Below, in pieces: positions 1 to 64,000 of a stretch of 64,000 nt of DNA (positions within the stretch are counted from its first letter, which is position 1; every line of letters begins with the position of its first letter). Both the position numbers and the translations under genes were made by a program. The notes beneath the pieces are model-generated. The model had not been told where the DNA came from. It searched no databases and saw only the letters and a list, made by a program, of their open reading frames with translations. The DNA comes from Planctomyces sp. SH-PL62 (GTDB taxonomy: Bacteria > Planctomycetota > Planctomycetia > Isosphaerales > Isosphaeraceae), in contig NZ_CP011273.1 in NCBI RefSeq assembly GCF_001610895.1, positions 3,658,001 through 3,722,000 of the forward strand, read 5' to 3'.

Positions 1-176
1 TCGTGCTGGACCCGGTAGCCGATGAAGTTGCCGATCCGGCCCGAATCCATCTCGATGACGACCTCGACGCGGACCTCGCGGTCGGGCGTGACGAGCAGCG
101 TCCGGATGTTGTCGGACAGGTCGAGCAGCCTGGCGGCCTGGTCGAAATAGAAGCTGGTGGCCTCGAACGCTTGCAT
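1..176 (-). CDS. Glutamate dehydrogenase (Glu/Leu/Phe/Val family), N-terminal part, cut by window edge
   Basis: The first 58 codons of a minus-strand gene are visible. The peptide begins MQAFEATSFYFDQAARLLDL and continues with DNIRTLLVTPDREVRVEV and a GRIGNFIGYRVQHD segment. This matches the N-terminal substrate-binding domain of Glu/Leu/Phe/Val dehydrogenases, which interconvert glutamate and 2-oxoglutarate plus ammonium using NAD(P). The ATG at 176 is chosen because family homology begins right there; the ATG at 220 is out of frame. The catalytic lysine and Rossmann domain lie outside the window, so cofactor preference cannot be read. A glutamate synthase lies at the other end of the window, but the two are about 60 kb apart and no link is implied. 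Confidence 0.85.
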   Translation of the reverse strand, partial: MQAFEATSFYFDQAARLLDLSDNIRTLLVTPDREVRVEVVIEMDSGRIGNFIGYRVQH

Positions 177-361
177 CGCGACGCCGATCCAAGGATAACG
201 GAGCAGAGAGGTCCCGCCATGACGGATGGCCCGACGACCCGGTCCGATCGTACCGGACCTCCCCCCCACCCGCAAGGCGATCGCGCGACCGGCCCACCCC
301 CGTCGAGGCCGGCGTCGCCCGCCGCCCGGATCCGACTTCCCCCCGAGAAGGTACCCGCGCG

Positions 362-1144
362 ATGTCCTCCTGGAAGCTCGCCGAGATCACTTATGGACAG
401 GTCAAGGCCGGACCCCCGTTCCAGGCGGCCGTCCTCCCCCTGGGAGCGACCGAGCCCCACAACCTCCACCTCCCCTACGGCACCGACACCTTCCAGGTCG
501 ACGTGATCGCCGCCCGCGCCTGCGAGCACGCCGCGGCCCGGGGCGCCAGGGTCCTCCAGCTCCCCTCGATCCCCTACGGGACCGAGACCAACCAGATGGA
601 GTTCCCCCTGGCGATGAACCTCAACCCCTCGACCCTCGCCCGGGTGATCGCCGACCTCGTCGCCTCGCTCGCCAAGCACGGCGTCCACAAGCTCCTGCTG
701 CTCAACGGCCACGGAGGCAACGACCTCAAGTGGATCCTCCGCGAACTCCACGGCACGACCCCGGTCCACCTGTTCCTGTGCAACTGGTACAAGGTCGGCG
801 CCGACCGCTCGGCCGCGATCTTCGACGTGCCCGAGGACCACGCCGGCGAGATGGAGACCAGCATGGGCCTGGCGTTCTTCCCCGGACTCGTGACGCTCGA
901 CCAGGCCGACGAAGGGGCCGTGCGGCCCTCCCGGTTCGACGCCGTCGCCCGGGGATGGGTCGAGCTCACCCGCCCCTGGCATCTGCTCACCACCAACTCC
1001 GGCTCCGGCGACCCCCGCGCCGCCACCGCCGCCAAGGGGGAGGAGTACGCGGAACTCGTCGCCGACCGCGTCGGGGCGTTCCTGGCCGAACTCGCCGCCG
1101 CTCCCCTCGACGCCGACTTCCCGTTCCGACCCGCCTCGGAATAA
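362..1144 (+). CDS. Creatininase-family (creatinine amidohydrolase) metal-dependent hydrolase
   Basis: A 260-aa protein, the usual family length. The metal-site motifs are in order: GATEPHNLHLPYGTD near residues 28-42 supplies Glu, His and Asp; LLNGHGGND near 115 supplies His; HAGEMETS near 160 supplies Glu. Family members are cytoplasmic amidohydrolases acting on creatinine, guanidino or formamide-type substrates, and many have no known substrate. There is no signal peptide. The ATG at 362 follows a GAGAAGG ribosome-binding site about 10 nt upstream. It is divergent from the glutamate dehydrogenase and about 60 bp ahead of the SCO gene. The family call is firm; the substrate is not predictable. 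Confidence 0.88.
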   Translation: MSSWKLAEITYGQVKAGPPFQAAVLPLGATEPHNLHLPYGTDTFQVDVIAARACEHAAARGARVLQLPSIPYGTETNQMEFPLAMNLNPSTLARVIADLVASLAKHGVHKLLLLNGHGGNDLKWILRELHGTTPVHLFLCNWYKVGADRSAAIFDVPEDHAGEMETSMGLAFFPGLVTLDQADEGAVRPSRFDAVARGWVELTRPWHLLTTNSGSGDPRAATAAKGEEYAELVADRVGAFLAELAAAPLDADFPFRPASE

Positions 1145-1204
1145 GCCGACGGGTCGCCGTAACGCGATTAGGAATGCTCAAGTGTCCTGCTTGGAGATCG
1201 GAAC

Positions 1205-2197
1205 ATGACCACGCGAGTCGGCATGTCGGAACTCGGCGTCGGCGTTCGGCTGGGCCTGATGCTCGTTGTGTTCGCGACGGCCGCATGTTCGCCCCGGCCG
1301 GCCGACCCCGCCGCGTCTTCGAAAGCCGATGGGTCGTCCAAGAAAACCGAGCCCCCGACCGAGACGAAGGATTACGCGCTCCGTGGCGAGGTCCGTAAGG
1401 TCGACGCCGGGGCTCGCGAGCTCCAGATCCGCCACGAGGCGATCCCCGGCTTCATGCCGGCCATGACGATGCCGTTCAAGATGCCCGAGGGGACCGACTT
1501 CGACGAATTCCGGGCCGGCGACGTCGTCGAGGGGAAGCTCCGGGTCCTCTCCCGCAACGGCGAGACGGTCGACTACGACCTGGTCGACCTGGAAGTCACG
1601 AAGCCGGCGATCGGCTCGCCCCTGCTGCTCGAGGTGACGAAGGGGATCCCGAAGCTCGTCGCCCAGCCCGCGCGGCTCCAACCGGGGGACGAGGTGCCCG
1701 ACTTCACGATGACCGACCAGGCCGGCGAGTCGCGGAAGCTGTCCGACCTCCGTGGGTTCGTGGTCGTGCTGACCTTCATCTACACCCGCTGCCCGCTGCC
1801 GGAATTCTGCCCGATGATGGATCGCAAGTTTTCCGAACTATCCGGATCGATCTCGGCGACTTCGAGCCGGTCGTCCCGGGTGCGGCTGGTCTCGCTCTCG
1901 TTCGACCCCGACCACGACACGCCCGAAGTCTTGCGCGAACATGCGCGGATCCGGGGGGCCGAGCCGCCGGTCTGGACCTTCGCGACCGCGTCGCACGAGG
2001 AGTTGGGGCGGATCGCCCCCGCCCTGGGGCTGACCTTCGGCCCGGTCAAGAACGAAATCGTGCACAACCTCTGCACGGCCGTCATCGGGCCCGACGGCCG
2101 CCTGGTCCGGCTCGAAGTCGGGACGAAGTCCAACGCCTGGACGACCGCGGACCTCCTCAAGACGATCTCCGAAGCCCTCCCCGCCGCCGCCCCCTGA
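1205..2197 (+). CDS. Exported CusF-like/SCO1-SenC fusion protein, probable copper chaperone
   Basis: A 330-aa protein with an N-terminal export signal ending near ATAACS at residues 24-29, a plausible but imperfect lipobox. Residues about 55-125 form a CusF-type copper-binding domain with the motif RHEAIPGFMPAMTMPF. Residues about 150-325 are an SCO1/SenC thioredoxin-like domain, with the metal-binding cysteines in TRCPLPEFCP (spacing C-x5-C) and the conserved histidine in EIVHNLCTAV. SCO proteins deliver Cu to the CuA site of cytochrome oxidase or act as thiol reductants on the outer face of the membrane. A GGAG site precedes the ATG. The ArsR and TolC genes that follow fit metal handling, but this is inference. 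Confidence 0.88.
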   Translation: MTTRVGMSELGVGVRLGLMLVVFATAACSPRPADPAASSKADGSSKKTEPPTETKDYALRGEVRKVDAGARELQIRHEAIPGFMPAMTMPFKMPEGTDFDEFRAGDVVEGKLRVLSRNGETVDYDLVDLEVTKPAIGSPLLLEVTKGIPKLVAQPARLQPGDEVPDFTMTDQAGESRKLSDLRGFVVVLTFIYTRCPLPEFCPMMDRKFSELSGSISATSSRSSRVRLVSLSFDPDHDTPEVLREHARIRGAEPPVWTFATASHEELGRIAPALGLTFGPVKNEIVHNLCTAVIGPDGRLVRLEVGTKSNAWTTADLLKTISEALPAAAP

Positions 2198-2606
2198 TCG
2201 TCCCCCTCCCCGCCGAAAGCCCGGGCCGGCGGGCCCGTCGGGCGGCCCGCGGCCCCACGCCGCCGCCCGACGGGCCCCTTGCGCGGACAAATGCACGAAT
2301 CAACGTGATGAAAGTTTGCGATTTGCGATTGACACGAAATAAACTAACTATAAGATATCGACAAGCACCCACGTTGAGATACGTTCGCGCAAGACTGTGA
2401 GCGTCTCGTTGTGCGTGCCGGCGGCTCGGTCCGTCCTCGCGGCTGGTCGCGTCATCGCGTCGGCCCCCCGGCGACGCCCGCCCTCCTGAGGAACGCCCTT
2501 GCGGCCTTCATCCGCCGCCCGACCCCCCGCGCGAGGCGGGAGCGCGTCCAGGGCGTCGACCCCGGTCGCATCGCCAAAATCACGTACAGCCTAGGAGGAC
2601 GAAGTC
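2198..2606. other. Intergenic region and long leader ahead of the ArsR gene
   Basis: A 409-bp gap. The first 80 bp are GC-rich. Positions about 2289-2365 form a clear AT-rich island with short repeats of TTTGCGATT type and a good sigma-70-like promoter (listed separately). About 245 nt then separate that promoter from the ArsR start codon, an unusually long leader. No convincing small gene or recognised riboswitch was found in it. Confidence 0.5.
2329..2356 (+). promoter_or_regulatory. Sigma-70-type promoter for the ArsR gene
   Basis: TTGACA at 2329-2334 is a perfect -35 box. It is followed after 16 bp by TAAGAT at 2351-2356 (4 of 6 matches to the -10 consensus) in an AT-rich stretch. It points toward the ArsR gene. 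An ArsR repressor would be expected to bind near here, but no operator palindrome was identified with confidence. Confidence 0.55.
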
Positions 2607-3083
2607 ATGGCAGTGGCCAAAGCCGGTCCCAAATCCGCCGCGACGAAAGCGGCCGCCAACTCCGCCGCGACGAAAGCGGCCCCCAGCGCCGCCGCGACCA
2701 AGGCGGCCGCAACGTCGAAGGCGACCCCCGTCGCAGCGAAGGCGACCTCCGGCTCCGCCCTGGCGAAGGCCGCCTCCGGCCGGCCCAAGTCGGTCAAGGC
2801 GGCCGACCAGCGGTTCCAGCAGGCGAAGCGCGCCTCCATCCTGCTCAAGCACGTCAGCGACCCGACCCGGCTCCAGGTCATCCTGATCCTGGCCGAGGGC
2901 GAGCGCCACGTCGGCGCCCTCTGCGACCAGCTCAGCCAGAGCCAGCCGGCGGTCAGCCACCACCTGGCGCTGCTCCGCCACGGCAACATCATCGCCCCCC
3001 GCCGCCAGGGGAAGAACAACTTCTACAGCCTCACCGACACCGGCGCCGAACTGGCCCGCGTGGTCAAGAACCTGATCGCCTGA
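2607..3083 (+). CDS. ArsR-family winged-helix regulator with a Lys/Ala-rich histone-H1-like N-terminal tail
   Basis: A 158-aa protein. Residues 1-65 are almost only Ala, Lys, Ser, Thr and Pro, with repeats of the type SAATKAA, resembling histone H1 or bacterial Hc-like tails. Residues about 70-158 are an ArsR winged helix: an ASILLKHVSDPTRLQVILIL core, the recognition region QSQPAVSHHLALLRHGNII, and a basic wing RRQGKNNFYSLTD. The metal-binding cysteine box of ArsR/SmtB (CVC) is absent, and the only cysteine is in ALCDQL, so metal sensing is not supported. The ATG follows an AGGAGG site (2595-2600). It is convergent with the TolC gene. The regulator call is firm; ligand and targets are unknown. 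Confidence 0.88.
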   Translation: MAVAKAGPKSAATKAAANSAATKAAPSAAATKAAATSKATPVAAKATSGSALAKAASGRPKSVKAADQRFQQAKRASILLKHVSDPTRLQVILILAEGERHVGALCDQLSQSQPAVSHHLALLRHGNIIAPRRQGKNNFYSLTDTGAELARVVKNLIA

Positions 3084-3132
3084 CCTCGGCGATCGCCAGG
3101 GCGAGGCCGGGCCCCGCTCAAAGTAAGACGTA

Positions 3133-3171
3133 AACAAGGCCGTGGCGACGACGTCGCCACGGCCTTGTTTC
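3133..3171. terminator. Bidirectional intrinsic terminator between ArsR and TolC genes
   Basis: A perfect 18-bp inverted repeat (arms 3133-3150 and 3154-3171) with a 3-nt loop GAC. One arm begins AAACAAGG and the other ends CCTTGTTT, so each strand has a short T-run at its 3' side. It lies between two convergent genes, 50 bp past the ArsR stop codon. Confidence 0.85.
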
Positions 3172-3226
3172 GTCGTCCGCATCCAGGTTCCGGGCCGGAT
3201 CAGGACCGATCGACCCGGCGAGTCCG

Positions 3227-4861
3227 TCAGGGGAGCAGTCGACGGCCGACGACGGTGTTCAGGTTGAGCATGCTCCGCCGGTGCCGGACCGCCGTGTCGA
3301 GGTAGGCTTTGACGTTGTCGTTGTAGACTCGTTGGGACTCCAGGTAAGACACGACGTTCGCCTCGCCGCTCTGGAACAGGATGAACCGGTCGTTCTTCGA
3401 CTGCTCCGAGGCGGGGATGATCTCCGACCGGATCCGGCCGACGATGTCGCGGGTGATCTGATATTCCCGGGCCGCCTGGACGACCTCGTTGTGGACCCGG
3501 CGCTCGACGTTCGCCAGTTCGAGCTGGGACTGCTGGACGTTGATCCGGGCCCGCTCGATGTTCCCCTGGTTGCGGTTGTAGAGCGGCATCGGGACGGTGA
3601 GGCCCAGCGCCCAGGAATGCGCGCTCTTGGTCCCGGTCGGCGAGTTGTCCTGGAACGTGTAGGGCTGGAAGAGCACGTAGGCGTCCTGGTAGCGGTTCGC
3701 CATCGCCAGCCGGACGCCGGCCTCGGCCGCGCGCACGCCCAGGCGGTAGGAGACGACGTCGGGACGGCAGGCGAGCGCCATTTGAACCAGTTCCTCGACG
3801 GGGGGCGGCGGCGGGGCGCGGTCCTCGATGGAGCCGGTGAACTCCAGCGCCTCGGCCTGGTCCGGCGGCAGGTTCAGCATGATCCCCAGCGTCCGCTTGG
3901 CGCGCTTCAGGTTCTCCTCGCTGTCGAGCACCCCGACGGCGGCGATCTCCTTCTGGGAACGGACCTGGCTCACGTCGGCCCGAGAGGCCAGTTCCTTCTC
4001 GTAGAGTAGCTCGGTGGCCCGGATCAGCCGATCGAACCCCTCGGAGCTTGCCTGCGCGTAGCGGAAGATCTGCCGTGCGGAGAGGATGTCGACGTAGGCC
4101 GTGTAGAGGTTGTTGAGCTCGAGCCGGACGGCGTCCTGGTACTGGGCTTCAGTGATGTGCATCACCTGATCCGCGTAGGCGGTCCGGGCCCGCCGCTTGC
4201 GCGAGAAGTCGACCGGGTGCGAGATGTTGACGTCGTACTGGGTCTGGCCGCCCGGCCGCTGTTCGGTGTAGCGGCTGTAGGGGATCATCTGGGCGTCGGC
4301 GAAGAAGATCGGGTTGGCCCGCAGGCTGGCCGTCAGGACGTCGGCGCGGGCCTGGGGGATCTCCAGCGACTTCGAGCGCAGGTCGAGGTTCTCCCGGATC
4401 AGCCGGTCCATCGCCTCCTCGATCGTCATGCCGCCGGGAGGGCCTTCCGACTCCTCGCCGTCCGGCAGCGACAGCGAGCCATACAGCGGCGCGCGGGGGA
4501 TCGGCAAGGCCTCCGGAGCGCCGAGGGACCGGGCGCGCGGGGTCGGCCCCTCCTCGGGCATGCTGATCGAGGCCGGCACGCGTGGCACCGCCGTCCCGCC
4601 GCCTGCCCCCAGAAGCGGTTGATCCTGACCGGGCTGGATCCCGAACGGTCCCGAGTCGGTCCCGGGCGCCGTCCCCAATCGAGACTCCCGCGAGCCGGGG
4701 GTCATCCCCCCCATCGCCCTGGGCAGCGCCTCCTCGGCCGAGCCCGGACCCCCCTGGGCGAGCGCCGTCTCAGAGGTCGTCGCCTGGATCAGCAGGCCGC
4801 ACGACATCCCCAGAACCCAGGCCCACGTGTCCCGCCGCCTCCTGCCGCTTCGGGTCGTCAC
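3227..4861 (-). CDS. TolC-family outer-membrane efflux protein
   Basis: A TolC-like outer-membrane factor of 544 aa. A basic n-region, a hydrophobic stretch WAWVLGMSCGLLIQA and an ALAQ cleavage site form a signal peptide. A Pro/Gly-rich low-complexity stretch of about 100 aa follows. Two OEP repeats then run from about residue 150 to the end, with the typical long helices and the AARPDVVSYRL-like segment seen here as ACRPDVVSYRL. The start is placed at GTG 4861 because GGAGGAG lies just upstream and the signal peptide begins there; an in-frame ATG at 4939 would add 26 non-signal residues. No RND pump or membrane-fusion gene is adjacent, so the partner is unknown. CusC-like metal efflux is possible given the SCO neighbour. 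Confidence 0.88.
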   Translation of the reverse strand: MTTRSGRRRRDTWAWVLGMSCGLLIQATTSETALAQGGPGSAEEALPRAMGGMTPGSRESRLGTAPGTDSGPFGIQPGQDQPLLGAGGGTAVPRVPASISMPEEGPTPRARSLGAPEALPIPRAPLYGSLSLPDGEESEGPPGGMTIEEAMDRLIRENLDLRSKSLEIPQARADVLTASLRANPIFFADAQMIPYSRYTEQRPGGQTQYDVNISHPVDFSRKRRARTAYADQVMHITEAQYQDAVRLELNNLYTAYVDILSARQIFRYAQASSEGFDRLIRATELLYEKELASRADVSQVRSQKEIAAVGVLDSEENLKRAKRTLGIMLNLPPDQAEALEFTGSIEDRAPPPPPVEELVQMALACRPDVVSYRLGVRAAEAGVRLAMANRYQDAYVLFQPYTFQDNSPTGTKSAHSWALGLTVPMPLYNRNQGNIERARINVQQSQLELANVERRVHNEVVQAAREYQITRDIVGRIRSEIIPASEQSKNDRFILFQSGEANVVSYLESQRVYNDNVKAYLDTAVRHRRSMLNLNTVVGRRLLP

Positions 4862-5233
4862 AAGCTCCTCCTTCGTTAACTTCCTGAGGGCGACGCAAGC
4901 CGTCTCCCCGACCATCACCGACCCTGAATCCTCGAGCATCCTGCTCCGGATGGCTTATCGGCCTACGACTCGGAAGCGGTTGAATCGAACCAACCTATCT
5001 GGCCAGGGTTACCGAAACTTAAGGAACCGCCGGCCTTTCCTGTTATCGCTATAACCCGGAGAGCCTTCCTGTCGTGGAAGTGATCTGCGTCGGAGTGGTC
5101 GTCGGACCAGATCCGGCGCGGCGATTTCCTGGAAAACTCTATTTTGCGGGACTTGAGCGGGTTACGTTATCCGAGGGATGTCCCTTCGGGTCGATTCCGA
5201 AGGGCCGAGCCGGGCATGGGAGCGAGGCCGCAG
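4862..5233. other. Intergenic region between TolC and the first DUF1501 gene
   Basis: A 372-bp divergent gap that must hold promoters for both genes. It is less GC-rich than its surroundings around 4940-5060. A small hairpin GTTAT-CGCT-ATAAC lies at 5042-5055. No clear -35/-10 pair, RNA gene or small coding frame could be supported. Confidence 0.4.
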
Positions 5234-6415
5234 ATGAGCCAGAACGAACCGAAATCGGGGCGTCGTTGCAGGGGCGTGGACCGTCGCGAGTTCTTGCGGG
5301 CCGGGGGCGTGGGGCTGGGAGCCTTGACCCTCTCGGGGACCGGAGTGCGACTCGCGGCGAGCGAAGGGACCAAGGATCGCGCTGTGATTCTGCTGATGCT
5401 CGTCGGCGGGCCCAGCCAGCTTGAGACCTTCGACCCGAAGCCCGACGCGCCCGAGGAGGTCCGCGGGCCGTTCGGCTCGATCGCGACCCGCGTGCCGGGC
5501 GTGCGCGTCAGCGAGCATCTGCCCCGGCTCGCGGCCCGGATGGACCGTCTGGCGCTGATCCGGTCGCTCAATCACGATGAGGCGCCGATCCACGAGACGG
5601 GCCTGCAACTGCTTCAGACCGGCCGCCTGAGCCGAACCGACGAGCATCCCCACTTCGGGGCGACGACCGCGAGGTTCCTGGGCCGCCGTCGCGACGCCTC
5701 GACGCCCGCCTTCGCGGCGGTCCCCGGCCCGATCGGGAACACGGGGGTCGAACTCCCCCGCGGCCAGACGGCCGGCGAACTCGGGACCGACTGGGAGCCC
5801 GCCTTCCTCGCCGCCGACCGCCCGTCCGAGCCGCTCGCCGATCCTCGGTTGCGGCGGGCCCTGTCGACCGTCGACGAACCGTCGCGAAGGCGCGAGGCTT
5901 ACGGCTCGACCCGGTTCGGCCGGGACTGCCTGGCGGCGAGGCGACTGGTCGAGGCCGGCGTGCGGGTGGTGACGGTGAACATGTACGAATCGGTGTTCGA
6001 CCGCGTCACCTGGGACTGCCACGGCGCGCGGCCGTTCAGTACGCTCGACGACTATCGGCGCGAGGTCCTGCCGACGTTCGACCGGGCCTTCTCCGCACTC
6101 CTCGACGACCTGCACGATCGCGGGATGCTGGAGACGACCCTGGTGGCCGCCGTCGGCGAATTCGGCCGCTCGCCCCGGATCAACGCTTCCGGGGGACGCG
6201 ACCACTGGCCCGGCGTCTGGAGCGCGGTGTTGGCCGGCGGAGGCGTGCGGGGAGGCCGCGTGATCGGCGCGAGCGACGTACACGCCGCGACGCCCGTCGA
6301 CCGCCCCGTCTCGCCCCAGGAATGGGTGGCCACGATGTACCACGCGCTCGGGGTCGATCCCTCGCCGATCGCCGGTTCGACCGACGCGGAACCGATTTAC
6401 GAGCTATTCTCCTGA
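5234..6415 (+). CDS. DUF1501 (sulfatase-like) exported protein, first copy
   Basis: A 393-aa protein with a twin-arginine signal VDRREFLRAGGVGLGALTL at residues 14-32, so it should be exported folded. The DUF1501 body follows: LLMLVGGPSQLETFDPKPDA, LIRSLNHDEAPIHE, a GEFGRSPRIN segment and RDHWPGVWSAVLAGGG. DUF1501 belongs to the alkaline-phosphatase/sulfatase superfamily; planctomycetes have many copies and their reaction is not established. The ATG at 5234 is chosen because the Tat motif starts shortly after it; in-frame sequence upstream is not conserved-looking. It is short for the family (others here are 461 and 501 aa). No DUF1549/DUF1553 cytochrome partner is adjacent. Confidence 0.88.
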   Translation: MSQNEPKSGRRCRGVDRREFLRAGGVGLGALTLSGTGVRLAASEGTKDRAVILLMLVGGPSQLETFDPKPDAPEEVRGPFGSIATRVPGVRVSEHLPRLAARMDRLALIRSLNHDEAPIHETGLQLLQTGRLSRTDEHPHFGATTARFLGRRRDASTPAFAAVPGPIGNTGVELPRGQTAGELGTDWEPAFLAADRPSEPLADPRLRRALSTVDEPSRRREAYGSTRFGRDCLAARRLVEAGVRVVTVNMYESVFDRVTWDCHGARPFSTLDDYRREVLPTFDRAFSALLDDLHDRGMLETTLVAAVGEFGRSPRINASGGRDHWPGVWSAVLAGGGVRGGRVIGASDVHAATPVDRPVSPQEWVATMYHALGVDPSPIAGSTDAEPIYELFS

Positions 6416-6499
6416 CGGTGGCGGTGTCGACCGGACGCATCGAGAGGTGACGCGACGTGGAGCGACGGGCCCCGCGGGCCTTCGAGGAGGGCGGCCACG

Positions 6500-7297
6500 A
6501 TGAGCATCATCTTCTTCTGTTCGCATTGCGGCGCGAGGTTCGAAGTGGGCGAACAGGCGGCCGGCAAGCCGGGCCGCTGTAAACGCTGCGGCGAGCGGAT
6601 CACCGTCCCCGCACAGTCGGCGGCGGCTCCGACTCCGGCGGCGGCGTCCGTCGCGGGCGGCCCCGGGTGGCTGGAACGCATGGGCAGCCAGGTCGGGCTG
6701 GCACCATTGACGATCGAGCGGATGCCGGGCCTGCGCAAGCCCATCCCGAAGCCGACCCCGCTGGACGACCTGGGAGACTCCAAGCCCTACGGCCTGGTCG
6801 AGGCTTACAAGATCCCGGTCGTCGAGCAGGGGCGGGGGTCTGGAGCGGCCGGCGAGGTCAGGATCGCCTGGAGGCGGGGCCTGGGCTCGGTCCAGAAATT
6901 CTTCCGGCGGGTGAACGAGTTCGCCTATCTGCTCTCGATCCCGTTCTTGATGCTCATCCTCCTGGGGGCGACGGCCCACAACCGGGGCCTGGCCCTGCTC
7001 GGCGCCCAGGCCGTGGTGCTGCTGAACATCGGCCGGATCATCAGCGGCCTGGCGAACATCCTGGCCGTGCCGTTCCGCGAGGGGCCGGCCACCGGCCTCC
7101 TGTTCCTGTTCCCGCCTTACACGATCAAATATGCGATCGACCACTGGAACAAGCTGAGGCGGCCCACCCACCGCGTCGTGACGCCGATCCTGACGATCGG
7201 CCTGGTGATCCTGGCGTTCGCGTTCATCCCCTCGTTGTCCGGCGCCAAGGCCGCCAAGATCGACGGCCGGTCGAGTTCCCAGGTCGGCGGCCGCTGA
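6500..7297 (+). CDS. Zinc-ribbon membrane protein of unknown function
   Basis: A 265-aa protein. Residues 6-35 are a zinc ribbon with two CxxC pairs (FCSHCG and RCKRCGERI), resembling the MJ0042-type domain at the start of many planctomycete membrane proteins. A soluble linker of about 100 aa follows. Three or four hydrophobic segments lie between residue 140 and the end (LSIPFLMLILLGATA, LLGAQAVVLLNIGRII, LLFLFPPYTI, PILTIGLVILAFAFI). A GAGGAGGGCGG site precedes the ATG. The kinase gene starts 25 bp downstream, so co-transcription is likely. The function is not recognised. Confidence 0.75.
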   Translation: MSIIFFCSHCGARFEVGEQAAGKPGRCKRCGERITVPAQSAAAPTPAAASVAGGPGWLERMGSQVGLAPLTIERMPGLRKPIPKPTPLDDLGDSKPYGLVEAYKIPVVEQGRGSGAAGEVRIAWRRGLGSVQKFFRRVNEFAYLLSIPFLMLILLGATAHNRGLALLGAQAVVLLNIGRIISGLANILAVPFREGPATGLLFLFPPYTIKYAIDHWNKLRRPTHRVVTPILTIGLVILAFAFIPSLSGAKAAKIDGRSSSQVGGR

Positions 7298-7322
7298 ACC
7301 CTCGTTGGAATCGAGTCGCACC

Positions 7323-8999
7323 ATGAGCACGGACCACATGCGCACGGAACCCGCCGGGGATTCCTACATCGACCTGATACCCACCGAGTTCCAGCTCCCC
7401 CCGGCCGACGACGGGCTGATGACGGCTCGCCTCGAGCCCCACGTCGGCGCGGCGACCGAGTTCTCGGGGAGCCTGGCGGCCGAGACCCAGGACCTGAGGC
7501 GGCGTCGGCTGGCGTCGGCCGCCCTGTTCCTGGCCTTCATCACGGCGGGGCTCCTGGCCTGGTCCCTCCTCGCCGGCCATTTCGGCCGGAACTGGGGGGC
7601 GAGCCTGATCCGAGTGGGGCAGTTCGTCCTCTCGTCCGGGGTGGCGGCGGTCCTCCTGAGCCGCGAGCCGCTCTCCCGGAGGACGGTCAAGGGACTCGAA
7701 TTCGGCCTCTTCGGGGCCATCGCGCTCTCGATCGGGGCCGCGCAGTACCTGCTCGGCGTCGAATATCTCCGCCAGTCCGACGCGCTGGGGATGGCGACCT
7801 ACCTGAAGAACGGCGTCATCGGGTCGATCGTCCTGATGCTCCTCTACGGCGCCCTGATCCCCAACGACGCGGCGACGGCCGCGAAGGTCATCCTGAGCAT
7901 GGCGCTCGTCCCCGTCGTCGCCTTCACCCTCCTGCTGGAATTCGAGCATCCGGATCTGGTGGAAGAACTGGAGGCGATGCGGTCCTCGGAACATTCGGGG
8001 TCGAACGTCGTCGCCCTGCTGTGCGGGGCCTCGCTGGCGATCTACTGCGCCCACGTCCTCAACGGCCTCCGCAAGGACCTGCACGACGCGCGCAAGTTCG
8101 GGCAGTATCAGCTCGGCCGCCGGATCGGCGTCGGCGGCATGGGAGAGGTCTTCCTGGCCGAGCATCAACTCCTCAAACGGCCCTGCGCCCTGAAGCTCAT
8201 CAAGGGAGACGCCGGCGGCGACTCGCTGGCCCTGGCGCGGTTCGAACGCGAGGTCAAGTCGGCGGCGAGGCTCTCGCACCCGAACACCATCGCGATCTAC
8301 GACTACGGCCGGACCGACGAGGGGACGTTCTACTACGTCATGGAATACCTCCCCGGCATGAGCCTCCAGGACCTGGTCTCGCAGCACGGGCCGGTCTCCC
8401 CCGGCCGGCTCCTCTACCTGCTGCGTCAGGTCTGCGGAGGATTGGCCGAGGCGCACGCCCTGGGGATCATCCACCGCGATCTCAAGCCGGCCAACATCTT
8501 CGTCGCGCTCCGGGGGGGCGAGGCCGACGTCGCCAAGATCCTCGACTTCGGCCTGGTGAAGCTCACCGCCGACCCGGACGCGCCCGAGCTGACGACCGAT
8601 CGCAGCGTGAGCGGAACCCCCGCCTTCATGGCCCCCGAGCAGGCGACCGGCGACCGTCCCGTCGACCCTCGTACCGACGTCTACGCCCTGGGCGCGATCG
8701 CTTACTACGCCCTCACCGGCCGCCCCCCCTTCGAGGGGACGACCGCGATGGCCGTCATGATCGCCCAGGTCCGGGACCCCGTCGTCCCCCCCTCCCAGGT
8801 CGTCGAAGGCGTGCCCGAGGACCTCGAGCGCGTGATCCTCCGCTGCCTCGCCAAGGCCCCCGACGACCGCTACGCCAACGTGAAGGCGCTGGCCCGCGAC
8901 CTCGCCGCCTGCGCCTCGGCGCGAGACTGGGACGAGGACCAGGCCGAAGCCTGGTGGAACGCCCTCTCCGAGCCCGTCGCGGCTCCCGTCATCGCCTGA
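7323..8999 (+). CDS. Membrane-anchored Hanks-type Ser/Thr protein kinase with N-terminal membrane domain
   Basis: A 558-aa protein. About six hydrophobic segments occupy residues 62-247. The kinase domain spans about 262-540 and is complete: glycine loop GVGGMGEV (269-276), Lys291 in CALKLIK, catalytic HRDLKPAN (384-391), DFG (408-410), APE (437-439), and a DVYALGAIAY segment. It phosphorylates Ser/Thr on proteins. The order is unusual: most PknB-like kinases have the kinase first and one membrane helix after it. The ATG at 7323 lies 25 bp after the zinc-ribbon gene; an in-frame start 18 bp upstream is less likely. Substrates are unknown. Confidence 0.92.
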   Translation: MSTDHMRTEPAGDSYIDLIPTEFQLPPADDGLMTARLEPHVGAATEFSGSLAAETQDLRRRRLASAALFLAFITAGLLAWSLLAGHFGRNWGASLIRVGQFVLSSGVAAVLLSREPLSRRTVKGLEFGLFGAIALSIGAAQYLLGVEYLRQSDALGMATYLKNGVIGSIVLMLLYGALIPNDAATAAKVILSMALVPVVAFTLLLEFEHPDLVEELEAMRSSEHSGSNVVALLCGASLAIYCAHVLNGLRKDLHDARKFGQYQLGRRIGVGGMGEVFLAEHQLLKRPCALKLIKGDAGGDSLALARFEREVKSAARLSHPNTIAIYDYGRTDEGTFYYVMEYLPGMSLQDLVSQHGPVSPGRLLYLLRQVCGGLAEAHALGIIHRDLKPANIFVALRGGEADVAKILDFGLVKLTADPDAPELTTDRSVSGTPAFMAPEQATGDRPVDPRTDVYALGAIAYYALTGRPPFEGTTAMAVMIAQVRDPVVPPSQVVEGVPEDLERVILRCLAKAPDDRYANVKALARDLAACASARDWDEDQAEAWWNALSEPVAAPVIA

Positions 9000-9000
9000 A

Positions 9001-9025
9001 TCGGCGCAACGAATTCATGCGCCGA
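9001..9025 (+). terminator. Short hairpin after the kinase gene
   Basis: A 7-bp inverted repeat TCGGCGC/GCGCCGA (9001-9007 and 9019-9025) with an 11-nt loop starts right after the kinase stop codon. There is no T-run, so termination is only a possibility. Confidence 0.3.
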
Positions 9026-9036
9026 TAGGATCATAT

Positions 9037-9180
9037 CCTTCTCCCCTGGTGGGAGAAGGTGGCCGAAGGCCGGATGAGGGGATCGTCGTCGCGGATGGAC
9101 CAAGGAAGCGACGGCTCTCGTGCTCGCCCCCCTCATCCATCCGCCGCCGCGCGGCACCTTCTCCCACGAGGGGAGAAGGG
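9037..9180. repeat. REP-like element pair in inverted orientation
   Basis: Two related units face each other. Each contains the hairpin CCTTCTCCC-5 nt-GGGAGAAGG (9037-9059 and 9157-9179), joined on one side to a GGATGAGGGG or CCCCTCATCC flank (ending about 9082 and starting about 9127). The rest of the gap between the kinase and the WD40 gene carries no gene. The layout resembles paired REP/BIME elements moved by RAYT transposases. No transposase is present in the window. Confidence 0.7.
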
Positions 9181-9212
9181 TGCCTGGCGACGGCTCGCGT
9201 CCTCGCGGACGG

Positions 9213-10628
9213 TCAGCGGGCCGCCTGGTCGCCGGGGGGCTTGAAGCCGGGGGCGGCGAGGAAGGTCTGGAGCGGCTTGCCGTCTTCGAGGTTCCAGAGG
9301 CGGACTTCGCCGTCCCAGCTCCCGGAGGCGACGAGCTTGCCGTCGGGGGAGAAGGCGGTCGAGTAGATCCAGTCCTTGTGGCCTTCGAGCGTGCGGAGGG
9401 CCTTGCCGTCTTCGAAGTTGTACACCCGAACCTTGTTATCGCCGCCGGCGCCGGCGAGGGTCTTGCCGTCGGGGGTGAGGGCGATCGCGAACACGGCGGC
9501 GCCGAAGCCGGCGATCTTGCGGACTTCCTTGGCCTCGCCGTCGATGGTCCAGATCCGCACCTGGGCGTCGCCGCCGGCCGAGACGACGGCCTTGCCGTCG
9601 GGGGCGAACAGCACGCCGTAGACCGGCTGGCCGTGGCCGGGGAACGTGACTAGTGACTCCTTCTTCTCGACGTCGAACACCTTGCTCGACTTGTCGCGGC
9701 TGGCCGTGGCCAGAAGCTTGCCGTCGGGGCTGAACGCGATGTCGAGGATCCAGTCGGCGTGGTCCTCGACCTGGAAGAGCAGGTCACCTTTCGCCGTGTC
9801 GAAGACGCGGAGGATGCGGTCGGCGCCGGCCGTGGCGATCTTGCTCCCGTCGGGCGTGAACGCGACCGCGAACACGGCGTCCTGGGCCTCGGCCAGGTCG
9901 CGGACGAGCTTGGGCTCGGCGCCCGGCTCCAGGGCGTAGAGCTTGGCCAGGCCGTAGAGCCCGGGGTCGCCGCCGGCGGTCGCCATCCACTTGCCGTCCT
10001 TGCTGAAGGCGACGTCGTAGGTCCGCTCGGGAAGCTCTCGGAGCCGACCGGCGAGCGCGGCGTCGGCGACGTTCCAGGCCGTCACCTCGTGGTAGCCGGC
10101 GGCCTCGACACGGGCATTGTCGGGCGTGAACGCGACGGACGTGATCGGCACGGCGACGGGGTAGGAGTCGGGGACGTCGACCTTCCGGGTCCTGCGGAGC
10201 AGGAACGTCCAGTCCTCGTCGGCCGCCTTTCCGTCGTATTTGGCGCCCTCGGCCACCCAGCGTTCCAGCAGGGCGATCTCGGCGGCGTCCAGGGGATCTT
10301 GCTTGAACGGCATGCGCGGGTCGCCCTCGGGGCGGATCAGCTCGATGAGGTAGCTCTCGTCGGGCTTGCCGGGCTCCAGGGTGATGTCCTCGCCGACCTT
10401 TCCCCCCTTGGCGAGCTTGTCGAAGCTCGTCATGACGTACTTGCTCTCGGGCTTCTTGGGGTTGTGGCAGGCGATGCAGTTCCGCACCAGGATGGGCGCG
10501 ACGTCGGCCATGAAGCTGACGGGTTTCGGGTCCGTCGGCTCCTCGGCCGAGGCCGGCAGGGCGAGGGGCGGGGAAAGCAGCAGGACCGTGGCGATCAGGC
10601 GTCGTCGCGACGAGCAGGGCCGGAACAT
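9213..10628 (-). CDS. WD40-repeat protein with N-terminal planctomycete-type c-type cytochrome domain
   Basis: A 471-aa exported protein with a signal peptide ([21 protein letters not shown]). A PSCyt1-like domain near residues 38-125 has the haem site CIACH (C-x2-C-H) and a later Met in DPRMPFK as a possible axial ligand. Residues about 155-460 hold about seven WD40 repeats with recurring [13 protein letters not shown]-type blades and a near-canonical last pair ([12 protein letters not shown]). It is probably periplasmic and may carry electrons or act as a scaffold; the partner is unknown. It lies 67 bp after the PPC protein gene on the same strand, with a G-rich repetitive spacer between, suggesting one operon. 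A GGGAG site precedes the ATG. Confidence 0.9.
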
Positions 10629-10695
10629 ACGCAGGCTCCCGGAGGTTCTTGGGCTGGGGCTGGTGCTGGTGCTGGGGCGAGGGCGGGGAACGGGG

Positions 10696-13032
10696 TCATT
10701 TCGGCGGGGCGGCGACGATCTTGGCGGCCAGCGGGGCGGGGGGGAACGCGTAGTCCTTCTTGTCGATCTGGAACGCCGCGGCGACCGTGGCGGCGGCCTC
10801 GGCCGGCTTGGCGTCGGCGTCGGCGACGGCCTTCACGACGAAGTCGGTGGCCTCCGGCGCGACGGTGACGGGCTCGGCCTTGAGGCCGGCGGGGAGGCCG
10901 TCGAGCTTGACGACGACGGGCTCCTTGAAGGCTCCCTTGCGGACGACCTTCCCCTTGATCTCGACCGTCGCTCCGGGCGCGGCCTCGACGGCCGGCGTCT
11001 CCAGTGTCAGGTCGATCGGACGGACGACCTGGAGGGTGACGGCGGGGGCCTCGATGGTCCGCTCGACCTCGCCGAACTTGCCCTTGGCCGAGAGGCCCAG
11101 AGTCGTCGTCCCGAGGGCGGCCTCGGCGGCCACGGCGACGACGAACGGGGCGTCGGCGGCCTTCTCGGCGACCTTCACGACGGCGGCCGTGAAGCCCGGC
11201 GCCGGGGGCAGGGCCGACAGATCCATCGCCGCGTCGGCGCCGGGCGTCCGGGCGATCGTGACCGGGATCGTGACCGGTTGGCCGTGGATCGCCTCGATCG
11301 GCCCGGCGGGGGCGTCGAGCGTGACGACGCTGGGCTGCGCGGGGGCCGTGGCGAGGGTCTCTCGCTCCAGGGCGTTCGTCGCCAGGTATTCTTGCTGTGC
11401 GAAGACGTCGCGGCGGGAGGCGACCCGGCGGATCGGGCCGTCGGGGCCCTGGCCCTCGCCGACGATTTTGAGGTCGGCCATCGCGAACGTCGCGTCGGCG
11501 GCGGCCGAGAGCGAGAGCTTGCCGATCGCCTGGCCCGCCGCCACGCTCCCCGGCCGGAACGTCAGCCCGGCGGGCGGGTCCTGCACCGTCAGGCTCACCG
11601 GGCCGTCATAGCCTTCGCGCGTCAGCGTTACGCCGACGACCCTCGTCCCGCCGCGCGGGACGTTGGCCTCGGACGCATCCAGGGCCAGGCCGAAGTTCGG
11701 CGAGGCGGGCTCGACGACGATCCGGTAGGGGAAGCCGACCCCGCCGCGCTTCTCCATGTCTCGCAAGACGAGGGTGACCTCGTCGGCGTCGGCCGGCACG
11801 TCCACGGCCAGGGCCGGGTCGGGATTGATCGTGTTCACCGCCGCCCCGGCGCGCATCGCCCCGGCGATCGACTGGTCGTCCCCCTGGGCGATCGCGGCTC
11901 CCTTGGGATTCAGGACCTGGAGCACGGCATCGAGCGAGGAGCCGAGGCTCGCGGCCTCCACCCGGACCCGGAGCTTGGCCCCCGGCTTGGTCGCCACGAC
12001 GAAACGGTCCTCGTCGCCCGGCGGATCGATCCGGCCGTTGAGCACCGCCGGCGCGGCGACTCGGATCGGCGGCGCGGCCGGGTCGGTCGGCTCGCGGATT
12101 TCCGGGACGCGCGAGACGACCAGCGGACGGATCGATTCCACGTCGATGCCGCTCGCCCCGCCCGCGAAACGGGGCCAGGCGACCTCGGCGAGCGGCATCG
12201 GTTCCAGGCGGGCGACGGCCGCCCGAGGCTCCGGCGAGGTCCCCCCACGCAGCTCGAATCCGACCGTCTCTCCGTCGCGGCCTCCGAGCGGGTAGACCTC
12301 TTCGGCGATGGGAATCTCGCCGACCAGGAGGCGATAGACCGGCCGACCCCCGCCGGCGTAGCGCGAGTCGGAGATTTCGACGACGTAGTCGCCGTCTTCC
12401 GGGAGTTCGACGATCAGCCTGGCGTCGGTCAGCAGCCCCGGCGTGTCGTCGGCGGCGGCGATGAAGCGCCGCGAAGGGGTGGCCTGCGTCAGGCGGATGG
12501 ACGGATCGAGCACCGACCCGATCCTCGCGCACTGGGCGTCGACGACGATCTTTTGCCCTTTCTTGCCCGCGAACCGAAACTGGTCGACGTCGTTGCCCGC
12601 CGTACGGCCCTCCACGACCACGGGGGTCGCGGCGAGCGCCTGGGCCGTCTCGAAGCCGTCGTTGGCTTCGACCTCGGCGACCTGGGCGAGCTGTCCCACG
12701 GCGAACAGGAGCGGGTTGGACACTCCTTCATCGGTCTGCACCCGGATCGGATAGACGCCGATCGGCACGCCGGCGGGCACGGTCAGCCGGAACGCCCAGC
12801 CTTCGGGCTTGCTCCGCTCGGGCGGGAGGGCCTCGACCTGGAAGGGGAACGAAGCGATCAGCCGGGGGTTGGCCGCGAGGCCCGTCCCCGTCAACGTCAC
12901 CTCCGCGGGCTCGCCGCGACGCGCCCCGAACGGCGAGGCGTCGTTGACCTTCGGCGGGTCGGCCCACGCCTCCGACCCAGCGACGACCAGGAATCCCAAT
13001 ACCAGCAGGCCGCATCGCCCGGCTCGAGTCAT
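10696..13032 (-). CDS. Large exported protein with pre-peptidase C-terminal (PPC)-like domains
   Basis: A 778-aa protein with a signal peptide ([18 protein letters not shown]). It opens with an IPT/Ig-like stretch, [25 protein letters not shown]-type beta-sandwich domains follow, marked by [31 protein letters not shown] and [17 protein letters not shown], and again by [17 protein letters not shown]. The remainder is Ig-like beta-rich sequence. No peptidase domain is visible, so a structural or binding role on the cell surface is likely. Start at ATG 13032, which has GGAG 8 nt upstream; an in-frame ATG 18 bp earlier lacks this. It is the first gene of a likely two-gene operon with the WD40-cytochrome. 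Confidence 0.85.
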
Positions 13033-13283
13033 GAATCCAGCTCCGTGCACTTGTTGAAACGCGCCCGTTCTGGTTTGGAGGGTGGACGCTGCGGTGGGTG
13101 GTGGGAGGGCTGTTCAACGAACGTTCAACGTCGCACGCCGCCGTCGCTTTGTCAAGGATCGCTCCGGCCGAGCGTCGCCGCCGGAAGCTGGATGCTTGAC
13201 AGCGCCCCGACCCCGTTGAAAGATAGACCCATCGCACATGCGGCCTCCTCCAACTTCTCTCCCCACCCCGGCTCGACACACGA

Positions 13284-13763
13284 ATGCCCGCTTCGCCCCG
13301 GCGTCGATCCCGGTCCTCCTTCTGCTCGCGAGTCCTCGCGGCGCTGTTCGCGCTCGGGCTGTTCGCGGCGGTCGGAGGGGAGGCCAGGGCGTCTGATCCG
13401 GGCGAGCACGCCCGCTTCTGCAAATGCGGGCCGCGATGCCGGGGAGGCGTCTGCTGCTGCGTCCCGAAGCCCTCCGCGAAGCCCTCCCCCAGGTCGAGGC
13501 CGGAGACAAGACAGAAGGTCGCGGCCGAACCCACGCCGCCCGCCCCCGCCGGGCCATGCTTCGGTGCGGACCCCGGCGGCGACGACGTCGCGCCGACGAA
13601 AGCCGCTCCGATCCGACCGGGACATGACGCCCTCGCCGCCGGGTTCGGTGGACGAGCGGACTGCGAAGAAGGCCGCATCCCGCCCCCCGCGTCCGATCGG
13701 CTCCCCGCCGAAGGGCCCGACCGTCTCGACCGACCCCCGAAGCCAGCTCCCTCGGCCTCCTGA
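13284..13763 (+). CDS. Small Cys-rich exported protein, unknown function
   Basis: A 159-aa reading frame with a convincing signal peptide ([31 protein letters not shown]). A compact cysteine cluster [14 protein letters not shown] follows at residues about 46-59, then a Pro/Lys/Arg-rich low-complexity tail. The cluster could bind metal or form disulfides. No family is recognised. The ribosome-binding site is weak. The signal peptide plus cysteine cluster are the main grounds for calling it a gene, because GC-rich DNA gives long chance frames. Confidence 0.5.
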
Positions 13764-13947
13764 GCCTCGCGGCCTGCGCCGCCGAGGCCGTCCCGCGCGC
13801 TTCCTCGCGACGCGCTCGGGGCTCGCCGCATTCGATTTGATCGGAGCTGAGACCGCGCCCGCCGCGCCCGTCGAACGCCTGGAGGCGTCCCCGGGGCGGG
13901 CGGCCGCGCGCACCGAGGGATCCATCTGCAAAGGGGCGGAATATAAT

Positions 13948-15000
13948 ATGTCGAAGCGAAGAGCTTTCACGCTGATCGAGCTTCTCGTGGTGATCGCGAT
14001 CATCGCCGTGCTGATCGCGCTGCTGTTGCCGGCCGTGCAGGCGGCGCGGGAAGCCGCGAGACGGGCGCAATGCACGAACAACCTGAAGCAGCTCGGGCTG
14101 GCGATGCACAACTATCATTCGTCGCTGAACGTCTTCCCGGTGGGCTTCCTCTACCCGAGGGCGAGCCAGGTCTACCCCGGGGTTCCGGCTTTGCATTACC
14201 GGTGGTCGGTGCTGGCGCAACTGTCGCCGTACCTGGAGCAGTCCACGGTCTACAACGCGCTCAACATGGACTGGCCGATCGCGGCGGGACCGTCGAACGT
14301 GCTGGGGACCTCGCCCTGGACGCCGTTCGGGGCGAACACGACGGTGATGGCGGCGAAGGTCGCGTTCTTCCTCTGCCCGAGCGACTCCACGCCGCCGCCG
14401 ACGACCCTGCCGGGGGGCGTCCTCTCGGGGCCTTCGAACTACCAGTTCTGCACCGGCGACGGCTCGCCCGGCAGCGCGACCCCCGGGGACGCGGGGCTGT
14501 CGGTCGGGGCCAACGGCGCGTTCGTGCTGGGGCCGCCGCAGTCGGCTTCGAGCATCTCCGACGGGCTGAGCGGCACGATCGCCGCGTCCGAGCAACTGAT
14601 CGGCACCGCCGGCGGAGGAGCCGCGACCGTCGTGGGCGCGAACCCTCCCGTCGACGTCCGCCGCGCCGCCGCAATCGGCTCCACCCCTCTGAGCGACGCC
14701 GGATGCGCGGCCCCGACCGGCTGGCGGCTCGACAAGGGCTTCGGCTGGTGGGACGGCGACTATCGCACGACGCTGTATAATCACTACCTGGCGCCCAACG
14801 CCCGGCAGTTCGACTGCTGGCAGTCGAGCCCGCCCCACAACCCGGCGATCAAGACGGCCCGGAGCAACCACGCCGGGGGCGTCTCCGCCCTCTTCTGCGA
14901 CGGCCACGTCCAGTTCGTCAAGGATTCGGTGAGCCTGCCGACCTGGCGGTCGATCGCCACCCGCAACGGCGGCGAAGTCGTCTCGTCGGACTCGCTCTGA
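13948..15000 (+). CDS. DUF1559 pseudopilin-like protein (prepilin-type N-terminal cleavage/methylation domain)
   Basis: A 350-aa protein with a type IV prepilin/type II secretion leader: short basic MSKRRA, then [20 protein letters not shown], with cleavage expected before Phe7 by a prepilin peptidase. The DUF1559 body follows ([20 protein letters not shown], then [13 protein letters not shown]), and the C-terminal [19 protein letters not shown] segment is typical. Planctomycetes encode many of these as surface or pseudopilus-like proteins; individual roles are unknown. The ATG follows AAGGGGCGGA. The frame stays open far upstream, but only this start gives a leader. It stands alone in its orientation and is convergent with yidD. 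Confidence 0.93.
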
Positions 15001-15038
15001 CGAACGGCACGGCCTGAAGCCGTCCCTCGGACCCCGGC

Positions 15039-15314
15039 TCAGGGCGGATCGTAGCCGCCGGGGTTCCAGGGGTGGCAGCGAGACAGTCGCCGGAGACCTT
15101 TGGCGAGGCCGACGATCAGGCCGTACTTGCGCAGGGATTCGATCATGTATCGGCTGCAACTCGGATGGAAGCGGCAGACGTTCCCCAGGAGGGGGCTGAT
15201 CGTCGCCTGGTAGGCCCGCACGGCGGCGATCAGCAGGCCGACCGCCAGCCGGCCGGGGAGGGCGGCGATTCCGGACGCGAACGAGCGCGAGCGGGGCGGG
15301 CGGTGGGCGGTCAT
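15039..15314 (-). CDS. yidD: Membrane protein insertion efficiency factor YidD
   Basis: A 91-aa protein with the YidD signature: AVRAYQATISPLLGNVCRFHPSCSRYMIESLRKYGL, with the conserved cysteines, and a C-terminal RCHPWNPGGYDPP. YidD is a small membrane-associated protein that aids YidC-dependent insertion. The ATG at 15314 overlaps the rnpA stop by 4 nt (ATGA), the classic rnpA-yidD arrangement, implying translational coupling. It is slightly longer at the N-terminus than the E. coli protein. Confidence 0.95.
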   Translation of the reverse strand: MTAHRPPRSRSFASGIAALPGRLAVGLLIAAVRAYQATISPLLGNVCRFHPSCSRYMIESLRKYGLIVGLAKGLRRLSRCHPWNPGGYDPP

Positions 15315-15709
15315 GCCGGAGGCGCGGGCTTCGGCTCCCGCTCCCGCTTCCGGACGCCCAGGCGGCGGGCGGCGTCGCGGCCCAGGACGGCGAGCGAGGC
15401 CTGGACCTGGGCGAACTCCGCCCGAGGGGCGCGCGGCAGCACCACGAGATCGACGCCCGGCGCGAGGTCGGCCTTGCACAACCGGAAGGCCTCGCGGATC
15501 AGCCGCTTGATCCGGTTCCTGGCCGTCGCCCTGCGGACGCGCTTGCGCGATACGGAGACCCCCAGCCGGGGGTGGCCGAGGCCGTTCTCGGCGCCGTAGA
15601 CGATCAGGACGCCGTCGGAGACCGAGCGTTTGCGATCGAACGCCCGGCGGAAGTCGGCGGGGTCCTTGATGCGCTCGTGGGGGCGGAAGCTCAGGTCCGG
15701 GGTCGTCAC
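15311..15709 (-). CDS. rnpA: Ribonuclease P protein component
   Basis: A 132-aa protein with the RnpA core: ADFRRAFDRKRSVSDG near the start, LGVSVSRKRVRRATARNRIKRLIREAFR (the RNR motif) in the middle, and VVLPRAPRAEF after. It binds RNase P RNA and helps cleave the 5' leader of pre-tRNAs. The usual upstream gene rpmH (L34) is absent. Instead the ATG overlaps by 4 nt the stop of a small membrane-protein gene, and rnpA in turn overlaps yidD. It may be expressed as part of the longer run from the dnaJ-like gene. Confidence 0.95.
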   Translation of the reverse strand: MTTPDLSFRPHERIKDPADFRRAFDRKRSVSDGVLIVYGAENGLGHPRLGVSVSRKRVRRATARNRIKRLIREAFRLCKADLAPGVDLVVLPRAPRAEFAQVQASLAVLGRDAARRLGVRKREREPKPAPPA

Positions 15710-16002
15710 GCGGGGCGATCCTTGTCGGGCTCGGGGCGCCGTTCGGAGGGGTCGGGGAGGGGGGCCGCGGGGAGGTTTCCCAGGCGGTCGCGGACGAGGT
15801 CGGCCCGGCGTCGCAAGTGCCAGATCAGGAGGATTCCGACGGCGGCGAGCGTGGCGAGCAAGGCGCCGAGCAACCCGCCGACGGCCCGGCCGAGCCGGGG
15901 GCGGGCCTCGGGATGATCGCGGAGGATCCGCCCCAGCCGGGTCTTGGGCTCCGGGGCGGCCGGGGCCTGGGGGTCGTGCGGCTGGGGCTGCTCGCGCGTC
16001 AT
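15706..16002 (-). CDS. Small single-pass membrane protein, unknown function
   Basis: A 98-aa protein. Its Pro-rich N-terminus (MTREQPQPHDPQAPAAPEPK) is followed by a basic stretch, then one strong membrane helix (AVGGLLGALLATLAAVGILLIWHL), then a basic cytoplasmic-looking segment RRRADLVRDRL and a Pro-rich tail. The ATG at 16002 is chosen because upstream in-frame residues overlap the cbpM coding end. Its stop overlaps the rnpA start by 4 nt. No family is recognised. Translational coupling to rnpA suggests it is really expressed. Confidence 0.7.
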   Translation of the reverse strand: MTREQPQPHDPQAPAAPEPKTRLGRILRDHPEARPRLGRAVGGLLGALLATLAAVGILLIWHLRRRADLVRDRLGNLPAAPLPDPSERRPEPDKDRPA

Positions 16003-16024
16003 GGGCGGACGCCGTCCGTTCGGG

Positions 16025-16342
16025 TCAAGAGGGGCGGTCGGAGGAGCCGGGCTCGTCGACCAGGGTCCGCAATTCGTCGGCCAGGTCCGCCAGGTGGTCA
16101 TGCAGGTGGGACATCCGGTCGCGGAGTCGGAGGATCACCTCGACCCCGGCCAGGTTGACGCCGAGGTCGCGCTGGTAGGTCATGATGGACCAGATCCGGC
16201 GCACCTGGGAGGGCTCATAGCCAAGGACGTCTCCCTCGCGCGCGGAGTGGACGAGGCCCAACTCCTCGTAGCGGACGAGCATCTGGACCGAGATCGAGAG
16301 ATGCCGGGCGACGCTTTCGCGGGGGATGATCCGTTCGTTCAT
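16025..16342 (-). CDS. cbpM: MerR-type chaperone modulator, CbpM/HspR-like
   Basis: A 105-aa protein with a MerR-like helix-turn-helix at residues 7-60 (RESVARHLSISVQMLVRYEELGLV, then GYEPSQVRRIWSIM) and a short helical C-terminal part (VEVILRLRDRMSHLHDHLADLADEL). It is 73 bp downstream of a cbpA-type dnaJ gene on the same strand. That pairing is typical of CbpM, which inhibits CbpA, and of HspR repressors in dnaK operons. The HspR C-terminal tail is not obvious, so CbpM is preferred; a DNA-binding role remains possible. Confidence 0.82.
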   Translation of the reverse strand: MNERIIPRESVARHLSISVQMLVRYEELGLVHSAREGDVLGYEPSQVRRIWSIMTYQRDLGVNLAGVEVILRLRDRMSHLHDHLADLADELRTLVDEPGSSDRPS

Positions 16343-16415
16343 GGCCGGCTCGGATTCGGATAAGGCGTCTCGGTTGCGCGAGGGGGGCCGCTCCTTCCCG
16401 ACGGAGGGCCGGGGG

Positions 16416-17384
16416 TCACCACAACCCCGCCCGCGGGTTCTGCTTGTTGCGGTCGGCGAATTCCTGGATCAGTCGGCGGCTTTCGTCGTCGACGTTCTTC
16501 GGGGCCACGATCTTGACCACGACGAAGAGGTCGCCGTCGGGCTTGCCCGCCGAGCCCGGCACGCCCTGGCCTTTCAGCCGGAGCTTCTGGCCGCTCGACG
16601 CCCCGCCGGGGATCGGCAGGGCTTTCATGCCGTCGAGCGAGGGGACCTCGACCTTGGCGCCGAGGACGGCCTCGGCGACGGTCAGGGGGACCTCGACCAG
16701 CAGGTCCCGGCCCTCGCGCTTGTAGTAAGGATGGGGCTCGATCGCGAGCGTGATCGTCAGGTCGCCGGCCGGGGAGCCCTTGGGGCCGGGTTCCCCCTGG
16801 CCCTTGAGCCGGAGCTTGGAGCCCTCGTCGACCCCCGGCGGGATCTTGACCACCAGGCTCTCACGCCGGCCGTCGCCGCGCTGCAGCTCGATCGAGGTCT
16901 GGCCGCCCCGGACCGCGGTGAGGAAGGGGATGGACAGGTGCGCTTCGACGTCGCGGCCGGCGCGGGGACGGGCGGCCTTCCCGCCGCGCATCCGCCCCAG
17001 AAGGTCGTCGAACAGGCCCGCCCCCCCTTCGGCCCCTCGGCCGCCGCCCTGCCCGAACTGGCCGAAGAACTCGCTGAAGTCCACGGTCTCCTGGCCGGGC
17101 TCGCCGAACCGGGCGGTCCATTCCGAGGCGCTGGTGCGCGGCCCGGCCGCGCCCATGCCTTCGAAGCCCGCGGCGCCGTAGCGGTCGTACATCGACCGCT
17201 TCTCCTGGTCGGACAGGACGTCGTAGGCTTGCTGGACTTCCTTGAAATTCTTCTCGGCGGACTTGTCGCCCGGATTCACGTCCGGGTGATATTGCCTGGC
17301 CAGCTTCCGGTAGGCTTTCTTGACGGCGTCGGGGGTGGCGTCGCGAGCCACCCCGAGGACGTCGTAGTAATCGCGATCAGGCAT
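16416..17384 (-). CDS. cbpA: DnaJ-class co-chaperone lacking the zinc finger (CbpA-like)
   Basis: A 322-aa protein. Residues 4-70 are a J domain with the HPD motif ([16 protein letters not shown]) that stimulates DnaK ATPase. A Gly/Phe-containing linker follows, then two C-terminal substrate-binding beta domains ([55 protein letters not shown]). There is no CxxCxGxG zinc finger, which separates CbpA/DjlA-like type II proteins from true DnaJ. It is the first gene of the run cbpA-cbpM-small membrane gene-rnpA-yidD. It is cytoplasmic. Confidence 0.93.
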
Positions 17385-17480
17385 AACGCTTCACGACCTT
17401 AGCTTGGTCCAGGGGATCGACCCGACCCATTGTAGCCCGCGCGGGCGGGACGATTCAAGCGAGCCGGGGGCGTCGCCGGG

Positions 17481-17891
17481 TCAGCCCAGGTTGCGGGGGC
17501 CAAAGGCGTCCGGCAGGAGCCGGTCCAGGGTGGTCCGCAGCCTCTCCGCACCATCGCAGACGGCGACGATCTCGCAGGCCGTGCCGAACTCGTTGAGGAC
17601 CTGGCGGCAGGCGCCGCAGGGGGCGGTCGGCGTCGGAGTCGGCGTGTAGACGAGGACGGCGAGGACCGTCGGCGGGGCCTCGCCCGAGGCGACGAGCCCG
17701 AACACGGCGTTCCGCTCGGCGCAGATCGTCAGCCCGTAGGAGGCGTTCTCGACGTTGCAGCCGGCGAAGACCTCGCCCCGGCCGCTCAGTACGGCCGCGC
17801 CGACGCGGAAACCGCTGTACGGGGCGTAGGCGCGGGCCGAGGCTTCCCGAGCGGCTTCGAACAGGCGTCGAAGATCGTCGTCGGAGAGCAT
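17481..17891 (-). CDS. cdd: Cytidine deaminase
   Basis: A 136-aa protein of normal length for the homotetrameric class. The zinc/catalytic motifs are complete: CAERNAVF (Cys and Glu) and PCGACRQVLNEF (PCxxC). APYSGFRVGAAVL and GCNVENASYGLTICAERNA are typical of cytidine deaminases, which convert cytidine or deoxycytidine to uridine in pyrimidine salvage. The ATG at 17891 is chosen from homology. It follows cysI by 47 bp on the same strand and may share its transcript. A Thr-Pro repeat TPTPTPTAP sits just before the PCxxC motif. Confidence 0.95.
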   Translation of the reverse strand: MLSDDDLRRLFEAAREASARAYAPYSGFRVGAAVLSGRGEVFAGCNVENASYGLTICAERNAVFGLVASGEAPPTVLAVLVYTPTPTPTAPCGACRQVLNEFGTACEIVAVCDGAERLRTTLDRLLPDAFGPRNLG

Positions 17892-17938
17892 CGGTCCGCG
17901 TCCTCCGTCCCGGCGTCGCGCGATCGATCCGATAAGGG

Positions 17939-19717
17939 TCAGTCGGCCGCGGCGGCCGCGCCGACCTGGGCCAGCTCCTCGACGCCCACGCGATGGCAGA
18001 AGTCGCCGAAGCTCTCGCCGGCCTGTCGTTCGCTCTTGAAGCGGGCGAAGACCGGGGCCAGCTCGGCGGCGATCTGGTCGTGCGGGACGTAGTCCTTGAA
18101 CTCGACGTTGAGCCGGTCGCCCAGCGTTCGGCCGCCGAGGAAGACCGTGTAGGTGCCGGGGCCGGGGATGCCGTCGGGCCCCAGCTTGGCCGAGCGGCCG
18201 ACCAGGCCGATGTCGGCGTTGTAGGGCCGGGCGCAGCCGTTGGGGCAGCCGGTCATGCGGACCGTCAGCCGTTCCGCTTCCAGTCCCTGGCGGGCCAGCT
18301 CGGCTTCGAGCATGTCGATGACCGAGGGGAGGGCCCGCTCGGCGTCGGTCACGGCGAGGCCGCAGGTGGGGAGGGCGGGGCAGGCCATCGACCAACGGCG
18401 GACGGTCGACACCTGCTCCACGCTGGCGATCCCGTACTCTTCCAGCCAGGCGTTGATCTCGTCTCGCCAGGCCGGGTCGAGGTCGATCAGGAGGATCTTC
18501 TGCTGGCAGGTCAGCCGGGCGGGGGTCTGGTACTTCTCGAAGAACGCCTTCAGGCCGCTGGAGAGGCGCATCGAGCCCGAATCCTTGATCCGGCCGTTCT
18601 GCACGGGAAGGCCCAGGAAGAGCTTGCCGTCCCCCTGCTCGTTCCAGCCCAGGTGGTCGTCGACGTCGGTGATCGGCAGGTCTCTGGGGTCCTCCAGGGG
18701 GCGGCCCAGGTATTCCTCGACCTTGGCCCGGAAGGCGGGCATGCCCCAGTCGGTGATCAGGTACTTGATCCGGGCCCGCTTGCGGTCGGAGCGGTTGCCG
18801 AAGTCGCGGAAGACCCGGACGACGGCCTCACCGACGGCCAGGACCTGATCGCGGGTGATGTAGCCGAGCGGCTGCGACAGGAACGGGAAGGTCTTATCGG
18901 CGCTCGGGGTGGTTCCCAGGCCGCCGCCGACCAGGACGTTGTAGCCGACGATCGAGCCCCCTTCGACGTGCGCCAGGAACGAGAGGTCGTTCGCCAGCAC
19001 GTCGGTGCAATTGTCGTCCGGGAAGGCGAAGGCCGTCTTGAACTTGCGCGGGAGGTACGTCTTGCCCAGGATCGGCTCGACCGGGTCGTCGCCGGGCTGC
19101 TTCAGCAGCGGGGCGCCGGCGGGGGGGAGGGTCTGGATCCGTTCGCCGTCCAGCCAGATGTCCCAGTAGCTGCTGGTGCGGGGGGCGACGTGGGAGGCCC
19201 AGGTCTGGGCGTCGAGGTTCAACTGGTCGTGCACCGCGTCCTTGATCGGGGCCGGGCAAGCCAGGACGTTGCGCTCGACGTCGCCGCAGGCCGCCAGGGT
19301 GCAGAGCAGGTTCTCGTTGAGGTGGCGGATCACCACGGCCAGGTCCTGCTTCAGGACGCCGTGGAACTGGAACTCCTGCCGGGTGGTGATCCGCAGCGTG
19401 CCGTTGCCGACGACCCGCGCCAGCTCGTCGCAGACGCGGTACTGCTCGGACGTCAGGCGGCCGCCGACCAGGCGGACGCGGACCATCATCATGTGGGCCT
19501 TGTCCTGCTTCTCCTTCTTCCGCCGCGCCCGAAGGTCCCGGTCGTCCTGGGTGTAGGAGCCGTGGAACTTCAGGACCTGGCTGGCGTCCTCGGAGAAGGT
19601 CGGTCGGTCGTTGTGCACCTCGTCGGCCAGCATCTCCCTGAGGTAGCGGCTGGCCGCCTTGAGGCCCTCGTTCTTGCTCAACTTGGGCGTTTGCGGGCCC
19701 CCGTTCGCTTCGGTCAT
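17939..19717 (-). CDS. cysI: Assimilatory sulfite reductase haemoprotein (nitrite/sulfite reductase family)
   Basis: A 592-aa protein with both ferredoxin-like halves of the sulfite/nitrite reductase family. The [4Fe-4S]-sirohaem cysteines are present as CPALPTC (C-x5-C) and TGCPNGCARPYNADIG (C-x3-C). An Arg/Lys-rich active-site region appears as RVRLVGGRL and TLRITTRQEFQFHGV. It catalyses six-electron reduction of sulfite to sulfide. The overall sequence reads as CysI-like rather than nitrite reductase. No cysJ flavoprotein gene is nearby, so the electron donor (ferredoxin or NADPH flavoprotein) cannot be stated. It is cytoplasmic. Confidence 0.92.
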   Translation of the reverse strand: MTEANGGPQTPKLSKNEGLKAASRYLREMLADEVHNDRPTFSEDASQVLKFHGSYTQDDRDLRARRKKEKQDKAHMMMVRVRLVGGRLTSEQYRVCDELARVVGNGTLRITTRQEFQFHGVLKQDLAVVIRHLNENLLCTLAACGDVERNVLACPAPIKDAVHDQLNLDAQTWASHVAPRTSSYWDIWLDGERIQTLPPAGAPLLKQPGDDPVEPILGKTYLPRKFKTAFAFPDDNCTDVLANDLSFLAHVEGGSIVGYNVLVGGGLGTTPSADKTFPFLSQPLGYITRDQVLAVGEAVVRVFRDFGNRSDRKRARIKYLITDWGMPAFRAKVEEYLGRPLEDPRDLPITDVDDHLGWNEQGDGKLFLGLPVQNGRIKDSGSMRLSSGLKAFFEKYQTPARLTCQQKILLIDLDPAWRDEINAWLEEYGIASVEQVSTVRRWSMACPALPTCGLAVTDAERALPSVIDMLEAELARQGLEAERLTVRMTGCPNGCARPYNADIGLVGRSAKLGPDGIPGPGTYTVFLGGRTLGDRLNVEFKDYVPHDQIAAELAPVFARFKSERQAGESFGDFCHRVGVEELAQVGAAAAAD

Positions 19718-19811
19718 GATCGCACCTCTTCGCGGAACCTCGACTCAATCCTTACTATCTTAGCGAACTTGGTCGTGTATTGACCAGGGGCAAAACGGAA
19801 CGGAGGCCGCG

Positions 19812-19829
19812 CGTCGGAAAATTCCGACG
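19812..19829 (-). terminator. Possible terminator hairpin after the LolA-like gene
   Basis: A 7-bp inverted repeat CGTCGGA/TCCGACG with a 4-nt A/T loop lies 30 bp past the stop codon of the LolA-like gene and ahead of cysI. There is no clear T-run. Confidence 0.3.
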
Positions 19830-19858
19830 GCGGCTCCTTGGGGGCGGGCCCGGGAGGG

Positions 19859-20983
19859 TTACTTGGGGATCTCGGCCGCGGGGGGGGCGGCGGGGACCTC
19901 GATGGGCTGTTGGAGGACGGAGCCGGCGGCGTTGGCGGCCTCGGTCCGCTTCTGGAGGGCCTGGAATTCGATGGCCTGGTCGAGGGACTTGAGGATGATC
20001 TCGGTGTTGTCCTCGACGTTGGCGTCCGGCGGGGCCTGGAAGGCGAAGTCGGCGTCGGTGAGGGTCGGCTCGAACTGGATGTTCGTGTAGGTGAGGGTCA
20101 GCTCGCTGGGGTCTTGCTTCTCGATGCTGCTTTTGGCGCCGATCTTCTTGCCGTCGATCCCGACCTGGCGGGTGTCGATCAGGGAGGTGACCAGGCGTCC
20201 CCGGAGGTCGAGCTTGTAGGGCCAGCCGTTTTGCTTGTCGAGGTAGAGGGTGGCGAAGCTCGGGATGTAGGGGGGAAGCATGCCGACGCCCGGGATGGGG
20301 GTCTGGTTCGGCGCGACGATTCCGGTGCGGTCGCGCCAGCCTCCCTTGAGGATCCAGACGGCCTTGCCGTCGAGCTCCCCTTCTTCCTTGGGGGCGTCGA
20401 ATTTCACGGCCTTGCGGACGCCGGCCAGCAGGGCCTCGGGCCCGGTGAAGCCGAGGCTGGAGAGGATCTGCTCGCGGAGATTGGCGTCGATCTCGGGGGA
20501 CTCGAGGCGCTGGAGGATCGGCTTGACGCTGAGCTTGCGGTAGGACTGGGCGTCGAGGATCTTCTGGTAATCCCAGAGGACGTCGCCGTCGCAGACCTGG
20601 AGCATGGTCCCGGCCGCGCCGGGGAGGCCGGAGACGTCCAGCCGGAGATAGATCCGGGCGGAGGGGGCCTTGATGTAGCGGCCCTTGATCTGGAACTTCT
20701 GGCCGAGGATGCGGACGTCCTGGGTCAGGTCGGCGGAGACGGCCTTGATGCCGGCGATCTTCTTGATCGCCTCATCGATGACCGTCTCGGCTTCGGTGGG
20801 GGGTTCCTCGGGCTTCTCGGCCTGGGGACCGCCCGGGACGGCGGGGGCGTTCGCGGCGGGGGCCTGGCCCGGCGTGGACGGCGACGGACCGCCCGGCGTC
20901 TGGGCGAGGACCGTCGAGGCGATCCAGGCCCCGGCGAGGGACGCGGCGAGCGTGATTGGACGGGCGATCCGGTTAATGCGCAT
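19859..20983 (-). CDS. Exported LolA-like (outer-membrane lipoprotein carrier fold) protein
   Basis: A 374-aa protein with a signal peptide ([24 protein letters not shown]). A Pro/Ala-rich linker of about 35 aa follows. The body resembles the LolA/LolB half-barrel: [26 protein letters not shown], then [18 protein letters not shown], then [10 protein letters not shown]. It is much longer than LolA (about 200 aa), with an extra C-terminal half. It probably binds a lipid or lipoprotein in the periplasm, but the cargo is unknown. It is divergent from the first exported paralogue at 21263 and about 140 bp ahead of cysI. Confidence 0.75.
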
Positions 20984-21262
20984 GGTCTGGGTGTACGCAA
21001 TTTCTCAAGGGTACGGGAAAGATGCCCGATCATATCCCTGGGCGTCTGGAGACGCAAGTCCGGCGGACGGACCGTCCGACCTCGCGATCGACGCGGGGAC
21101 GGGCGGGGACGGTCACGGGCGAGTCGCGGGACACGACGGCTCGAACGGGCCGGCTCGGTCGCATTGGATGTCAGGACGACACGCATTCTCCCCGATCGGG
21201 AGATCGGAAGCGATCGGCCAAGGGCCGGCCGGCTTCGGTCGCGGGAGCTGGAGAGGATTTCC

Positions 21263-22258
21263 ATGCAAACCATCGGAATGCTGCTGCTGGCGGCGGCCGC
21301 CACCGGCGACGGATTCGGCTACGGCGACGCCGGAGTCGGCCTGAAGAAGTGGCTGCGGCCGCACGTCGTGGCCAGCTCGCACACCCCGCCCCCGGGCGGG
21401 CCTCAGTTCAACGCCGCCACGATGGCGGGCCCCGGGGCCGCCGCGGGCGCCGCCGCGGGCCGTCGCTTCGTGAATACGCGGAGCCAGGTCTACTTCCTGG
21501 ACCCCGACGGCATGAACATCAGCTGGCAGACCGGCACCGGTCCCGCCGGCGAACGTAGCTACGGCGGGGCCCCGCTGGTCGTCCCCGGCCGTTACAACTT
21601 CAACCAGGGCTACATCTACCGCCTGAAGCTCACGAACATCGCGGGCCGTCAGAACGTCGCCCTGTATCCCACGATCGAGGTCGCCCCGACCACCCCCGCC
21701 ACCGACGCCTACCTGGCGCACAACGCGATCCCGGTCCAGTTCACGGCCGAGGATTTCGACCAGGTCGTCGACGGCGGCAACTTCGTCACGAAGGTCATCT
21801 ACCTCCCCGATCCCAAGTATCAGGAAGTCGCCGTCTCGGGCGTGGAGACCCTGGTCTCGACGCGGCTGGAGCCGGGCGTCGACCCGATCATCGAGGCCGA
21901 CAAGCGGGGCACGATCCTGCTGATCGTCCGCCTCGGCGCCATCGACCTGGAGAACTCCTCGGGCGTGGTCGGCGGCGTGCCCGCGGGCCCGGTCGTCGGG
22001 ACCCCGATCGAAGGCGGCGTCATCAACCTGAACTCGACCCCGGGCTCGGCCCCGGCCGCGGGCCTCGTCCCGCCGGTCACCGAACTGCCCCCGGGCGACC
22101 TGCCCCCCGGCGTGACCGCTCCGGCGGCCTCCGAGGCGGTCCCGCTCGACGCTCCGCCGGCCCCCGGCCTCGAGCCGGTCGCGCCGGCCCCGCCCCAGGC
22201 CGACGTCCCCGCCCCCGCCCCCGCCCCCGAGCCGGCCCCCGAGGCCCCGGAATTCTGA
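21263..22258 (+). CDS. Exported protein of unknown function, paralogue A
   Basis: A 331-aa protein. The short hydrophobic start ([20 protein letters not shown]) may be a signal peptide. A conserved central domain runs from about residue 70 to 235 ([69 protein letters not shown]). The last 80 residues are Pro/Ala-rich. The central domain has a clear counterpart in the next gene, so the two form a paralogous pair. A GGAGAGG site precedes the ATG; the frame is open far upstream but has no better start. The domain is not one I can name. Confidence 0.78.
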
Positions 22259-22397
22259 TCTCCGGGCCGACGGCGAAAGACGTCCCGAACCCGAAGGCCC
22301 CGGCGGAAGCGTACCAGCGACGCCTTCCGTCGGGGCCTTCGACGACCGCCCGGGGCGAGCGTCCGTTCCCTTCCCTCACGAGCAAGGATCGAGGTCG

Positions 22398-24245
22398 ATG
22401 AGCCGACACGCAAAACCACTCGACCACCGGTGGATCAGAGGTGGCCTCGTCGCGATCGCCCTGGGCCTTGCGCCGGCATGGCGAGGGGTGGACGCGGCCC
22501 CGCAGGAGATCCCGCCCGGGCCCGCAGCCCCCGCGCCGGCCGGCGTCGCCCCGGAACTCACCCCGGCGCAGCCCCTGGAACCCGCGCCCGCAAGCCCGGC
22601 CCCGGCCCCGGCCCCGGCCGCCCCCGCGACGGGCCCGAACGCGCCGGGGATCGTCACGCCCGAGGGCCACGGCCTCCCCGTGAGCCCGCAGCTCGACCCG
22701 AACGTCCAGGTCGTCCGGTTCCAGGGGCCCCAGGGCCTGACCGTCGAGGTTCTGGCCCCGCAGACGATCCCGGTGAGCGTCGGCGACGGCGGCGGGATCC
22801 TGACCGCCGGCCTCCAGCGCGGGGTCGGTTACCGGCTCCGGATCGGCGAGATCCCCAACCGGCCGGGAGTCGAGCTTTTCCCGGTCGTCCAGGTCGTCGG
22901 TCACATGCACCGCCCGCCCGAGGTCGACCCCGGCAAGTACCCGATCCGCGTCGTCTTCAGCGACGAGGAGCTGTGGGACGTCGTCGACCGCGGCCGGCTG
23001 GTCACCAAGGTCATCTATCTGGAAGACCCTGAGCAGGCCCTGCCGCTGAAGCTGGGCAAGGACCAGATCCCGGCGGTCGAGGTCGGCGCGGCCGAGGACC
23101 CGGTCCGCGTGGCCGCCGCCCTGGGGCGCGTGGTCGCCGTCGTCCGCATCGGCGGTCGCCGGCCGACGCTGGACGAGATCCAGGCCGGCGCGACCGGCGA
23201 CGTCGCCCTCGACCACCTGGCCGCCCCGTCGGCCGGGCGCTGCCCGTTCACCTGCGGCCCGACCCCGTGCCCGCTCCCCAGCGGCCCGGCCTGTCCTCCC
23301 CTGGAGCCCGGCGCCCGCCCGTTGCTCCCTCGCGATGAATACCTGTGCGACGGCGGCGACCACGGCGCCAAGGCCGGAGCCGGGGTCGGCGGTGCCATCC
23401 GGGGCATCGACCCTCGCGACGCCGTCGTCCGGTTCGACGTCGGCGTCGACAGTTATCCCGACCCCAAGATCCTCCCGACGAATCGGGTTTGCATCTACGC
23501 GCCCCGATTCGCCGAGGTCCGGGTCAGCACCGGGACCATCGAGAACGTCGAGATCCACGGCGTGAATCTCAACACCCTCACCCAGAGGCCCGTCCAGGCG
23601 GAGAAGACCGACGACATCCGCCGCCTGGTCCAGAACCAGTCTGCCGAACTGGCCCGCGACCGCCGCCGGGTCCAGGCCGCGCGGGGCCAGGTCTATCCCG
23701 GCGTCGGATCCGAGGTCCGAGGCGCGATGGGGTATGGCAACGTCCAGCAGCCCAAGATCGGCTCGCAGGCCCAGGCGGCCGGGACCGAGCGGCGGCGGCA
23801 GGCCCCGGTCGTCGCTCGCGACAAGGTCAAGCTGTCGGGCATCAAGACGGCCGAATCGCCCGTGATCGCCGACCTGGTGCAGGGGACCGGCGAGGCCGTC
23901 CGGAGCCAGCCGACCCTGGAGATGACCGGCGTGGAGACGCCCCCCAACCGGCCCGGCCTGGCCGTGGTCAAGCGGGTGGACGTCAGCGAGGCCGAACCGG
24001 GCGACGTGGTCACCTACGCCATCGCCTATCGCAACATGGGCAACACGCCGATCCGCTCCGTCAGCATCGTCGACAGCCTCCTGCCCAGGCTGGAGTACGT
24101 CGCCGGGACCGCCAAGGGCCCGAAGGGAGCCGCGTTCTCCGTCGCCGAGAACCAGGTCGGCTCCACCGAGCTGCGCTGGGACCTCCGCGAGACCATCCCC
24201 CCCGGCGCCTCCGGCTACGTCTCGTTCCAGGCCGTCGTCCGCTGA
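22398..24245 (+). CDS. Exported DUF11-containing protein of unknown function, paralogue B
   Basis: A 615-aa protein with a signal peptide (GGLVAIALGLAPAWRGVDA). A Pro/Ala-rich stretch runs to about residue 75. The paralogue-A-like domain follows (VRFQGPQGLTVEVL, YRLRIGEIPNRPGVELFPVV, VDRGRLVTKVIYLEDP, GRVVAVVRIGGRR). A Cys-containing insert (CPFTCGPTPCPLP) and a middle region come next. The C-terminal DUF11 repeat is at about 520-615 (VVKRVDVSEAEPGDVVTYAI, then GNTPIRSVSIVDSLLPRLEY). DUF11 domains occur in cell-surface proteins. It starts 140 bp after paralogue A, probably in the same operon. Confidence 0.82.
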   Translation: MSRHAKPLDHRWIRGGLVAIALGLAPAWRGVDAAPQEIPPGPAAPAPAGVAPELTPAQPLEPAPASPAPAPAPAAPATGPNAPGIVTPEGHGLPVSPQLDPNVQVVRFQGPQGLTVEVLAPQTIPVSVGDGGGILTAGLQRGVGYRLRIGEIPNRPGVELFPVVQVVGHMHRPPEVDPGKYPIRVVFSDEELWDVVDRGRLVTKVIYLEDPEQALPLKLGKDQIPAVEVGAAEDPVRVAAALGRVVAVVRIGGRRPTLDEIQAGATGDVALDHLAAPSAGRCPFTCGPTPCPLPSGPACPPLEPGARPLLPRDEYLCDGGDHGAKAGAGVGGAIRGIDPRDAVVRFDVGVDSYPDPKILPTNRVCIYAPRFAEVRVSTGTIENVEIHGVNLNTLTQRPVQAEKTDDIRRLVQNQSAELARDRRRVQAARGQVYPGVGSEVRGAMGYGNVQQPKIGSQAQAAGTERRRQAPVVARDKVKLSGIKTAESPVIADLVQGTGEAVRSQPTLEMTGVETPPNRPGLAVVKRVDVSEAEPGDVVTYAIAYRNMGNTPIRSVSIVDSLLPRLEYVAGTAKGPKGAAFSVAENQVGSTELRWDLRETIPPGASGYVSFQAVVR

Positions 24246-24285
24246 GGCGGGACGAGCCGGACGGAGTACGGAAGCGATAGCGAAA

Positions 24286-24326
24286 ACGGGGGCGTCTCGG
24301 CTGGAATCGGCCGACGACGCCCCCGT
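24286..24326. terminator. Intrinsic terminator between convergent genes
   Basis: A perfect 11-bp stem ACGGGGGCGTC/GACGCCCCCGT (24286-24296 and 24316-24326). It has a nested 5-bp stem TCGGC/GCCGA (24297-24301 and 24310-24314). AAAA on the left side gives a U-tract for the minus-strand transcript. It lies between the DUF11 gene and the GlcG-like gene. Confidence 0.75.
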
Positions 24327-24369
24327 CTCCGCGCGCCGACCAAGGGTCGGTGATCGAGGCGATCTGGCA

Positions 24370-24939
24370 TTATTCGGCCGCGTGCGGGTCGGGAGCCTTC
24401 AGGAGGTCGAGGAGAGCCTGGATGCCGGCCTTCGCCACCTCGGCGTCCTGCTCTCCGGTGCCGCCGCCGACGCCGACCGCGCCGATCACCTGGCCGTCGA
24501 CGACGATCGGCACGCCCCCCTTGAGCGCCGTCAACTTGCCCCCCGAGGCCGCCGCCGCCGCCGGCAGGCTCAGGCTGAGCAGCAGGTTGGGCTCCCCGCC
24601 GGGGGGGAGCGGGCCGGACTCCTGGCGGAAGGTCGCGGCGGCGACCGCCTTCGTCAGCGCGGTCTGGCCGCTCGCCGGCCGCGCACCGTCCATGCGGGCG
24701 AAGGCCAGCAGGTGGCCCCCCGCGTCCACCACCGCCAGGTTCATCAACAGTCCCATGGATTTGGCCTTCACCTGGGCGTGGTCCAGAATCACCTCGGCGC
24801 CCCTCAGGTTCAGCTCCACCCGGTTGCGGGTCACGAGCGGCGGCTCGCCCGGTTTCGCCTCCTGGGCCAGGGCGAACGAACCGGCGAACGTCGAGACGAG
24901 GGCGCAGAACGCGAGCGGGCGCAGGGCGGCGATGGGCAT
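24370..24939 (-). CDS. Exported haem-binding GlcG/HbpS-family protein
   Basis: A 189-aa protein with a signal peptide (LRPLAFCALVSTFAGSFALAQ). The GlcG/HbpS/Cob(I)alamin-transferase-like fold follows: AEVILDHAQVKAKSMG, MNLAVVDAGGHLLAFARMDGA, TALTKAVAAATFR, GVPIVVDGQVIGAVGVGGGT and AEVAKAGIQAL. HbpS from Streptomyces binds haem outside the cell; other members are of unknown role. It is 59 bp after a DUF1501 gene on the same strand, so it is likely co-transcribed. The ligand is not predictable. Confidence 0.88.
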   Translation of the reverse strand: MPIAALRPLAFCALVSTFAGSFALAQEAKPGEPPLVTRNRVELNLRGAEVILDHAQVKAKSMGLLMNLAVVDAGGHLLAFARMDGARPASGQTALTKAVAAATFRQESGPLPPGGEPNLLLSLSLPAAAAASGGKLTALKGGVPIVVDGQVIGAVGVGGGTGEQDAEVAKAGIQALLDLLKAPDPHAAE

Positions 24940-24998
24940 GAAATCCTCGATTACGGGGGAGGGGAGGAAACGGGTCGATTCCGGGACGCGGCGTTCCC

Positions 24999-26384
24999 TC
25001 AGACCTCGACGGCCGTGTAGAGCGGGTCGATGACGTCGCCCGAGCAGAGCTGGAGCGGTCGGCCGAGGCGGTCGCGGATTTCCACCCCCGGGTCGATCCC
25101 GAGCGCCCGGTAGACGGTCGCGGCGAGATCCGGCGGCCCGAAGGTCTTGGTGACGGAATACGCGCCGAGCTTGTCCGACTTGCCGATCACCTGGCCGCCG
25201 ACCACCCCCGCGCCGGCGAAGACCGCCGGGAAGACCGCCGGCCAGTGGTCGCGGCCCGGGACCGCGCCCGGGGTCAGCTGGGAGATCCGGGGCGTCCGGC
25301 CGAACTCGCCGAGCATGACGACCAGCGTCTCTTCCAGCAGCCCGCGAGCCTTGAGGTCGTCGAGCAAAGTCGAGACCGCGCGGTCGAGGGCCGGGAGCAG
25401 CTCGTCCTTCAGCCTGGGGAAGTTGCCGACGTGGGTGTCCCACGTCTGGACGATCCCCATCGTCGCCTGGACGACCGGGACGCCGATCTCCACGAGCCGA
25501 CGCGCGATCAGCAGCGAACGGCCGAAGACGTGGCTGCCGTAGCGATCGGCCAGTCGAGGGTCTTCCTGGCCGGGGTCGAGGGCGCGCGAGACCGTGCTGT
25601 TGGAGAGCATGGCCATGGCCGCGTCTTGCTGGTCGACGAAGGCGTCGCCGGGGACCGAGGGGGCGGTCTGCGTCAGCAGGTGCTTGCGGCGATGGAGCCG
25701 CTCGGGGTTGAGTCCTTCGGGGAGCGACAGGCTGTCGTCGCGGGCGTCGGGCTTGTGGGGGTCGATCCGAAGCTGCCAGGGGTCGTTGCGAGGGCCGAGG
25801 AAGCCGGCGTCCTGGCCGGGCCACGTCAGCGGCCCCTCGATCAGCTTCAAGGGGAGGGCCACGCCGTTCGGAATCCCTTCCTGGCGGTCCCGGAGATGGT
25901 CGACGACCGCCGCGTAGCACGGGAAGTCGTCGCGCGACGCGACCCGGTCGAGGTCGCTCGCCCCTCGCGGGAAGGAGGGCTTCCCGGTCAGGACGTGATG
26001 GGTGGCGACCAGGTGGTTCCCCTCGGGGTGCGACATCGACCGCACGACCGCCAGGTCCTGGGCGCGGGCCGCGAGCCTCGGCAGGTGCTCGCAGAAGTGC
26101 AGCCCGGGCACGGCCGTCTGGATCGGGTTGAACTCGCCCCGGATGGCGTCGGGCGCCTCGGGCTTCATGTCGAACGAGTCGTGCTGGCCCAGCCCGCCGC
26201 TGAGCAGGATCACGATCACCGACTTCGCCCGTCCGGCGGCCGTTCCGGCCGCCGCCGCCGAGGCCCGGCGCGCCGCGAGCAAGCCGGGGAGAGACATCCC
26301 GAGCAGCCCGGAGCCGCCCACCTGCACGAACCCCCGCCTCGACATCCGCGCGCCGACCGATTCCCGAACCTGTCGCTGGCTCAT
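24999..26384 (-). CDS. DUF1501 exported protein, second copy
   Basis: A 461-aa protein with a Tat-like signal: ARMSRRGFVQVGGSGLLGMS, then a hydrophobic LLAARRASAAAAG. The DUF1501 body has VILLSGGLGQHDSFDMKPEA, VRSMSHPEGNHLVATHHVLT, GSHVFGRSLLIARRLVE, VQTWDTHVGNFPRLKDELLP, MLGEFGRTPRIS and GRDHWPAVFPAVFAG. The order and spacing match full-length family members. ATG 26384 is chosen because GAGG lies upstream and the signal follows; an in-frame ATG 57 bp earlier is possible. It is divergent from the third copy and followed by a GlcG-like gene. Confidence 0.93.
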   Translation of the reverse strand: MSQRQVRESVGARMSRRGFVQVGGSGLLGMSLPGLLAARRASAAAAGTAAGRAKSVIVILLSGGLGQHDSFDMKPEAPDAIRGEFNPIQTAVPGLHFCEHLPRLAARAQDLAVVRSMSHPEGNHLVATHHVLTGKPSFPRGASDLDRVASRDDFPCYAAVVDHLRDRQEGIPNGVALPLKLIEGPLTWPGQDAGFLGPRNDPWQLRIDPHKPDARDDSLSLPEGLNPERLHRRKHLLTQTAPSVPGDAFVDQQDAAMAMLSNSTVSRALDPGQEDPRLADRYGSHVFGRSLLIARRLVEIGVPVVQATMGIVQTWDTHVGNFPRLKDELLPALDRAVSTLLDDLKARGLLEETLVVMLGEFGRTPRISQLTPGAVPGRDHWPAVFPAVFAGAGVVGGQVIGKSDKLGAYSVTKTFGPPDLAATVYRALGIDPGVEIRDRLGRPLQLCSGDVIDPLYTAVEV

Positions 26385-26654
26385 CGCCGTCGCCCTCGTC
26401 ACGAGGAAGGAATGCCTGACACATGGAGCGGGCGAACCCACTTCCCAATCCCAAAGGCGTTCAAAATCCGAAGTTTAACAATTGCTGGCGAATTCGCCAA
26501 GGGGGAGAACCGACCCGGCCGATCTTCGATAGCGAGATTGTTGAATAAGTCTTGAAGGGCGGGTATGGTTCCTGGGGATGAATCGGCCGGGATCCCTGGC
26601 TGGGCGTCGTCCTTCGAGCCAGATCAATTCAGGTCAGGTCAGGCGAGGTGATCC
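26385..26654. promoter_or_regulatory. Divergent regulatory region between two DUF1501 genes
   Basis: A 270-bp gap feeding both DUF1501 genes. It includes an AT-richer part around 26450-26560 with TTGAAT and TTGTTGAATAAG-type elements, but no certain -35/-10 pair. Just ahead of the plus-strand ATG lie four tandem pentamers, AGGTC AGGTC AGGCG AGGTG (26631-26650). The last two of these supply the ribosome-binding site. Confidence 0.5.
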
Positions 26655-28160
26655 ATGATCCGAGTCCTCGGCGGTCCCAAGCGGTTGTGCGACGGCCTGA
26701 CTCGGCGCGATCTTCTCCAGGTGGGCTCGCTGGGCCTGCTCGGGACTGGTCTCGGAGCCGGCCGTGGTGGGCTGGCCGCGGGCCTTGCGGCATCGTCCAC
26801 GTCGGCCCTGCCGGGGTTCGGCCAGGCGAAGTCGTGCATCCTCCTGTTCCTTTACGGGTCGCACAGCCAGATTGAGACGTTCGATCCCAAGCCCGACGCC
26901 CCCTCCCAGATCCGGGGCGAGTTCGGCTGCATCCCAACGACCGTCCCCGGCCTCGACGTCTGCGAGGGGCTGCCGAATCTGGCGCAGGTGATGGACAAGG
27001 TCACAGTCGTGCGATCGGTCTCGCACCTCTACCCGGTCCACGGCGTCGCCTACGCGACGACCGGCAATCCGGTGGTCCCGCTGGCGATGGAACTCAGCCC
27101 GCGCGACCCGGCGCACTGGCCCTACATCGGCTCGGTCGTCGACTACATCGACGGTGAGCGCGCCCGAGCGACCGGCGATCGTCCCGAGATCCCCCGCAAT
27201 TTGCAGCTTCCGTTCGCCTTCAGCAGCCAGCGGATCGGCGAGGTCGCCCGCGCCGGCCCGTACGGCGGCTTCCTCGGCCAGGCTTACGACCCGATCTGCA
27301 CCGAGTTCCTGGGCGCGGGGACTCGGAAGGCGCAGAAGACGCTCGCGAAGCTGGCCTGGGACGATTACGAGTTGTATCGCGGCGTCACCCCGGAGAGTCG
27401 CTTCCAGATCGGCGGCGTCGGCGGGGCGGGCGACGGCGTGACCCTGGACCAGCTCGACCGCCGCCGCTCCCTCCTCCAGCAGCTCGAAGACGCGCGCCGC
27501 GCGGCGACCCCCGGCTCGGCGGGGGCGGATCGCCACCGGGAGACGGCCTACCGCATGCTCCAGTCGCCCACCTTCCGCCAGGCGTTCGATATCGACGCCG
27601 AGACGTGGGACAATCGGGCCCTCTACGGCATGAACCTGTTCGGCCAGGCCACGCTCACGGCCCGTCGGCTGGTCGAGGCCGGCGGCCGGTTCGTCTCGGT
27701 CTTCTGGGACGAGTACGGCCTGGCCGGGACCGGCTGGGACACCCACTGGGACCACTTCCCGCGCATGAAGGACGAGCTGCTGCCGGGGCTGGACCGGACC
27801 CTCTCCGGCCTGATTCTGGACCTCGACCGTCGCGGGATGCTCGACGAGACCCTGGTGGTGCTGCTGAGCGAGCACGGCCGCACGCCGCAGATCGGCAGCG
27901 TGCAGGGCGGGGGCCGCGACCACTGGTCGCGCTGCTACTCGATCCTCATGGCCGGCGGCGGCGTCGCCCGGGGCCGGGTGGTCGGCAAGTCCGACAAGAT
28001 CGGCGGCGACGTGGTCGATCGCCGCGTCTCCCCGAAGGACGTGCTCGCCACGATGTACCACCTGCTGGGCATCGACCCCAACACGATGATTCAGGACCGC
28101 CTGGGCCGCCCCCTGCCGCTCGTCGCCGAGGCCGAGGTCATCCCCGAGGTCCTGGCCTGA
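26655..28160 (+). CDS. DUF1501 exported protein, third copy
   Basis: A 501-aa protein with a Tat-type signal at residues 15-50 (LTRRDLLQVGSLGLLGTGLG). The body holds CILLFLYGSHSQIETFDPKP, RSVSHLYPVHGVAYATTGNP, GWDTHWDHFPRMKDELLPGL, LLSEHGRTPQIG and GRDHWSRCYSILMAGGG. It has longer inserts than the other two copies, including a RRRSLLQQLEDARR helical segment. It is probably periplasmic or surface-located; the reaction is unknown. It is preceded by the divergent region with pentamer repeats. No DUF1549/DUF1553 partner is adjacent. Confidence 0.93.
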   Translation: MIRVLGGPKRLCDGLTRRDLLQVGSLGLLGTGLGAGRGGLAAGLAASSTSALPGFGQAKSCILLFLYGSHSQIETFDPKPDAPSQIRGEFGCIPTTVPGLDVCEGLPNLAQVMDKVTVVRSVSHLYPVHGVAYATTGNPVVPLAMELSPRDPAHWPYIGSVVDYIDGERARATGDRPEIPRNLQLPFAFSSQRIGEVARAGPYGGFLGQAYDPICTEFLGAGTRKAQKTLAKLAWDDYELYRGVTPESRFQIGGVGGAGDGVTLDQLDRRRSLLQQLEDARRAATPGSAGADRHRETAYRMLQSPTFRQAFDIDAETWDNRALYGMNLFGQATLTARRLVEAGGRFVSVFWDEYGLAGTGWDTHWDHFPRMKDELLPGLDRTLSGLILDLDRRGMLDETLVVLLSEHGRTPQIGSVQGGGRDHWSRCYSILMAGGGVARGRVVGKSDKIGGDVVDRRVSPKDVLATMYHLLGIDPNTMIQDRLGRPLPLVAEAEVIPEVLA

Positions 28161-28177
28161 GCCCGACGGCCTTCGCG

Positions 28178-29131
28178 TCAGGGCAGGATCGCGGCGACGT
28201 CCAGGCAGCCCCAGAGCGTCCCATCGACGATCAGGTCGATCGCCCCGCTTCTGGGGACGAGGCAGGTGGAGGAATAGGAGCCGCCGCGCGGGCGCTCGTA
28301 GACCTCGACGCAGGCCGCCCCCGTATCGACGATCCAGTAGATCGGGACGCCGGCGCTGGCGTAGAGGCTCCGCTTCTCGCCGCGGAGACGACCGAGGTGG
28401 TAAAAATCCGCGATCTCGATCAGGAGCACCACGTCGGCCGGGCCGTGATGCCTGACGTCGTAGTCTCTCGTGCCGCCCCGCGCCACCGAGATCGCGGGCT
28501 CGGGCTCACTGTAGGGAGGGAGCCGGACCGGGCCTTCTCAGCGGAGATGGAAGCCTTCCGGCACGATCCGCTCGATCTCGGCGTGGGCTCGCTCCGCGCA
28601 GGTCGAGCGACGGGGCTCCTTCGGCGGCTTCCAGACGAGCACCCCGTTCAGAAGCTCGAACGGGGCGCCGCTCGCGATCGTCCCGCTCGCGACCAGTTCG
28701 TCGTAGATCTCGACCGGGAGCGGATCGACGAGCCCTGCGGAGGCGGAGTCGAGGGCGTCCAGCGCCGCGATGTGGCTCTCGACGCTTTCCCGATCGTCCC
28801 AGGGGTATCGGGAATTGACCCCGTGCTCGCCGGCGGCCATCCGCTCCTCGATCCGCCGGAGGACTTCCGGGTGGTAAACCAACTGGGCGCGACGCTCGAC
28901 GACCAGGCGGGCCGGGACGATCGAGCCGATGAATCGGCCCGACTTGCGGTGGCGGCCGAAGGCGAAGAGACGGTCGTACTCGAAGGGAAGGCAGTACACC
29001 TTGGCCCCGGGCGCGAAGAGTCGGGTCCCTCGGCGCGTCTCCGCGCCGAGCGGGCCGTATCGCCGCTCCTCGACGATGTTCCCCGCCAGGCACCAGCGCG
29101 GCGGGCGGGCCTCGGGCTGATCGGACGTCAT
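28178..29131 (-). pseudogene. Broken Uma2-family (DUF820) nuclease-like gene fused to a planctomycete protein of unknown function
   Basis: Reading from ATG 29131, the first part (residues 12-115, RWCLAGNIVEERRYGPLGAE to the SHIAALDAL region) looks like a separate small protein family. It is followed in frame by an Uma2-like start (EIYDELVASGTIASGAPFEL, LLNGVLVWK). At 28538-28540 the frame meets TGA after EGFHLR. Without changing frame it continues as EGPVRLPPYSEPEPAISVAR, HHGPADVVLLIEIADF and SAGVPIYWIVDTGAACVEVY, the rest of Uma2. The expected catalytic SEPEPD Asp is Ala here. So the gene has a nonsense codon and a lost active-site residue. The part 28178-28486 could be made separately from a GTG, but is unlikely to be active. 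Confidence 0.72.
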
Positions 29132-29218
29132 GGCGTCTCCGGGCGGCGGCCGGAACTTCCCGAAGCCGCCGCGTCCCCCAAAATTAGCGGGCCGACGCCG
29201 GCCACTCAACGCCGAGCC

Positions 29219-30475
29219 TCAGTTCCCCACGGGGATCGTCAGCAGCGGGCCGCCGGTGCGGACCTCGGACTCTTCGAGCGAGACGAGGATCTCCACGATG
29301 GCCAGGATCGAGCGGGTGGCGACGTCGTCCTCGGGGATGGAGAACCAGTAGCCCCGGTAGTGCACGGCGATCTCGGCACCCTTGGGGCGGTGCCTGGACG
29401 AGCGGACGAAGAAGTTGCCGGCGGTGATCTGGGTCCAGTCGTAAGGCCGTCCGTCGGGCCCCGGGGTGTTGGGCGCGACGTTGCCAACGACGTGTTCCTC
29501 CGGGACGCAGACCCCCTTGGACAGGAAGATCATGATCTGGAGGATCGACCTCATGTGGAGGTAGATCGTCTCCTCTCCTTCGTCCAGCGCCTTCGGCGCG
29601 TCGAGCGCGTTCTCCGTCAGGTCGGACTTGATCCGGTAGCCGGACAGACCCGGCCGGAGGCCGAAGATCCGCTCGACTTCGAGCATCTCCGGCGCGTTCA
29701 CGAATTCCGGGCGGATCTTCATGACCAGCCCCTTGTCGCGTTTGACCAGGGTGTACTGGCCCTCGCCCTTGTGGCGGAAGACGTAGCCCTTTTCGGCGGC
29801 GTTGAGCAGGTCGTCCCCCCCCAGGCTGGCGGGGGCGATCGGGTCGGAGGCGTACGTCTCGTCCTCCTGGCTGCCGACCCGCAGCTCGATGGCCCGGCGC
29901 TGCTCGAGGTCGGCCAGGAGCCGGACTCCGCGGAGGAACTCGACGTTGTCGTCGGGGACCCTGGGGACCATCAGCGCGCCGTGCGGGGCGTTGGGGACGT
30001 CGTTGATGTCGTCGACCGTCGTGAGCATGAGCTGCTCGAAGTTGGCCCCGGCGTTGACCACGCTGAACAGCTCGGCCGAGATCGGCGTCAGGAGGCTTCT
30101 CGACACCTCCTTGCCCTCGCGGGGTCGGTAGCTGAGCGTCGGGCTGTCGCGGGCGATCAACTCGCCCGTCCCGATGTTGGCGAAGCCCGGGAACTGGTTC
30201 CCCCGGCCCCCGAGGAAGTTTGCCGTTCCGGCGACCTCGAACTGGCTGGTGATGCTCGGCAGATCGACCAGGACCGGCGAGTCGGCATACCGCAGCCGCA
30301 CGATGTTCATCAGGAGCTGCTCGTCATTGGTGATCCGGACCGCCTCGTTGTACTTCATCCGGGTCGACCGCAGCGCGTTCGGTCCCAGGCATCCCGGCCC
30401 GGCCGTCAGCAGGACGACCAGGATCAGGAGACGAGATCGACGTCCGGGTGGGCGATGGCGAAGCCGGACGGTCAT
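29219..30475 (-). CDS. Exported or lipoprotein-like protein of unknown function
   Basis: A 418-aa protein. A basic n-region (MTVRLRHRPPGRRSR) and hydrophobic stretch (LLILVVLLTAGPGCLG) form a signal, with Cys in a weak lipobox. The mature part begins ALRSTRMKYNEAVRITNDEQ and LLMNIVRLRYADSPVLVDLP, a pattern I associate with conserved planctomycete and proteobacterial exported proteins without known function. No catalytic motif is seen. Start at ATG 30475 is preceded by GGGGG; an in-frame start 39 bp earlier exists. It stands alone, divergent from the two-component system. Confidence 0.75.
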   Translation of the reverse strand: MTVRLRHRPPGRRSRLLILVVLLTAGPGCLGPNALRSTRMKYNEAVRITNDEQLLMNIVRLRYADSPVLVDLPSITSQFEVAGTANFLGGRGNQFPGFANIGTGELIARDSPTLSYRPREGKEVSRSLLTPISAELFSVVNAGANFEQLMLTTVDDINDVPNAPHGALMVPRVPDDNVEFLRGVRLLADLEQRRAIELRVGSQEDETYASDPIAPASLGGDDLLNAAEKGYVFRHKGEGQYTLVKRDKGLVMKIRPEFVNAPEMLEVERIFGLRPGLSGYRIKSDLTENALDAPKALDEGEETIYLHMRSILQIMIFLSKGVCVPEEHVVGNVAPNTPGPDGRPYDWTQITAGNFFVRSSRHRPKGAEIAVHYRGYWFSIPEDDVATRSILAIVEILVSLEESEVRTGGPLLTIPVGN

Positions 30476-30873
30476 GGACTTCGAGACCCCCGGGACGCGA
30501 GACGAGACGGCCATGATCCGCGCGGCGAATCCCCTGCTTTCGTTATCGTCCGCGAGATGCGCAGACTCGACGAAATCCGCAGGATCGGCGGCCTGGCGGC
30601 CGCTCGCGATGGCCTGTTAAAGGATTTTTAATCTGCGGCGGCAGGTGACCGCAGGCCCTGTAAGGGTTAGTCTGAGAGTCTCGGCGACGCTCGCCCGAGC
30701 GTCCAAATCGGGGTAGGGTCGGGGACGACCTACCGGATGCGCCGGTGCACCGATCCGCCGAGTCCGTCCCGCGTGCGAGGCGGCTCTCCCGAGGGTCGAA
30801 CCTCGGGGCCGATGCCGCCGGGAGGCCGGAACGGGCGGAATGGACGTCCCCCGCAACCTTTGAGGAATCATCC
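30476..30873. other. Divergent intergenic region upstream of the two-component system
   Basis: A 398-bp gap. It contains an AT-rich island TTAAAGGATTTTTAAT (30617-30632) and a small inverted GCGG-type repeat just after it. It must carry promoters in both directions. No confident -35/-10 pair and no RNA gene or small frame can be supported. Confidence 0.4.
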
Positions 30874-31551
30874 ATGCCCCGCCTGCTCGTCGTCGAAGAC
30901 CAGCCGAAACTCCTCCAGAGTCTGGAACGCGGCCTGCGCGAGGAGGGGTACGAGGTTCTGACGGCCGCGGACGGCCGGGAGGCCTACGAGCAGGCGAAGG
31001 CGAACGTCGTCGACGCGGTGATCCTCGACCTGATGCTCCCGAAGCGCGACGGCATGGACGTCCTCCGCAGCCTCCGCGCCGAGGGCTTCTCCAAGCCGGT
31101 CCTGATCCTGACCGCCCGGGACGAGGTCGAGACCCGGGTGGAGGGCCTGGATTCGGGGGCCGACGACTATCTGGTGAAGCCGTTCGCGTTCGTGGAGCTG
31201 CTGGCGCGGGTCCGGGCGCTGATCCGCCGCGACGTCCTGTCTCGCGATCTCTGCTTCCAGGCCGACGACCTGGAGATGAACCTCGTCGGCCGCTCGGTCG
31301 TCCGCGGCGGCGTCGAGATCGACCTCACCCGCCGCGAGTTCGAGCTGCTGGAGTTCCTGCTCCGCAACAAGAACACCCCCGTCACCCGCGAGATGATCGC
31401 CCGCGAGGTCTGGAAGGAGGGGACCGGCACCCTGACGAACACCATCGACGTCTACATCACCCTGCTGCGCAAGAAGATCGAGAAGACGGATCGGCCCACG
31501 CTCATCCACACCGTGCGCGGGGTCGGCTACGTCCTGAAGGACGTGGGATGA
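30874..31551 (+). CDS. OmpR/PhoB-family response regulator (CusR-like)
   Basis: A 225-aa protein. The receiver domain spans residues 1-115: acidic pair ED8-9, phospho-acceptor Asp52 in ILDLMLP, Thr80 in LILTAR and Lys102 in LVKPF. The C-terminal winged helix spans about 125-225, with TRREFELLEFLLRNKNTPVT, then NTIDVYITLLRKKIE and HTVRGVGYVLK. It is a transcription factor activated by the adjacent kinase, whose start overlaps its stop by 4 nt. The family resembles CusR/CopR metal-response regulators, but a metal signal is inferred only. The ATG follows TGAGGAATC. Confidence 0.96.
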   Translation: MPRLLVVEDQPKLLQSLERGLREEGYEVLTAADGREAYEQAKANVVDAVILDLMLPKRDGMDVLRSLRAEGFSKPVLILTARDEVETRVEGLDSGADDYLVKPFAFVELLARVRALIRRDVLSRDLCFQADDLEMNLVGRSVVRGGVEIDLTRREFELLEFLLRNKNTPVTREMIAREVWKEGTGTLTNTIDVYITLLRKKIEKTDRPTLIHTVRGVGYVLKDVG

Positions 31552-32981
31552 CCCGGCTGAACATCCGGTGGCGGCTGACCCTCTGGTACGGGGCCGTGCT
31601 GGCGGCGGTCCTGGTCATCTTCGCGGTCGCCGTCGACCTGCTGATGATCGGCCTGCTCCAATCCCGGACCGACGGCAACCTCGACGCCCAGCTCACGGTG
31701 ATCGAGGGCCTGATCGGCCGGGCCCGGGACCCGGACGAGCTTCGCCACGACCTCAACCTGGACTTCGCCAGCCATCCCGTCTTCGAGATGCAGGTCACCG
31801 AGGACGGCGACCGCTCCTGGCTGCGCTCGGAGCGGATCGCCGAGACCGGGCTCCCCATGCCGGCGGTCCGTCCCAGCCCGAACGGCGAGGTGGTCTATGA
31901 GGACGTGGTCATCCCCGGCTTCGGCCACGGCCGGATGCTCAGCAAGGCGATCGTCACCCCGTACGCCTCGCTCTTGGTGCAGGTCGCCCTCGACGCCGAG
32001 GTGAACGCGAAACACCTGGGACAGCTCCGCGACGTCTTCCTGTCCACCGGGCCGGTCCTCCTGCTCGCCGCCCTGGGCTGCGGCTACCTGCTGGCGCGGA
32101 AGGCGCTCGCCCCGGTGGAACGGCTGGCGGCCGAGGCCGACCAGATCACGGCCACGAGGCTCGACCGCCGACTCCCCACCCCCAACCCCGACGACGAGCT
32201 CGGGCGGCTGGCCCGGACCCTCAACGGCATGATCGCTCGCCTCGAACGCTCGTTCGGCGAGATCCAGCGGTTCACCGCCGACGCCGCCCACGAACTCCGC
32301 ACCCCGCTCGCCGCGCTCCGCAACGAGGCCGAGGTCACCCTGCTGGCGCCTCGCGATCCGGCCGAATACCGCCGGACCCTGGAGAGCATGCTCGAGGAGA
32401 TCGAGCACCTCACCCGGCTGACCGAGAATCTCCTCTACCTCTGCCGCGAGGACGCCCTGGTCAAGCCCTCGTTCGAGGACCTGCGGCTCGACCTCCTGGT
32501 CCGCGACGTGACCGACCACATGCGGGCCGTGGCCGCCGCCGCCGACCAGTCGTTGACCCTGATCGAGCCCCTCTCCGGCTGCATCGTCCACGGCGATCGC
32601 GACCAGCTCCGCCGGCTGCTCTTCAACCTGATCGACAACTCGGTCAAATACAGCCTGGCCGACGGTCGAATCCGCGTCGGCCTGGAGTTCCGCCAGGAGC
32701 AGGCGACCCTGTTCGTCGAGGACACGGGCATCGGGATCGAGGCCGAGCATCGGCCCCACCTCTTCAAGCGGTTCTACCGAGTCGACTCGGCGCGGCCCCG
32801 CACGTCGAGCGCCACGGGCCTGGGCCTGTCGATCTGCCTGGCCGTCGCCAAGGCGCACCACGGCGAGATCGACGTCCAGAGCGAGCCGGGGGTCGGCACC
32901 CGGATGACCTTCAGCCTCCCCGCGCGGGCCGTCGAGCCCGGCGGCCGAGACTCGGCCGCCGAGGTCGCCGCCCTCGAATGA
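31548..32981 (+). CDS. Sensor histidine kinase (CusS/heavy-metal-sensor type)
   Basis: A 477-aa protein. Two membrane helices (about 12-37 and 164-184) flank a periplasmic sensor of about 125 aa. HAMP runs about 184-236. The phospho-acceptor His248 is in FTADAAHELRTPLAALR. The ATPase domain has the N-box NLIDNSVKY (360-368), G1 DTGIGI (392-397) and G2 GLGLSI (424-429). It phosphorylates the upstream response regulator; ATG overlaps its stop (ATGA). The periplasmic part has a few His and Met residues, but no clear metal site. The efflux genes it might control are not adjacent; the TolC gene is 26 kb away. Confidence 0.95.
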   Translation: MTRLNIRWRLTLWYGAVLAAVLVIFAVAVDLLMIGLLQSRTDGNLDAQLTVIEGLIGRARDPDELRHDLNLDFASHPVFEMQVTEDGDRSWLRSERIAETGLPMPAVRPSPNGEVVYEDVVIPGFGHGRMLSKAIVTPYASLLVQVALDAEVNAKHLGQLRDVFLSTGPVLLLAALGCGYLLARKALAPVERLAAEADQITATRLDRRLPTPNPDDELGRLARTLNGMIARLERSFGEIQRFTADAAHELRTPLAALRNEAEVTLLAPRDPAEYRRTLESMLEEIEHLTRLTENLLYLCREDALVKPSFEDLRLDLLVRDVTDHMRAVAAAADQSLTLIEPLSGCIVHGDRDQLRRLLFNLIDNSVKYSLADGRIRVGLEFRQEQATLFVEDTGIGIEAEHRPHLFKRFYRVDSARPRTSSATGLGLSICLAVAKAHHGEIDVQSEPGVGTRMTFSLPARAVEPGGRDSAAEVAALE

Positions 32982-32989
32982 GCCCATGA

Positions 32990-33009
32990 GGCCGGCGCCG
33001 GCGCCGGCC
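32990..33009. terminator. Perfect 20-bp GC palindrome between convergent genes
   Basis: A self-complementary 20-bp run made of alternating GGCC and GGCGCC steps. It lies 8 bp after the kinase stop codon and 11 bp before the stop codon of the facing glycosyltransferase gene. It may act as a two-way terminator or pause site, though neither side has a T-run. Confidence 0.45.
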
Positions 33010-33020
33010 CCGAGGGCTCG

Positions 33021-34550
33021 TCAACGCCTGAGCGAGTACATCCCCAGGTGCTCCAGCATGTCCTGGAACCAGGGGTTGCTCCAGGGGCCCCGCATCGCGT
33101 AGCCGACCGACATGACCGACACGAACAGGGCCAGCGTCGCCAGCCGGCGGAGCCAGGGACGACCCGCGATCGCGTCGAGGGCGGGGGGGAGCATCAGGAG
33201 CCAGAACGGGATCAGCCAGAACAGCCACCGCAGCCCCTGCGCGGAGCCGCCGTAGTTCCGGGCCTTGGGATTCCAGGTGTAGAAGCCCAGCAGGATGACG
33301 GTCAGCCCCAGCGTCATCCAGGCGACGGCGGTCGTCGGCCGCCGCCTCCACAAGAGTCCGACGAGCCCGAAGACCGCCACCAGGAAGACCGGCGTGCTCG
33401 ACCAGAATCCGTGGTGGCCCAACGTCATGTGGAACAGGTACGTCGCGTACGACTCGCCGACGATCCCGCGCCTCGCGGCCTCCTCGGGGTCGGTCCAGGG
33501 GAGGTTCAGGGCGTCCAGCTCCAGCGGGGTCTTCCAGAGGCTCCCCTCGAACTTGTAGGCGTCGGTGCCGAACTCCTCGTACGCCAGCTTGAACTCCCCG
33601 AACGCGGCGTACTGGCACGCGCCCAGCGCCAGCAGCGGCAGGACGGCGAACGGGGCGAACCAGGCGAGGGACCGTTTCGGGAAGCGGGCCACGAGCGCCA
33701 GGCCGACCAGGCCGAGGAACGCCAGCGCCGGCAGCTCGTTGGTCGCCGTGAAGCCGGCGAGCAGCCCGACCAGCGCGAACCGCCAGCCCTCGACGGCTCC
33801 CTCGTCCCAGATCCGCAAGAACTGGTACAGGGCGAAGAACGCCGCGAAGGCGGCGATCGTGTGGTTGTTGAGCGTCTGCGAGTAGGGGAGCAGGTAGGTG
33901 CCGAACGCCGCCGCGAACAGGCTGTACGACCACGCCCAGTCGGTCCGGGCGCGACGGTCCAGGATGCGGCCGAAGAGGACGAGGAACCCCCAGAACGGGA
34001 CGATGTTCAGGAGGATCAGCACGGGCTTGAAATAGTAGCTGGAGACCGGCCACTTCACCGGCTGATCCGGCGTGGTCAGCACCCCTTTCACGCCGCCGGG
34101 CCGATCCGGGTCGGGGACCTGGCTCCAGCGCGGCTCGCGGGGCTGGAGCGTCACCCGGTCGAGCGGCACGCCGACGATCTGCCGGGCCGGATAGAGCAGC
34201 CCGGCGATCAGCGTCGGCAACAGCGCAGGCTTGCTGGAATAGTAGTGCTTGACCGGCTGGCCGTCCTCGCCGACCTGCGGCGGCGTGGCCGGGATCTCGA
34301 CCTTGTCCTGGGTCTCGGCGTGCCAGGGGCACTCGTCGATGACGTACGTCCCCCGTTCCAGGAGGCTCCAGACGGTGCACCAGCGGGAGATGTCGTTGGC
34401 GCCCATCATGGTCGGCGCGCGGAGGAGCACGCCCAGGGCCAGGGCCGTCGCCGTCGCGATCAGCAACGTCCCGAGGACGCGGCGGGCCTCGCTTCGGGGT
34501 TCCGTGACCGGGGCGTCGAGACGAGGCTCGGGGGCGTCTACGGTGCTCAT
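33021..34550 (-). CDS. GT-C type membrane glycosyltransferase (ArnT/PMT-like)
   Basis: A 509-aa polytopic membrane protein with about 11 hydrophobic segments. An N-terminal helix (VLGTLLIATATALALGVLL) is followed by a first outer loop with APTMMGANDISRWCTVWSL, where the Asp is in the position of the GT-C catalytic acid. Helices such as ILLNIVPFWGFLVLFGRIL, LVGLLAGFTATNELPALAFL and LIPFWLLMLPPALDAIA follow. Such enzymes move a sugar from a polyprenyl-phosphate carrier to an acceptor outside the membrane. It is the last gene of the three-gene run flippase-GT2-GT-C, 6 bp after the GT2 gene, which probably makes its lipid-linked donor. Donor and acceptor are unknown. Confidence 0.75.
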   Translation of the reverse strand: MSTVDAPEPRLDAPVTEPRSEARRVLGTLLIATATALALGVLLRAPTMMGANDISRWCTVWSLLERGTYVIDECPWHAETQDKVEIPATPPQVGEDGQPVKHYYSSKPALLPTLIAGLLYPARQIVGVPLDRVTLQPREPRWSQVPDPDRPGGVKGVLTTPDQPVKWPVSSYYFKPVLILLNIVPFWGFLVLFGRILDRRARTDWAWSYSLFAAAFGTYLLPYSQTLNNHTIAAFAAFFALYQFLRIWDEGAVEGWRFALVGLLAGFTATNELPALAFLGLVGLALVARFPKRSLAWFAPFAVLPLLALGACQYAAFGEFKLAYEEFGTDAYKFEGSLWKTPLELDALNLPWTDPEEAARRGIVGESYATYLFHMTLGHHGFWSSTPVFLVAVFGLVGLLWRRRPTTAVAWMTLGLTVILLGFYTWNPKARNYGGSAQGLRWLFWLIPFWLLMLPPALDAIAGRPWLRRLATLALFVSVMSVGYAMRGPWSNPWFQDMLEHLGMYSLRR

Positions 34551-34556
34551 GGTTCG

Positions 34557-35579
34557 TCACGCTTCCGGTTGCGAGGGGGGCGGGGGCGGGGCGGGCTCGA
34601 CGGCCGCCACGTCGCGGTCCGCTCGGCTCGGTGGGCCGCCGGGACGGAGAGTCTCGGCGATGCTGTAGGTGTCGTCCGCGCGGATCCCGTAGGAGGTCAC
34701 CAGCTCGGCCAGGAATCCCAGGCTGAAGAGCTGCGCCCCCACGAGGAGCATGGCCATCGAGTAGAAGAGCAGGGGGCGGGTGCCGATCGGGTGCGGGTCC
34801 GACTGCCAGAAGTTGGCGAACCAGACGAAGATCAGGTAGAGCATCCCCGCCACGCCCAGGCTGGAGAGCATTAGCCCCGAGGCCCCGATGACGTGCAGCG
34901 GGCGCTGGCGGAACCGCGTCAGGAAGACGACCGTGAACAGGTCCAGCAGCCCCTTGAGGAACCGGGCGAACCCGTACTTCGACTTCCCGAACTCGCGACG
35001 GCGATGGTTGACCTCGATCTCGCCGACCCGGAAGCCCTTGGCGAACGCCAGGGCGGGCACGAACCGGTGCAGCTCGCCGTAGATGCCGACCTCCCGGAGC
35101 ACCTCGGCCCGGTAGGCCTTGAAGCCGCAGTTGTGGTCGTGCAGCCGGCAGCCGGTCAGGTTGCTGACCAGGGCGTTGAAGATCCGGCTGGGGTAGACCT
35201 TGTGCCAGGGGTCGTGCCGGGTCCGCTTCCAGCCGCTGACCACGTCGAGCCCGGCGTCCAGCCGTTCCAGGAACCGGGGGATCTCCGCCGGGTCGTCCTG
35301 GAGGTCGGCGTCGAGCGTGAAGACCCGCTCGCCGCGCGCCGCCTGGAAGCCGGCCGTCAGGGCCGACGCCTTGCCGAAATTGCGGCGGAAGCGGATCCCC
35401 CGGACGCGGGGATCACGAGCTGAGAGTTCGACGACGGCCCGCCACGATCCGTCCCGACTGCCGTCGTCCACGAAGACGAACTCGACCTCGCCCAGCGGCG
35501 CGAAGGCGGCGTCCAGCTCGCGGTCCAGGGCGGGGAGGCTCTCTTCCTCATTGTAGACCGGGACCACGACGCTGATCAT
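34557..35579 (-). CDS. Polyprenyl-phosphate glycosyltransferase, GT2 (DPM1/ArnC/GtrB-like)
   Basis: A 340-aa protein. The GT-A catalytic domain spans about 1-225: VVVPVYNEEESLPALDRELD, FVDDGSRDGS, FRRNFGKASALTAGFQAA and the metal motif TLDADLQDDP, then CGFKAYRAEVL. Two C-terminal membrane helices (about 232-254 and 268-292) anchor it, as in GtrB/ArnC. It makes polyprenyl-phosphate sugar on the cytoplasmic face. The ATG overlaps the flippase stop by 4 nt, and the GT-C gene follows after 6 bp, so one transcript is expected. A Pro-rich tail ends the protein. Confidence 0.93.
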   Translation of the reverse strand: MISVVVPVYNEEESLPALDRELDAAFAPLGEVEFVFVDDGSRDGSWRAVVELSARDPRVRGIRFRRNFGKASALTAGFQAARGERVFTLDADLQDDPAEIPRFLERLDAGLDVVSGWKRTRHDPWHKVYPSRIFNALVSNLTGCRLHDHNCGFKAYRAEVLREVGIYGELHRFVPALAFAKGFRVGEIEVNHRRREFGKSKYGFARFLKGLLDLFTVVFLTRFRQRPLHVIGASGLMLSSLGVAGMLYLIFVWFANFWQSDPHPIGTRPLLFYSMAMLLVGAQLFSLGFLAELVTSYGIRADDTYSIAETLRPGGPPSRADRDVAAVEPAPPPPPSQPEA

Positions 35580-36697
35580 GGCGCTTCCGACATCGGGACG
35601 GACTCCTGCAAGACTTCGGCGGCGGCCACCGCCTCGCCCCTCGGCTTCGCGGGCCTTCCCAGGGGGCCGAGGACCAGGGCGGCAATCACCTCCGCGGCGA
35701 CCCAGACCAGCCGCAAGACCAGCGCGGAGGCCACGGCCAGCCCCGGGCCGAACGCCGGCCCCAGGGCGTACATCAGCACGCTCTCACGCACGCCGAGCCC
35801 TCCCGGCGCCACGGCCACCACGAACCCGGCCACCGTCGCCAGGGCCACGCTCGCCACCGCCACCGGGATCGTGGCCGCCAGGTCCAGGCCCGGCCCACCC
35901 ATCCCCGACAACCCCCGCGCCGCGGCCGCCTGGCTCAGGCCCAGGAACCCCCACGAGACGCCCGTCAGAACCAGGCCCCGCGCCATCAGGCCCCAGGTGA
36001 ACTTCGAGAGCGCGGCCTCCCCCACCCCCGGGACCTTGCGGGTGAACGTCCCCGCGAGTCGGAGGAAGACCGGGGGAGCGACCACGACCAGGAACGCCGC
36101 CGCCAGGCCCCCGGCGATCATCGCGAAGAGGGTGAACGCGCGGATTTCGCGCACGCCTAGCACCTCACGGCCCAGGTCGACGACCGGCGAGTCGCCGCCG
36201 GCCGCGAACAGGACGGCCGCGATCAGGGCTCCCGACGCCATCATCACCAGGGTCTCATAGAACGTCGCCACCGCCGAGGTCGAGGCCCTCGCCCCGTACG
36301 GCGTCGACAGCGCGGCCCGCATCACCACGACCACGGCCTTGCCCGGCACGTACTTGCCCAGGTGGCTGATCAGGTACGCCCGCAGCGCGGGGAAGAGGCC
36401 GATCGGCGTCGGGCTCGCCGCCAGTACGTCGCGGTAGAACGCCCCGCAGAAGGCCAGGCCGACCAGGTACGATAGGCCCGAAAAGGCCAGCCAGCCCGGC
36501 TCCACCCGCAACGAGGCCCCGCCGCGCGCCAGGTCGTCCCACGTCCGGGCGACATGCCGGCCGACCCCCCAGAAGACGAGGACCGCCACCGCCGCCTTGA
36601 GCGCGCGGATCGCCGGCTTGCGCCAGCCGATCGGTCTCGAGGTGGGGGTGGAGTTCACGACTGGGACTCGGGAGGCGGGGTGGGGCGCCGGCCGCAC
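35576..36697 (-). CDS. Lysylphosphatidylglycerol-synthase-TM/UPF0104-type membrane protein (putative flippase)
   Basis: About 373 aa with some eight membrane helices. Motifs of the AglD/LPG-synthase transmembrane family are present: YLISHLGKYVPGKAVVVVMR near residue 110, ATFYETLVMMASGALIAA near 145, and FVVAVAPGGLGVRESVLMYA near 295. Members move or modify lipid-linked substrates, and many sit beside glycosyltransferases. The start codon is uncertain: GTG 36697 gives the longest frame, and a GTG at 36658 (VNSTPTSRPIG) is an alternative. It is the first gene of the operon with GT2 and GT-C. The role as a flippase is inferred from family and context. Confidence 0.8.
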   Translation of the reverse strand: MRPAPHPASRVPVVNSTPTSRPIGWRKPAIRALKAAVAVLVFWGVGRHVARTWDDLARGGASLRVEPGWLAFSGLSYLVGLAFCGAFYRDVLAASPTPIGLFPALRAYLISHLGKYVPGKAVVVVMRAALSTPYGARASTSAVATFYETLVMMASGALIAAVLFAAGGDSPVVDLGREVLGVREIRAFTLFAMIAGGLAAAFLVVVAPPVFLRLAGTFTRKVPGVGEAALSKFTWGLMARGLVLTGVSWGFLGLSQAAAARGLSGMGGPGLDLAATIPVAVASVALATVAGFVVAVAPGGLGVRESVLMYALGPAFGPGLAVASALVLRLVWVAAEVIAALVLGPLGRPAKPRGEAVAAAEVLQESVPMSEAP

Positions 36698-36872
36698 TCG
36701 CGGCGTCGCGGTCGGCTATCAGGGTACCGGCGGCCCTGAAACCGGGCAAGACCGGAGGCCCGGCGGGGCGGGGGCCGGGGATTCGCGAGGGAGCCCCATC
36801 GCGGGCGTGTGGAACGCGGATTATGATCGAGGGGGTCGACGACCGACCCACTTTCAAGGGAGCGAGACCCCG
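36698..36872. promoter_or_regulatory. Divergent promoter region between glycan-assembly and sugar-phosphate operons
   Basis: A 175-bp gap that must start both operons if they are transcribed divergently. It contains a TATGATCG stretch at about 36822, usable as a plus-strand -10, but no convincing -35 box. No gene or RNA is seen. Confidence 0.35.
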
Positions 36873-37442
36873 ATGCATTCCTGGCTGTCGCGTTACATCG
36901 AGGCCCAGCACCGGGCCCTGGATTCGATCCCCCTGGAGGCCGTCGAACGCGTCGTCGCCACGGTGCGCCGGGCCTGGGAGGAGGATCGCCAGATCTTCGT
37001 CGTCGGCAACGGCGGCAACGCCGCCAGCGCCTCGCACTTCGCGACCGACCTGGGCAAGGGCGCCAGCGACGCCTTGGGCCGCCGGTTCCGGGTGATCACC
37101 CTGGCCGACAACGTCGCCTGGCTTACGGCGATCGGCAACGACTACCGCTTCGAGGACGTCTTCCTCCGCCCGCTGGAGAATTACGCCCGGCCCGGCGACG
37201 TCTTGATCGCCAGCAGCGTCAGCGGTAATTCGCCGAACCTCGTCCGCGCGATGGAATGGGCCCGCGACATGGACCTGCGGACCATCGCCTTCGTCGGCGC
37301 CAAGAAGGGCGGGCTCGCCGCGCTCGCCGAGCAGACCATCGTCGTGGCCGACACCCACTACGGCCGCGTCGAGGACGTGCAGATGACCCTCTACCACCTG
37401 ATCTGCTACGCGTTCATGGAAACGGAAAAGGAGACGGCGTGA
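36873..37442 (+). CDS. SIS-domain sugar-phosphate isomerase (GmhA-like)
   Basis: A 189-aa protein, the usual GmhA length. The SIS core has VVGNGGNAASASHFATDLGK, DVLIASSVSGNSPNLVRAME and DVQMTLYHLICYAFME. The His in SASHF and the Gln and His in VQMTLYH match metal/active-site positions of sedoheptulose-7-phosphate isomerase; the usual Glu after the first His is Asp (ATDL). The reaction is probably ketose- to aldose-phosphate conversion, but the substrate need not be sedoheptulose. The ATG follows AAGGGAGCGAG. Its stop overlaps the next start (GTGA). It is the first gene of a five-gene coupled operon. Confidence 0.88.
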   Translation: MHSWLSRYIEAQHRALDSIPLEAVERVVATVRRAWEEDRQIFVVGNGGNAASASHFATDLGKGASDALGRRFRVITLADNVAWLTAIGNDYRFEDVFLRPLENYARPGDVLIASSVSGNSPNLVRAMEWARDMDLRTIAFVGAKKGGLAALAEQTIVVADTHYGRVEDVQMTLYHLICYAFMETEKETA

Positions 37443-38278
37443 CGCCCGCGAGCCCGACCTTCGAAGGTGAAGTCGTCCTGCTGCCGACGTTCGCCCCCCG
37501 ACCGGCGATCAGCCGCGTCCTGTTCGACTTCGACGGCACGCTCTCCCTGGTCCGCCAGGGCTGGCCCGACGTCATGGTCCCCATGTTCGTCGAGATGCTC
37601 CCCGCGCTCGACGGCGAGTCCGACGAGGACCGCCGCCGGATGGCGTTCGAGGACATCATGCACCTCAACGGCAAGCAGACCATCTACCAGATGATCCGGC
37701 TCGCCGAGCGGATCCGCGAGCGCGGCGGCCATCCCCACGACCCCCTCTGGTACAAGCACGAATACCTCCGACGCCTCGACGACCGGATCTCCCACCGGCT
37801 CGAAGGGCTCAAGGACGGTTCGGTCCGGCCCGACGAACTCCTCGTCCACGGCTCCCGGGAACTGCTCGACGACCTGGCCCGCCGCGGACTGACCCTCTAC
37901 CTCGCCAGCGGCACCGACGAGCCGTTCGTGAGGCGCGAGGCCGAGCTCCTCGACGTCGCCCGCTACTTCGGCCCCCACATCTACGGCGCCCAGGACGACT
38001 ACAAGTCCTTCTCGAAGAAGATGGTCATCGAGCGGATCCTCCGCGAGAACGCGATCCGGGGCGAGGAGCTGCTCGCCTTCGGCGACGGCTACGTCGAGAT
38101 CGAGAACACCAAGGAGGCCGGCGGCCTGGCCGTGGCCGTCGCCAGCGACGAGGCCGACAACGGCTCGGGCCGCATGGACGCCTGGAAGCGCGAACGGCTC
38201 ACCGGCGTCGGCGCCGACGTCGTCATCCCCGACTACCGCGACGCGAAGCCCCTCCTGGAGCTGATCCTGGGATCATGA
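37439..38278 (+). CDS. HAD-superfamily hydrolase (phosphoglycolate-phosphatase-like)
   Basis: A 279-aa protein. HAD motif I is VLFDFDGTLS (both Asp present), motif II is LYLASGTDEPF, motif III is the Lys in YKSFSKKMVIERIL, and motif IV is LLAFGDGYVEIENTKEAGG. The helical cap lies between motifs I and II. It removes phosphate from a sugar phosphate or related compound. It could fill the GmhB step between two kinase/isomerase enzymes, though it is not of the small GmhB subfamily. It starts at GTG 37439, overlapping the isomerase stop by 4 nt, and overlaps the next gene by 4 nt (ATGA). Confidence 0.9.
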   Translation: MTPASPTFEGEVVLLPTFAPRPAISRVLFDFDGTLSLVRQGWPDVMVPMFVEMLPALDGESDEDRRRMAFEDIMHLNGKQTIYQMIRLAERIRERGGHPHDPLWYKHEYLRRLDDRISHRLEGLKDGSVRPDELLVHGSRELLDDLARRGLTLYLASGTDEPFVRREAELLDVARYFGPHIYGAQDDYKSFSKKMVIERILRENAIRGEELLAFGDGYVEIENTKEAGGLAVAVASDEADNGSGRMDAWKRERLTGVGADVVIPDYRDAKPLLELILGS

Positions 38279-39381
38279 ACACCCGACCGCTCGACCTGGA
38301 ACGGCTCCGCGTCCACCCGCTCGAAAGCCGCCGAAGCCTGACGACCGTCGAAGACGTCCTGATCGACCCCGACTCGACGCCGAAGCCGCTCGCGGCCCCG
38401 GTCGCCCTCGAGGTCGCCGAGTGCGCCCGCCGCATCCGCCGCGCCCGCGAGCTGGGGGGCGGGGTGATGCTGATCTACGGCGCGCACCTCCTGCGCAACG
38501 GCTCCGCGTCGATCCTCGGCCGGATGATGGAGAAGGAGTGGATCACCCACCTGGCGACCAACGGCGCCGGTACGATCCACGACTGGGAATACGCCTGGCT
38601 CGGCCGCTCCACCGAGAGCGTCCGCGAGAACGTCCCCCTGGGCGCGTTCGGCTCCTGGGACGAGACCGGCCGCAACATCCACCTGGCCCTCCTCGCCGCC
38701 GGCCTCCGGGGCGAGGGCTACGGCGTGGGCCTCGGCCGGCTCATCGCCGAGGACGGCCTCGAACTCCCCCCGGCCGGCGAGCTGGAGAAGTCCCTCCGCG
38801 ACGAGCCCGCCCATCCCCTCGCCCCCGCCCGCGCCGACGCCCTCCGGGCGATCCGCGCGGGCGGGCTCCCCGCCGGCCGGATCGCCGTCGAACACCGCTG
38901 GAAGCACGCCTCGATCCTGGCGCAGGCCTTCCAGCACCAGATCCCGATGACCGTCCACCCCGGGATCGGCTACGACATCATCGCCAACCACCCCATGTTC
39001 AACGGGGCCGCGATCGGCCGCGCCGCGGAGCACGATTTCCGGCTCTTCGGCGGGTCGGTCGAGACGCTCGACCACGGCGTCGTCCTCTCGGTCGGCTCGG
39101 CCATCATGGGGCCGCAGGTCTTCGAGAAAAGCCTGAGCTGCGTCAACAACCTCCGGCTCCAGGACGGCCGGCCGATCGTGGCCGACCACTCGATCTACGT
39201 CGTCGACATCCAGGACGGCGGCGGCTGGGACTGGACGACGGGCGAGCCCCCTAAGTCGAACCCGGCGTATTACCTGCGGTTCTGCAAGAGCTACGCCCGC
39301 ATGGGGGGCGAGATGCGGTATCTCCAGTGCGACAACGCCGCCTTCATCCACAACCTCTATCAGCAGGTCCGCGCCTCATGA
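38275..39381 (+). CDS. Conserved-looking cytoplasmic protein of unknown function in the sugar operon
   Basis: A 368-aa soluble protein that I cannot assign. Visible features are VMLIYGAHLLRNGSASILGR, ITHLATNGAGTIHDWEYAWL, a Gly-rich GEGYGVGLGRLIAED, VEHRWKHASILAQAFQHQIP, TVHPGIGYDIIANHPMFNGA, VVLSVGSAIMGPQVFEKSL and a C-terminal MGGEMRYLQCDNAAF. The alternating strands with Gly-rich turns suggest a Rossmann-like enzyme. A distant relation to deoxyhypusine synthase-like proteins is possible but unproven. It overlaps by 4 nt with both the HAD gene before and the kinase gene after, so its product should act with theirs. No membrane segments or signal peptide. Confidence 0.8.
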   Translation: MNTRPLDLERLRVHPLESRRSLTTVEDVLIDPDSTPKPLAAPVALEVAECARRIRRARELGGGVMLIYGAHLLRNGSASILGRMMEKEWITHLATNGAGTIHDWEYAWLGRSTESVRENVPLGAFGSWDETGRNIHLALLAAGLRGEGYGVGLGRLIAEDGLELPPAGELEKSLRDEPAHPLAPARADALRAIRAGGLPAGRIAVEHRWKHASILAQAFQHQIPMTVHPGIGYDIIANHPMFNGAAIGRAAEHDFRLFGGSVETLDHGVVLSVGSAIMGPQVFEKSLSCVNNLRLQDGRPIVADHSIYVVDIQDGGGWDWTTGEPPKSNPAYYLRFCKSYARMGGEMRYLQCDNAAFIHNLYQQVRAS

Positions 39382-40409
39382 CTCCGGAGCGCTTCCGAGA
39401 CGTCGTCTCTCTATATCAGGGGCTCCGCATCGCCGTCGTCGGCGATTTCTGCCTCGATCGTTATCTCGAGATCGACCCCGACCGCGCCGAGGTTTCCATC
39501 GAGACGGGCCTGCCGGTCTACAACGTCGTCAACGTCCGGGCCCAGCCGGGGGGGGCCGGGACGGTCCTCAACAACCTGGCCGCCCTGGGCGTGGGCCGCA
39601 TCGAGGTGGTCGGGTTTCGCGGGGCCGACGGCGAGGGCTACGAACTCCAGCGCGAGCTCGAATTGTATCCCAGCGTTTCGACCGAGCACCTGCTCACGGC
39701 CCACGACCGTCGGACGTTCACCTACTGCAAGCCCCTGGTCGTCCGCCCCGGCGCGATCCCCGTCGAGCTGAACCGCCTGGACTCCAAGAACTGGACCCCC
39801 ACGCCGAAGCTGCTGGAGCTTCGCCTGGTCGAGAGCCTGCGGGCGGTCGCCGCGCGGTGCCACGCGATCGTCGTGCTGGAGCAGGTCGACGCCGCCGAGA
39901 CCGGCGTGGTGACGCGTGGACTCCTGGAGGCGATCGACGCCCTGACCGACGAACATCCCCGGCTCCTGTTCCTGGCCGACTCCCGCCGGGGCCTGCGCGA
40001 CTGGCCCGGAGTGGGCCTGAAGATGAACGCGGCCGAGCTGGCGGCGATGCTCGACCGCCCGAGCGTCGAGACGCCCGACGACGCCAAACGCGCCGCGGGC
40101 GAACTGGCGAGGGGCTCGGGCCGACCCGTGTTCGTCACGCTGGCCGAGCATGGGATCGTCGCGGCCGGGCCCGAAGGGGAGGTCGTCCACGTCCCCGCCT
40201 TGCCCGTCCGCGGGCCGATCGACGTCGTCGGCGCGGGGGACTCGGTCACGGCCAACCTGACCGCGGCGCTGGCGGCCGGGGCGTCGCTCCGCGAGGCCGT
40301 CGAACTGGCGGTCGTCGCCTCGTCGGTCGTCGTCCATCAGGTCGGCACGACGGGCGTCGCGACGGTCGACGATCTCGCCTCGCTGCTGGATCGGATCCCC
40401 GCGGCATGA
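39378..40409 (+). CDS. PfkB-family sugar kinase, HldA/RfaE1-like
   Basis: A 343-aa kinase of the ribokinase family. It opens with LRIAVVGDFCLDRYLEIDPD and has GLPVYNVVNVRAQPGGAGTV with NNLAALG, the usual substrate-binding region of RfaE1 proteins. The catalytic signature is PIDVVGAGDSVTANLTAAL with Asp as base. HldA phosphorylates heptose 7-phosphate at C1, but this protein has no fused nucleotidyltransferase domain as in HldE, and none is adjacent. The substrate is therefore uncertain. ATG 39378 overlaps the previous stop (ATGA), and its own stop overlaps the release-factor-like start. Confidence 0.9.
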   Translation: MTPERFRDVVSLYQGLRIAVVGDFCLDRYLEIDPDRAEVSIETGLPVYNVVNVRAQPGGAGTVLNNLAALGVGRIEVVGFRGADGEGYELQRELELYPSVSTEHLLTAHDRRTFTYCKPLVVRPGAIPVELNRLDSKNWTPTPKLLELRLVESLRAVAARCHAIVVLEQVDAAETGVVTRGLLEAIDALTDEHPRLLFLADSRRGLRDWPGVGLKMNAAELAAMLDRPSVETPDDAKRAAGELARGSGRPVFVTLAEHGIVAAGPEGEVVHVPALPVRGPIDVVGAGDSVTANLTAALAAGASLREAVELAVVASSVVVHQVGTTGVATVDDLASLLDRIPAA

Positions 40410-40906
40410 GCGGCCATCCCGCCGCGATGGACCCCGACCGGCTCGCCGCCGAGTGCGACTTCAAGACGACCCGGCGGTCGGGTCCCGGCGGCCAGAACCG
40501 CAACAAGGTGGAGACGGCCGTCATCCTCACCCACCGGCCGACCGGCATCGCCGCCGAGGCCGCCGAGCGCCGGACCCAGGGCGAGAACCGCCGCCAAGCC
40601 CTCTTCCGACTCCGCCTCAGGCTGGCCCTCGAAATCCGAACTCCCGCCGAGCCCGCCCCCAGCCCACTCTGGGCGTCCCGCCTGCGCGGAGGCCGGATCG
40701 TCGTCAGCCCCGAGCACGACGACTTCCCGGCGCTCCTGGCCGAAGCCCTCGACGTCCTGGCGAGCCTCGACGACGACGTCAAAGCCGCCGCGACGGCCCT
40801 CGGCTGCTCCGCGACCCAGCTGGTCAAGCTGCTTGCCGCCGAGCCCCGCGCCCTGACGCAAATCAACGCCCGGCGCACCTCTCGGGGCCTGCATCCCCTC
40901 CGCTGA
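40406..40906 (+). CDS. Class I release-factor-like protein with GGQ motif (ArfB/PrfH-like)
   Basis: A 166-aa protein. The peptidyl-tRNA hydrolysis domain spans about 15-75: CDFKTTRRSGPGGQNRNKVE, then AVILTHRPTGIAAEAAERRT, then ENRRQALFRLRLRL. It lacks the codon-recognition domain of RF1/RF2, so it would act on stalled ribosomes or other esters if active. The C-terminal half is not the basic ArfB tail but a helical domain (LLAEALDVLASLDDDVKAAA, CSATQLVKLLAAEP). It is the last gene of the five-gene operon, coupled by ATGA to the kinase. Why it sits there is not known. Confidence 0.85.
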   Translation: MSGHPAAMDPDRLAAECDFKTTRRSGPGGQNRNKVETAVILTHRPTGIAAEAAERRTQGENRRQALFRLRLRLALEIRTPAEPAPSPLWASRLRGGRIVVSPEHDDFPALLAEALDVLASLDDDVKAAATALGCSATQLVKLLAAEPRALTQINARRTSRGLHPLR

Positions 40907-40996
40907 CCGCCGGCGTCGGCCTTGTCTCGGTTCGCGGTCGGGCGTATGGTGAAGAGAGCCCTCGGCGGCGCAAGTCCCCCAGATTATTGGAATCCC

Positions 40997-41938
40997 ATGA
41001 CTTCTCCAGTCGTTCCGAAACCGGACAGCCTCCGCGACGCGATCCCACGAACGAAACCCAGCGACCCCGCCGCGAAGGCCGTCACCTCATCGCTGCGGTC
41101 GGCGGTCGAGCGACTCCAGGCGGCCGAAGCCCTGGCGCGCGAGGGGGACGTCGAGGGGCCTCATCGACTTCGGACCTCGGCCCGACGGCTCCGCAGCGAG
41201 CTGCGAGCGTTCAGCGACCTCGTCGAACCCGAATGGCGGACCCGGCTCGAAGGCGAGCTCAAATGGCTGGGCAACGCGATCGGCGAGGTTCGTGACCTGG
41301 ACGTGCTTCGCGAACGCTTTGAGAAGGGGGAGTCGGACGAGCACCGCCTGGCGCTGGCTCCCCTCTTCGAGTGGCTCGCCGAGCGGCACGCGACGGCCAC
41401 GCGGACGATGCACGAGACGCTCGACGGCGAGCGGTTCCGGGCCGTCCTGGCCGAACTGCGAACCGGCCTCGCGAATCCTCCTCTGGTCGCCAGGGCTCGG
41501 AAACCCTGCCACAGGGTCCTCCCACCGCTGGTCGCGAAGGCCTGGGAGAGACTCCGCAAGGACGCCCGGGGGCTCGACGCCGACACCCCCGACCCGATCT
41601 TCCACGACCTCCGCAAGCGGGCCAAGCGCGCCCGATACACGACCGAGCTGATCGCACCCGCCCTGGGGTCGCGGGTCGAGAAACCGGCCGAGGGGCTCAT
41701 CCGCCTGGCCCGGAAGATCCAGGACCTCCTCGGCGAGCATCAAGACACCATCGTCGCCGGGACGGAGGTCGAGACGTTCGTGGCCCAGGGCTCGCACGAC
41801 GAATCCTTCCGCCAGGCCGCGCAGGCCCTCCTCCAACGCCTCCGCGCCGCCGCCGACGCCTCGCGCGACGCCTTCCTCAAACTCCGTCCCAAGCTCGCCA
41901 AACCAAAATACGCCGGCCGCCTCAAACCGAAGCGCTGA
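40997..41938 (+). CDS. CHAD-domain protein
   Basis: A 313-aa helical protein rich in Arg, His and Lys. CHAD hallmarks are EGPHRLRTSARRLRSELRAF near the start, GEVRDLDVLRERF, and FHDLRKRAKRARYTTELIAP with IQDLLGEHQDTIV later. CHAD domains bind polyphosphate and often target proteins to polyphosphate granules. There is no CYTH/triphosphatase domain here, so it is a stand-alone form. The start is uncertain: ATG 40997 and an in-frame ATG at 40946 are both possible, with no strong ribosome-binding site at either. It lies 90 bp after the sugar operon on the same strand. Confidence 0.88.
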   Translation: MTSPVVPKPDSLRDAIPRTKPSDPAAKAVTSSLRSAVERLQAAEALAREGDVEGPHRLRTSARRLRSELRAFSDLVEPEWRTRLEGELKWLGNAIGEVRDLDVLRERFEKGESDEHRLALAPLFEWLAERHATATRTMHETLDGERFRAVLAELRTGLANPPLVARARKPCHRVLPPLVAKAWERLRKDARGLDADTPDPIFHDLRKRAKRARYTTELIAPALGSRVEKPAEGLIRLARKIQDLLGEHQDTIVAGTEVETFVAQGSHDESFRQAAQALLQRLRAAADASRDAFLKLRPKLAKPKYAGRLKPKR

Positions 41939-42235
41939 GTCCTCGCCGCAGGCATCCGCCCTTTTCCTGCTCGCGGGTGAGCGAACCTGGCCCGAAAACC
42001 CGTCGAGGGGGATCATCTAGGCGGACGAGACAAGGAGGCGACGGCACCTCCCTGTTCTGGGGCGCATACACGCTTGGAGTTCGGTCCAGGGTGCCTCGGA
42101 TCGTACTCGACCCGTGTCCCGAGGGCCTGCGATCGCACGGGTTCCGCTCCGGAACCCGTGGCGCCCACGGTCCGTCTACTCGTGGAGATATCGCGGACGG
42201 GCGCTTACTCTCGCAAGGAGGCAAGGGCGGCGGGC
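41939..42235. other. Intergenic region between CHAD and cstA genes
   Basis: A gap of just under 300 bp between convergent genes. No hairpin terminator, RNA gene or coding frame could be supported by eye. Confidence 0.35.
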
Positions 42236-44419
42236 TCAGTCGCCGAGGTCCTCGTAGGTCGCCGGCTCGGGGGCGGCCTCGTCGATGAGGGCCGGCCGGG
42301 GTGCGAGCCATCGGGAGACGGCGGAGGCCAGGATGACGGCGACGCAGGCGATGAGCATCACGGTGAGGCCGATGTTGAGCCAGCCCTTGAGGACTTGCCC
42401 CGCCTGGATCATGCCCCAGAACTTGCCGCTGATCTCGTAGTAGGCGGCCGTGCTGGTGGTGGCGACCACGAAGGACATGGGGAGGATCGTCACCCAGGCG
42501 TAGCGGCCCCGGCCGGCGTTGAACAGGGCCGTCGTCACCACCGTCAGGGCGATGACCGCCAGGAGCTGGTTCGCCAGGCCGAACATCGGCCAGATGCTCT
42601 CGACCGACCCGGTGGCGATGAAGTATCCCCAGGCGAAGACGACCAGGCCGGTCGCCAGCATCGAGGCCGGCGCCCAGTCCAGGTCGCCCAGCGGCTTCCA
42701 GATCCGGCCGAGGATCTCCTGGACGAGGAATCGCGCGATCCGGGTCCCGGCGTCGATCGTCGTCAGGATGAAGAGGGCCTCGAACATCAGCGCGAAGTGG
42801 TACCAGAAGGCCTTCAAGGCCCCCAGGCCGGGGGCCGCCTCGGTGAAGATGCGGGCCATGCCGACGGCGAGCGTGACCGCCCCGCCGGTCCGGCCGTGGA
42901 GCGATTCCTGCACGTCGCGCTCCATCTCCGCCAGCTCGCTCATCGGGGCCGCCCCCGGAGCAGGCTCGAGGCCGTGGCCGCCGTGGATGTCGAACTCGCC
43001 CGCCTTGAGGAATTGCGCGAAGTCGGGGTTGGCGGCGAGGAAGTCGGGCCGTTTGCCCAGGTCGATGTTGATGTCGTAGTACATCGAGCTCGGCAGCGCC
43101 GCCGCGGCGATCAGGGCGACCACCGCCACGAGACCCTCCATCAGCATGGACCCGTAGCCGATCATGCGCACGTCCCCTTCGCGCATGATCATCTTGGGGG
43201 TCGTCCCCGAGGAGACCAGCGCGTGGAACCCGGAGATGGCCCCGCACATGATGCAGATGAAGACGTAAGGGAAGATCGGCCCGTTGAAGTAGGGCCCGCC
43301 GCCGTCCGCGAAGAACGTGCTGACCGCCGGCGCTTCGAGCCTGGGGTTGGTGACGACGACGCCCCCCACGAGCAGGAAGATGGTGCCGACCTTCAGGAAG
43401 CTGGAGAGGTAGTCGCGCGGGCTGAGCAGGAGCCAGACCGGCAGGACCGCCGCGACGAAGCCGTAGGCGGCGACCGCGAAGACCGTCCAGTTCCGCGAGA
43501 GGGCGAAGTACGGCTCCAGCGGCGACCTCGGCACCAGGCTCCCCAGGCCGGTGACCGCCAGGACCATGACGGCGCCGATCAGCGAAGCCTCGACCACTTT
43601 GCCGGGCCGCAGGCGGTACATGTACCAGCCCACGAACAGCGCGATGGGGATCGTCATGGCGATCGTGAACGTCCCCCACGAGCTGCCGGGGACCAGCCGC
43701 CGCGCGTTCTCGGGGAGGACGAACCCCTCGCCGTCGGGGGCCTCCCGCAACGCCTGTTCGGCCGGCACGGCGAGCTGGAAGGGCTCGCTGAAGTCCATCG
43801 CCTGCCCCTCGCCCTCGCCGAAGCGGTATTTGGAGCCGGGCGGGACGTTGTAAATCCGGGGGCCCCCTTGTTCAACGCGGGCGTCGACCCAGGCGTTTTC
43901 GGGATAGGTCAGGACGGTCCCGGCCCTCATGGCGACCTCCTCGCCGCCGAGCGCCTTGACCACGACGACTCCGAGGCCCGCCAGCGCGATGATGATGATG
44001 TAGAGGATGGCGATCGACGCCGCGATCCCCGCCGGCCGGCCGATCTCGGTGCGGGCCAGGCTCGCCAGGCTCCGGCCGCCCCGCTGGGTCGAGAGGGCGA
44101 GCACCATCATGTCCTGCACCGCGCCCGCCAGGCAGACGCCGATCACGATCCAGATCAGGCCGGGGAGGTAGCCGAACTGGATCGCCAGCACCGGGCCGAT
44201 CAGCGGCCCAGCGCCCGAGATGGCGGCGAAGTGGTGGCCGAAGAGGACCCAGCGGTTGGTCGGCTCGAAGTTCTGGCCGTCCTGGAAGCGATAAGCCGGC
44301 GTCACCCGCGAGTCGTCGAGCGCCGCGACCCGGCGGGCCAGGAACCCGCTGTAGAAGCGGAAGGCGATCGCCAGGATCGCCAGGACCCCGACCATCACCG
44401 GCATCGCATGCATCGTCAT
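42236..44419 (-). CDS. cstA: Carbon starvation protein CstA-type transporter
   Basis: A 727-aa membrane protein with many helices. The CstA signature FEPTNRWVLFGHHFAAISGAGPLIGPVLA lies near residue 50, and the second block GAVQDMMVLALSTQRGGRSL near 98. SGFHALVSSGTTPKM and a TIDAGTRIARFLVQEILG segment follow. CstA proteins take up peptides or pyruvate. A periplasmic insert of about 90 aa after residue 150 is larger than usual. It is the last gene of the minus-strand run from rpsT to cstA, 22 bp after the SUI1 gene. Confidence 0.95.
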   Translation of the reverse strand: MTMHAMPVMVGVLAILAIAFRFYSGFLARRVAALDDSRVTPAYRFQDGQNFEPTNRWVLFGHHFAAISGAGPLIGPVLAIQFGYLPGLIWIVIGVCLAGAVQDMMVLALSTQRGGRSLASLARTEIGRPAGIAASIAILYIIIIALAGLGVVVVKALGGEEVAMRAGTVLTYPENAWVDARVEQGGPRIYNVPPGSKYRFGEGEGQAMDFSEPFQLAVPAEQALREAPDGEGFVLPENARRLVPGSSWGTFTIAMTIPIALFVGWYMYRLRPGKVVEASLIGAVMVLAVTGLGSLVPRSPLEPYFALSRNWTVFAVAAYGFVAAVLPVWLLLSPRDYLSSFLKVGTIFLLVGGVVVTNPRLEAPAVSTFFADGGGPYFNGPIFPYVFICIMCGAISGFHALVSSGTTPKMIMREGDVRMIGYGSMLMEGLVAVVALIAAAALPSSMYYDINIDLGKRPDFLAANPDFAQFLKAGEFDIHGGHGLEPAPGAAPMSELAEMERDVQESLHGRTGGAVTLAVGMARIFTEAAPGLGALKAFWYHFALMFEALFILTTIDAGTRIARFLVQEILGRIWKPLGDLDWAPASMLATGLVVFAWGYFIATGSVESIWPMFGLANQLLAVIALTVVTTALFNAGRGRYAWVTILPMSFVVATTSTAAYYEISGKFWGMIQAGQVLKGWLNIGLTVMLIACVAVILASAVSRWLAPRPALIDEAAPEPATYEDLGD

Positions 44420-44441
44420 CGAAATCAGCCTCTTCGGGGTG

Positions 44442-44795
44442 CTACCGTCGTTTCGTCTTGTAGCCGATCTTCTGGAGGGCCTTCTCGGCCGCCTCGCGGC
44501 GGTCCCCCTGGAGCTCGATCAGGCCGTCCTTGAGCGTGCCGCCGGTGCCGCATGCGGACTTCAGCCGCGTCGCCAGGTCGTCCATGTCGTTCCCCTCCGG
44601 GGCCAGCCCGGAGACGACTGTCACGAGCTTCCCCTTGGGCCGCTTCTCCAGCGCCAGCCGGGCCGTCTGGGTCTCGGGGGGGACCCGCACGGGCTCCGCC
44701 GACTTCGGCGGGCAGGCGCATTCGGACTCCAAACGGCCGCAGGCCTCGCAGACGGGGGGGCGGTCCCAGGGGGTCCCGGCGAAGAGTCGGGTCAC
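44442..44795 (-). CDS. SUI1/eIF1-like translation factor (YciH type) with Cys-rich N-terminus
   Basis: A 117-aa protein. Residues 16-28 contain CEACGRLESECAC, four cysteines that could hold zinc. The SUI1 fold spans about 45-115, with LVTVVSGLAPEGNDMDDLAT, KSACGTGGTLKDGLIELQGD and KALQKIGYKTKRR. The bacterial YciH/SUI1 proteins bind the small ribosomal subunit and affect initiation fidelity. It lies 10 bp after DinB and 22 bp before cstA on the same strand. Confidence 0.9.
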   Translation of the reverse strand: MTRLFAGTPWDRPPVCEACGRLESECACPPKSAEPVRVPPETQTARLALEKRPKGKLVTVVSGLAPEGNDMDDLATRLKSACGTGGTLKDGLIELQGDRREAAEKALQKIGYKTKRR

Positions 44796-44805
44796 GCGAT
44801 CGCCC

Positions 44806-45309
44806 TCACACGATGGGATAGGTATACCGCGGCTGGATCGCGACGCCCAGGTTCGCCCGCTTGGCGTACAGATATTTCAGGTGGTGGTCGATGTGGCCGA
44901 CGTACGAGACCACGAGCTCGGCCAGCGTCGTCCGCCCCTTCTCGGAGTGGACGCCCGCGCGGGCGAAGTCGGCCTCGGCGGCGTCGCGGAGGATGCGCGC
45001 GGTCCATCGCCGGTTGGCGGCGAAGAGGGCCACGGCCAGGTCCACCGGGGCCTCCTGCATCCGGAGCCGGTCGTTCCAGGCGTTCTCATCGTAGGCGAGG
45101 AGTACAGGCTCGGGCTCGGCCAGGACGCGCTTCATCCGATCGCTTGCGACGACGTCGCTGTCGGCCAGGTGGGCAACCAGCTCGGCGATGCTCCAGGCGC
45201 CAGGGCCGGGCCGGGCGCGGAGATGCTCGTCGGACAGGCCGTAGACGGCGTATTCCAGGATCGCGGGGCCGAGGGCGTAGCGGTCGATCAGGGTGGCGAC
45301 GGCGGTCAT
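44806..45309 (-). CDS. DinB-family four-helix protein
   Basis: A 167-aa protein. DinB-like features: GAWSIAELVAHLADSDVVAS with a metal-type His near residue 47, and SYVGHIDHHLKYLYAKR near 140 supplying two more His. DinB-superfamily proteins include thiol S-transferases and metal-dependent hydrolases; the role here is not predictable. The ATG overlaps the stop of the next upstream gene by 4 nt, so the two are translationally coupled. Confidence 0.88.
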   Translation of the reverse strand: MTAVATLIDRYALGPAILEYAVYGLSDEHLRARPGPGAWSIAELVAHLADSDVVASDRMKRVLAEPEPVLLAYDENAWNDRLRMQEAPVDLAVALFAANRRWTARILRDAAEADFARAGVHSEKGRTTLAELVVSYVGHIDHHLKYLYAKRANLGVAIQPRYTYPIV

Positions 45310-45833
45310 GCGGTTTCGTCTCGCGAGGGGTCCGCCCCCGCATCGGCGTCGGCCGACGACCGCCGCCAGATGGAGAGCTGGGGATGGCTGTATTCCACGA
45401 ACCAGATCTCCTCTTCCACCCCCAGTTCCTGGGCGAACCGGCGCGCGACGAGATGGTTGACGACCTCGAGCGAGACGCCCAGGAAGTCGGTCCCGCCGTT
45501 GGTCTCGCCGCTCGGGTTGTGGAAGATGAACCGGATGACGATGACCCGCTCGTCGATCGGCCCGCTCGCCGAGAGGAAGCGGCCGTCCATCTCGTAGATG
45601 GAGTAGCCGCGGCTCGCCTTGCAGAGGGTCTTGATCCAGCGGTCCTCGTCGAACCCCGCTTCCTTCCGGCCCCGGGCGATCGACTGCCGGACGAACGGGA
45701 TCTTGCGAATCGCCCGCTCGTCGAACAGGTCTTCGAGGACTTCCTGGATCTTGCCGAAGTAGCCGATCTTCTTGGGGAGGATGACTTCGTACATCCGGGC
45801 GGGCTTGGGCCCTTCGAGGCGGTAGTCGGCCAT
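45306..45833 (-). CDS. Cytoplasmic protein of unknown function coupled to DinB gene
   Basis: A 175-aa soluble protein with no recognised domain. Notable segments: MYEVILPKKIGYFGKIQEVL, FVRQSIARGRKEAGFDEDRW, RGYSIYEMDGRFLSASGPID, VIVIRFIFHNPSGETNGGTD and EEIWFVEYSHPQLSIWRRSS. The C-terminal tail is Asp/Ala-rich. The mixed strand pattern looks like a folded alpha/beta protein. It lies 46 bp after an HhH-GPD gene and overlaps DinB by 4 nt, which supports expression. Confidence 0.75.
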   Translation of the reverse strand: MADYRLEGPKPARMYEVILPKKIGYFGKIQEVLEDLFDERAIRKIPFVRQSIARGRKEAGFDEDRWIKTLCKASRGYSIYEMDGRFLSASGPIDERVIVIRFIFHNPSGETNGGTDFLGVSLEVVNHLVARRFAQELGVEEEIWFVEYSHPQLSIWRRSSADADAGADPSRDETA

Positions 45834-45879
45834 GCCTGCTCCTGACGCCGGCGGGGGGGACGGGACGGGGGCGGGAGGA

Positions 45880-46566
45880 TCAGCCGTCGGCCTCGATGGG
45901 ACCGCCGTCCGGTAAGACGATCCGCAGCGGACAAGGTTCGCAGCGCGGGCCCGACGGCTTGCAGAACCGGCGGCCGACGTCGGCGAGCCCGCGCGACAGC
46001 CCCGACAGGACGGCCGAATCGGCCTCCGCGGCGTCGATCAGAAGCTGAGACGCCTCCTCGTAGTCGACGGTCGGGTCGATCCAGCCGTGGCGGACGATGA
46101 TGCGATAGGTCGCGCGATCGACGGGATAGGTCGCGGCCCCGAAGACGTGCAGGGCGATGGCGTCGGCCGTGGTCCGCCCGACGCCTCGGATCGCGGCCAG
46201 TTCGTCGCGGCGCGCGGAGGCGGGGCCGGCCCCGGAGGCCGGTGCGGCCTCCAGGTCCTCGCGATGGGCCTGATACCAGGCGGCGACCCGCTGGAGGAGC
46301 CGGACGGCCTTGGGGTTGGCCTCGATTCGGGCGTCGCGCAGGGCGTCGACGACCTCCTCCAGGGAGGCGGTCGCCAGGGCCTCGGGTTCGAGCAGGCCGG
46401 CCTCGTCGAGTGCGGTCGCGAGCCGGTCGCCACGCCCGGAGGCGAGGCTACCGGAGGCCGCGAATGCGACGACCGCCTCGAATCGCGAATCCCCCGAGGC
46501 TGGGGCGGCCGGACGGCCGCCCACGGCTCGGATGATCGCCGGAAGCGCTTCGTTCAGGGAGGGCAT
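45880..46566 (-). CDS. HhH-GPD DNA glycosylase (endonuclease III superfamily) with altered active site
   Basis: A 228-aa protein. The helix-hairpin-helix is LAAIRGVGRTTADAIALHVF and the catalytic Asp loop is YPVDRATYRIIVRHGW. In endonuclease III the hairpin position GVGRKTA holds the Schiff-base Lys; here it is Thr (GVGRTTA), so lyase activity is not expected, though the Asp is kept. The C-terminal cluster reads C-x6-C-x2-C (FCKPSGPRCEPCPL) and lacks the fourth cysteine. It probably removes damaged bases in repair; the substrate is unknown. It lies 33 bp after rpsT on the same strand. Confidence 0.88.
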   Translation of the reverse strand: MPSLNEALPAIIRAVGGRPAAPASGDSRFEAVVAFAASGSLASGRGDRLATALDEAGLLEPEALATASLEEVVDALRDARIEANPKAVRLLQRVAAWYQAHREDLEAAPASGAGPASARRDELAAIRGVGRTTADAIALHVFGAATYPVDRATYRIIVRHGWIDPTVDYEEASQLLIDAAEADSAVLSGLSRGLADVGRRFCKPSGPRCEPCPLRIVLPDGGPIEADG

Positions 46567-46599
46567 CGCGGGGCCTCCGCGACGGCGACTCGGATCAGA

Positions 46600-46884
46600 T
46601 CAGGACGCCGCCTGGGCCTTCTCGAGGGCCGCCTTGTAGGAGCGGGCGAGCTTGCTCTTGCGACGGGCGGCGGTGTTCTTGTGCAGAACCCCGCGGGCAC
46701 CGGCCTTGTCGATCTTGGCGACGGCGGCGCGGTACTGCGTCTCGGCCGCGGCGAAGTCCTTTTCGGTGACCGTGTCCAGCGCCTTGCGGGCGGAGGTCTT
46801 GACGATCTTCTTGACGATCCGGTTTTGCAGCCGCTTCTTGGCGCTCTGGCGCAGCCGCTTGGCGGCCGAATTGGTCGTTGGCAT
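46600..46884 (-). CDS. rpsT: 30S ribosomal protein S20
   Basis: A 94-aa basic protein of typical S20 length. Family motifs: TTNSAAKRLRQSAKKRLQNR at the start and GVLHKNTAARRKSKLARSYK near the end. It binds 16S rRNA in the small subunit. It heads the run rpsT-HhH-GPD-unknown-DinB-SUI1-cstA on the minus strand. The gap to the next gene upstream (TPR) is 190 bp and probably holds its promoter. Confidence 0.97.
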   Translation of the reverse strand: MPTTNSAAKRLRQSAKKRLQNRIVKKIVKTSARKALDTVTEKDFAAAETQYRAAVAKIDKAGARGVLHKNTAARRKSKLARSYKAALEKAQAAS

Positions 46885-47075
46885 AGGTCCGTCGATCTTC
46901 CCGCGTGGATAACGAAACGAAAAACGAGGCCCGCCCGCGCCCGGGGCACGGTCCGGGATCGCGACGCACCGGCCTTTCGCCGTCGCGCGATCGGGCGCGA
47001 CGGGAACCGGCGATGAGGGGGGCCCCCTGGTCAGGTCGGCCTACTCGAAGCGAAACTGTACCATGAACCCGGTTT

Positions 47076-48461
47076 TCAGTTCAAGTTGCGAAGTCGCTGG
47101 GCGACGTCGCGGTAGGTGTAGTCGTTGGCGGCGACCTCGTTGTAGTGCTCCTCCGCCGTCTCCATGTTGCCCAGGCTCTCGTTGACCCGGCCGAGCTGGT
47201 AATGGATGGCGTTGAAGTTCTCGGTGTCGCCGGATTCGATGGCCTTGAGGGCCTCCTGGTAGGTCCGTTCGGCGAGCTTGCCCCGACCGTCGGCCTCGAA
47301 GCTGAGTCCGGCTTGCAGGAGCGCCTGGACCTTCAGGTTGGGGCTCCCCTTGGCGACCTGGAACTCGCCGATGGCCTCGGCGTGCTTGCCGTCGCGGGCC
47401 AGGCAGAGGCCCAGGTCGTAGTGGAGCTTGTGATCCTCGGGGCTGAGGACGAGCCGGCGGCGGTACTCCTTGATCTCGTAGTCCAGGAGCATCCGCGAGA
47501 TCTGGTCGAGCTTGGACTTGGAGGTGACGTCGGTCGGGTCGTCCTCGACGCGCCGGGTCAGGGCGTCCATGGCCCGCTTGAGCCGGGTCATCTGGACCTC
47601 GGCGTAGTTCTGCATGAGCATGGAGTCTCGAGGGACGGCCTTGATGCCGGCCGCCAGGATCTTCTCGGCGTGCTCGAACTGGCTCCGCTTGCGGAAGATT
47701 TCCGAGAGTTCCAGGTAGGGCCAGACCTGCTTGGGGTCTTTCTGGATCTCCTTGTGGAGCCGCTCCTCCGGGCTCATCTTCTCTTGCTTGAGCTGTTCCA
47801 ACCGGGCGCGGACGTCCTCGACCGACTCGGCTGCGGGGGCCGCCTTCCGCTCGTCGATCGCGTCCTCATACTTGGCGCGTTTGATCGTGGCGCTCGCGGA
47901 AAGGCCGTTGATCTTGCGGTTGGCCTCGTCGTCGTTGGGGTCGATCCGCTTGACGGCCTCCCAGGCGGCGATGGCCTTGGGCCAGGACTCGCAGAGTTCG
48001 TGGACGTGGGCGGCGTGGCGGTGGTATTCGGCGTCCTTGGCCGCCTCGTTCTGCACCGACTCCAGGTACCACTGGGCGAGCGGGTAGAACTCGAGCATCT
48101 CGGCGGCTTCGGCCGCCTCGCGGGCCGCGGAGACGTCCCACGGGTTGTTGGTGAAGGCTTCCTCGCAGACCTCCAGGCAGGTCGTGAAATTCTGCTTGCC
48201 GCGGGCCGACCGCGCCTTCATGTGGATCGGCTTGTTCGTCATCCCGACCAGCCGGCCGACCTTCGACGGCTCGTTCTGGAACTTGCGACGCTGTACGCTC
48301 CGCAGGGCCTGCCGGAACTGCAAATTGTCCGGGGCCAGCTTGCAGGCCTGTTTGTACATGTCGACGGCGTAGTCGAAATTGGACTTCAGAGCGGCGTCGT
48401 TGCCGTATTGAAAGAAGGTGCGGGCCTTCGAAAGATCCTGGGAATCCAGCTCCGGTGGCAT
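47076..48461 (-). CDS. Tetratricopeptide-repeat (TPR) protein
   Basis: A 461-aa soluble protein with several TPR-like helical pairs: GNDAALKSNFDYAVDMYKQA with CKLAPDNLQFRQ near the start, EIFRKRSQFEHAEKILAAGI in the middle, and LGLCLARDGKHAEAIGEFQV and QLGRVNESLGNMETAEEHYN in the last third. The repeats are separated by charged helical linkers. There is no signal peptide or membrane helix. TPR proteins mediate protein-protein contacts; the partner is unknown. It is transcribed toward rpsT. Confidence 0.88.
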   Translation of the reverse strand: MPPELDSQDLSKARTFFQYGNDAALKSNFDYAVDMYKQACKLAPDNLQFRQALRSVQRRKFQNEPSKVGRLVGMTNKPIHMKARSARGKQNFTTCLEVCEEAFTNNPWDVSAAREAAEAAEMLEFYPLAQWYLESVQNEAAKDAEYHRHAAHVHELCESWPKAIAAWEAVKRIDPNDDEANRKINGLSASATIKRAKYEDAIDERKAAPAAESVEDVRARLEQLKQEKMSPEERLHKEIQKDPKQVWPYLELSEIFRKRSQFEHAEKILAAGIKAVPRDSMLMQNYAEVQMTRLKRAMDALTRRVEDDPTDVTSKSKLDQISRMLLDYEIKEYRRRLVLSPEDHKLHYDLGLCLARDGKHAEAIGEFQVAKGSPNLKVQALLQAGLSFEADGRGKLAERTYQEALKAIESGDTENFNAIHYQLGRVNESLGNMETAEEHYNEVAANDYTYRDVAQRLRNLN

Positions 48462-48621
48462 CGGGCGTGCTCCTCACCAAGCCGGGAAACGCGGCGGCGG
48501 TGGACTTGAAGATGGTCGATTGGCCCCTATTCTATCGGATCGGGGACCGCCCCACCACTGCCTGATGCGCCGAGGACCATCCGAAGCGCGGGCGAGGCCC
48601 CACGACGAGGACGAATCCGCC

Positions 48622-49530
48622 ATGCAGACCCTGAGGGAAGCCGGCCTTTCCGCCCTGATCGAAGGCGACCGCCTGGAGACCCTGGCCGACGGCTTCGAGT
48701 TCACCGAGGGGCCGCTCTGGCTCCCGGACGGCTCGATCCTGGTGCAGGACATCAAGGCCGAGAAGACCTATCGCATCGGTCCCGACCCCGACCGCTCGAA
48801 GTCGGTCTTGCGCGAGGGGACCGGCGCGGCCAACGGGCAGACCTTCGCCGCCGACGGCGGGATCATCTTCTGCGAGCAGACCGGACGACGGGTCTCGCGG
48901 ATGGCCCTCGACGGCGGCGCGGTCGCGACCGTCGCCGAGACCTGGGACGGCAAGCGGCTGAACAGCCCCAACGACGTGGTCTGCCGGTCCGACGGCCTGG
49001 TCTACTTCACCGACCCGCCCTACGGCGTCGCGGCCAAGGACCGGGAGATCGACTTCCAGGGCGTCTTCCTCTGGAACCCGTCGGCCCCGGCTTCCTCCGG
49101 CTCGTCGTTGACGAAGCTGCTGGACGACTTCGAGAAGCCCAACGGCCTGGCGTTGTCCCCCGACGAGCGGACGCTCTACGTCTGCGACACCGGCCGGTAT
49201 CACGTCCGAGCCTTTCGCGTCCTGGAGGACGGCGGCTTGGAACCCGGATCGGGCCGGGTCTTCGCGACGCTCGACCCCGGCGAGCCCGGCGGGCCGGACG
49301 GGATCAAGGTCGACCGGGAGGGCCGCGTCTTCGTGGCCGTGGCGTTGGGGATCTGGGCCTTCGAGCCCGACGGCCGACTGCTGGGGATCCTCCCCACGCC
49401 CAAACGGCCCTCGAACCTCAACTGGTGCGACGCCGACGGCCGCGGCCTGGTCGTCACCGCCGTCGACGCCGTCCACTACATCCGGTTCCGGGGGCCCGGC
49501 CTGCTCCCCGTGTTCACCCCGGGAGGGTGA
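48622..49530 (+). CDS. SMP-30/gluconolactonase-family beta-propeller protein
   Basis: A 302-aa protein. Six-bladed propeller motifs of the SMP-30/Gluconolactonase/LRE family are present: [19 protein letters not shown] with the metal Glu, [20 protein letters not shown] with Asn/Asp, [20 protein letters not shown], and [17 protein letters not shown] with the catalytic-type Asp. It hydrolyses sugar lactones or related esters; the substrate is unknown. There is no signal peptide, so it is likely cytoplasmic. It is monocistronic, divergent from the TPR gene. Confidence 0.92.
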
Positions 49531-49766
49531 GTCGCCGGGGTCGGGGCGTGAAAAGATCGGACCATGTCGGGGATGAGTGGGGGATGATCTGTTCGGCGGG
49601 CGTCGCATCGACTAGAATGGTCGTCGCGACGTTCCGCCCCCCTCGCGGAACGAGGCGACCCGAGCCGGCCATCCCGCGAGTCGCCTCCCCCCCGCCTGTC
49701 GAAACTCGAAGGCCCCACACGACCCCCGCCTCACATGGCCGGCGCGGGTCGTCGCAGGAGACCCGC

Positions 49767-49985
49767 GTGGCTAAAGAAGAACCGATTCGAACCGAAGGGC
49801 GCATCGTCGAGGCGCTCCCCAACACGCAATTCATGGTCGAGCTCGAGAACGGCCACAAGGTGCTCGCGCACATCGCGGGCAAGATGCGGAAGAACTTCAT
49901 CCGCATCGTCCCGGGCGACCGGGTGACCGTCGAGATCTCGCCGTACGACTTCCTGAAAGGCCGCATCGTCTATCGCGAGCGGTGA
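49767..49985 (+). CDS. infA: Translation initiation factor IF-1
   Basis: A 72-aa protein, the standard IF-1 length, starting [20 protein letters not shown] and containing [39 protein letters not shown] and a final [10 protein letters not shown]. It binds the A site of the 30S subunit during initiation. GTG at 49767 is chosen because the family N-terminus begins exactly there and GCAGGAG lies 7 nt upstream. It is a single gene here, not in a ribosomal-protein cluster. Confidence 0.96.
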
Positions 49986-50071
49986 GCGCGACGGGGCCGT
50001 GACGCGGCCCCCACGCCCGCGCGAGCGGCTCGGCTCCCCGCCCTCTCCCCCCTCCGCCGCCACGGCCCCGC

Positions 50072-51070
50072 TCAGCGGGCCCGCCACCAGAGGCGCGGTT
50101 CGATCCCCAGGGCGATCGCCGTCGGCTCGACGTCCCGCCGGAACCGAGAGGCGTCGACCGGATATCCGGCCGACGGCTTGAGGCCCGGGACCCGGCGCGC
50201 CCAGAAGGCGTTGAACACGTCCATCCAGCATTCCCGGACCGCCTTGCCCACGATCGACGCCAGCGCCACCAGGGCGTCCTCGGCGTCGGCGCGGGGAGTC
50301 AACCGGAGATTCACCTCGCGGCCCGGGGCCCGGATCGTGTACTCGCTCAGCGCGGGCCCTTCGGCGCCTCGGTCGATCCAGGCGTCCGGCAGGGCGGCGA
50401 GCAAGGGCTCCCGATAGAAGTGCCGCCCGCCGTGCTTATCCCCCCGAACGCGCGTGGGACGGCCGTCCGCCGCGCATTCCCAGACGGCGCGGAGCAGGCG
50501 AGCGAAGGCTTCGAAGTGGACGGCGGCCTTCGAGGCGTGCCGCGAGAGGCCCTCGTTGAATCGCTCGGGGCCGACGATCTCCACGTGCACCTCGGCCACC
50601 CGCCACGCCCCCGACGGCGGCGCGAACGGCCGGGCGGCGAGGCGGAGACGCAGGCGGTCGATCAGGTCGACGGCCGGCCAGGGGGGCTCGGTCTCGTCCA
50701 GCCCGAGCCAGCGCTCGATCTCGGCTTCGGTCGGGTCGCGGTCGGCCAGGGAGGCGACGAGCCCGGCGGGGCTGCCGGGGAGGGGACGCCCCCCCGCGTC
50801 CAGGAGGGCGAAGGCGCTGGAGAGGAGGCGTTCGCGGCCGCGCCCCCCTTTGAGGATCGCCTTGGAGTCGTCGACCAGGAGCCGGTCGTCGCCCTTTCCC
50901 TTGCCCACGCGGCGGACGGTCGCGGCCAGGTCGTCCCAGAGACTGGCGGGAGGGTCCAGGTCGGGCGTCGGGCCGTCGTCGGGCCGGAGGGACTCGACGA
51001 CGACCGCGGTCATCACCAGGGGGCCGAGATTCGGCCCGTAGCCCGCCTCGTCGATCCCCACCCATCGCAT
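50072..51070 (-). CDS. Divergent ribonuclease HII-like protein
   Basis: A 332-aa protein, much longer than RNase HII (about 200 aa). The start VGIDEAGYGPNLGPLVMTAV matches the catalytic DEAG box. LLVDDSKAI resembles the LDDSK box, and EDALVALASIVGKAVRECWM plus LKPSAGYPVD matches the C-terminal ASI.AK.TRD and GYP region, with Glu for the usual Asp. In between is a long insert (about 75-220) and a TRVRGDKHGGRHFYREP segment. It may cleave RNA-DNA hybrids, but the extra region makes the substrate uncertain. It starts 34 bp after the parA gene stop on the same strand. Confidence 0.78.
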   Translation of the reverse strand: MRWVGIDEAGYGPNLGPLVMTAVVVESLRPDDGPTPDLDPPASLWDDLAATVRRVGKGKGDDRLLVDDSKAILKGGRGRERLLSSAFALLDAGGRPLPGSPAGLVASLADRDPTEAEIERWLGLDETEPPWPAVDLIDRLRLRLAARPFAPPSGAWRVAEVHVEIVGPERFNEGLSRHASKAAVHFEAFARLLRAVWECAADGRPTRVRGDKHGGRHFYREPLLAALPDAWIDRGAEGPALSEYTIRAPGREVNLRLTPRADAEDALVALASIVGKAVRECWMDVFNAFWARRVPGLKPSAGYPVDASRFRRDVEPTAIALGIEPRLWWRAR

Positions 51071-51104
51071 GACGGTCGATCCTCGGACGGGAAGTCCGGC
51101 TGGC

Positions 51105-51965
51105 TCAGGCGGCCGAGGCGTCGGCCGCGGCGGGGGCCTCGTCGGAATCGGCGTCGGAATCGGCCCAGAGCGAGGCCGGGGCCAGGCCGAGGACCTCGGC
51201 GGCCAGCGACGCGTAATCCTCGGCCCCTCGGCTCGTGGGGGCGTACTGGAAGATCGATTGGCCGAAGCTGGGGCATTCCGCCAGCCGGATGTTGCGCCGG
51301 ATGCGGGTCTTGTAGAGCTTGGCCTCGGACCAGGGCGAAACGCCCTTCTTCTTGGCGGCGAAGAAGGTCTGCAAGTCCTCGACGACCTCGCCGCCGTGGC
51401 GGGTGCCGGCGTCGTACAGGCAGAGGACCACCCCGCCGACCTTCAGGTCGCGGTTGACCCGCTTCGACACCAGGTTCACCGTCTCCAGCAGCTTCGACAG
51501 CCCGTGCAAGGCGAGGAAGTGGGCCTGGAGCGGGATCATGACCTCGTTCGCCGCGCACAGGGCGTTCAGGGTCAGGACGCTGAGCGACGGCGGGCAGTCC
51601 ATCAACACGAAGTCATACTTCTCCGTGTCGGCTTCGAGCTGGTCGCGGAGGATGACCTCGCGGCCGACGGTCCCCAGCAGCTCCAGCTCGGCACCCGCCA
51701 GGTCGATGTGGCTGCCCACGATCGAGAGGTTGTCCGCGACCTGCCGGCGGACCTCCTGGATGCTCTTGCCCTGCGTGAGCACCTCGTAGAGCGACGGTCC
51801 CGAACGCCCCGGCAGGAGCCCCAGATGGAGCGTGGCGTGCGCCTGGGGGTCGAGGTCGATGACCAGGACGTTGTGGCCCTCCGAGGCCAGCGCGGCGGCC
51901 AGATTCACCGTCGACGTCGTCTTGCCGACCCCGCCCTTTTGGTTGAGCACCGCGATCCGCCGCAT
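51105..51965 (-). CDS. parA: ParA/Soj-family ATPase
   Basis: A 286-aa protein. The deviant Walker A KGGVGKTTSTVNLAAALA is at residues 10-27, the Walker A' DLDPQAHATL region at 42-51, and Walker B LMDCPPSLSVLTLNAL near 122. The spacing is as in chromosomal Soj/ParA, which moves DNA or large complexes by ATP-driven nucleoid binding. No parB gene or parS site is adjacent, so it may be an orphan positioning ATPase. A GGAGGGAG site precedes the ATG. The C-terminal tail is Asp/Ala-rich. Confidence 0.9.
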   Translation of the reverse strand: MRRIAVLNQKGGVGKTTSTVNLAAALASEGHNVLVIDLDPQAHATLHLGLLPGRSGPSLYEVLTQGKSIQEVRRQVADNLSIVGSHIDLAGAELELLGTVGREVILRDQLEADTEKYDFVLMDCPPSLSVLTLNALCAANEVMIPLQAHFLALHGLSKLLETVNLVSKRVNRDLKVGGVVLCLYDAGTRHGGEVVEDLQTFFAAKKKGVSPWSEAKLYKTRIRRNIRLAECPSFGQSIFQYAPTSRGAEDYASLAAEVLGLAPASLWADSDADSDEAPAAADASAA

Positions 51966-52386
51966 CGTATCTCCCTCCGTGGTCTTGACCTGAGCGCGTC
52001 GGCCAGGACGCCGTGGGTCCCGATCCTCCCTGCCGCGTCGACGTCTCGCCGACCGCGCGGGACCCGGTCCGAGCCTTTGGACGGGAGTCTATCCCTTTCC
52101 CCCCCACGCGCTAAGTCGAATCGCCCGACGGCCCCGACGGAGACGCCGACGATCAGACCGGCCGCCGTGCGCGACGTCCGTCTCATCCCCGCTTCGTCCG
52201 CATCCTGCGATCCGGCGCCATCCTCTCTAGATGGCGGCGTTGCGCGCGGCGGTCGCTGGCGAAGGCCGTTCGGGCCAAGAGGCCCTCGTGGAAGCGACAC
52301 GTCGCACGACAAGGAAAAACGCCGAACGAAGCCAATTCCGGCAACTGGATTTTGGACATTAAAAGTTTGGATTTAAGGCTTTACGT
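51966..52386. other. Intergenic region between parA and the amino-acid permease gene
   Basis: Part of a 564-bp gap. It contains an inverted GCCATC/GATGGC at about 52217-52235. Around 52300-52380 is an AT-richer stretch (ACATTAAAAGTTTGGATTTAAGG) with a GAACGAAGCCAATTCCGG element related to the hairpin that follows. No gene is supported. Confidence 0.4.
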
Positions 52387-52429
52387 CGATTGGCTTTGTT
52401 CGCCGGGGGGGGGCGAACAAAGCCAATCG
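52387..52429. terminator. Strong 18-bp hairpin with a poly-G loop
   Basis: Perfect arms at 52387-52404 and 52412-52429 (core GATTGGCTTTGTTCGCC and its complement) with a loop of seven G. It lies 100 bp past the permease stop codon. There is no T-run in either direction, so it could be a terminator, an mRNA stabiliser or a repeat element. Variant copies of the AAGCCAAT arm lie at 52325-52342 and 52434-52450. Confidence 0.6.
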
Positions 52430-52529
52430 GGGGGGACGAAGCCGATCCTGTCGAGGGGGGCGGATTGGAGGTGGGTCGGCTCCCCGGCCCCGCCGACGTG
52501 GGTCGGGGGGCGGGGAGCGGTTGAGGGAC

Positions 52530-54116
52530 TTAGGCCTCGCCGGCGGCGACGAGCGAGTCTTCGGGGGGGCGATTGCCCAGGACGCTGTGGTTCTTGCCGT
52601 AGGCGAAGTAGATCACCAGGCCGATGGCCATCCAGACGATGAGCCGGATCCAGGTGTCGAAGGGGAGGGGGAGCATCAGGGCCACGGCGCTGAGGACGCC
52701 CATCGGCGCGGTGAACCAGATGGCGGGCGCACGGAAGGGGCGTTCGATGTCGGGCTGCTTGATCCGCAGGTAGAGCGTGCCGGCCGAGACGACGGCGAAG
52801 GCGAAGAGGGTGCCGATCGAGGTCAGTTCGCCGGCCACGCTCAGGGGGAGGACTGCGGCGGCCACCATGACGATACACCCGGTGATGATCGTCGTGATGT
52901 ACGGCGTGTGGAACCGCGGGTGGATCTTGCCGACGATCCCGGGGAGCAGGCCGTCCTTCGACATCGCGTAGAAGATCCGGGGCTGGCTCATGAGCATGAC
53001 CAGGATCACCGAGCTGAGCCCGGCGATCGCGCCGATCTTGACGTAGAAGGAGAGCCAGGGCATCCGCATGGCGTCGGTGGCGACGGCGACCGGGTCGGGG
53101 ACGTGGAGTTGCTTGTAGTTGACCACCCCGGTGAGGACGATCGACCCAAGGAAGTAGAGGATCGTGCAGATGACCAGCGAGCCGATGATGCCGATGGGCA
53201 TGTCGCGCTGGGGGTTCTTGGCTTCCTGGGCGGTCGTCGAGACGGCGTCGAAGCCGATGTAGGCGAAGAAGACCAGGCCGGCGGCCCGCAGGACGCCGCT
53301 CCAACCGTATTCGAAGTTGTACCAGGGTCCGACCGAGGGCTGGATGTAGGAGCCGCCCCAGTTCTTGCTGTCGACCATGGGGAGGCCGAGGACGATCAGG
53401 AGGACGAGGATCGAGACCTTGACGAAGACGATGACGTTGTTGACCCGGGCCGACTCCTTGATGCCGACGACGAGCAGGGCGGTCACCAGGGCCACGATCA
53501 GCATGGCCGGGGCGTTGAACAGGGCGTCGACCTGGGCGAACGCGGAGTAGTCGATCCCGGCTTCGATCAGCCGATCCTTGACGGAGTCGAGCATGGACCA
53601 GCCGTGCCGCAGGTGGAGCGGGCCGGCGATGGCGTCGGGGACCTCGATCATCTTCGTCCCCGGAGAGGCGAGGAACCTCGGGGGGAGGTCGATGCCGCGG
53701 TCGTGGAGGAAGCTGGCGACGTATCCCGACCAGTTGATGGCGACGGTGGTGGCGCCGACCATGTATTCGAGGATCAGGTCCCAGCCGATGAGCCAGGCGA
53801 TGAACTCGCCCATGGTGGCGTAGGCGTAGGTGTAGGCGGAGCCGGCGACCGGGACGGTGGAGGCCATCTCGGCGTAGCAGAGGCCGGCGAAGGCGCAGAC
53901 GATCCCGCCCAGGATGAACGACAGCGAGATCGCCGGCCCGGCGTATCGGGCCGAGGCCTCGCCGGTCAGGCCGAAGAAGCCGGCGCCGATGACGGCGCCG
54001 ATGCCCAGCATGATCAGGTTCACGCCCGTCAGGGTGCGTTTCAGGCCGTGTTCCTCGCTGGCGGCCGCCTCGGCCTTGAGCGTGGCGATCGATTTACGGA
54101 CCCACAGATTCGCCAT
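52530..54116 (-). CDS. APC-superfamily cationic amino-acid transporter (CAT-like permease)
   Basis: A 528-aa polytopic membrane protein with about 12-14 helices. The first helix region has the APC signature NLIMLGIGAVIGAGFFGLTG, followed by GPAISLSFILGGIVCAFAGL with CYAEMASTVPVAGSAYTY. The amphipathic VFFAYIGFDAVSTTAQEAKN segment is typical of the CAT family. It imports amino acids with protons or by exchange; specificity is unknown. A cytoplasmic N-terminus of about 30 aa precedes helix 1. It is monocistronic by spacing. Confidence 0.93.
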   Translation of the reverse strand: MANLWVRKSIATLKAEAAASEEHGLKRTLTGVNLIMLGIGAVIGAGFFGLTGEASARYAGPAISLSFILGGIVCAFAGLCYAEMASTVPVAGSAYTYAYATMGEFIAWLIGWDLILEYMVGATTVAINWSGYVASFLHDRGIDLPPRFLASPGTKMIEVPDAIAGPLHLRHGWSMLDSVKDRLIEAGIDYSAFAQVDALFNAPAMLIVALVTALLVVGIKESARVNNVIVFVKVSILVLLIVLGLPMVDSKNWGGSYIQPSVGPWYNFEYGWSGVLRAAGLVFFAYIGFDAVSTTAQEAKNPQRDMPIGIIGSLVICTILYFLGSIVLTGVVNYKQLHVPDPVAVATDAMRMPWLSFYVKIGAIAGLSSVILVMLMSQPRIFYAMSKDGLLPGIVGKIHPRFHTPYITTIITGCIVMVAAAVLPLSVAGELTSIGTLFAFAVVSAGTLYLRIKQPDIERPFRAPAIWFTAPMGVLSAVALMLPLPFDTWIRLIVWMAIGLVIYFAYGKNHSVLGNRPPEDSLVAAGEA

Positions 54117-54304
54117 CGTGTCGTCTCACTGGTTTCCGGAAGATGCGGGGGGGCGTCGGATAGGATCGGATCGGGTCGGGGGTGCCGCCGTCGCGGGGGC
54201 GTGACGGCGGGCTGGTTGGGGACCCGGCCCGCCGGGTTGGAGCCCGGCGGGGGAGGTGGGCGGCCGCGTCCCGCGACGATCATACGATAATCAAGGCGGC
54301 GTCG

Positions 54305-54927
54305 TCACGGCAGCTCCTGGACCTCGATCTTGCGGATCTCGATGCGGCTGCCCGGGTCGTGCTGCTGGAACGCGAAGTGGCCCTCCTTGAAGGTGTTCGC
54401 GAAATCCATGAACATGAACAGTTCTTCGCCGTTGACTCGGATGCTGATGTGGGGCGCCTTCCGGCCGCGCCACTCCTTGTCGACCACCTCGATCTCGTAG
54501 GTGAACCAGGTGTCGGGGGGGACGAGCCGCTTGTAGACGTGGACGAAGCCGTAGAGCGAGCCGGTCCGGATCGGGTCGGTGTGGGTGCTGTCGATCTGGG
54601 CCTCGTAGCCGTCCGTGAAGCTGCCGGTGTTCGTCGGCGAGCGGAAGTAGAGGCCCGAGTTCCCCTTGTCGTTGATCTTGACCTCGGCGCGGTACTTGAA
54701 GTTCTTGTACTTCTTGGGGCTGTAGAGCATGGACGCCGTGCCCGTGCCGACGATCGCGCCGTCCTTCACTTCCCACTTGGACGTGCCGTTCCCCCGCCCA
54801 CGGTCCAGCCGCTGAGGGTCTTGCCGTCGAAGAGGGGGACCCATTCCTGGGCCTGGGCGCACGAGGCCGTGCCGACCGTCATCGCGAGCGCGCAGAGCGC
54901 CTTGCGGGTCCACTTGAGCGAGTTCAT
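54305..54927 (-). pseudogene. DUF1080 (3-keto-disaccharide hydrolase-type) exported protein, frameshifted
   Basis: The start is at ATG 54927: signal peptide KALCALAMTVGTASCAQAQ, then WVPLFDGKTLSGWTVGGG. Here the frame breaks. The rest lies in another frame: NGTSKWEVKDGAIVGTGTAS, RAEVKINDKGNSGLYFRSPT, and IRKIEVQELP at the end. A run of five G (54791-54795 on the plus strand as C) is one base short; adding one G gives one 207-aa protein. DUF1080 proteins adopt a concanavalin-like fold and some hydrolyse 3-keto-glycosides. The region length (623 nt) fits one missing base. It could be a sequencing error or a true mutation. Confidence 0.8.
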
Positions 54928-55062
54928 GGGCGTCGTCCTCCTGGGGGTCGATCGGATGGGCTGGGGCGGCCGGGGGGCCGTTCCCGTATTCGAGGTTGCA
55001 AGTTTATAACGGGGGGATGGGGCGTGCCAGGGGCCGCTCCCCCTCGAAGGAGCCCGTCCCGC

Positions 55063-55737
55063 ATGCCCGATCGGACCGATCCGCGCGAGACCGAACCCCG
55101 CCCGCTCACCGTCGAGGAGTCCTCGCTCCGCCGTCGGCCGACCCCCCGGTTCGACCCCGCGCGAGGGCTCGCGCCCGAACTTCTCGAACGCCTCCTGCGG
55201 TCGGCGACCCTCGCCCCGTCCCCTTACGAACTCCAGCCCTGGCGGTTCCTGGTCGTGCGCGAGCCGGCCGGTCGGCGACGGCTCCAGGCCTGCGCGGGAA
55301 ACCAGCCCGAGGTCGGCCGGGCGCCGGTGGTCGTCGTCGTCCTGGGCTTCCACCATCCCGAGCGGTCGCACCTGGAAGCCCTGCTGACGATGCGGATCGA
55401 GTCGGGCGAATGCTCCCCGGAGCGGGCCGCGGCGATCCGAGGACGGGCGCGGTCGGGCCTGAGGGACCTCTTCGATCGGGAACTCTGGGCGACCCGGCCG
55501 GCGATGCTCGCGGCGGCGACCTTGATGCTGGCGGCCGAGTCGCTGGGGGTCGCCTCGGCCCTGATCGAGGGCTTCGACGCCGAGGCCGTGCGTCGCGAAT
55601 TCGGCGTCCCTGATGACCACGCGGTCTGCGGTCTGGTGGCGCTCGGCTTCGCCGACGTCGAAGGGCCGCCCCCGCCGCGCTTCGGGCTCGACGAGGTCGC
55701 CTTCGCCGAGCACTTCGGCCGACCTTGGGCCCCTTGA
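55063..55737 (+). CDS. Nitroreductase-family flavoprotein
   Basis: A 224-aa protein. The FMN-binding nitroreductase pattern is SSLRRRPTPRFDPA with Arg residues at the N-terminus, SATLAPSPYELQPWRFLVV, then a middle helical part with RPAMLAAATLMLAAESLGVA and CGLVALGFADVEG near the end. It reduces nitro compounds, quinones or flavins with NAD(P)H; the physiological substrate is unknown. The ATG at 55063 has GAAGGAG upstream. It is divergent from the DUF1080 gene. Confidence 0.9.
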   Translation: MPDRTDPRETEPRPLTVEESSLRRRPTPRFDPARGLAPELLERLLRSATLAPSPYELQPWRFLVVREPAGRRRLQACAGNQPEVGRAPVVVVVLGFHHPERSHLEALLTMRIESGECSPERAAAIRGRARSGLRDLFDRELWATRPAMLAAATLMLAAESLGVASALIEGFDAEAVRREFGVPDDHAVCGLVALGFADVEGPPPPRFGLDEVAFAEHFGRPWAP

Positions 55738-55837
55738 GCCTGGATCGGCGCGCGGGGCGGGTTTACCATGCGGCGGATATCGCGACGGCGCCTCGGGGCG
55801 TCGTCCCCTCCCCACATGAACCCGAGGTGGTCACGCA

Positions 55838-56574
55838 ATGACTCGCAATCTGATCGGCGGCCGTCGGCTCGTCGCGGCCCTCGCCGCAGCCTTCCTGCTC
55901 GCGTCCGGGACCGACGTCCTGGCCCAGGCGATCCCCACCACCACGCCCGCCCCTCGTACGGACGAGTGGTGGACCAACCTCCATAAGAAGTTCCTCGGCG
56001 AGGCCAAGCAGGCCGCGGAGGACAAGTCCTGCAAGCTCCTCTTCCTGGGCGACTCGATCACCCAGGGCTGGGGGGGCAACGACACCTGGAAGAAGCACTA
56101 CACCCGCGCGGGGCGCTCAACTTCGGGATCGGCGGCGACCAGACCCAGCACGTCCTCTGGCGGATCCAGAACGGCGAGCTGGAGGGGCTGAACCCTGAAG
56201 CGGTGGTGCTCATGATCGGCACCAACAACGCCGGATCCAGCCCGGCCGATGACATCGCCGCCGGCGTCGAGGCGATCGTCGCCGAGCTGCGCAAGCGGCT
56301 CCCCGAGTCGGACATCCTCCTGCTCGGCGTCTTCCCCCGCAGCGAGAAGCCCGACGCGACCCGCGAGAAGCTCCAGAAGGTCAACGCGCGGATCGCCAAG
56401 CTGGACGGCGGCAAGGTCCATTACCTCGACATCGGCAAGGCCTTCCTGCAGGAAGACGGCACCATCTCCAAGGAGATCATGCCCGACTTCCTGCACCTGA
56501 GCCCCAAGGGCTACGAGCTCTGGGCCGAGGCCATCGAGCCGAGCCTGTCGAAGCTCGTCGACGAGAAGTCCTGA
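55838..56574 (+). pseudogene. Exported SGNH/GDSL hydrolase, frameshifted
   Basis: ATG 55838 begins a signal peptide (RLVAALAAAFLLASGTDVLA). Block I is present as LLFLGDSITQGW. After KKHYTRAG the frame breaks at a G-run (56110-56113). With one added G it continues as ALNFGIGGDQTQHVLWRIQN, VVLMIGTNNAG (block III) and DFLHLSPKGYELWAEAI (block V with the Asp-x-x-His). The full product would be 245 aa, in line with acetylhydrolase/esterase relatives. As written, the first frame ends at 56191, and a second frame (from 56203) holds the rest. The 737-nt length fits one missing base. Confidence 0.82.
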
Positions 56575-56575
56575 G

Positions 56576-57364
56576 TCAGGAGCCGAACAGGTCGGAAGGC
56601 CGGATTTTGGGGAGGTCGTCCCACTTCGACCGCTCGTCGGCGAAGGGGAGGCCTTCCTCCAGCGGCTTCTCCTGCTCCAGCACCGCCAGCACGGCCCGAG
56701 CGAGCTTCAGGTCGTCTCGGGTCGTGATCTTGAGGTTGAACGGCGAGCCTGGCACGATCGCGATGGGACGGCCGATCGCCTCGACGAGCCGCGCGTCGTC
56801 GGTGGCCCCCGGGCCGTTCCGGTCTCGCTTCTCGTAGGCCTCGACGAGCCAGTCGCGGCGGAAGACCTGGGGCGTCTGGGCGAGGAACAGGCCGTCGCGC
56901 GGGACGGTCTCGACGACGACCCCCTCGGCCGACGCCCGCTTGATCGTGTCGGCGACCGGGACCGCCGGCATGGCCGCCCCGCGCTCGCGCGCGATCTCGA
57001 AGACCGCGGCGACCAAGGCCGGCGTGACGCAGGGCCTCGCGGCGTCGTGGACCGCCACGAAGTCGCACGAATCCTTGACGCATTCCAGGGCGGCGGCGAC
57101 CGTATCGGCCCGCTCCGCGCCGCCGACCACCACGTCGAGGCCCAGGAAGGCGACGCTGTCGCGATAGCGCCGCTCGAACATCTCGCGGTCGTCCTCAGCG
57201 ATGGCGATGATGATCTGGCCCACGTCGTCGTTGTTGACGAAGGCGTCGATCGCCCTCAGCCAGACCGCTCTTCCGGCGATGTCGGTGTAGATCTTCTTCT
57301 CGTCCGGGTCGCCGAAGCGACTCGACCGGCCGGCGGCCGGCAGGATCACGGCGAATCGTCCCAT
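56576..57364 (-). CDS. ispD: 2-C-methyl-D-erythritol 4-phosphate cytidylyltransferase
   Basis: A 262-aa protein. The nucleotidyltransferase start is FAVILPAAGRSSRFGDPDEKK, then VVVGGAERADTVAAALECVK, VAVHDAARPCVTPALVAAVF, ADTIKRASAEGVVVETVPRD and LAQTPQVFRRDWLVEAYEKR. These match the IspD catalytic and CTP-binding regions (Arg/Lys in the N-terminal loop, Asp in HDAARP). It makes CDP-methylerythritol in the MEP isoprenoid pathway. It has an extra C-terminal tail of about 30 aa. The ATG at 57364 is chosen from homology. No ispF gene follows. Confidence 0.94.
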   Translation of the reverse strand: MGRFAVILPAAGRSSRFGDPDEKKIYTDIAGRAVWLRAIDAFVNNDDVGQIIIAIAEDDREMFERRYRDSVAFLGLDVVVGGAERADTVAAALECVKDSCDFVAVHDAARPCVTPALVAAVFEIARERGAAMPAVPVADTIKRASAEGVVVETVPRDGLFLAQTPQVFRRDWLVEAYEKRDRNGPGATDDARLVEAIGRPIAIVPGSPFNLKITTRDDLKLARAVLAVLEQEKPLEEGLPFADERSKWDDLPKIRPSDLFGS

Positions 57365-57634
57365 GGCTGGCTCCTTCGACCGTCCCGGGCGCGACCCGGC
57401 CGTCGCTCGGGACGCCGCGTCGCGTCTCCTGCGAACTCCGGGCGGCTCGCGCGGATCGCGTCGCTGCTCGCCCCCGATTCTCGCCGTACGTCGCCCCGGC
57501 GTCAACGCGTCCGGGCGGGCGACGGGCCTGGCGTCGCGGGGCCGTCGCGGGCAGAATGGTGTATGGGCGTTCGCGTCCGGGGTCGCGCCGCGCCCCGGCG
57601 CCGACCCACCCCGGGACGAGGAGAGCCGCCAACG

Positions 57635-58468
57635 ATGGAGTGTCTGGGACCGCAGTGCGCCGCGACCGTGCTGGAATGGCTCCGCGCGAGGGCCGCGGAA
57701 GGGGAGCCGGCCGGGGCCGCTCCGACGACTCCGACGACGGGGGCGGCGCGGCAGGGATTCTTATGGAAGGCCGCGCCTTACCAGGAAGACGCGCCGGCGA
57801 TCACCTCGGCGGCCGAGCTGGCGGGGGCCGTCGAGCACCTCCAGTACGCCGTCTTCCGTCGCTACCAGAATCAGCTCACCCGCGCCGAACGGGGCCGCCT
57901 CGACAACTCGATCGAGAACGCCCTGTTCAAGATCGACCGCTACCTGCTGCGCATCGACCCCGCCGAGCGGGCCCTCCACGAGGCGGAGGCGGCGAGGATC
58001 CGCGAAGAGGTCCGCGACCACAAGGATCGCGTCGAGCGGCTCAGGCTCCAGGCCCGTCGCGCCGAGCTGAAGCTGGCCCAGCTCACGACCCTCTCGCCCG
58101 AGACGTTCGAGGAGTTCGTCGGCGAGCTGTTCGAGGCCATGGGCTACGAGGTCGCCCAGGTCGGCGGGACGGGGGACGAGGGGATCGACCTCCACCTCCG
58201 TCGCGGCGAGCTTCGCGCCATCGTCCAGTGCAAGTACCACAAGCGGGGCGTGGTCGGCTCGCCCGAGTTGCAGAAGTTCCTCGGGTCGGTCCACCACGCG
58301 CACGCCCACAAAGGATTCTTCGTCACCACCAGCACGTTCTCGCTGGCCGCCGAGAAGTTCTCGGTCGACCACCCCATCGAGCTCGTCGACGGCCCCCGGA
58401 TCGTCGAACTGGTCACGGAGGCCATGGGACCCGGCGCGCGCAAGGAAGCGGAACCCTCGTGGTTTTGA
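57635..58468 (+). CDS. Mrr-like restriction-endonuclease-fold nuclease
   Basis: A 277-aa protein. The N-terminal 140 aa are helical, including a long coiled-coil-like stretch (ALHEAEAARIREEVRDHKDR and VERLRLQARRAELKLAQL). The Mrr catalytic domain follows: FEEFVGELFEAMGYEVAQVG, GDEGIDLHLRRGELRAIVQC with KYHK (D-x(n)-QxK active site), and GSVHHAHAHKGFFVTTSTFS. Mrr enzymes cut methylated or stressed DNA; others are housekeeping nucleases. No methyltransferase is nearby. The ATG at 57635 follows GAGGAGAG. Confidence 0.9.
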   Translation: MECLGPQCAATVLEWLRARAAEGEPAGAAPTTPTTGAARQGFLWKAAPYQEDAPAITSAAELAGAVEHLQYAVFRRYQNQLTRAERGRLDNSIENALFKIDRYLLRIDPAERALHEAEAARIREEVRDHKDRVERLRLQARRAELKLAQLTTLSPETFEEFVGELFEAMGYEVAQVGGTGDEGIDLHLRRGELRAIVQCKYHKRGVVGSPELQKFLGSVHHAHAHKGFFVTTSTFSLAAEKFSVDHPIELVDGPRIVELVTEAMGPGARKEAEPSWF

Positions 58469-58737
58469 GGCCTCGCCCGCTTCGAGATCGGGGTCCCCGG
58501 GCGAATTCGTTGGAATCAGGTCGAGGCCCCGCCTATGATTCGCTGAGGCGGCGTCGCGGGGAGTCATCCCTGGGATTCGGGCCCGATCGAGGCCCCGGTT
58601 TCCCGGAACCTCCGCATCTCTCCCGAGGGAGAAGCCGCCGACTATTCGCTTGACCGGGGTGCGGATCGCGGGGTAGCTTCGGCATCAAGGACGTCTTGGA
58701 CGACACCCGACCCATCCCCGGCCAAGGAGGGTACATC

Positions 58738-58977
58738 ATGGCTTCGCGCACCCAGGATCCCGCGCTCCGTCCGTTGGTCCTCCCGCCGGAGTTCGAAGAC
58801 CTGGCGGCTCCGATTCAGGGGGACGTCAAGGTGATCGTCTCGATCCTCGTCGAGCGGGCGGCGGGCCGTCTGATGCTCTCAAGGCGTCAGACGCAACAGC
58901 TCCAGCGGTCGCTCTGGAACGGGCTGGTCGACGCCGTCAACGCCGAGATCCAGCCCCTCTCCGCCAATCACCACTGA
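58738..58977 (+). CDS. Small protein of unknown function
   Basis: A 79-aa protein beginning MASRTQDPALRPLVLPPEFE, followed by the helical VKVIVSILVERAAGRLMLSR and QTQQLQRSLWNGLVDAVNAE. There is no signal peptide or recognised domain. A textbook AAGGAGG site at 58724-58730 lies 7 nt before the ATG and strongly supports translation. It precedes the CoaC-like gene by 76 bp on the same strand. Confidence 0.7.
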   Translation: MASRTQDPALRPLVLPPEFEDLAAPIQGDVKVIVSILVERAAGRLMLSRRQTQQLQRSLWNGLVDAVNAEIQPLSANHH

Positions 58978-59053
58978 CCCGATCCGAAGCGGGGGCGGAC
59001 CGTTCGCGACGCCCCGCGCGACGCCGGACGCCGTCCCTGGAGCCGGGGTTCGC

Positions 59054-59692
59054 ATGGCACGCATCCTCGTGGGGACGACCGGTTCCGTGGCCGCCGTGCG
59101 CATCCCCGCGCTCTGCGCGACGCTCGTCGCGCAGGGGCACGAGGTCCGCCTGGTTGCCACCGAGCCCTCCCTCTACTTCTTCGACCCGGCCGAACTGCCG
59201 ACGTCGACGTCGCTTTACCGGGACGCCGACGAATGGCCGCGGGATCGGTACGCGCGGGGCGACGAGGTGCTGCATATCGAGCTTCGCCGATGGGCCGATC
59301 TCCTGATCGTCGCCCCGCTCGACGCCAACAGCCTGGCCAAGTTCGCCCTGGGCCTGAGCGACAACCTCCTCACCTGCCTGTTCCGGGCCTGGGACTTCGA
59401 GAAGCCGGCGATCCTGGCGCCGGCGATGAACACCCTGATGTGGCGGAAGCCCGCCACCGCCCGCCATCTCGCCCAGCTCTGGTCCGACCAGACCGGCCGC
59501 GCCGCTCCCTCCGACTGGTCCCTGGAATCCGCCGAGGGCCACTTCGCCCGCCAGGCCCCGGCGATCGTCCTGATTCCCCCCCAGTCCAAGCGGCTGGCCT
59601 GCGGCGACGTCGGCATCGGCGCGATGGCGGAGGTCACGTGCCTCGCCGAGGCGGTCCGCGCCTGGTCCGAACGCGCGATTTCGGCGTCCTGA
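59054..59692 (+). CDS. Flavoprotein, phosphopantothenoylcysteine decarboxylase (CoaC)-like
   Basis: A 212-aa single-domain protein of the HFCD family. ARILVGTTGSVAAVRIPALC is the FMN-binding start. HIELRRWADLLIVAPLDANS carries the conserved His, FALGLSDNLLTCLFRAW follows, then APAMNTLMWRKPAT (the PxMNxxMW motif) and LACGDVGIGAMAE with the active-site Cys. CoaC decarboxylates phosphopantothenoylcysteine in coenzyme A synthesis. Bacterial CoaC is usually fused to CoaB; here it is alone, like the eukaryotic enzyme. A lantibiotic-decarboxylase type role is an alternative. Confidence 0.9.
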   Translation: MARILVGTTGSVAAVRIPALCATLVAQGHEVRLVATEPSLYFFDPAELPTSTSLYRDADEWPRDRYARGDEVLHIELRRWADLLIVAPLDANSLAKFALGLSDNLLTCLFRAWDFEKPAILAPAMNTLMWRKPATARHLAQLWSDQTGRAAPSDWSLESAEGHFARQAPAIVLIPPQSKRLACGDVGIGAMAEVTCLAEAVRAWSERAISAS

Positions 59693-59887
59693 ACGGTCGG
59701 GCTGGTCGAGTCCGAGGTGCGTCGCGCCGAATGATGAATGAGTGCGGCCGTGGCGGTCTCGTCGCCGGTTGATCGGCCTGCTTTCGAAAAAAAACTCTTG
59801 ACGGGCCCCTCGATCGACGGATTAACTATTACGAAAACCGATATGGTTCGACGCGCACTATCGAGAAATGTGGACGGACGAAGAGAC

Positions 59888-60892
59888 ATGCAGTTCGAGT
59901 CCCTCCAGATTTTCTGCGACGTGGTGCGTTGGTCCAGCTTCTCTCGGGGGGCGTCGGAGAACAAGATTTCGCAGTCCTCGGCGAGCCAGGCGGTGCATCA
60001 GCTGGAAGTCCGGCTGGGGGTCCGTCTGATCGACCGATCGAAACGACCCTTCGTCCTGACGGAGGAGGGGAAGGTTTTCTACGAGGGCTGCAAAGATCTC
60101 GTCGCGCGATACCTCGAGCTGGAGAATCGTGTCAGGACCCTGGACGACGAGCGGAAGGCGACGGGGACGGTGGGAGTGGCGGCGATTTATTCCGTGGGGC
60201 TGGCTCATATGAGCCGCTACGTGAAGACCTTCGCGGAACGCCATCCCGAGGCCCACGTCCGCCTTGAGTACCTGCACCCCACCCAGGTGGTGGAGCGCGT
60301 GACTAGTGGTGCGACGGAGCTGGGATTGATCTCGTATCCGCGGAAATGGCCTGAGCTGGTGGTGATCCCGTGGCGGGAGGAGACGATGGTCCTCGTCGTC
60401 CCCCCCTCGCACCGGTTCGCGCACCGCGAGACGGTCCACATCCGGGAGATCGACGGCGAGACCCTCGTGGGGTTCGCCGCCTCGCTCTCGATCCGCAAGG
60501 CGATCGACCGCTCGCTGCGACGTCACGACGTCGAAGTCGACGTGGCGCTCGAGTTCGACAACATCGAGCACATCAAACGCGCCGTGGAGATCTCGGCAGG
60601 GGTGGCGATCCTGCCCGAGCCGACCGTGATCGAGGAGATCCGGGCGGGGACGCTGATCGCCCTGAAAATCGACGGCCAGGACCCCAAGTATCGCCTGACG
60701 AGGCCCCTGGCCATCATCCACCGCCGCCACGAGAACCTGGATATCACGACCTCGCGGTTCCTGGAATTGCTCACGAGCTGCGAGGGGGGGCGGTGGCCGA
60801 TGGATCGTCGGCCGGTCGAAGGATCTCGGCGGGTTCCCCTCCCTGACGACCCCCGGGACGAATTCCCGGCCGAAAGGGGTCGTCCCGCGTGA
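59888..60892 (+). CDS. LysR-family transcriptional regulator
   Basis: A 334-aa protein. The N-terminal HTH is at residues 1-60 (LQIFCDVVRWSSFSRGASEN, SQSSASQAVHQLEVRLGVRL, then IDRSKRPFVLTEEGKVFY). The effector domain is at about 90-300 (VGVAAIYSVGLAHMSRYVKT, LEYLHPTQVVERVTSGATEL, GVAILPEPTVIEEI). The tail past 305 is Arg/Pro-rich and disordered-looking. The ATG at 59888 is chosen by homology; an in-frame ATG lies 45 bp upstream. It sits in the same direction as, and ahead of, the glutamate synthase gene, so it may control it (compare GltC), but the 280-bp gap leaves this open. Confidence 0.92.
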   Translation: MQFESLQIFCDVVRWSSFSRGASENKISQSSASQAVHQLEVRLGVRLIDRSKRPFVLTEEGKVFYEGCKDLVARYLELENRVRTLDDERKATGTVGVAAIYSVGLAHMSRYVKTFAERHPEAHVRLEYLHPTQVVERVTSGATELGLISYPRKWPELVVIPWREETMVLVVPPSHRFAHRETVHIREIDGETLVGFAASLSIRKAIDRSLRRHDVEVDVALEFDNIEHIKRAVEISAGVAILPEPTVIEEIRAGTLIALKIDGQDPKYRLTRPLAIIHRRHENLDITTSRFLELLTSCEGGRWPMDRRPVEGSRRVPLPDDPRDEFPAERGRPA

Positions 60893-61172
60893 CGCCCCCG
60901 CCCCTCGCGCGGCCGAATCCAGGCTCGCCGCGCCACCCGTCGAACTCGCCGTCCTGTGACCGCGACAGCCGAGGATCGAGGATCGATGAAGCCCGCGTCG
61001 CCCGCCGAGATCCCGGCGAGGTGGTGGGCCGAGGTCCCGACACCCCGGATCGCCCCAGAGGCCGCCCCCATCTTCTCCCGTCTCGGAACCGTCCGCACCA
61101 CGCGGACCGTCCCTGACGCCAACGCCCATCGTCCCGAACCAGGTGGACGCCATTTCCGGAAGGACCGAAGCC
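60893..61172. promoter_or_regulatory. Region upstream of the glutamate synthase gene
   Basis: A 280-bp GC-rich gap that should contain the gltB promoter and any LysR-type operator. No T-N11-A palindrome or -35/-10 pair could be assigned with confidence by eye. A GGAAGGACCGAAG sequence ahead of the ATG is the likely ribosome-binding site. Confidence 0.4.
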
Positions 61173-64000
61173 ATGCGACAGGGAATCCCCCCCCGCCAGG
61201 GTCTTTATGATCCGACGAATGAACACGACGGTTGCGGCGTGGGATTCCTCGTCGACATCAAGGGCCGTAAATCTCACGCCATCGTCCGCGACGGCCTCTC
61301 CGCGCTGGTCAACCTGGACCATCGCGGCGCCTGCGGCTGCGAGAACAACACCGGCGACGGCGCGGGCATCCTCATCCAGATCCCCCACGAGTTCCTCAAG
61401 GCCCGCTGCGCCCTGCTGGGCATCGACCTCGGCGAGCCCGAGACCTACGGCGTCGGCTCCTTCTTCTCCTCGCCCGACCCGGCGCAGCAGGAGTTCGGCC
61501 GCAAGCTGTTCGAGGAGCTTGTCGCCGACGAGGACCAGGTCTTTCTCGGCTGGCGCCGCCTGAAGACCGACAACAGCTCGCTCGGCGACGGAGCCAAGTC
61601 CGTCGAGCCGGCCGTCTTCCACGCCCTGATCGGCCGCGGCGCGACCACCAAGGACGCCGACGCCTTCGATCGCAAGCTCTACGTGATCCGCAATCGGTTC
61701 GAGAGCGCGATCCTGGAGTCCGGGCTGGAGGACCACAAGTTCTTCTACTTCCCGAGCCTCTCCTGCCGCACCCTGGTGTATAAGGGGATGCTCACCCCCG
61801 CCCAGGTCGAGGACTATTACGCCGACGACCTCCGCGATCCGCTCATGGCCAGCGCGATCTGCATGTTCCACTCGCGGTTCAGCACCAACACGTTCCCCAG
61901 TTGGGAGCTCGCCCACCCCTACCGGCTGATCTCGCACAACGGCGAGATCAACACCCTCCGGGGCAACATCAACTGGATGCGGGCCCGCGAGGCCCTCTTC
62001 GAGTCGAGCCTGTACGAGCCCGGCGACCTGGAGCAGCTCCGGCCGATCATCCGGGAGGGGCTCAGCGACACCGCCTGCCTCGACCACGCGCTGGAACTCC
62101 TGGTCCGCTCCGGCTACGGCCTGGCCCACGCGATGATGATGCTCATCCCCGAGGCCTGGGAAAACCACGAGACGATGTCCCAGGAGAAGAAGGACTTCTA
62201 CGCCTACCACAGCTGCCTGATGGAGCCCTGGGACGGCCCGGCGGCGGTCGCGTTCACCGACGGCCGCTGCGTCGGCGCCACCCTCGACCGCAACGGCCTG
62301 CGGCCCAGCCGGTACGTCGTGACCACCGACGGCCGGGTTATCATGGCGTCCGAGGTCGGCGCCCTCCAGGTCGACCCCGAGAACGTCGAATACAAGGGCC
62401 GGCTCGAACCGGGTCGGATGTTCCTGATCGACCTGGAGCAGGGGCGAATCGTCGGCGACGAGGAGCTGAAGCAGCAGATCGCCACGGCCAAGCCTTACGG
62501 CGAATGGCTCAAGGAATACATGGTGCCGCTGGCCGACCTGCCGGCGGCCCCGATGGTCCCCGGCCCCGACCGCCGGACGCTCCACCAGCGCCAGCAGGCC
62601 TTCGGCTACACGCTGGAGGACCTGAAATTCATCATCGGGCCGATGGGCGAGAAGGGGGAGGAGGCGATCGGCTCGATGGGCAACGACGCCCCGCTGGCCG
62701 TCCTCTCCGACCGCGCCCAGCCGCTCTCCAACTACTTCAAGCAACTCTTCGCCCAGGTCACCAACCCGCCGCTCGACGCGATCCGAGAGGAGCTGGTGAC
62801 CTCGGTCTTCACCGGCGCCGGCGGCGAGAAGAACCTGCTGGAGCCGGTCCCCGACTCCTGCCGCCAGATCGCCCTGGACATGCCGGTCGTCGACAACGAC
62901 GAGATGGCCCGGCTCAAGCAGCTCGACGGCTGGCGCGGGTTCACCTCGGTCACGCTCCCCATGCTGTTCGTCGCCCGGGACGGGGTCGCGGGCATGCGTC
63001 GGGCGCTCGAAAGCCTCTTCGAGCAGGCGAGCGAGGCGATCCGCGGCGGGGCGAGCCTGATCATCCTCTCGGACCGGGGCGTGAACGCCGAGATGGCCCC
63101 GATCCCGTCGCTCCTGGCCTGCTCGGGCCTGCACCACGACCTCGTCCGGAAGGGCCTCCGCGCCCGCGCCGGACTCTTGATCGAGTGCGGCGACGCCCGC
63201 GAGGTGCACCACTTCGCGCTGCTTCTGGGGTACGGCGCCGGGACGATCAATCCCTACGTCGCGTTCGAGACGCTGTACGACCTCGTCCGTCACAAGGTCC
63301 TCAAGGGGATCGACTACGAGGAGGCCGTCCACCGCTACCAGAAGGCCATCAAGAAGGGGGTCGTGAAGGTGATGTCCAAGATGGGCATCAGCGCGATCCA
63401 GAGCTACCGGGGCGCCCAGATCTTCGAGGCCATCGGCCTGAACGAGGAGTTCGTCCGCGAGTTCTTCGACAAGACCTCGTCGCGGATCGGCGGCGTCGGC
63501 CTGGAGGAGATCGCTCGGGAGACGCTGGAGCACCACACTCGCGCCTTCTCGCCCCGCGAGCTATCCGGCGGCACGCTCGAGGAAGGGGGCCAGTATCAGT
63601 GGCGCCGCGACGGCGAATTCCACCTGTTCAACCCCGAGACGGTCTTCCGGCTCCAGCACGCCACCCAGGCCGGTCGCTTCGACGTCTTCCAGAAATACAC
63701 CCGGATGATCGACGAGCAGAACGAGCGTTTGAACACGCTCCGCGGCCTGTTCGGCTTCCGGTTCGACGATTGCCGGCCGATCCCGATCGACGAGGTAGAG
63801 CCGGTCGAATCCATCGTCCGGCGGTTCGCCACCGGCGCCATGAGCTACGGCTCGATCTCGGCCGAGGCCCACGAGACCCTGGCGATCGCCATGAACCGCC
63901 TGGGGGGGAAGTCGAACACGGGCGAAGGGGGCGAGGACCCCGAGCGGTTCAAGCCCCTCCCCAACGGCGACAGCAAGCGAAGCGCGATCAAGCAGGTCGC
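61173..64000 (+). CDS. gltB: Glutamate synthase large subunit, cut by window edge
   Basis: The first 942 codons are open to the right edge. Propeptide MRQGIPPRQGLYDPTNEHDG precedes Cys21, the class II amidotransferase nucleophile (CGVGFLVDIKGRK). The glutaminase domain runs to about residue 430 (NNTGDGAGILIQIPHEF, HSRFSTNTFPSWELAHPYRL with IAHNGEINT-like ISHNGEINT, LRPSRYVVTTD). The central domain follows, and the FMN domain begins near 885 (ATGAMSYGSISAEAHETLAI, LGGKSNTGEGGED). It makes two glutamates from glutamine and 2-oxoglutarate. The Fe-S cluster and C-terminal beta-helix lie outside. The ATG at 61173 is chosen by homology. Confidence 0.96.
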   Translation, partial: MRQGIPPRQGLYDPTNEHDGCGVGFLVDIKGRKSHAIVRDGLSALVNLDHRGACGCENNTGDGAGILIQIPHEFLKARCALLGIDLGEPETYGVGSFFSSPDPAQQEFGRKLFEELVADEDQVFLGWRRLKTDNSSLGDGAKSVEPAVFHALIGRGATTKDADAFDRKLYVIRNRFESAILESGLEDHKFFYFPSLSCRTLVYKGMLTPAQVEDYYADDLRDPLMASAICMFHSRFSTNTFPSWELAHPYRLISHNGEINTLRGNINWMRAREALFESSLYEPGDLEQLRPIIREGLSDTACLDHALELLVRSGYGLAHAMMMLIPEAWENHETMSQEKKDFYAYHSCLMEPWDGPAAVAFTDGRCVGATLDRNGLRPSRYVVTTDGRVIMASEVGALQVDPENVEYKGRLEPGRMFLIDLEQGRIVGDEELKQQIATAKPYGEWLKEYMVPLADLPAAPMVPGPDRRTLHQRQQAFGYTLEDLKFIIGPMGEKGEEAIGSMGNDAPLAVLSDRAQPLSNYFKQLFAQVTNPPLDAIREELVTSVFTGAGGEKNLLEPVPDSCRQIALDMPVVDNDEMARLKQLDGWRGFTSVTLPMLFVARDGVAGMRRALESLFEQASEAIRGGASLIILSDRGVNAEMAPIPSLLACSGLHHDLVRKGLRARAGLLIECGDAREVHHFALLLGYGAGTINPYVAFETLYDLVRHKVLKGIDYEEAVHRYQKAIKKGVVKVMSKMGISAIQSYRGAQIFEAIGLNEEFVREFFDKTSSRIGGVGLEEIARETLEHHTRAFSPRELSGGTLEEGGQYQWRRDGEFHLFNPETVFRLQHATQAGRFDVFQKYTRMIDEQNERLNTLRGLFGFRFDDCRPIPIDEVEPVESIVRRFATGAMSYGSISAEAHETLAIAMNRLGGKSNTGEGGEDPERFKPLPNGDSKRSAIKQV

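Follow-up and report, generated by a model that had tools for sequence, protein, structure and literature searches.

Five open reading frames lie on the + strand at 36873-40906 of the window, the 64,000-nucleotide stretch of DNA analysed here (Table 1). The original prediction had claimed 4-nt overlaps at all four junctions (37439, 38275, 39378 and 40406), and the gene coordinates bear this out; start and stop codons overlap as ATGA at three junctions and as GTGA at one. In a GC-rich operon such overlaps need not be remarkable by themselves, and the feature that goes beyond chance is the conserved gene order.

Table 1. Genes of the operon, with the best supporting evidence for each product.
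Product	Length	Position	Strand	Evidence
SIS isomerase, GmhA-like	189 aa	36873-37442	+	TIGR00441, 108.5 bits (under cut-off, 209.45); phosphoheptose isomerases are best solved relatives
HAD-family phosphatase, GTG start	279 aa	37439-38278	+	PF00702, 47.8 bits (over cut-off); AlphaFold2 fold matches
Protein 3, GSU2086 family; proposed NAD+-dependent epimerase-type enzyme	368 aa	38275-39381	+	NF052581, 325.3 bits; predicted fold
PfkB kinase, HldA-like	343 aa	39378-40409	+	TIGR02198, 142 bits (under cut-off, 345)
RF-1/GGQ domain protein	166 aa	40406-40906	+	PF00472, 59.1 bits

The isomerase and the kinase resemble GmhA and HldA, respectively, at scores beneath the curated cut-offs. The HldA model is the top of 23 models listed for the kinase, whose best solved relative is D-beta-D-heptose 7-phosphate kinase. 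An excerpt of PMC5387315 gives the zinc ligands of GmhA as H61, E65, Q175 and H183; when the SIS protein was aligned with 5i01, both histidines were retained at these positions (H55 and H175), with aspartate in place of the glutamate (D59) and glutamate in place of the glutamine (E167). The same pattern of two histidines, an aspartate and a glutamate occurs in most of the operon SIS proteins and in the other SIS protein of the window genome. Loss of a catalytic histidine was considered and rejected, since both are present in this alignment. The AlphaFold2 model of the HAD protein (pLDDT 94.7) matched HAD phosphatases and beta-phosphoglucomutases with Z scores of up to 21.7, relatives of the capped kind of HAD. 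Identity with GmhB was rejected because GmhB is absent from the list of nine models matched at E<=0.1; GmhB is also not among the structures listed as fold matches, which excludes nothing alone. The enzyme classes originally assigned (isomerase, phosphatase and kinase) and their resemblance to the heptose route are supported, as is the placing of a third protein, without assigned function, within a sugar-phosphate gene set.

That third protein had been called unknown. A family name for it already exists: protein 3 exceeds the cut-off (250 bits) of NCBIfam NF052581, the "GSU2086 family", over residues 5-363, and this named family carries no function. A literature search found no activity reported for any member, and the literature listings obtained for heptose use, non-orthologous replacement of HldD and Geobacter LPS contained nothing about the family. 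In Geobacter, an excerpt of PMC5585712 lists GSU2086 with hldE (GSU2085) and gmhA (GSU2087), with electrode-growth defects for all three. The family is widespread in Planctomycetota, where 189 of 294 genomes contain a match at E<=0.001 and 141 of 294 a match over the curated cut-off.

The predicted model of protein 3 (pLDDT 95.4) aligned with the ornithine cyclodeaminase domain of AgrE (Z 20.1, 221 residues, 3.3 A), with 3c2q (Z 18.9) and with the deoxyhypusine synthases listed (Z 15.9-18.1, 233-270 residues aligned, 9-14% identity), placing it, as modelled, in the deoxyhypusine synthase/ornithine cyclodeaminase fold. This predicted fold, remote homology to NAD+ enzymes and an HDxE stretch common to protein 3 and AgrE/3c2q-type proteins suggest that protein 3 uses NAD+. 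Conserved residues of protein 3 include H71, H102, D103, E105 and K285. Against the ornithine cyclodeaminase model TIGR00300 it scored 18.8 bits, far under the cut-off of 410.8; the idea of a nickel pincer, taken from the NCBIfam name of that model, was discarded because searches lent it no support. There was no match at E<=0.1 to the HldD model TIGR02197, and the comparison with HldD made below means that protein 3 relatives work like HldD, not that they belong to TIGR02197. A search of the viral structure library returned 0 matches at E<=0.001.

All five genes are kept in 5/5 same-genus relatives. A wider sample comprised 96 loci, each carrying a long-type relative of protein 3 flanked by 1.3 kb or more of sequence in either direction; on the same strand and within 1.5 kb, a HAD gene was present in 47, a kinase gene in 48 and both in 39. 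By a phmmer test both were absent nearby in 40 of the 96, which is an upper bound, and model searches later revealed, for example, an opposite-strand kinase-HAD pair at locus L041. The SIS gene, found within 3 kb in 15 of the 96, is the least constant of the four. The GGQ gene lies within 3 kb in only 6, and the conserved unit is therefore the first four genes; the GGQ protein, originally predicted to be a member of the module, was rejected as a component, and we judge its gene to be on the operon transcript by overlap, yet outside the system. In five loci, kinase-HAD fusion proteins adjoin protein 3. The gene order was also sought beyond this strain, and among the named loci surveyed (the best 80 of 592), HAD, protein 3 and kinase occur together in named records of five phyla: Planctomycetota, Verrucomicrobiota, Lentisphaerae, Latescibacterota and Gemmatimonadota.

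The original prediction held that a nucleotidyltransferase was missing. This is true of the operon, as none of its five proteins contains an HldC domain, but not of the genome; the proposed search for an HldC-like gene elsewhere found an HldE-type protein on contig C2, so that the "missing" enzyme exists in trans and its complete absence was rejected. HldD and GmhB-like genes are likewise found elsewhere in the window genome.

In a tree of 243 GSU2086-family members, 101 are in an LPS context (hldE/lpxK), 72 are beside a kinase or HAD gene, and 70 are in neither. A single branch (support 0.956) parts the 101 from the 72 with zero errors, under context labels whose score and distance limits were set by hand. 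The window's clade, whose members are mostly longer (median matched length of 359 versus 299 aa), differs from the rest of the family in being associated with kinase and HAD and not with hldE. Because the window genome has both HldD and protein 3, this clade need not share the substrate of its sister clade.

HldD is the ADP-heptose 6-epimerase, and the LPS clade seems to have replaced it in many bacteria. Across the 294 Planctomycetota genomes, 5 carry the LPS clade and HldD, 112 the clade only, 70 HldD only and 107 neither (p 4e-13), such that HldD is present in 5/117 LPS-clade genomes versus 70/177 others; for the 247 genomes with a strong HldC/HldE domain, the corresponding counts are 4, 109, 79 and 55 (p 8e-23), although these p-values overstate independence because the genomes are related. 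In a within-family permutation of short-length members, 6 overlaps were observed against a mean of 12.6, and 0/20,000 permutations were as low; this permutation predates the tree, by which some genomes were reassigned to the clade of the window. Ten HldD matches of 226-269 bits were counted in the permutation and the 247-genome table and excluded from the 294-genome table, and the genome lists behind all of these were transcribed by hand. Four partial proteins (G019, G085, G163 and G179) were assigned to the LPS clade from their neighbours, not from the tree; another, G087, was treated as short in the permutation and omitted from the tree-clade 2x2 table.

For the window's own family the exclusion was predicted beforehand, and the prediction held: HldD was found in 1/21 clade-bearing versus 14/16 other genomes, with the short status of these 37 genomes taken from segment patterns, not from the tree. 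One own-family genome, G324, combines an LPS-clade member with HldD. Family f33 shows a swap within a single slot: between lpxK-acyltransferase and hldE lies a GSU2086-family gene at one locus (L267) and HldD at another (L297); the acyltransferase was annotated at these two only, and the other f33 loci are described by lpxK, slot-gene and hldE models alone. Of the 247 HldE genomes, 38 lack HldD as well as any listed member of the family, and these, together with the genomes that carry both, imply that HldD may be dispensable or otherwise replaced. The exclusion shows functional overlap of the LPS clade and HldD and is not proof of a reaction. It is the strongest clue obtained here, and was absent from the original prediction.

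We give an even chance to the proposal that protein 3 works as an NAD+-dependent enzyme of epimerase type in a parallel heptose-like pathway. The first four genes would follow the logic of ADP-heptose synthesis with their own enzyme subfamilies: the SIS protein would interconvert ketose-phosphate and aldose-phosphate, the HldA-like kinase would attach another phosphate, by analogy at C1, the HAD protein would remove the first one, and protein 3 would oxidise one sugar carbon via NAD+ and then re-reduce it with inverted configuration. The sister clade apparently does HldD's job in lipopolysaccharide heptose synthesis. We infer NAD+ use, epimerase chemistry, a heptose-type substrate, the order of the steps and the supply of any nucleotide activation by the HldE encoded elsewhere in the genome. 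More tentatively, and at somewhat less than an even chance, the GSU2086 family may be a second, structurally unrelated heptose 6-epimerase, replacing HldD for lipopolysaccharide in ~40% of sampled Planctomycetota (117/294); the window operon would then encode an undescribed paralogous pathway, whose enzyme of this fold epimerises the phosphate of a heptose (or of a mannose-like sugar), either to build a non-LPS glycan or to salvage heptose from other bacteria.

The module could instead be catabolic, which we regard as rather unlikely: a manno-configured sugar taken up by the cell (mannose, or a heptose released from other bacteria) would be phosphorylated by a ROK-type kinase, and SIS, kinase, HAD and protein 3 would turn the product into a sugar phosphate of central metabolism. 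In two Bacteroidota loci the module is surrounded by mannosidase, epimerase and symporter genes (GH38, GH92, ROK kinase, a GlcNAc 2-epimerase family protein and a sodium symporter in Mariniphaga, L194; GH92, an epimerase family protein and a symporter in L196), which fits sugar use over LPS, and there are five loci with both ROK and SIS, of which two were sources of the ROK model. The window locus, however, has no ROK match, the annotated genes beside the operon include neither a hydrolase nor a symporter, and the kinase-HAD fusion is better suited to anabolic HldA/GmhB logic. There is a small chance that ancestry and operon history keep the LPS clade and HldD apart while the two perform different steps, the clade, for example, making or modifying another heptose isomer; the relatedness of the sampled genomes and the 38 HldE genomes without either gene are in keeping with this, but the exclusion persists within families, in the same slot and in the prediction made beforehand.

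Two further readings concern the chemistry of protein 3. Its nearest solved folds belong to amine-acting enzymes, and protein 3 might have retained such chemistry (ornithine cyclodeaminase or deoxyhypusine synthase) on an aminosugar or polyamine; its very low ornithine cyclodeaminase score and the sugar-phosphate neighbours that recur around it make this improbable. Slightly less probable still is that protein 3, instead of being an epimerase, performs an NAD+-dependent cyclisation or another internal redox reaction, with sedoheptulose 7-phosphate or a similar sugar as substrate. Such an enzyme would employ the same redox-neutral NAD+ logic and suit the GmhA-like and HldA-like partners, but this reading leaves the sister clade's occupation of the HldD slot unexplained.

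Published abstracts describe ADP-heptose as a microbial signal to innate immunity, so an enzyme setting its stereochemistry would matter beyond planctomycetes. If correct, the epimerase proposal would provide a function for a widespread uncharacterised family, account for many HldE-bearing bacteria without HldD, and extend a fold known for amine chemistry to the epimerisation of sugars.

The ADP-L-glycero-D-manno-heptose pathway consists of GmhA, HldE, GmhB and HldD. The window operon is like it in combining an isomerase, an HldA-type kinase and a phosphatase within one operon, and in that the sister clade of protein 3 occupies the HldD slot; it is unlike it in its sub-cut-off isomerase and kinase, its phosphatase without a GmhB match and its want of a nucleotidyltransferase. 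Protein 3 differs from HldD itself in its predicted fold and in not matching TIGR02197. With the AgrE/ArgZ ornithine cyclodeaminase domain and the 3c2q-type LOR/SDH proteins (TIGR00300, PF21570) it shares the fold (Z 19-20) and HDxE, whereas its score is far under the family cut-off and its gene context is that of sugar phosphates; deoxyhypusine synthase is similar in overall fold, but not in identity or gene context. By curated cut-off, protein 3 is a member of the GSU2086 family, the Geobacter representative of which is listed with hldE and gmhA.

The operon lies as originally described: five plus-strand open reading frames with 4-nt overlaps at 4/4 junctions (table), for which NCBIfam and Pfam return the proposed classes, namely SIS/GmhA-like, HAD, PfkB/HldA-like and RF-1 domain. 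The third protein (protein 3), described as unknown, proved to belong to an already named family, the GSU2086 family of NCBIfam (325.3 against a cut-off of 250 bits); its nearest named record is from Paludisphaera soli (92% identity, among the best 80 of 592 matches). PMC5387315 includes E65 and Q175 among the zinc ligands of GmhA; the replacements at these positions recur in most operon SIS proteins and in the other SIS protein of the window genome. The predicted HAD model matched phosphatases and beta-phosphoglucomutases, and the kinase is closest to heptose 7-phosphate kinase. A divergent cassette beside the operon might use an operon-derived sugar.

Features in the window and at related loci
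Feature	Location	Strand	Remarks
SIS protein	36873-37442	+	2/4 GmhA zinc ligands kept; D replaces E65, E replaces Q175 (alignment)
HAD	37439-38278	+	
Protein 3	38275-39381	+	368 aa
PfkB kinase	39378-40409	+	
GGQ	40406-40906	+	
Divergent three-gene cassette	33021-36697	-	
Putative membrane glycosyltransferase	within 33021-36697	-	weak, 45 bits against cut-off 200
ArnC-like polyprenyl-phosphate glycosyltransferase	within 33021-36697	-	186 bits, cut-off 529
373-aa protein	within 33021-36697	-	no NCBIfam match
HldE-type gene region	contig C2 (98 kb), locus L103, 5560-11060		beside ABC-2 exporter, Wzt-like ATPase, bacterial sugar transferase
Small gene between GSU2086-family gene and hldE	locus L111, 9298-9717	-	CxxCxxCC match, sub-threshold
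Mariniphaga run	locus L194, 432-13679		ROK kinase, GmhA-like SIS, GH38, GH92, kinase-HAD fusion, GSU2086-family protein, 3-keto-disaccharide hydrolase, GlcNAc 2-epimerase family protein, symporter

The five-gene unit held in the same-genus relatives examined (5/5). GGQ lay within 3 kb in 6 of 96 long-type loci (relatives approximating the window's clade; flanks of at least 1.3 kb each side). The search for the same order elsewhere did find HAD and kinase adjoining protein 3 in named hosts, for the most part metagenome bins, that include Planctomycetota, Verrucomicrobiota, Lentisphaerae, Latescibacterota and Gemmatimonadota (among the best 80 of 592). By the same count, HAD was present at 47/96 loci, kinase at 48/96, both at 39/96 and neither at 40/96; SIS lay within 3 kb of protein 3 at 15/96. 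What is conserved beyond the genus is the trio of HAD, protein 3 and kinase, joined at some loci by SIS. In five loci a single open frame of 636-668 aa adjoining protein 3 carries both kinase and HAD, linking the two steps.

In a tree of 243 family members, a single branch (support 0.956) separated members in LPS context (lpxK before the gene or hldE directly after it; 101/101 on one side) from those in kinase or HAD context (72/72 on the other), the remaining 70, in neither context, falling 18 on the LPS side and 52 on the kinase/HAD side, where protein 3 of the window also lies. Gene orders in LPS context include lpxK, GSU2086-family gene, small gene, then hldE-, gmhA- and gmhB-type genes (genome G138), and lpxK, GSU2086-family gene, heptosyltransferase II-type gene (G318). 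Among the matches listed, 73/119 short-type members (approximating the LPS clade) came from genomes with an HldC-domain match, and in 51/119 the domain followed on the same strand at a distance of 1.0-2.9 kb; for long-type members these counts were 8/22 and, for a nearby HldC domain, 0/22. PMC5585712, the single publication that the literature search found for GSU2086, lists Geobacter GSU2085 (hldE), GSU2086 and GSU2087 (gmhA) with electrode-growth defects; we infer that GSU2086 itself belongs to the LPS clade.

The LPS clade and HldD, scored as TIGR02197 over cut-off and present in 75 of 294 Planctomycetota genomes, tend to exclude each other: 5 genomes carried both, 112 the clade alone, 70 HldD alone and 107 neither (p 4e-13). 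When the comparison was restricted to the 247 genomes whose HldC/HldE domain was strong, a count that takes in ten HldD matches just under cut-off, the figures were 4, 109, 79 and 55 (p 8e-23); among the matches listed, HldD-like proteins scored down to 226 bits and other SDR proteins from 155 bits downwards. A permutation of HldD inside each family, using short-length members, gave a mean of 12.6 expected overlaps against 6 observed, with 0 of 20,000 shuffles as low. In 38 of the 247 genomes HldD was absent and no GSU2086-family member was listed; these may have another HldD substitute, or need none. Among the publications listed for non-orthologous HldD, none concerned the GSU2086 family, judged by title or start of abstract.

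In the window genome's own family, genomes expected to carry HldD were written down before the HldD search; it was found in 12 of the 13 named (exception, G310), and of three set aside as incomplete, in G301 and G315 and not in G305. HldD thus occurred in 1/21 clade-bearing genomes (G324) against 14/16 others (p 2.7e-7), or, among the 28 of 37 at least 90% complete, 1/15 against 12/13. In family f33, 4 genomes had a GSU2086-family member without HldD and 6 the reverse; both gene types share one slot (lpxK, LpxL-type acyltransferase, X, hldE), X being a GSU2086-family gene at locus L267 and HldD at L297. Among the matches listed, HldD lay upstream of HldC in 11 of 47 HldD matches from genomes with an HldC match, at 1066-1093 nt in 8 of the 11, within the 1041-1157 nt spanned by 48 of 51 short-type-to-HldC distances.

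The window's genome (6.78 Mb) also encodes HldD (344.5 bits), a GmhB-like match (126.6 bits, under the cut-off of 178), a second SIS protein (97.7 bits) and, answering the search for an HldC-like gene elsewhere, an HldE-type protein on contig C2, in what looks like a polysaccharide region. An ordinary ADP-heptose route is thus probably present, with the operon likely a parallel set; its isomerase could be either of the two SIS proteins, as both score below the cut-off for GmhA. The kinase/HAD clade taken alone showed no exclusion with HldD (4/29 genomes with both, p 0.18). It was commoner where an HldE genome had neither HldD nor the LPS clade (17/55 against 8/192; p 2.5e-7); it might perform the HldD step in those 17, or the excess may reflect shared ancestry.

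Isomerase, kinase and sister clade all point to heptose logic, and we consider it about an even prospect that protein 3 is the epimerase-type enzyme of a heptose-like pathway. That the operon serves sugar use seems rather unlikely to us; it would fit the module's surroundings in two Bacteroidota loci, among GH92 (one also with GH38), a GlcNAc 2-epimerase family protein and a symporter, and a ROK kinase that accompanies SIS at five loci (the ROK model was built from two of these). These surroundings count against a role in LPS only.

For the predicted epimerase, residues at least 95% kept in both clades include H71, H102, D103, E105, E114, H228, D234, D254, K285 and D311 (full-length numbering, the aligned sequence starting at residue 5), in agreement with separately found invariant columns. 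A literature search on deoxyhypusine synthase-like proteins and heptose found no publication. The family profile reaches the AgrE/ArgZ ornithine cyclodeaminase region (E 6.4e-6 and 1.2e-5), and the AlphaFold2 model of protein 3 (pLDDT 95.4) resembles AgrE (Z 20.1), the LOR/SDH protein 3c2q (Z 18.9) and deoxyhypusine synthases (Z 15.9-18.1), all NAD+ enzymes in which the substrate is oxidised and then re-reduced.
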